NCBI RefSeq assembly: GCF_018854495.1
Contig: NZ_JABBDR010000278.1
Span: 1 to 19,940, forward strand
Origin: Acidithiobacillus ferruginosus
GTDB taxonomy: Bacteria > Pseudomonadota > Gammaproteobacteria > Acidithiobacillales > Acidithiobacillaceae
Length of the DNA stretch: 19,940 nt
Reading direction: 5' to 3'
Shown one piece after another: positions 1-19,940 of this stretch (its first letter is position 1; every line of letters starts with the position of its first letter). The notes beneath the pieces were generated by a model. It worked only from the letters and a program-made list of their open reading frames with translations, was not told the DNA's origin and did not search any database. A program made the position numbers and the translations under genes.

Positions 1-123
1 CCGCCGATAAGCCTGGTTGGCGGCGAGGACGGAGTAATCTGCACACAGCAGCACAGCCGGGGCGCTGAAACAGTCCAGCAACGATGTCATTTCCGCCCGC
101 AACTGCCTGAGCAAATCCGTCAT
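1..123 (-). CDS. N-terminus of a PAS-domain transcriptional regulator (partial, runs off left edge)
   Basis: Forty-one codons are visible, starting at ATG 123-121 and open to the window edge. The start is preceded by a strong purine-rich ribosome site (GGAGGAGGGG). The peptide begins MTDLLRQLRAEMTSLLDCF and continues with a stretch resembling the start of a PAS sensor domain (SAPAVLLCADYSVLAANQAYRR). That N-terminus is common in sigma-54-dependent (Fis/NtrC family) activators and in sensor kinases. It is divergent from an operon that has a good sigma-54 promoter, which makes a sigma-54 activator the best guess. The AAA+ and DNA-binding parts that would prove this lie outside the window. The coding call is fairly secure; the regulator class is inference. 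Confidence 0.6.
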   Translation of the reverse strand, partial: MTDLLRQLRAEMTSLLDCFSAPAVLLCADYSVLAANQAYRR

Positions 124-241
124 ACCCCCTCCTCCACACGCCCCGCACCCGGACTCGCGATCGGTGCGATGGGCACATCCTCACTCCTCACCGCGCGCAT
201 GTCAATTATAACAGCACCTGCCAATCCGCGACTGCCATTTT

Positions 242-257
242 TGGCACCCGCGCTGCG
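242..257 (+). promoter_or_regulatory. Possible second, upstream sigma-54-like promoter element
   Basis: TTGGCAC followed by CTGC has GG (243-244) and GC (255-256) separated by 10 nt, the spacing required for sigma-54 -24/-12 elements. The -12 box has C instead of the usual first T. Its start site would be near 268, leaving a roughly 160-nt leader before the chosen start at 429. It overlaps an inverted repeat that may instead be the activator site, so this is weaker than the element at 374-389. Confidence 0.3.
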
Positions 258-275
258 GTACAGACCGCGACAGCG
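251..275. promoter_or_regulatory. Imperfect inverted repeat, candidate upstream activator site
   Basis: Outer arms CGCTG (251-255) and CAGCG (271-275) enclose inner arms GCGGT and ACCGC around ACAG. The element lies about 125-150 nt upstream of the start site predicted for the sigma-54 promoter, a typical distance for an enhancer bound by an NtrC-type activator. No second copy was seen. The binding role is inference from position and symmetry. The rest of the intergenic space (124-428) holds no other convincing gene. Confidence 0.35.
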
Positions 276-330
276 ACTGCACAGCACATGAACAGCCCTA
301 CAAATAAAATACAAGCACCTGTTTATCATT

Positions 331-345
331 ATCCTTTCAAAGGAT
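331..345. promoter_or_regulatory. Perfect 7-bp palindrome upstream of the sigma-54 promoter
   Basis: ATCCTTT and AAAGGAT form a perfect inverted repeat around a single C, in an AT-rich stretch about 30 nt upstream of the -24 box. It could be an operator, or part of a bend or IHF-type region between enhancer and promoter. There is no direct evidence for a bound protein. Confidence 0.3.
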
Positions 346-373
346 GTCAGGGTAATAGACTATTATCAAATAA

Positions 374-389
374 TGGCACAGAGATTGCT
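374..389 (+). promoter_or_regulatory. Sigma-54 (-24/-12) promoter of the bd-oxidase operon
   Basis: TGGCAC, five bases, then TTGCT matches the sigma-54 consensus (TGGCAC-N5-TTGCW). The invariant GG (375-376) and GC (387-388) are 10 nt apart, as required. The predicted transcription start is near 400. That excludes the ATG at 288 for transcripts from this promoter and favours ATG 429 as the first start. The divergent PAS-type regulator at the left edge is the obvious candidate activator. Confidence 0.72.
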
Positions 390-428
390 AATACTCTGAT
401 GTCCAAATACTCGACAGGGACGGGCGAT

Positions 429-1163
429 ATGATTTTCAGACAACTATGCACCCCCAAGGGCGGCCACCTGAGCTATCTGCTGGGCGACCCCGTTACCCGC
501 GAGACCGTCATCATCGACCCCATGCCAGCACATGTCGACACGCTGGAGGCGTTCATGATCGAGCGTGGCCTCAATCTGCGATATATACTGCAGACCCACC
601 ACGAACCCGTCCATTTCGCCGCGGCCACCGTATTGAAGGAACACAGCGGCGCCCGAATTGTCGCCCACGAGAGCGTCACCGATGAGCACATCGACCTGCG
701 CCTGCGGCATGGCGATGTCCTCTATTTCGGAGAAGAAAGTCTGCGGGTGCTGCACACGCCGGGGCTCAGCCCCTGCGCGGTCACCTATTGGTGGGAAGAT
801 CGCCTGTTCACCGGGATGACCCTGCTGGCCACCGGCACGGCACCCTGTACCAGCCAGAGCGATCCGCAAACCCTGTATCACAGCATCACCCAAAGTTTGC
901 TCAGTTTCCCTGGGGAAACCCTGATCTATCCCGGTCTGGAAAGCAAAGGCCGGCGCCTCACCAGCATCGAGGAACTCCGCCGCAAGGACAACTGGTTCAA
1001 CAATCAACGGGGCAAGGGCGCGTTCTTACGCAGTTGTGCGCTCTTGCTGCCCGAGAAGTCTTCAGTAGAAGTAACCCGTAAAAGTGATGTAAACAAAATA
1101 GGGGCACAGGAGGAAGATGTGCACCATTACATGCCCGGTCGGAATATTCCGGCTTCTTTGTAG
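429..1163 (+). CDS. ETHE1/sulfur-dioxygenase-like metallo-beta-lactamase-fold protein with degenerate metal site
   Basis: The 244-residue product aligns from memory along its length with ETHE1-type persulfide/sulfur dioxygenases: LLGDPVTRETVIIDP near the start, FPGETLIYPG and a TLYHSI segment later. The HxHxDH loop, however, reads HHEPVH (57-62), so the second His and the Asp are Glu59 and Val61. The later ligand positions are Leu113 (TPGLSP, normally TPGH), Met130 (FTGM, normally FTGD) and Leu170 (YPGL, normally YPAH). Canonical iron-dependent dioxygenase activity is therefore unlikely; a sensory, binding or structural role is possible. I chose ATG 429, with AGGGA 9-13 nt upstream, because the sigma-54 transcript should start near 400; an in-frame ATG at 288 gives a longer version. 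The stop codon overlaps the ribosome site of cydA, so the two genes are linked. Confidence 0.8.
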   Translation: MIFRQLCTPKGGHLSYLLGDPVTRETVIIDPMPAHVDTLEAFMIERGLNLRYILQTHHEPVHFAAATVLKEHSGARIVAHESVTDEHIDLRLRHGDVLYFGEESLRVLHTPGLSPCAVTYWWEDRLFTGMTLLATGTAPCTSQSDPQTLYHSITQSLLSFPGETLIYPGLESKGRRLTSIEELRRKDNWFNNQRGKGAFLRSCALLLPEKSSVEVTRKSDVNKIGAQEEDVHHYMPGRNIPASL

Positions 1164-1173
1164 GAGGTAATTC

Positions 1174-2808
1174 ATGGACATGTTGATCAATCCCACGGTG
1201 GTGGAGCTATCGCGCCTGCAGTTCGCGCTGACCGCTCTCTACCACTTCTTATTTGTACCACTCACCCTGGGTATGACCTTTATTCTGGCCACCATGGAAA
1301 CGGTGTATGTCATCACCGGCAAACAGATATATAAAGAAATGACCCAGTTCTGGGGTAAACTCTTCGGCATCAACTTTGCCTTGGGTGTCGCCACCGGTCT
1401 GACCATGGAGTTTGAATTCGGGACCAACTGGTCCATGTACTCCCACTTCGTGGGCGATATTTTCGGTACCCCGCTGGCCATTGAGGGGCTGATGGCCTTC
1501 TTCATGGAATCCACCTTTGTCGGTGTGATGTTCTTCGGATGGGATCGCATCAGCCGTAAGGCCCACCTCGTAGTCACCTATCTGGTTGCCTTGGGTTCCA
1601 ACCTTTCTGCGCTGTGGATTCTCATTGCCAACGGTTTTATGCAAGACCCGCGGGGCGGCACTTTTGATCCCAATACCATGCGGATGCAATTTTCCAGCTT
1701 TATCGACCTGATCTTCAATCCAGATGCGCAGGCCAAGTTTGTCCATACCTCCATCGCGGGTTTTGTAACCGGCTCCATGTTTGTCATGGGCGTCAGCGCT
1801 TATTACATGCTGACCAACAAGCGGAAAGATTTGGCGTTGCGTTCCTTCCGGATCGCCACACTCTTCGGCGTGATTTCCAGCATCGGCGTAATTACCCTGG
1901 GTGACGCCCTGGGCTACATTGATGGCCAGAAACAACCCACCAAGCTGGCGGCCATGGAAGCCATCTGGAACACGGATTACAACACGGTGTCCGCGTCTTG
2001 GAACCTCATCGCCATCCCCAGCCGTAGCGAACAGAAGAATCTCTTCGAGGTTTCCATCCCGTATATCCTTACACCGCTGCTGACCCACTCCGAAACGACG
2101 GTCATTCCCGGCATCATCCAGTTGGAGCAGGAAGCCAAGCCAAAGATTGCCAATGGCATCAAGGCGATGATCGCATTGAAGGAGTACAACCTGGATCACA
2201 GCAATACCCAGGCCCTGGCCACCTTCAAGCAGTACGAAAATGACATGGGTTATGGTTTCCTGGCCATGCAGTTTGCGCCTGATCAGGACCTCAAGAAGAT
2301 CGACGCCACCAATCTGCCCAGCGTTCTGGACAAGACGGCGAAGGATACCATCCCCAATGTCTGGGTAGAGTTCTGGGCCTTCCGCCTGATGGTTGCTGCA
2401 GGCTTCTTTATGCTGGCCCTCTTCGCTTTCGCGGCATATTTCAGCCTGAAGAACGAAATCGAGAAACACCCCGCGCTGCTGAAACTGGCGATGTGGAGTA
2501 TTCCCTTGCCTTGGGTAGCCTGTGAGTTCGGTTGGATCACCGCCGAAAATGGTCGTCAGCCGTGGACGGTATTCGGCTGGCTGCCTACCTTCGTCTCCGC
2601 CTCCACTCACAGCGTCGGCTATATGGTGTTCTCGCTCATCGGGTTCACCCTGCTGTACAGCTCTTTCATCGCGGCGGAGCTCTACCTGATGTTCAAATAC
2701 GCCCGTCTGGGTCCGCAGGATGATCATCATGGTCACGGTTCTGCACCTGCGGGTGGCGGCATGGCGGGTCAGCCGGTGTTTGCCAAACCCAGCATGGATC
2801 GCAAGTAA
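1174..2808 (+). CDS. cydA: Cytochrome bd quinol oxidase subunit I (CydA)
   Basis: This membrane subunit carries quinol oxidation and the hemes b558, b595 and d that reduce O2 to water. The 544-residue product (about 522 in E. coli) follows E. coli CydA closely. It has heme ligands His24 (LYHFLF), His191 (KFVHTS) and Met406 (AFRLMVAAGF), Glu104 and Glu112 in LAIEGLMAFFMES, and the GRQPW signature. The quinol loop contains Lys257 and Glu262 (KLAAMEAIW), matching E. coli Lys252 and Glu257. The long Q-loop places it with E. coli-type CydA rather than the short-loop CioA type. The C-terminus is a His/Gly-rich tail. Start ATG 1174 follows AGGAGGT, which overlaps the upstream stop codon. It is the second gene of the sigma-54-linked operon and serves high-affinity or low-O2 respiration. 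Confidence 0.97.
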   Translation: MDMLINPTVVELSRLQFALTALYHFLFVPLTLGMTFILATMETVYVITGKQIYKEMTQFWGKLFGINFALGVATGLTMEFEFGTNWSMYSHFVGDIFGTPLAIEGLMAFFMESTFVGVMFFGWDRISRKAHLVVTYLVALGSNLSALWILIANGFMQDPRGGTFDPNTMRMQFSSFIDLIFNPDAQAKFVHTSIAGFVTGSMFVMGVSAYYMLTNKRKDLALRSFRIATLFGVISSIGVITLGDALGYIDGQKQPTKLAAMEAIWNTDYNTVSASWNLIAIPSRSEQKNLFEVSIPYILTPLLTHSETTVIPGIIQLEQEAKPKIANGIKAMIALKEYNLDHSNTQALATFKQYENDMGYGFLAMQFAPDQDLKKIDATNLPSVLDKTAKDTIPNVWVEFWAFRLMVAAGFFMLALFAFAAYFSLKNEIEKHPALLKLAMWSIPLPWVACEFGWITAENGRQPWTVFGWLPTFVSASTHSVGYMVFSLIGFTLLYSSFIAAELYLMFKYARLGPQDDHHGHGSAPAGGGMAGQPVFAKPSMDRK

Positions 2809-2821
2809 CGCCTGCGCGATG

Positions 2822-2847
2822 AATCAAGGGGGGTTGATTTACCCCCC
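2822..2847 (+). other. cydA-cydB intergenic hairpin with two exclusive pairings
   Basis: Between the genes, six G (2828-2833) and six C (2842-2847) can form a hairpin with an 8-nt loop. The six G are themselves the loop of an alternative hairpin, AATCAA (2822-2827) with TTGATT (2834-2839). No U-run follows, so it is not a standard terminator. It could set the CydA:CydB ratio through mRNA processing or stability, which is inference. Confidence 0.5.
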
Positions 2848-2867
2848 GACTGAATGGAGAGCACAAG

Positions 2868-4001
2868 ATGGATGCTTACGTATATTTAAAGATATTCTGG
2901 TTCCTGATTCTGGGAATCCTGTTGATGGGCCTCGCTATCATGGTCGGTATGGATATGGGCGTTGGTACTCTGATGCGTTTTGTCGGCAAAACCGACGGCG
3001 AACGCCGCGAAGCGCTCAACATTGTTGGCCCGCACTGGGACGGTAACCAGGTGTGGTTCATTCTTGGTGGCGGCGCGATTTTCGCGGCCTTTCCCACGCT
3101 TTACGCAACGTCTTTTTCGGTCTTCTACATCGTCATGATTCTGCTCCTGTTCAGCATGATCATGCGGCCTGTCGCCTTCGAATACCGTTCCAAGGTGCCC
3201 AGTCATCGCTGGCGCGATTCCTGGGACTGGGTCTTTCTCATTTCCGGTGCCCTGCCCATGATTGTTTACGGGGCTGCCATGGGGAATATTCTGGAGGGCG
3301 TCGGCTTTCACTTCGGCTGGGACGGCCAGTATTACCAGACCGAATCTTTCATCTGGTATCTGCTGAATCCCTTCGCGGTGCTCTGCGGCGTGCTGTCGCT
3401 GAGCCTGGCCATCTATCAGGGCGGCACCATGCTCATGATACGCGGCAGCGGGGCGCTGTATGACCGGGCACGGAATTACGCCAGCGTCGGCGGCATTGTG
3501 GCGCTGGTGATCTTCCTGATCGGCGGCTTCATGGTCTCCGGCATGAAGGGTTTCCAACTGGTCAGTGGTGATCCTGGCATGCCCGCGAATCCGGTCAGCG
3601 GCCAGACCGTCACACTCGCCAACGGGGCGTGGATGGCCAACTATGCCGCTCACCCCATTCTCTGGCTGGTGCCCTTGCTGGGTTTGGCCGGCATGATCCT
3701 GGGTGTGCTCGCGCTGCGCGCCAACAAACCCACTCTCGGCTGGTGGATGGGTGCAGTGGCCTGGATCGGCGTGATCGGTGCCGTGGGTACTTCCATGTTC
3801 CCCTTCCTGATGCCCTCCACGAGCAACCCGGACCAGAGCATCACGGTCTGGAATGGCACCGGCAGTGAGTACAATCTGGTCTGGATGACCATCTTTGGTC
3901 TGATCTTTTTGCCCATCATCATCAGTTACACCACCTGGTGTTTCCGGGTGATGCGCGGCAAGGTGGCGGCGCCCGACACGCAAGACGACCACGCTTATTA
4001 A
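2868..4001 (+). CDS. cydB: Cytochrome bd quinol oxidase subunit II (CydB)
   Basis: The 377-residue polytopic membrane subunit (E. coli CydB is 379) pairs with CydA and supports heme insertion and proton delivery. Recognisable stretches are GMDMGVGTLMRFVG (27-40), PHWDGNQVWF with Asp58, RPVAFEYRSK, LLNPFAVLCG and GTSMFPFLMPS. An oddity is VGMDMG in the first helix: Val26 stands where E. coli CydB has Asp (TDGFDMG), while Asp29 is kept. ATG 2868 follows GGAG with 8-nt spacing. The next gene starts 12 nt after the stop, consistent with one operon. Confidence 0.97.
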   Translation: MDAYVYLKIFWFLILGILLMGLAIMVGMDMGVGTLMRFVGKTDGERREALNIVGPHWDGNQVWFILGGGAIFAAFPTLYATSFSVFYIVMILLLFSMIMRPVAFEYRSKVPSHRWRDSWDWVFLISGALPMIVYGAAMGNILEGVGFHFGWDGQYYQTESFIWYLLNPFAVLCGVLSLSLAIYQGGTMLMIRGSGALYDRARNYASVGGIVALVIFLIGGFMVSGMKGFQLVSGDPGMPANPVSGQTVTLANGAWMANYAAHPILWLVPLLGLAGMILGVLALRANKPTLGWWMGAVAWIGVIGAVGTSMFPFLMPSTSNPDQSITVWNGTGSEYNLVWMTIFGLIFLPIIISYTTWCFRVMRGKVAAPDTQDDHAY

Positions 4002-4013
4002 GAGGAGGCGAAC

Positions 4014-4217
4014 ATGAAAAATTTGCTCACATTTATCGGGTTGGCGGCGGTCATGGTGTTGTCCCTTTTTCTGGCGGTGATTACCGGCGACTACGGCCCC
4101 TGGTACTTTGCCTGGCTGGTGGGTACCACCATGATTGTCCTTATCTCTGCTGCAGGTGCTATCATGTTTGACAGACAGGATGAAGATCAGCAGCGAAAGC
4201 AGGGTTCCACTCATTAG
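4014..4217 (+). CDS. Two-helix CydX-like small subunit of cytochrome bd oxidase
   Basis: The 67-residue membrane protein directly follows cydB, where E. coli carries cydX. Residues 30-38 read WYFAWLVGT, closely matching the start of E. coli CydX (WYFAWILGT). A hydrophobic helix (to about residue 52) and an acidic tail (DRQDED) follow, as in CydX. Unlike the usual single-helix CydX (about 37 residues), this one has an extra N-terminal hydrophobic helix (about residues 4-24), so the CydX part is preceded by a second membrane segment. ATG 4014 has AGGAGG upstream. The function, stabilising the oxidase and its hemes, is inferred from the motif and position. Confidence 0.8.
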   Translation: MKNLLTFIGLAAVMVLSLFLAVITGDYGPWYFAWLVGTTMIVLISAAGAIMFDRQDEDQQRKQGSTH

Positions 4218-4234
4218 GAAACAAGGAGCTGTCT

Positions 4235-4336
4235 ATGCAATATGTAGATCTGGAAGACCTCATCTTCTTCATACCGTTTATTTACTTTAGTCTGGCAGGC
4301 TTTGCCTACCTGTACACCAGAAAACGATTCCGCTAA
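4235..4336 (+). CDS. 33-residue single-helix membrane protein, last gene of the cyd operon
   Basis: A short reading frame starts at ATG 4235 behind an excellent AAGGAG site (4223-4228) and ends at TAA 4334-4336. The product begins MQYVDLEDLIFFIPFIYF and ends in a basic tail (TRKRFR). One hydrophobic segment covers roughly residues 9-27, with acidic residues before it and basic ones after. It lies 17 nt after the CydX-like gene and just before the operon terminator. I recognise no family; by size, topology and place it may be another accessory subunit of the bd oxidase. The strong ribosome site and operon position support it being real. Confidence 0.6.
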   Translation: MQYVDLEDLIFFIPFIYFSLAGFAYLYTRKRFR

Positions 4337-4373
4337 AAGCGGAACCGTCACGGGGGCCTTCGGGCCCCTTTTT
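4328..4373 (+). terminator. Rho-independent terminator of the cyd operon
   Basis: GGGGCC (4353-4358) pairs perfectly with GGCCCC (4363-4368) around a TTCG tetraloop and is followed directly by TTTTT (4369-4373). A first hairpin, TTCCGC/GCGGAA (4328-4333 and 4339-4344), overlaps the stop codon of the 33-residue gene. This is the textbook intrinsic terminator structure. Confidence 0.92.
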
Positions 4374-4390
4374 GTTCATAAGGAATTCCA

Positions 4391-5797
4391 TTGCGCACTG
4401 TGGACGAATTGCTGGCGGCGCAAAAATCGGCGCTTCGGGAAAACGGTTCCCTCGACTACAGGCAACGTAGGACGCTGCTGCGGGCCCTTGCGCAGATGCT
4501 GCGGCAACACGGCACGGCACTAAGCGAAGCCATCGCCCGGGATTTCGGCAGACGCCACCCCCGCGAAACGGAAATCTATGAAATCTATCCCCTGCAGGCG
4601 GAGATCGCCTATGTACTCGGCCATCTCAGGAACTGGATGCGGCCTCGTGCCGTGCATACCCGTTGGCCCTTCCTTCCGGCCCGCAGTCAGATCACTCCGC
4701 AACCCGTGGGGGTGGTGGGCATTATCGGCGCCTGGAATTATCCCTTGCTCCTGACCCTGTTGCCATTGATCTCCGCCATCGCCGCGGGGAATCGGGCGAT
4801 TATCAAAGGGCCGCGTCTGGTGCCTCAGACCATGACGTTATTGGGGCAATATCTGCGTGATGTGGCACCTGAGGATACCATCGCGCTGGTCCAGGGATCA
4901 CCTGATGTGGATCACGCGTTTCCCGGACTGCCTTTCGACCATCTGATTTTTTCTGGCGCCACCCGTACCGGACGGGTGATCGCCCGTGCCGCTGCGCGGA
5001 ATCTGGTACCCGTGACACTGTCCATGAGTGGCAAGAGCCCGGCCATTATCCAGCGTGATTATCCCCTGGCCACGGCGGCCCGGTCCATCATGGCGGGCAA
5101 ACTCGTGAATGCCGGGCAAACCTGCATCGCTCCCGATTATTGTCTGGTGGCGGCGGATCGGCGCGACGATTTTATCGCGCTGGCGAAGTCGGCCGCTTTA
5201 GCGCTCTATCCCCACTGGGCAGACAACCCGGACTACACCAGCATCCCCAATGTGCTGCTGTGGAAACGTCTGGATGGCCTGCTGCAGGATGCCCAGGGGA
5301 AAGGAGCGCTGCTATGGCAGTCTTCCCCAGCACCAGCATTGACCGATGGCGCGCAGCGGCCATTCCCGCCCACCCTGCTCTGGAATACACGGCCCGGCAT
5401 GAAAATCCTGGAAGAAGAAACCTTCGGGCCGATCCTGGTGGTTCTGACCTACGATGACATCCAGGAGGCGCTAGCCTACGTGCGCGACCATCCTGCCCCC
5501 CTGGCGCTGTACTATTTCGACCGGGATCAGCGGCGCGCCCTGCGGCACTGTAAAGGAATTGCCGCGGGAGGCGTCACCATCAACGACACCATTTTCCATG
5601 TCGCCCAGCCGGGTATTCCTTTCGGCGGCATCGGCCTGAGCGGCATAGGCCAGTATCGCGGTATTTATGGGTTTCAACGCCTCTCGCACTACCAGGGCGT
5701 CTTCAGGCAGAATCGTCTGAGCGCCTGCGAATGGGTGCGCCCCCCTTATGGACGCTGGACGCGGCTGCTCATCGCCTGGCTGTCACGCTGGGGATAA
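4391..5797 (+). CDS. Aldehyde dehydrogenase family protein (coniferyl-aldehyde/class 3 type) lacking the general-base Glu
   Basis: The 468-residue product matches the class 3/coniferyl-aldehyde dehydrogenase type. It has GAWNYP (113-118, Asn116), Lys139, an FSGATRTG nucleotide loop (187-194), the catalytic cysteine in NAGQTCIAPDY (Cys245), EEETFGPI and PFGGIGLSGIG. Two usual features are altered. The general-base motif LELGGKSP reads LSMSGKSP, putting Ser211 in place of Glu. KPSE reads KGPR. The acyl-enzyme cysteine chemistry may remain while hydrolysis or cofactor choice differs; loss of this Glu is also seen in CoA-acylating relatives. The start is TTG 4391 with AAGGA 6 nt upstream; no separate promoter was recognised after the terminator. 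It lies 29 nt before a GMC oxidoreductase gene. Substrate unknown. Confidence 0.85.
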   Translation: MRTVDELLAAQKSALRENGSLDYRQRRTLLRALAQMLRQHGTALSEAIARDFGRRHPRETEIYEIYPLQAEIAYVLGHLRNWMRPRAVHTRWPFLPARSQITPQPVGVVGIIGAWNYPLLLTLLPLISAIAAGNRAIIKGPRLVPQTMTLLGQYLRDVAPEDTIALVQGSPDVDHAFPGLPFDHLIFSGATRTGRVIARAAARNLVPVTLSMSGKSPAIIQRDYPLATAARSIMAGKLVNAGQTCIAPDYCLVAADRRDDFIALAKSAALALYPHWADNPDYTSIPNVLLWKRLDGLLQDAQGKGALLWQSSPAPALTDGAQRPFPPTLLWNTRPGMKILEEETFGPILVVLTYDDIQEALAYVRDHPAPLALYYFDRDQRRALRHCKGIAAGGVTINDTIFHVAQPGIPFGGIGLSGIGQYRGIYGFQRLSHYQGVFRQNRLSACEWVRPPYGRWTRLLIAWLSRWG

Positions 5798-5826
5798 CGG
5801 TTCATCTTCGGAGAATACACACCAAA

Positions 5827-7074
5827 ATGCCCGCATCCGATGTGATCATTGCCGGCTCCGGACCTGCCGGCGCCATGCTGGCCAGAGACCTGGCGCGCGC
5901 CGGGGCTAGCGTGCGGATTCTGGAACGGGGCGGAGAAACCCCGGCGTCAGCGCCGAATTTATGGAAGCTCTGGCGCCGCAAGGAGGCATCCTATGTGGCG
6001 CCGGGGGTTGCCCTGCTCCGTGGCATGCGGGTTGGAGGTGGTTCCACCGTTTTTTACCATACGGCCGTATCTCCTCCCCTGGAGATGTTTTCCCGCTATG
6101 GTGTGGAAATGGCGCGAGATTTGGCGGCTGTTCTTGCAGAACTACCGCACCAACCCCTGGAGGCGCCACTTCTGGGTCCCGCTGCGCAACGCATCTCCGA
6201 CGCAGCACGCTCTTTGGGGCTGCCCTGGCAGACGTTGCCGAAAATGATTTATCAGGAACTCTGCGGCCATGGAGGCTGCCCACCCGCAGCTTTCTGGTCT
6301 GCGGCGTTGCTGCTGGCGCAGGCGACGCAACTGGGCGCCAAACTGGAAACCGGCATCCAGGTGAACAGGGTGCTTTTTCAGGACGGGCGTGCGGTGGGTG
6401 TGGAGGCCCTCCAGAACGGGCAGCTACACCGGTTCATGGGGGGGACGGTCATTCTGTCAGCAGGTGGTGTGGCAAGCCCCGTCATTTTACGGCGCAGCGG
6501 GATCCGTGGGGCGGGGCGAGGATTTTTTTGCGATCCTTTGCGCATTGGCGTGGCAATGAGCCGGGAGGAAGGGTACCAGGAGGCAGCACTGCCCATGACA
6601 GCGGGCTTCGTAGATCGGGAAGCCGGTTACATGCTGACGGATATGACTGTTCCGCCCAATTTTTATCGCGCTTTTGCGTGGACGGCCGGCAGGGTCGACA
6701 TGCTTGCGCATTACCGGCATAGTATGATGATCATGGTGAAAATCCGCGATGAAATCAGCGGTGAAATTAACGCCAACGGGCGCGTCTGGCGACACTTTTC
6801 CGCAGCCGAAAAAAACCGCATGCGCAACGGCATGGGACTGGCTGCCGACATCCTCCGGGCGGCGGGCGGTAGACGGATATTCTTCTCGCCCTGGCTGGCC
6901 GCGCACCCCGGCGGCAGCGTGCGTCTGGGCGAACTGCTGGATGAGCGGCTATCCTGTTGCACCCCCAATCTCCATGTCTGTGATGCGTCGGTGATCCCCG
7001 AACCCTGGGGTTTACCCCCGACGCTGACGGTATTAACCCTGGCGAAGTATTTGGGCCGCCTATTACTTGGGTGA
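5827..7074 (+). CDS. GMC-type FAD oxidoreductase (short form)
   Basis: The 415-residue flavoprotein has an N-terminal FAD-binding GSGPAGAMLARDLARAG (10-26) and Glu-ending strand (RILERG), a first GMC-like signature (RGMRVGGGSTVFY), a second (SAGGVASPVILRRSG) and the C-terminal GMC domain with NLHVCDASVIPEPWG. It is shorter than typical GMC enzymes (about 500-600). His360 (AAHPGGS) is in the position of the catalytic His; the usual second residue (Asn or His before PTLT) appears to be Pro397. ATG 5827 is preferred: it starts right at the FAD fold with GGAGA upstream, whereas an in-frame ATG at 5731 lies inside the upstream gene. Neighbouring an aldehyde dehydrogenase suggests alcohol-aldehyde oxidation, but the substrate is unknown. 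Confidence 0.85.
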   Translation: MPASDVIIAGSGPAGAMLARDLARAGASVRILERGGETPASAPNLWKLWRRKEASYVAPGVALLRGMRVGGGSTVFYHTAVSPPLEMFSRYGVEMARDLAAVLAELPHQPLEAPLLGPAAQRISDAARSLGLPWQTLPKMIYQELCGHGGCPPAAFWSAALLLAQATQLGAKLETGIQVNRVLFQDGRAVGVEALQNGQLHRFMGGTVILSAGGVASPVILRRSGIRGAGRGFFCDPLRIGVAMSREEGYQEAALPMTAGFVDREAGYMLTDMTVPPNFYRAFAWTAGRVDMLAHYRHSMMIMVKIRDEISGEINANGRVWRHFSAAEKNRMRNGMGLAADILRAAGGRRIFFSPWLAAHPGGSVRLGELLDERLSCCTPNLHVCDASVIPEPWGLPPTLTVLTLAKYLGRLLLG

Positions 7075-7078
7075 ATGA

Positions 7079-7543
7079 ATGAGCGTACTTACGGTATTGC
7101 AGTTTTTCCATATCGCCGCAGTGGTTTCCTGGATTGGCGGAATTTTTCTGCTCGATATTTTTATCGTTCCGGTTCTGCGCCGTAACATAGCCAGCGAGGC
7201 AGAACGCAGCAAATTACTCTACCAGATTTTTCGCCCCTTCTTTGCCTGGGTATGGGTGGCTGGCGCGGCACTGGTGATTACCGGCTACTGGATGGTGTAC
7301 ATATACGGCGGATTTACCGCGCTCCCTACGGCGATGCGGATCATGGTGACACTCGGCACCCTGATGGTGATGCTGGCCCTGTTTGTATTCTTCGTGCCAT
7401 TCCTGCGCATGGGGCGGGCTATTGCCGCTGCCGACTGGCCTTTGGCCGCCCGGGCCGCCGGGCAGATCAGACTGATTTCCGGTATCAATCTGGCGCTGGC
7501 CATCCCCGCCATCCTGGCGGGGGTATGGGGAATATTCGGCTGA
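7079..7543 (+). CDS. CopD-like four-helix integral membrane protein
   Basis: The 154-residue protein has four hydrophobic segments (about 3-31, 51-76, 83-108 and 131-152). The first carries LQFFHIAAVVSWIGG with His11, a pattern found in CopD-like and related heme- or copper-associated membrane families. It starts 4 nt after the GMC gene stop, so it is almost certainly co-transcribed. A membrane partner passing electrons from the flavoprotein to the quinone pool is an attractive idea but only inference. It converges on thiC. Confidence 0.75.
   Translation: MSVLTVLQFFHIAAVVSWIGGIFLLDIFIVPVLRRNIASEAERSKLLYQIFRPFFAWVWVAGAALVITGYWMVYIYGGFTALPTAMRIMVTLGTLMVMLALFVFFVPFLRMGRAIAAADWPLAARAAGQIRLISGINLALAIPAILAGVWGIFG
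7504..7522. terminator. Strong GC hairpin at the convergent gene ends (no U-run)
   Basis: CCCCGCCA (7504-7511) pairs perfectly with TGGCGGGG (7515-7522) around a 3-nt loop, inside the last codons of the CopD-like gene and about 40 nt beyond the thiC stop codon. Neither strand has a U-tract after it, so it may be only a 3'-end stabiliser or a weak bidirectional terminator for the two converging transcripts, whose stops are 21 nt apart. Confidence 0.3.
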
Positions 7544-7564
7544 CCACCCCCGATCCCGACGCGG

Positions 7565-9451
<1,887 letters not shown>

Positions 9452-9533
9452 TCATTCCTCCTAAAAATTTATCCGATTACTGCGGAACAAAATCAGGATG
9501 CGGGCGGAAGATGCGGACAGGCGTACTGCGGTC

Positions 9534-9609
9534 GCGCTTCCCTACGCCGGCATGACCCGGATCAGGTTCCAAGGGTACCTCTCAGCCCACGACGTGGGCG
9601 CCCCTAGCG
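9534..9609 (-). promoter_or_regulatory. TPP riboswitch (THI element) in the thiC leader
   Basis: On the minus strand the leader contains the conserved TPP aptamer blocks in order: CTAGGGG, CTGAGAGGT, ACCCTTGGAACCTGATC, CCGGGTCATGCCGG and CGTAGGGAAG. CGCT and AGCG at the two ends can form the closing P1 helix. No terminator hairpin with a U-run is visible in the roughly 70 nt to the AGGAGG site, so control is more likely at translation initiation. This is a canonical arrangement for thiC. Confidence 0.96.
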
Positions 9610-9617
9610 TTTATAAC

Positions 9618-9653
9618 GATTCACTGAGCAAAGTACGGGAAGCTGAGTGAATC
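9618..9653. repeat. 12-bp inverted repeat between res and the thiC leader
   Basis: GATTCACTGAGC (9618-9629) and GCTGAGTGAATC (9642-9653) are inverted repeats matching at 11 of 12 positions around a 12-nt loop. It starts 3 nt after the res stop codon. On the minus strand it could form a 3'-end hairpin for the defence operon, although no U-run follows, and it overlaps the only promoter-like element for thiC. Confidence 0.55.
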
Positions 9654-9659
9654 TGTCAA
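9630..9659 (-). promoter_or_regulatory. Candidate sigma-70 promoter for thiC
   Basis: On the minus strand TTGACA (9659-9654) is followed after 18 nt by TACTTT (9635-9630). The start site would be near 9622, just upstream of the riboswitch. The -35 is perfect and overlaps the res stop codon; the -10 is poor. A TATAAA at 9615-9610 lies too close to the riboswitch to serve. The call is tentative. Confidence 0.35.
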
Positions 9660-12400
9660 GTTATCAACATGTGCCCATCTTGCACATCAGCTACTTCAAA
9701 ACGGGAAAAATCCACCAACCTCTTGGATTCTGCCACCTCATCATGGGGAATCAGGAGATACTTCCAGGGCTTGCCGCCGACCTGCGCGGCGTGATCCGAT
9801 GCGTGTTTACACCAGCGCGCAGCGGCCGCTGCCTTGGCCCGAACTTCCGGCGTGTTGAGCTCGCCGCGCGCTTTGGTTTCCGCCATAAAAATGGTTGTGT
9901 CGGTTTCCGCGACGAAATCCGGGATATATTCGGGCTGTTCGGCACCCAGCTTGTAGTACATCTGAAATTGTCCCTTGGCAGGCTTAAACCATTTCAGGGC
10001 ATCGCGTTCCAGAATGACCGAGAAACGACGCTCCGTATCAGAGTCGAATTTTTGCAATGGATACAGACAACGCGCAAAGCCGCCAAAGAGCATCTGCTTA
10101 ATGCGGCCGGGCTCGCTGACCGTTTCCCGAAAGTGGTGAACGCCCTGCCCTGCCGCTACCGTATAATTGCATGGCCTCAGCGCCGTAAAACCCCGGCTTA
10201 CCTGCACCTCATAGCCGGTCGCTGCCTCCCAGAAATGCGGCATCATTTCGGCGTGAATCAGTCGGGCAAGTTCACCTCCGTAGGTATTCAGAATCTCATG
10301 CAGCTCGCTCTCGGCGTAATTTTGCGCCTCATAATGGGTGATGCATTGCTCAGCAAGGTCATACAGCAAATCCGCCTGGGTGAAGTAATCAATATCATCA
10401 TAATCCACGAGTTTATTGACAATATAGTCAGCCAATCGCCGCTCCCGCAAGCCACTGCCACCGCTGAGGGTAAACTGGGTATTACCGCGCAATTCCTGAC
10501 CGACGATCTCCCTTTGGCCGGGCTGAAAATTCGGCAGGGCCGCCAACTGGAAGGGGTGGAAACCCGTCGTGACTTCGCCCGTCGGCACCACGGCGATGCG
10601 GGGGATATCCATACTCTGCTGAATCAGCATTTCGGTGGTCTTCGCCACCACGGCGGACAAGTCCGGCACGGCTTCTCCTTCTACCGCACCAGCCAGCAGA
10701 TTGCCTTGGAGCGGCTTCAATCGTTCAGCCACCTCAGCCCTGATTCGTGCTTGTATCCCTGCATCCCGCAACGCGCCCGCAACGGGCACCACGTCACACC
10801 GGGTTTCATAGCTGCCGATGACATCCAGTACCATACGCGCCGCTTGCCGTTCTGCTTCCGTGCTAAAAACAGGCGCAAAAACAGAAGGTATCGGGCCAAC
10901 GTTACCCGGTACCGCCAACACGTCGTCAGCAACGGCAGCAAGACCCAGCCGCGCCATCACGCCAGAAACCACCTGGACACTGACTTTCTGATCATCGCTA
11001 CCGGGCGCATCCAGAATAACCTGCTTCAAATGAATAGGTGAGTCGCCCCGGTTCGCCTCATCAATGATCTCCTGAAACTTGTCATGGGCGACAATGTTCA
11101 GTCGGTCCACCTCCGCCACGCCGGTGCGCTTGCCATAGGGCAGGCGCAGGCCGCGTCCGATGGATTGCTCGATGAGGGTGCGGGCATTGGCTGCGCGCAG
11201 CGGCACAATCGTGTAGAGGTTGGTCACATCCCAACCTTCCTTGAGCATATTGACGTGAATCACGATCTCTGTCGGTTCATCGACATTTTCTACCGCGAGC
11301 AGGCGGGTGACCATCACCTCCTCCTCCGCACCGGTACGACTGGAGTCCACTTGAATGACCTTTTGCGCATAACGTCCGGCGTAGAAGGCATCCGACTCGA
11401 TCAGCGCTTTGAGCTGGGTAGCGTGGGTGGTATCCCGCGCGATGACCAGCATGAAGGGTTTCACCACGTTGACCCTATTTTCGCGGGCGTAGGTCAGCAA
11501 CTCGGCCTTGGTGCTTTCATGCAGGCGCACCCCATCTTCCAGTTTGATTTTCTCCAATTCGTTGGGTGTATGAGCGCTGGCGATGAAATTACGCTGGGTG
11601 ACCACGGCGGGCTCTTTAACGAAGCCATCCTCCAAAGCCCGAGCGAGGGGGTAATCCATCACGACGTTTTTGAAGGGCACCGGCCCGCGGTTGCTTTCGA
11701 CAAATGGCGTCGCGGTCAATTCCAGCCCAAACAGCGGGTTGAGTTCATTGATGGCGCGCATGCCCGCCTGTGCCCGGTAACGATGCGACTCATCCATCAG
11801 CAGCACCAAATCCGGCAAATTGGCCAGATAGTCAAAGTAGCTGTCGCCCAGCACCTCGCGCATCCGTTTGATACGGGGCTCCTTGCCACCGCGCACTTCC
11901 GCGTTCACCTTGGAGATATTGAAAATGTTGATTGTCACTGGCGAAAGCAGGCCCAGCGTGCCGCCACGCTGCTCGTAGTTGTCGCCGGTGATGATCTCTG
12001 GCGACTGCTGCGCGAACTCGCCAATGCCCTTGAATACATACTTCGGCGTGTTCGGCGTGAAGTCGGCGATCAGCTTGTTGTAGATGGTCAGGTTTGGCGC
12101 CAGCACGAAAAAGTTGTTGATGCCATGCGCCAGATGCAGATAGGCGACGAACGCGCCCATCAGCCGCGTCTTGCCCACCCCCGTAGCCAGCGCGAAGCAC
12201 AGCGAAGGGAACTCGCGCTCAAAATCTTCCAGCGTGGCGAACTGCGCATTCAGTGTGGACAGAATCGCCGTCATATCGCGCTCGTGACCCAGCATTTCCG
12301 GGGCGACATCCAGCGCCAGCATCAGCTTGGCCAACGATTCCGCTTGCGGGGGGCGCAACGACAATCGCCCGCTGACATGATGCAGAACGCGCTGATTCAT
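9656..12400 (-). CDS. res: Type III restriction enzyme Res subunit (helicase-nuclease)
   Basis: The 914-residue protein is the ATP-driven restriction subunit that, with Mod, translocates on and cuts unmodified DNA. It has a Walker A motif ATGVGKT (72-78), the Walker B/DEAH-like box LLMDESHRYRA (Asp203, Glu204), motif III LTATPF (229-233), the motif VI region QSIGRGLRLPYG, and a C-terminal PD-(D/E)xK-type nuclease, PDF...AETK (Asp828, Glu841, Lys843). Its length and domain order match type III Res proteins. The start ATG 12400 overlaps the preceding gene's stop (ATGA). It is the last gene of the defence operon. All catalytic motifs look intact. In this operon the mod and res genes are separated by two small genes. 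Confidence 0.93.
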   Translation of the reverse strand: MNQRVLHHVSGRLSLRPPQAESLAKLMLALDVAPEMLGHERDMTAILSTLNAQFATLEDFEREFPSLCFALATGVGKTRLMGAFVAYLHLAHGINNFFVLAPNLTIYNKLIADFTPNTPKYVFKGIGEFAQQSPEIITGDNYEQRGGTLGLLSPVTINIFNISKVNAEVRGGKEPRIKRMREVLGDSYFDYLANLPDLVLLMDESHRYRAQAGMRAINELNPLFGLELTATPFVESNRGPVPFKNVVMDYPLARALEDGFVKEPAVVTQRNFIASAHTPNELEKIKLEDGVRLHESTKAELLTYARENRVNVVKPFMLVIARDTTHATQLKALIESDAFYAGRYAQKVIQVDSSRTGAEEEVMVTRLLAVENVDEPTEIVIHVNMLKEGWDVTNLYTIVPLRAANARTLIEQSIGRGLRLPYGKRTGVAEVDRLNIVAHDKFQEIIDEANRGDSPIHLKQVILDAPGSDDQKVSVQVVSGVMARLGLAAVADDVLAVPGNVGPIPSVFAPVFSTEAERQAARMVLDVIGSYETRCDVVPVAGALRDAGIQARIRAEVAERLKPLQGNLLAGAVEGEAVPDLSAVVAKTTEMLIQQSMDIPRIAVVPTGEVTTGFHPFQLAALPNFQPGQREIVGQELRGNTQFTLSGGSGLRERRLADYIVNKLVDYDDIDYFTQADLLYDLAEQCITHYEAQNYAESELHEILNTYGGELARLIHAEMMPHFWEAATGYEVQVSRGFTALRPCNYTVAAGQGVHHFRETVSEPGRIKQMLFGGFARCLYPLQKFDSDTERRFSVILERDALKWFKPAKGQFQMYYKLGAEQPEYIPDFVAETDTTIFMAETKARGELNTPEVRAKAAAAARWCKHASDHAAQVGGKPWKYLLIPHDEVAESKRLVDFSRFEVADVQDGHMLIT

Positions 12401-12582
12401 GCAGTGGGATCCCGACGCAGCACCTCGGCGCTGAGTCGCACCAACTGCTCATTCCGCACAATGATGATGCTGGTTTCCGTCTGTATGGCAATCTTGCGTG
12501 CCTGCAACGCGGCGCGCCGCATAGCTTGCAACGAAGAACGCAAATCCGGATCTTTAGCTTTTGCTAATTCCTGCTGGGTCAT
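12397..12582 (-). CDS. 61-residue companion protein of the zeta-like kinase (candidate antitoxin)
   Basis: This small charged soluble protein begins MTQQELAKAKDPDLRSSL. A predicted amphipathic helical stretch rich in Ala, Arg and Lys (about residues 10-35) is followed by a strand-like TSIIIVRNEQLV. It overlaps the zeta-like gene by 4 nt (ATGA, start 12582) and the res gene by 4 nt. GGGGAG lies 8-9 nt before the start. I recall similar short proteins next to zeta-toxin-family genes, but have no firm family name. A role as partner or antitoxin of the kinase is inference from adjacency; classic zeta antitoxins are usually encoded upstream. Confidence 0.72.
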   Translation of the reverse strand: MTQQELAKAKDPDLRSSLQAMRRAALQARKIAIQTETSIIIVRNEQLVRLSAEVLRRDPTA

Positions 12583-13094
12583 GGCTGTTCTCCCCATTCC
12601 ATTATTACGGGCTCGGTGCCTGCATTGTCGTAAAGCGCCCAGGCATCCACCTCGGCGCGATAACGATCTTTAAAGAGACGTCTTCCCGCCACAAAACGAC
12701 GGCGAATCACGGTCTCAGGAACATTGTGCCCACCCTGTTTGACACGCTCGGCTACGCGAAAAATAGCCAGTTCTGCACTGGGTAACCCCAGAAAAAACAG
12801 ACTGACGTGATAGCCCAGCGCCCGCCATTCCCGGATACGGTGCAGGTAGGATAACCCGGCCAGCGTGGTTTCAAACGCGAAACTATCGCCTCGGGAGACA
12901 CATTCGGTCATCTCATCGAGCATCAAGCGGCCCGCCTTGATGGCGGCCACCTCAGGCGCGAAGGGCGATAAGCCCGCGGCAATCAAGTCAGCGTTGATGA
13001 AACGCGGGCAATCCGCCTCGGCGGGCAGAAAAGCACGAGCAAATGTGGTTTTGCCGGCCCCGTTTGGCCCGGCGATGATGATGACTTTTTTCAC
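12579..13094 (-). CDS. Zeta-toxin-family P-loop kinase
   Basis: The 171-residue product begins at GTG 13094, overlapping the mod stop as GTGA, behind a strong AGGAGGGGGAGG site. A longer in-frame start at 13169 would lie fully inside mod. Visible motifs are Walker A GPNGAGKTT (9-17), FINADLIAAGLSPF with Asp36, FETTLAGLSYL, a GGHNVPE segment and RRRFVAGRRLF. These are typical of the zeta-toxin/AAA_33 group. Classical zeta toxins phosphorylate UDP-N-acetylglucosamine, but many short relatives have no tested substrate. Its place between mod and res, with a small companion gene, suggests a toxin-antitoxin-like or abortive-infection module carried inside the restriction system. Confidence 0.85.
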   Translation of the reverse strand: MKKVIIIAGPNGAGKTTFARAFLPAEADCPRFINADLIAAGLSPFAPEVAAIKAGRLMLDEMTECVSRGDSFAFETTLAGLSYLHRIREWRALGYHVSLFFLGLPSAELAIFRVAERVKQGGHNVPETVIRRRFVAGRRLFKDRYRAEVDAWALYDNAGTEPVIMEWGEQP

Positions 13095-14797
13095 ACCTCC
13101 CCCTCCTGGAACAAGCCACTTTGGCGGGAATCTGCCGCTTTCCCTCCATGCACCTTCGCACCCCGGCACGGGACGGCGGGCGCATCGGTTGGTTCAGGCG
13201 AGGCGGCCATCGGTAGGTTCGCCACGTTCAGGCTGTAATCGTCATGCCCCCATTCGCAGCGGGCCAGCACCATTTTCGGAATCTTCTTCAGCGTCAGGTT
13301 CGGCCAGCGCTCGGCGGCCCTGGCAGCGGTCACCCCGTGGAAGGCGGCGCAGCAGATCAGCAGGCTTTGCTCACCGCCTACCTCATCCGACAGCGCCTGC
13401 AACTGCTCCGCCGAGAGATTTTGCGTGGTGACGTAGATGAAATCGCGCTCGCTGGAATGCCCATGCTGCCACCAACGGGTTTCCGATGGCGCATAGCTGA
13501 AGCCCTCCAACTTGCACAGTGCCTCGGCCAGTTGCGCCGCGTCATATTCGGGGTTGATCACCGAGTTACCCCAGCGGTCATTGACGACCAGACTGGGCGC
13601 GAGGCGGTAATAGCGGAAGCCGCCGCCGCCCTGCCAGTTCACCGCCCCGGTAATGCCGCCGGGATCAGCGCCGTCGATGACTTTTTGCAGGCGCGGGATG
13701 ATGTGGGTGTGGCAGTGCTCGCCCAGTTCGACCATAATCCAGCGCCGACCCATTTTGTGGGCGACCGCGCCGGTGGTGCCGGAACCGGCGAAGGAGTCGA
13801 GGACTAGGTCGTTGGGGCTGGTGGCGAGTTCTAACACGCGTCTAATCAATCGCTCTGGCTTCGGAGTCTGAAATACATCTTCGGCGCTTGGCACAACCGC
13901 CATGACCTCTTTCTTTGCTTCCTGCGTGTGCCCAACCTCGTCATGCAACCAGATTGATTGCGGAACAATCCCTTCCATTACTTCCGACAAAAAACGCTTA
14001 ATGCGAGGAACATTGTCACCATTCTTTCCCCACCATATGCGTCCGTCTTTATCTAACTCGCGGAACTTCTCAAAAGACACACGCCAGAACATACCTTTTG
14101 GTGGGCCTGATATAATCCGCCCAGATGGGCTCGTGATCGGATAGATGCCCGCCGAGTACGAATTTCGAGCGGACATATCGCCCGAGGTCCATAAGCCTCG
14201 CGGATCATTGTCTGGATTCTTATAACCCTGGTTGTGTTTATCGTCGCGCGGGAGCAGTTTCCTCTTCCATCGGGCCTTTTCCTTGGCGTACAGCAAGATA
14301 TGGTCGTGCGAGTCGGAAATATATTGTGCAGTGCTGTTTGGCGCGAAGCGCTTTTGCCATAGGACATTCGCCACAAAATTTGCCCGCCCAAATACCTCAT
14401 CACACAATACCTTGAGGTAATGCGCTTCGTTGTCATCAATCGTGATCCACAGCGACCCATCCTCCGACAGCAGCCGCCGAATGATTTCCAGCCGGTCGCG
14501 CATCAGCCCCAGCCAGATCGAATGCTCCAGCCCGTCGTCGTAATGGGTAAACGCGCTGCCCGTGTTGTAGGGCGGGTCGATGAACACGCACTTCACCTTG
14601 CCAGTGAATTCCGCCTCCAGCGCCTTCAAGGCCAGCAGGTTGTCGCCAAAGATCAGTCGGTTGTCGAAGATGTCGTTTTCCCTCACCCGCTGCGCCGCGT
14701 GATACGAACGCGCAGGGTCTTCCAGCAAAATGCGCGGCTCCAGCTTGGGCCGCTTTTCCTTGCCGATCCAGGTGAGTTCGAGTTTTTGTTTGCCCAT
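13091..14797 (-). CDS. mod: Type III restriction-modification DNA methyltransferase (Mod, beta-class N6-adenine)
   Basis: The 568-residue product carries DPPY (74-77, in CVFIDPPYNTG) before the SAM-binding FAGSGTT (336-342), the beta-class order of type III Mod enzymes, with a long central region that should hold the target-recognition domain. It methylates adenine in the recognition site and supplies sequence specificity to Res. ATG 14797 begins 1 nt after the stop codon of the PHP-ATPase gene; longer in-frame starts lie inside that gene and are disfavoured. Downstream it overlaps the zeta-like gene by 4 nt. Motifs are intact. The recognition sequence cannot be read from the protein here. 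Confidence 0.93.
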   Translation of the reverse strand: MGKQKLELTWIGKEKRPKLEPRILLEDPARSYHAAQRVRENDIFDNRLIFGDNLLALKALEAEFTGKVKCVFIDPPYNTGSAFTHYDDGLEHSIWLGLMRDRLEIIRRLLSEDGSLWITIDDNEAHYLKVLCDEVFGRANFVANVLWQKRFAPNSTAQYISDSHDHILLYAKEKARWKRKLLPRDDKHNQGYKNPDNDPRGLWTSGDMSARNSYSAGIYPITSPSGRIISGPPKGMFWRVSFEKFRELDKDGRIWWGKNGDNVPRIKRFLSEVMEGIVPQSIWLHDEVGHTQEAKKEVMAVVPSAEDVFQTPKPERLIRRVLELATSPNDLVLDSFAGSGTTGAVAHKMGRRWIMVELGEHCHTHIIPRLQKVIDGADPGGITGAVNWQGGGGFRYYRLAPSLVVNDRWGNSVINPEYDAAQLAEALCKLEGFSYAPSETRWWQHGHSSERDFIYVTTQNLSAEQLQALSDEVGGEQSLLICCAAFHGVTAARAAERWPNLTLKKIPKMVLARCEWGHDDYSLNVANLPMAASPEPTDAPAVPCRGAKVHGGKAADSRQSGLFQEGEV

Positions 14798-14798
14798 T

Positions 14799-17615
14799 TC
14801 AAACCTTTGCCCGCATATCTTTAAGAATCCGTTTGTAGCGTTGCTCAAAGGCTTTTTCACCGCCCTCCATAATTTCGCAAACCTTCACTCGTATAGCCCG
14901 CTCCTGTAATCCACCCGCCGTGTTGTTCACGATCTGGCCACCCACGAATTCCATGGGCATGACCAACTCGGCATCGCCGTTCACGACAATGTTTGCGTTA
15001 TGGGTAATGACAATCAGTTGGCGGCGGTTCTTGTTGTTCCTGAGCTGGGTCACCACTAGTTGCGAAACCAGCGCGTTGTCCAAGTCATCTTCCGGCTGAT
15101 CCATCAACAGCGGCTCGCTGCCATGTGCCAGCAGGAACGACAAAATCGCAGCGGTCTTTTGACCTGCCGATGCCTGCTGAAGGCTCTGGAACGAACTTGA
15201 TTCGTCGCGCTGGTACTGGAGATCAACGGCATCTTCGGGGAACCATGCCGCCAATTCGTCGAAGACCACCGAAGCGACCTCTGGCTTCATGTCCTTCAAC
15301 TTTTTGACGAACTTCCCGTGCAGCTTGGTGTTCAGCACCTGCTCGTTCATCTCTTCAAGCGACTGCTTGATCTCCTGCAACCGCTCAGGCACGAACGACG
15401 CCAAGGCCGGATTCACCAAGTCCCAGACCATGCCACATGGCTTGGGCGGATCGTCATCGGTCTCGCCATAGATTTCCTTGGCGAAAGTACCTTCGGTCTC
15501 AATGCGAAGAATCTCCCGCAGGCTGGCAGCGCCAGCTTCCGCGTCCGCCATGGTGTTCAGCGTGATCTTCAAAGCAGGCACATTCACCAGCACTTGATTG
15601 AGGAAGTCCTGCCGCAGCACGGTCAACTCTTGGCGCTCCTGGTGCAACGCAGCTTGCGCATCCACAACAGCTTTCCGTGCTTGCTCAAGATCGGTGCTGA
15701 TGGCGTTGAACTGGTCCAATTGCTTTTTCAGCTTCTCCTCCAGCGCCACGGCTTGAGAAGCATCTTCAGCATTGGTGATGCTTTGGGCCTTGAGTTCCGC
15801 CACGATGCGTGCGTATTTATCGAGATGCACTTTATTTTCTTGGTGCCATGCGCTCGTGCCACTGGCAGCCTTTGCTGCATCAAGGTCTGCCTGCATGCTG
15901 GCAACCAAGGCCGTGATCTGGTCAAAGTTACCAGCCAGCTTTTGCGTCAGTGCTTCCGTCGCCAGCTTCTCCGCGTGTTCAGCCGGAGTCGTGGCCTCGA
16001 AGTCGGTGAGCGCCAGGTTCTTCAGATTGACGGCTTCCGCAGCACTGGCTTGCAGTGCCTGAACATCCTCTCCAAGCAACTTGAAGAAACCTTCGACCGC
16101 ACGCTGCTGTTTGCCAGCATGTTGATACGCCTTGAGGGCATCGCCAAAGTTCGAGGATGCGAAGACCTTGGCCTTGCGCGATGCCTCCTTGTACTGAAGC
16201 TCGACAGCAGGCTTCTGCGCAATCTCAAGCTCCAGTGTGCGGACACGCTTTCTGGCCGCGTTCAATGCCTCGCGCTTGGCAGCAAAACCCTGTGCCCAAG
16301 CCTCCTTGCTGCCGCCGAGCACATCGTCGATGTACTGAATCAGATGCTGCGGGTTGTCGGCCAGTGCGAGAATTTGCTTCTGGCTGAAAAGTTTTACCGG
16401 GAAGTTGCTGCGGGCCTGTTCCTCGGTCAGTTGCGTTGTCTGCCATGCACCGCTGTCCCAGCGCAGCACCGACACCGCAAACTTGGCATCAGCCCCTTTG
16501 CTCCAACGGTACTCAAACCGCTCTTCCAGATCACCATGCCCTTTGGATACCTCGACCGTGATGCGAGTATTGTGAAGCATCATGCCAGGCTGATTGCGGC
16601 CTGTTTTTTCCTTCTTGAAGTTCTCGAACGATTGCTTCAGCGCGCTGTCAGAACGCCCCGTCAGCAATTCGTTTTCTCTTGCCAACCCCAAGCGCAGGCA
16701 TTCCAGTATGGTGGACTTGCCGCTACCCCGGCCACCAATCAAGGCGTTGTAGCTGGGGTTGAAGTGAATCGTCAGTGGGTCTTTCTGGCGCAGGCGCAGC
16801 TTCTCAACCGTGATGCTCTTGATCTTCGGACGACTCAGTTGCTGCGGGTAGTTGGCACATTGGTCACTACGGCGGATAGCTGACTCAGGATCAAGCAGCG
16901 CCAGCTTCAAGCCCTCGATGGAAGGGGCTGACATCTTCACCCACGTATAGCCTCGGCCAATGTCGCTAGGCTGGTGGCTGTCTGAACCAAGCACAAAAGC
17001 CAAGTCAGCCAATGCAGCAGCATGCGGTTGCAAACAGCTTGTTGCCGGATCAATGACCTCGACTGCATCCAGCAACTTGAAGATAGGCTGCAAGGTGTTG
17101 TGATCGGTCAACGAGATCAGCAGGCCTTTAGGCTGATCGACATGCGCGGCGCAAGCGACTCCGCCCGCCGACTGGATGGCGCGGATGACCTGTTCGACAC
17201 TTTGGCTGGTCACTGCATCACTGTCACCCAGCGTACCGGTATAACCAACGCTGCCGCGAATGGCATCAATGTCTGAGGTGCCCTTGCTTGGGTCAAGAAT
17301 CACCATCAGATGCACGCCACCGCTACATGACAACTCCATGCCCGGAAAGATCGTCATGCTCCCCCACGTTGCGGCATCTTGTTGTTTCAAGGCTGCCAGC
17401 TCCGCCTTGAGCTTGTCGATCCAGCCGCCGGTATTGTGGTCGGCGACGACAATACACTGGATGCCCTTGTCCAGATAGTCTTGCAACCACTGGCGCGGCG
17501 TGGTGGTTTTGGCGCCCTTGTAGTCCAGCGACGCAGGCGTATGGCTGTGGAAGTCGAACTTCCACCATTTAGACCCCGGATAGTCGTGATTTTCGATAAT
17601 CAAACCAACTCCCAT
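14799..17615 (-). CDS. PHP-domain / SMC-like ATPase (TrlF-type)
   Basis: The 938-residue protein fuses an N-terminal PHP phosphoesterase domain to an ABC/SMC-type ATPase. PHP metal ligands look complete: HSH (His23, His25), ADH (Asp59, His60), Glu94, His158 and GSDSH (Asp212, His214). The ATPase has Walker A GGRGSGKST (Lys300), a long helical, coiled-coil-like middle (about 430-700), the signature SAGQKTAA, Walker B PLLMDQPEDDLDN and an H-loop ITHNANIVVNG. Such proteins are often annotated as TrlF-family ATPases and occur in defence islands; I give the name with caution. A nucleic-acid-sensing ATPase driving PHP nuclease or phosphatase action is inference. ATG 17615 overlaps the helicase gene by 16 nt with no separate ribosome site, so translation is probably coupled. 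Confidence 0.85.
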   Translation of the reverse strand: MGVGLIIENHDYPGSKWWKFDFHSHTPASLDYKGAKTTTPRQWLQDYLDKGIQCIVVADHNTGGWIDKLKAELAALKQQDAATWGSMTIFPGMELSCSGGVHLMVILDPSKGTSDIDAIRGSVGYTGTLGDSDAVTSQSVEQVIRAIQSAGGVACAAHVDQPKGLLISLTDHNTLQPIFKLLDAVEVIDPATSCLQPHAAALADLAFVLGSDSHQPSDIGRGYTWVKMSAPSIEGLKLALLDPESAIRRSDQCANYPQQLSRPKIKSITVEKLRLRQKDPLTIHFNPSYNALIGGRGSGKSTILECLRLGLARENELLTGRSDSALKQSFENFKKEKTGRNQPGMMLHNTRITVEVSKGHGDLEERFEYRWSKGADAKFAVSVLRWDSGAWQTTQLTEEQARSNFPVKLFSQKQILALADNPQHLIQYIDDVLGGSKEAWAQGFAAKREALNAARKRVRTLELEIAQKPAVELQYKEASRKAKVFASSNFGDALKAYQHAGKQQRAVEGFFKLLGEDVQALQASAAEAVNLKNLALTDFEATTPAEHAEKLATEALTQKLAGNFDQITALVASMQADLDAAKAASGTSAWHQENKVHLDKYARIVAELKAQSITNAEDASQAVALEEKLKKQLDQFNAISTDLEQARKAVVDAQAALHQERQELTVLRQDFLNQVLVNVPALKITLNTMADAEAGAASLREILRIETEGTFAKEIYGETDDDPPKPCGMVWDLVNPALASFVPERLQEIKQSLEEMNEQVLNTKLHGKFVKKLKDMKPEVASVVFDELAAWFPEDAVDLQYQRDESSSFQSLQQASAGQKTAAILSFLLAHGSEPLLMDQPEDDLDNALVSQLVVTQLRNNKNRRQLIVITHNANIVVNGDAELVMPMEFVGGQIVNNTAGGLQERAIRVKVCEIMEGGEKAFEQRYKRILKDMRAKV

Positions 17616-19894
17616 TCAATGGTGTACAGAACACACTCACGCATTCGTTGCTGCATTTGCAATTCGAGTGCCGAAATCAAAACGTTCCTTTGCGCCTCGA
17701 CCTCATCCTGACGCGCGAACAATTCCCGACGCAGCTTGCTACGTTTGGCTTCCAGATCGCGCTGGCGTTTTTGCTGGGCAAGCTTATCCTCCAGTGTCGC
17801 TGAGGTTGCCGCAAGACGGCGCACTTCCTTGATCTCGGTGTCGATGGTCTTGATCTCCTGCTCAAGGCCCAGTTTGAGGTCGTCGGCCCAGGCGTCGAGC
17901 TTGAGCAGTTCCTGCTCGAAGTAACCGAGGTTGCGCTGATTGATGATTTGCAGCAAGGCGCATTGGCGCTCATGCGTATCTTCATATAGCGCTGCGTTAC
18001 CTGCATCGAAAAGCCCGGCGGGCTGGACCTGTGCAGGCAGACGCAACAGTTTTTCTGGATCGTCTTCCGGCAGTTTTTCGCCGTCATAGGTAACAGCCGC
18101 AACTACCAGATGCTGCTCCAGATTACCCAAAGCCTCCACTTCCACCAGCTTTACGCTGAGCCAGCCCATTTTGCCCCGGTAGTCCTTGAGCGTGCTGATC
18201 TGTGCACCATAGGCTTCATAGTCGAACACGAGCCGGACAGTGCGTAGAACGTGTGCCTTAGCCTGTTGAGTAACCCATTCTGCCAAAGGATGCCCCAACC
18301 GGTAGAGGTGAGACTCGCCACTGCGCCGGGGGAGTTCATAGCGACCCAGATCAATGTGTTGCAGCTCGGCAGGGAGGCTGTGCAGGGTGAACCCGTCGGC
18401 ATCAAAATCGGCGTAGCCCTCTAACTCCGCACTGGTCAACTCCATCAACATGCGCTCAAAGCGGCTCCGTGCATCCTGACTATCCTGGGCACGCACGCGC
18501 AGTTTGTCCTGCACGTCTTCGTCGAAGTGTTCCAGCAGAATTTGGCGGGTCTTGACCATGGCTTCGTTTATTTCGCCGGACAGATCACACTGCAACTGCT
18601 CAAAGCTGGACTTGATGGCGTCCGAATCGCGGCAATTCTGATAAATATCGGCGATGCGCCGCTCAAAGTCCACACCGGAACCGATAGCACCCAGCACTTC
18701 ATCGCTGGCCCCGAATACGCCCTCAAAAAGCTGAAATTTTTGCGCGAGGAGCTCGTAGACACGCGCATCGGCCTCATTACTGCGGTCAACGAAATTTACC
18801 ACCACGACATCGTGCTTTTGTCCATAGCGATGACAACGTCCGATGCGCTGCTCAATCCGTTGCGGATTCCAAGGCAGATCGTAGTTAATGACGAGAGAGC
18901 AGAACTGGAGGTTGATACCCTCCGCGCCCGCCTCAGTGGCGATCATGACCGTACCCCGTTCCTTGAAGTGCTCGACGAGTGCGGCACGGGTATCGGCAGT
19001 CTTGGAGCCGGTGATGTGGTCGGTGCCTTCGTGACGTTTCAGCCAGTCTCTGTAGACGGACTGGGCACGCGCATCACTGTTCGTGCCATTGAACAACACG
19101 ATACCTTCGCCATAAGAGGTGTCGGCCAGCAGATCGAGCAGGTAAGCTTGCGTGCGTTTGGATTCCGTGAAGATGATGGCTTTTTTTGCGGCACCCAGCC
19201 GCTCCAGCTCAGAGAAAGCGCGATCCAACGCAGTGAGCAGCGCTTTGCCCTTGGCATTATCACGGATGTTTGTCGCCAGATTCATGAATTGCCGAAGCTC
19301 TGCGATCTCCTTGACTATGGCATCGCGCTCATTCGGCAGGGCTAAGGCCTCTGCGGGGTCTTGATCACCCCAACCTTCGGCCGCTTCCTCCGCAATTTCA
19401 TCGAGTGATTCGTAATCTTCGTCCAGCTCTCCAACCAAGTCTGCTGCGTCCTCAGATGCATCCAGCACGCCTTGCAGGCGATTGGCCATGGTGCCCAAGG
19501 CACCGGCAATCGCCTGGGTAGAAGATGCCAGCAATTTCCACAATACCAGAGAAATAAGCTGTCGCTGACCATCGGGCAAGGCTTTCAGATTCGGGCGACG
19601 CAAATAGTCGGCAACCAGTTGGGAGAGTTCGCGTTCGGCATCGCTGGGGGTGAACTCCTGCACAATGGCCTTACGCGCCGTGTAAGACACGTAAGGCTGC
19701 ACCTGGCGACGCAGTGTACGTTTGCAAACCGGGGCAATGCGTGCCTTGAGCTGGTCGGCGCCCACACCTCGGCTCTGACTACCAAACTGTACCCGGAAGC
19801 TATCAAGATCACCGAAAATTCGGTCGTCGATCATACTTACCAGGCCATACAGCTCCAATAGCGAATGAACCGCCCCGGGTTTCGTGGAGGCCAT
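17600..19894 (-). CDS. SNF2-type helicase, C-terminal part only (5' end apparently cut off by an insertion sequence)
   Basis: The visible 764 residues contain helicase motif IV (IIFTESKRT), motif V (ATEAGAEGINLQF) and motif VI (QRIGRCHRYGQ), then a long C-terminal region ending in a charged coiled-coil. Motifs I, Ia, II and III, which bind ATP, are absent. Known relatives, as I recall, read TATPLQNSLLELYGLVS at this point; here the match begins exactly at SLLELYG (from Ser11), and the residues before it are unrelated. The first 10 codons fall in sequence that looks like an IS3-family terminus (19866 onward). ATG 19894 has no ribosome site, and the frame stays open to the window edge. This is therefore a remnant unlikely to be an active ATPase. 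Its stop overlaps the PHP-ATPase start by 16 nt. Confidence 0.8.
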   Translation of the reverse strand: MASTKPGAVHSLLELYGLVSMIDDRIFGDLDSFRVQFGSQSRGVGADQLKARIAPVCKRTLRRQVQPYVSYTARKAIVQEFTPSDAERELSQLVADYLRRPNLKALPDGQRQLISLVLWKLLASSTQAIAGALGTMANRLQGVLDASEDAADLVGELDEDYESLDEIAEEAAEGWGDQDPAEALALPNERDAIVKEIAELRQFMNLATNIRDNAKGKALLTALDRAFSELERLGAAKKAIIFTESKRTQAYLLDLLADTSYGEGIVLFNGTNSDARAQSVYRDWLKRHEGTDHITGSKTADTRAALVEHFKERGTVMIATEAGAEGINLQFCSLVINYDLPWNPQRIEQRIGRCHRYGQKHDVVVVNFVDRSNEADARVYELLAQKFQLFEGVFGASDEVLGAIGSGVDFERRIADIYQNCRDSDAIKSSFEQLQCDLSGEINEAMVKTRQILLEHFDEDVQDKLRVRAQDSQDARSRFERMLMELTSAELEGYADFDADGFTLHSLPAELQHIDLGRYELPRRSGESHLYRLGHPLAEWVTQQAKAHVLRTVRLVFDYEAYGAQISTLKDYRGKMGWLSVKLVEVEALGNLEQHLVVAAVTYDGEKLPEDDPEKLLRLPAQVQPAGLFDAGNAALYEDTHERQCALLQIINQRNLGYFEQELLKLDAWADDLKLGLEQEIKTIDTEIKEVRRLAATSATLEDKLAQQKRQRDLEAKRSKLRRELFARQDEVEAQRNVLISALELQMQQRMRECVLYTIEWELV

Positions 19895-19940
19895 TTGGTT
19901 TAAGTGCAGGCCGTTAATTCGGTCTGTTCGGCGAGTTGCC
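19866..19940 (-). mobile_element. Terminus of a probable IS3-family insertion sequence (partial)
   Basis: From 19866 the plus strand reads TGAACCGCCCCGGGTTTCG, resembling terminal repeats of IS3-family elements, which begin with TG and end with CA. This is the exact point where helicase homology ends. On the minus strand a frame ending QLAEQTELTACT with TAA at 19902-19900 could be the tail of the transposase, 34 nt from the element end. Most of the element lies outside the window, so the family assignment rests on the terminal motif only. Confidence 0.55.

Follow-up and report, generated by a model that had tools for sequence, protein, structure and literature searches.

A type III restriction operon with a RapA-like SNF2 gene and two variable cargo slots in Acidithiobacillus ferruginosus

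Gene content of the operon and its interrupted SNF2 gene

The DNA analysed here (the window) is a stretch of 19,940 nucleotides that makes up the entire contig C198 of the Acidithiobacillus ferruginosus genome, an assembly of 3.0 Mb in 309 contigs. Its minus strand carries six co-directional open reading frames, which encode part of an SNF2 protein, a TrlF-family protein, a type III Mod, a zeta-like kinase, a protein of 61 amino acids and a type III Res. The SNF2 and TrlF frames overlap by 16 nt, a gap of 1 nt separates TrlF from Mod, and the junctions Mod/zeta, zeta/small protein and small protein/Res are overlaps of 4 nt each, in agreement with an earlier note on this DNA, in which six genes on one strand were described with exactly these overlaps and this gap. 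To the left of the operon lie genes for ThiC, a GMC-type oxidoreductase, an aldehyde dehydrogenase, cytochrome bd subunits, a metallo-beta-lactamase-fold protein and a CopD-like protein, the last with a score below its cut-off. Judged by their predicted products, these neighbours are ordinary genes.

The restriction-modification (R-M) part of the operon consists of Mod and Res, both of the lineage that is called A below. Mod (13091..14797, minus strand, 568 aa) is a predicted adenine-type DNA methyltransferase that matches PF01555 (N6_N4_Mtase) and, in PADLOC, MTase_III with 742 bits; the motifs DPPY and FAGSGTTG could be read by eye in its translation. The middle region of the gene, with approximate bounds 13874..14387 on the minus strand, is a gap between blocks of DNA that are homologous in related loci, and is presumed to be responsible for target recognition. 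Res (9656..12400, minus strand, 914 aa) matches PF04851 (ResIII) and PADLOC REase_III (676 bits), and its translation, again read by eye, contains helicase motifs and a PD..ETK nuclease-like motif. The subunits of EcoP15I (4zcf) are among the PDB matches of both proteins. The two genes of a type III R-M system, with their motifs present, lie here in one operon.

The other genes are regarded as cargo. Slot 1, the position between the SNF2 gene and mod, is occupied by a gene (14799..17615, minus strand) for a TrlF-family protein of 938 aa that combines PHP and SMC-like ATPase parts (PHP_C, SMC_N). It passes NF045780 with 606 bits (cut-off 350) and fails the Ppl model NF042955 (560 bits, cut-off 1000); its PHP and ATPase motifs are present, and a PDB sequence search gave no match. 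Slot 2, between mod and res, holds a zeta-like P-loop kinase of 171 aa (12579..13094, minus strand), which passes PF06414 with 40.2 bits (cut-off 22.3) and had no match in an NCBIfam scan, and the 61-aa kinase partner (12397..12582, minus strand), for which a PADLOC scan gave no match. The same pair, with the small gene 3' of the kinase gene, recurs in slot 2 of two other loci, L017 and L108 in our numbering, and the small protein of L108 is 61% identical to that of the window. A zeta kinase with a weakly similar small protein was also found on pSYSG, 3' of the HsdS gene in an R-M locus. Tandem zeta kinases in L108 were considered and rejected, since the similarity of the second ORF to the window kinase is confined to residues 37-169 of the latter and the DNA contains an insert of about 0.8 kb.

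The SNF2 gene (17600..19865, minus strand) is represented in the window by its C-terminal part only, recognized by PF00271 (Helicase_C) and by alignment to relatives. It encodes a RapA-like Swi2/Snf2 motor, in that both the SNF2 motor and the C-terminal region can be aligned to RapA; VIA matches lie mostly over residues 21-632, and broad alignment through the C-terminal part is confined to the RapA rows. An alignment with six intact relatives shows that the protein lacks about 200 residues at its N-terminus, among them Walker A and DEAH. Since the SNF2 homology begins only at about position 19865 in this alignment, the window does not include the ATP-binding N-lobe. The last 75 bases (19866..19940, not assigned to a strand) are the end piece of a multi-copy element, which we take to be of the IS3 type and within which the contig ends; identical copies occur at 7 other sites in the genome, at least 4 of which are contig starts. 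The N-lobe was found on another contig (C45:75-692), where it reads into the opposite end of the element (C45:1-70); this end occurs at 10 further sites in the genome, 9 of which are full-length or nearly so. Both junctions share the three bases TTC/GAA (window 19863-19865), as a target-site duplication would give.

In this genome the SNF2 gene is split by the presumed IS3-type element. The start at 19894 that the earlier note had assigned to the first gene has to be abandoned: since the window end is IS sequence and the SNF2 homology stops there, the ATG at this position belongs to the element and the gene is broken. Because of this interruption the SNF2 motor is probably inactive here; the predicted frames of cargo, Mod and Res are still open.

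Recurrence of the SNF2-Mod-Res core

Neighbourhoods of SNF2 relatives were collected from plasmids, from genome contigs, from E. coli, from host relatives and from a phylum survey, for which 398 genomes were sampled evenly across the host's phylum. The 80 genome-contig loci are the best 80 of 576 matches to the window SNF2 and do not, for that reason, form an even sample; from E. coli 6 of 29 SNF2 matches were opened, and from plasmids 9 of the 44 records in which the cover reached 80%. Short or duplicate pieces (L001-L004, L091, L092, L094-L101), pieces of the own genome and fragments of less than 350 bits (such as L112-L114) were left out of the table, which comprises 120 SNF2 loci. Four near-identical E. 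coli loci (L102, L116-L118) were removed before construction of the tree and counting of slots.

Mod and Res are encoded on the strand of the SNF2 gene in 83 of the 88 loci that have at least 8 kb of downstream DNA. The corresponding figures are 79 of 84 without the four near-identical E. coli loci and 53 of 56 for the genome-contig subset alone. The five loci that lack Mod, Res or both are L025 (with Res pieces and no Mod), L065, L075, L103 (with an IS1 rearrangement) and L107. In the phylum sample, SNF2 was detected in 19 of the 398 genomes (20 matches, own copy included), and in 18 of the 20 matches Mod and/or Res follow downstream; the remaining two reach a contig end, one inside an SMC-like gene and one inside a GmrSD-like gene. 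Such recurrence of the gene order implies that the association exceeds chance, and the suggestion in the earlier note that this is an extended type III locus of which a helicase is part is borne out by it.

In these comparisons the constant part of the locus is SNF2-type III Mod-Res, and these three core genes usually occur together on one strand across many phyla. The 85 non-redundant complete loci originate from Pseudomonadota (27), Bacteroidota (10), Verrucomicrobiota (5) and eight further phyla (13), with 29 loci without phylum assignment and 1 without origin. Some loci lie on plasmids and on islands carrying integrases. Two loci that are not included in the counts, L159 and L160, carry genes for SNF2, a DNA methyltransferase and a DEAD/DEAH helicase in this order.

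The converse search started from Res. Lineage A Res is present in 21 of the 398 phylum-sample genomes, 12 of which also have SNF2. It occurs without SNF2 in reach in L138, L139 and perhaps L144; L141 retains an SNF2 tail, L142 has an AIPR remnant, and the loci L140, L143, L145 and L146 start too near a contig end to judge SNF2. Since lineage A Res is found without SNF2 in reach, SNF2 is a usual but not a universal or strictly required partner.

The window SNF2 is 42-52% identical to six plasmid copies. Mod and Res fall into three lineages, A, B and C, that resemble one another only slightly; within lineage A, the window Res is 52% identical to that of L005 and 60% to that of L008. Among 89 complete loci, 69 belong to lineage A, 11 to B and 9 to C, and the lineages of Mod and Res agree in all of them. 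On the SNF2 tree (FastTree, 85 loci) at least 11 lineage changes are needed, as compared to a mean of 19.2 and a minimum of 14 with shuffled labels, which indicates that the Mod-Res lineage is partly inherited yet has repeatedly been swapped. For example, the SNF2 proteins of L131 and L133 are 83% identical, and their Mod and Res are of lineage C and lineage B, respectively.

Two slots and the exchange of their contents

The plan of the operon is SNF2, slot 1, Mod, slot 2 and Res, with zero to six called ORFs between the genes. Slot 1 is filled in 58 and slot 2 in 30 of the 85 non-redundant loci, and both are empty in 17; loci of lineage C have no slot 1 cargo (0 of 9). Where slot 2 is empty, the spacing between Mod and Res is at most 25 nt in 50 of 54 loci. 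Genes of at least 100 aa are co-directional with the operon in 117 of 132 cases within the slots, versus 247 of 413 in the flanks. These slot data were obtained with a crude greedy ORF caller and with single-linkage clusters built from the same slots, mostly with one representative per cluster scanned.

The families recognized in the scanned representatives are diverse. They include AIPR (AbiU-like in PADLOC), an SMC-like ATPase with a 65-aa partner, an OLD-like ATPase with DUF4276, DUF2130, SIR2-HerA, DUF3800, TrlF, Schlafen and GmrSD, as well as Abi_2 (AbiD), RhuM (PADLOC PDC-S05), YhcG (PDC-S02), the zeta kinase with its small protein, PDDEXK_3, DUF4258 (with a weak BrnT match) and Fic. A Dsr2-like sirtuin does not reach the NCBI cut-off (475 of 1400 bits), the cargo of L029 includes a HATPase_c_3 protein, and several single proteins had no match. 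Many slot genes belong to known or candidate defence families; for DUF2130, DUF3800 and the single no-match proteins a defence role is not apparent here.

Several families keep to one slot. When occurrences in slot 1 and slot 2 are compared, AIPR is found 22 to 0 times (two of the 22 being short ORFs only, of 65 aa in L037 and 168 aa in L078), SMC-like ATPases 9 to 0, DUF2130 5 to 0, DUF3800 4 to 0, and SIR2 and HerA as well as TrlF 3 to 0. The reverse preference is seen with RhuM and YhcG (each 1 to 6) and with the zeta kinase and its small partner (each 0 to 3). Both slots are used by Schlafen (3 to 3), OLD (4 to 2) and GmrSD (3 to 1).

The contents of the slots have been exchanged. For the main content of slot 1, the 85-locus tree requires at least 42 changes, as compared to a mean of 52.5 and a minimum of 46 after shuffling; for slot 2 content at least 27 changes are needed, with a shuffled mean of 29.6 and a minimum of 27. 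Inheritance thus accounts for only part of the slot 1 pattern, and that of slot 2 hardly differs from shuffled labels. Nine loci form the SNF2 clade to which the window belongs, and their slot 1 contains AIPR, TrlF, PLD, OLD, SMC-like and other genes. Exchange is also evident from closely related loci. According to the record titles, L042 is from Methylobacterium and L046 from Aestuariivirga; their SNF2 proteins are 95% and their Res proteins 96% identical, and slot 1 contains AIPR in the former versus an SMC-like gene and a small gene in the latter. L008 and L104 are even closer (SNF2 98%, Res 99% identical); L104 possesses AIPR and an Abi_2 gene, the DNA of which is 66% identical to the Abi_2 region of L008, and L008 has an IS where L104 has AIPR.

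A second exchangeable block is located in mod itself. In six pairs of loci (L042/L046, L008/L104, L036/L039, L011/L066, window/L015 and window/L108) homology extends over the first 409-434 bp of mod, is absent from the middle of the gene and resumes for the remainder of mod and for res. Slot 1 is partly common to the two members of the pairs L011/L066 and L036/L039. These pairwise comparisons indicate that the Mod middle region and the cargo change as separate blocks, which argues against a cargo that reads Mod's own site.

Relation to known systems and possible role of the cargo

The classical type III enzyme EcoP15I needs only mod and res. The window Mod and Res resemble its subunits, being an adenine-type methyltransferase and an SF2 helicase with a C-terminal nuclease-like motif, but in window-type operons they are accompanied by an SNF2 gene and interspersed with cargo genes, of which there are none to several. 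A type III system is a set of two genes also in the accessible text of PMC12707154. The combination of a methyltransferase with a RapA-like Swi2/Snf2 helicase is shared with BREX and BREX-Related/Hma systems as they are presented in the available passages of PMC12839542. According to the same passages, BREX-type operons enclose REase, GmrSD, OLD-TOPRIM and Schlafen effectors, nucleases within BREX loci are proposed to be auxiliary and backup effectors, and OLD-TOPRIM (PARIS) modules respond to anti-restriction proteins (PMC12839542). Unlike in BREX and Hma, the restriction part in the operons described here is a type III Mod-Res and there are two ordered slots; the BREX/Hma markers PglZ and DUF499/BrxC ATPase were not detected with Pfam and PADLOC among the five larger proteins of the window operon. 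By analogy, SNF2-Mod-Res with plug-in effectors would correspond to the arrangement reported for BREX. Operons in which R-M genes have MORC and AIPR genes as neighbours, with which the HATPase_c_3 cargo of L029 may be compared, are known as well (Iyer 2008, PMC2292703), but the SNF2-Mod-Res core and its two slots are not mentioned in the available passages of that paper. No description of such a core with cargo slots was found in titles, abstract starts and passages of the open-access literature.

Two assignments that would give the locus a more specific identity have to be considered. If it were a variant of DISARM or MADS, the SNF2 protein would be DrmD and the product of a small HTH gene upstream would be MAD1. 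The best family for SNF2 is indeed DrmD_b, with 698-720 bits in three intact relatives, and the part that is left in the window is DrmD-like; however, all three intact proteins remain under the DrmD_b cut-off of 950 and, with 261-305 bits, under the cut-off of 610 of the DrmD model, as the window part remains under the NCBI cut-off. A MAD1-type HTH gene is found upstream in some loci, its product passing NF047737 (MADS1) in L006 and L008 with 83.5-83.8 bits (cut-off 80), and RefSeq uses the name mads1 in E. coli. Yet a MAD1-like HTH is present in only 21 of the 109 loci with enough upstream DNA, as detected with a rough mixed model, and none was seen beside the own SNF2 N-lobe on C45. No feature named DrmA, DrmB or mad, besides mads1, occurs in 15 annotated records; however, the plasmid gene tables among these are incomplete, and L006 and L159 have additional helicase genes or a methylase gene under generic names. 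PADLOC matches to mad2-mad8 are weak and incidental, and the DrmA model, which in the own genome gives only the SNF2 halves, with 70 bits or less, and two helicase matches of lower score, is unspecific, as it matches 13 of 14 control genomes. The low frequency of the HTH led to its rejection as a core gene and, with the DrmD scores, to rejection of DISARM or MADS membership, which we regard as very unlikely.

The second assignment follows the earlier note, which suggested that Mod may mark self-DNA for more than one effector: the six genes would form one integrated system, with Mod providing the self mark for Res as well as for the TrlF ATPase. It would agree with the tight overlaps and with the PHP and ATPase motifs, and like the anti-phage PHP-ATPases TrlF and Ppl, the window cargo is a member of the TrlF family. 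TrlF-family proteins also occupy slot 1 of L011 and L066, but with the window these are the only ones among the 85 loci. The L011 protein (691 bits) is 81% identical to that of L066 and only 36% identical over 122 aa to that of the window, so a TrlF operon shared with the window was rejected in favour of a distant branch. TrlF relatives occur in 14 of the 398 phylum-sample genomes, own included; 11 neighbourhoods of the 13 others were read, and Mod and Res of lineages A-C, the only R-M types sought, were absent from all 11. A 345-aa SNF2-like ORF lies nearby in one TrlF neighbourhood, L156. With cargo and Mod middle replaced separately in addition, the proposed coupling of Mod to TrlF could not be upheld, and an integrated six-gene system is most improbable. 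By the signs that the earlier note itself had named, a gene order unique to this genome or a PHP-ATPase/helicase pair found mainly apart from R-M genes, the outcome is mixed: the exact order was not seen outside the window among the loci examined, and the helicase occurs mainly with R-M genes.

We consider it rather probable that the locus is a type III restriction system with a RapA-like SNF2 motor and exchangeable cargo genes that would serve as backup effectors, and that this modular arrangement is widespread. As expected from the properties of the families, Mod would methylate one strand of an asymmetric site, as EcoP15I does, and Mod-Res would cut DNA bearing unmethylated sites. The RapA-like SNF2 translocase may work on the same DNA or complex, e.g. 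by removing or rearranging proteins that are bound to it. The cargo would come into play once restriction has failed or been blocked, irrespective of the sequence that Mod recognizes in the DNA, a role that is suggested by the proposal for BREX loci in the available part of PMC12839542.

Hitch-hiking of toxin-like genes is a serious rival for slot 2. The cargo would then consist of toxin-like or selfish defence genes that have settled in a tightly expressed operon, where addiction or linked transfer would maintain them. The zeta kinase with its small partner, Fic, RhuM and the DUF4258 protein with its BrnT match give slot 2 a toxin-like content, the zeta pair has a second home behind HsdS on pSYSG, and the loci without any cargo, as well as those on plasmids and integrase islands, would also be understandable. 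Free insertion, however, would lead neither to family-specific use of the slots, as found for AIPR and several other families, nor to the lack of slot 1 cargo in lineage C. Moreover, anti-phage activity has reportedly been published for relatives of several slot 1 families (SIR2-HerA, Dsr2, PARIS/Gabija, Ppl). For the cargo as a whole, hitch-hiking is unlikely to be the explanation.

A bolder variant of the backup-effector reading would make SNF2-Mod-Res a distinct defence class, in which SNF2 is a third core subunit that senses Mod-Res stalled or inhibited on phage DNA and licenses the effector in slot 1, whichever it is. We regard this as doubtful at present; if true, the operon would be a dock to which new effectors can be added, recognition needing no redesign.

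Since the opened records name the parts separately or generically, or use mads1 for the HTH gene, the annotation of such loci would be corrected. A conserved restriction chassis with two ordered slots would amount to a ready inventory of the defence genes that cooperate with type III restriction or stand behind it, and the contents of the slots may offer a simple route to new effectors. The question whether effectors in restriction operons are triggered by failed restriction or are merely riding along thereby becomes testable.

Arrangements of Mod and Res with and without the motor gene

Mod and Res genes of lineage A also occur with no SNF2 gene in reach, as found in three loci (L138, L139 and L145, the last of which begins near a contig end). 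A Bro-N protein precedes Mod in both L139 and L145, and in L138 a Fic-like gene lies between Mod and Res. In two other compared loci, L128 and L055, a tandem pair of Mod-like genes is followed by Res, and it is possible that the two genes confer double specificity.

Remnants of the locus

In E. coli MB46 (L103), Mod and Res are missing downstream of SNF2, the break carries IS1 copies and an inverted DUF262 gene is present; this locus is an SNF2-Mod-Res chassis in decay. The genome that contains the window harbors a second, decayed SNF2 fragment (contig C29, 8770-9175; L002, L114; 57% identity over 82 residues), around which neither Mod nor Res was seen in the 8.3 kb of this contig that was read.

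Gene names and starts

The HTH gene upstream of SNF2 (14814-15014 in the E. coli locus L102) is called mads1 by RefSeq in L102 and in other E. coli records. The locus behind this name is nevertheless SNF2 with a type III restriction-modification system; possibly the MADS1 model is not specific enough. In the window, the listed oxidoreductase ORF and the aldehyde dehydrogenase ORF overlap by 67 nt (5731-5797); the real start of the oxidoreductase probably lies further inside the listed ORF.

The zeta kinase and its small partner

In L108, a relative of the window locus, the zeta gene (region 11886-13225) is apparently split by about 0.8 kb of unrelated sequence. On pSYSG (L158, 2303-4689), HsdS and a nucleotidyltransferase gene are directly followed by a zeta kinase and a 59-aa protein. 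The pair of zeta kinase and small protein may be a general accessory of restriction-modification systems.
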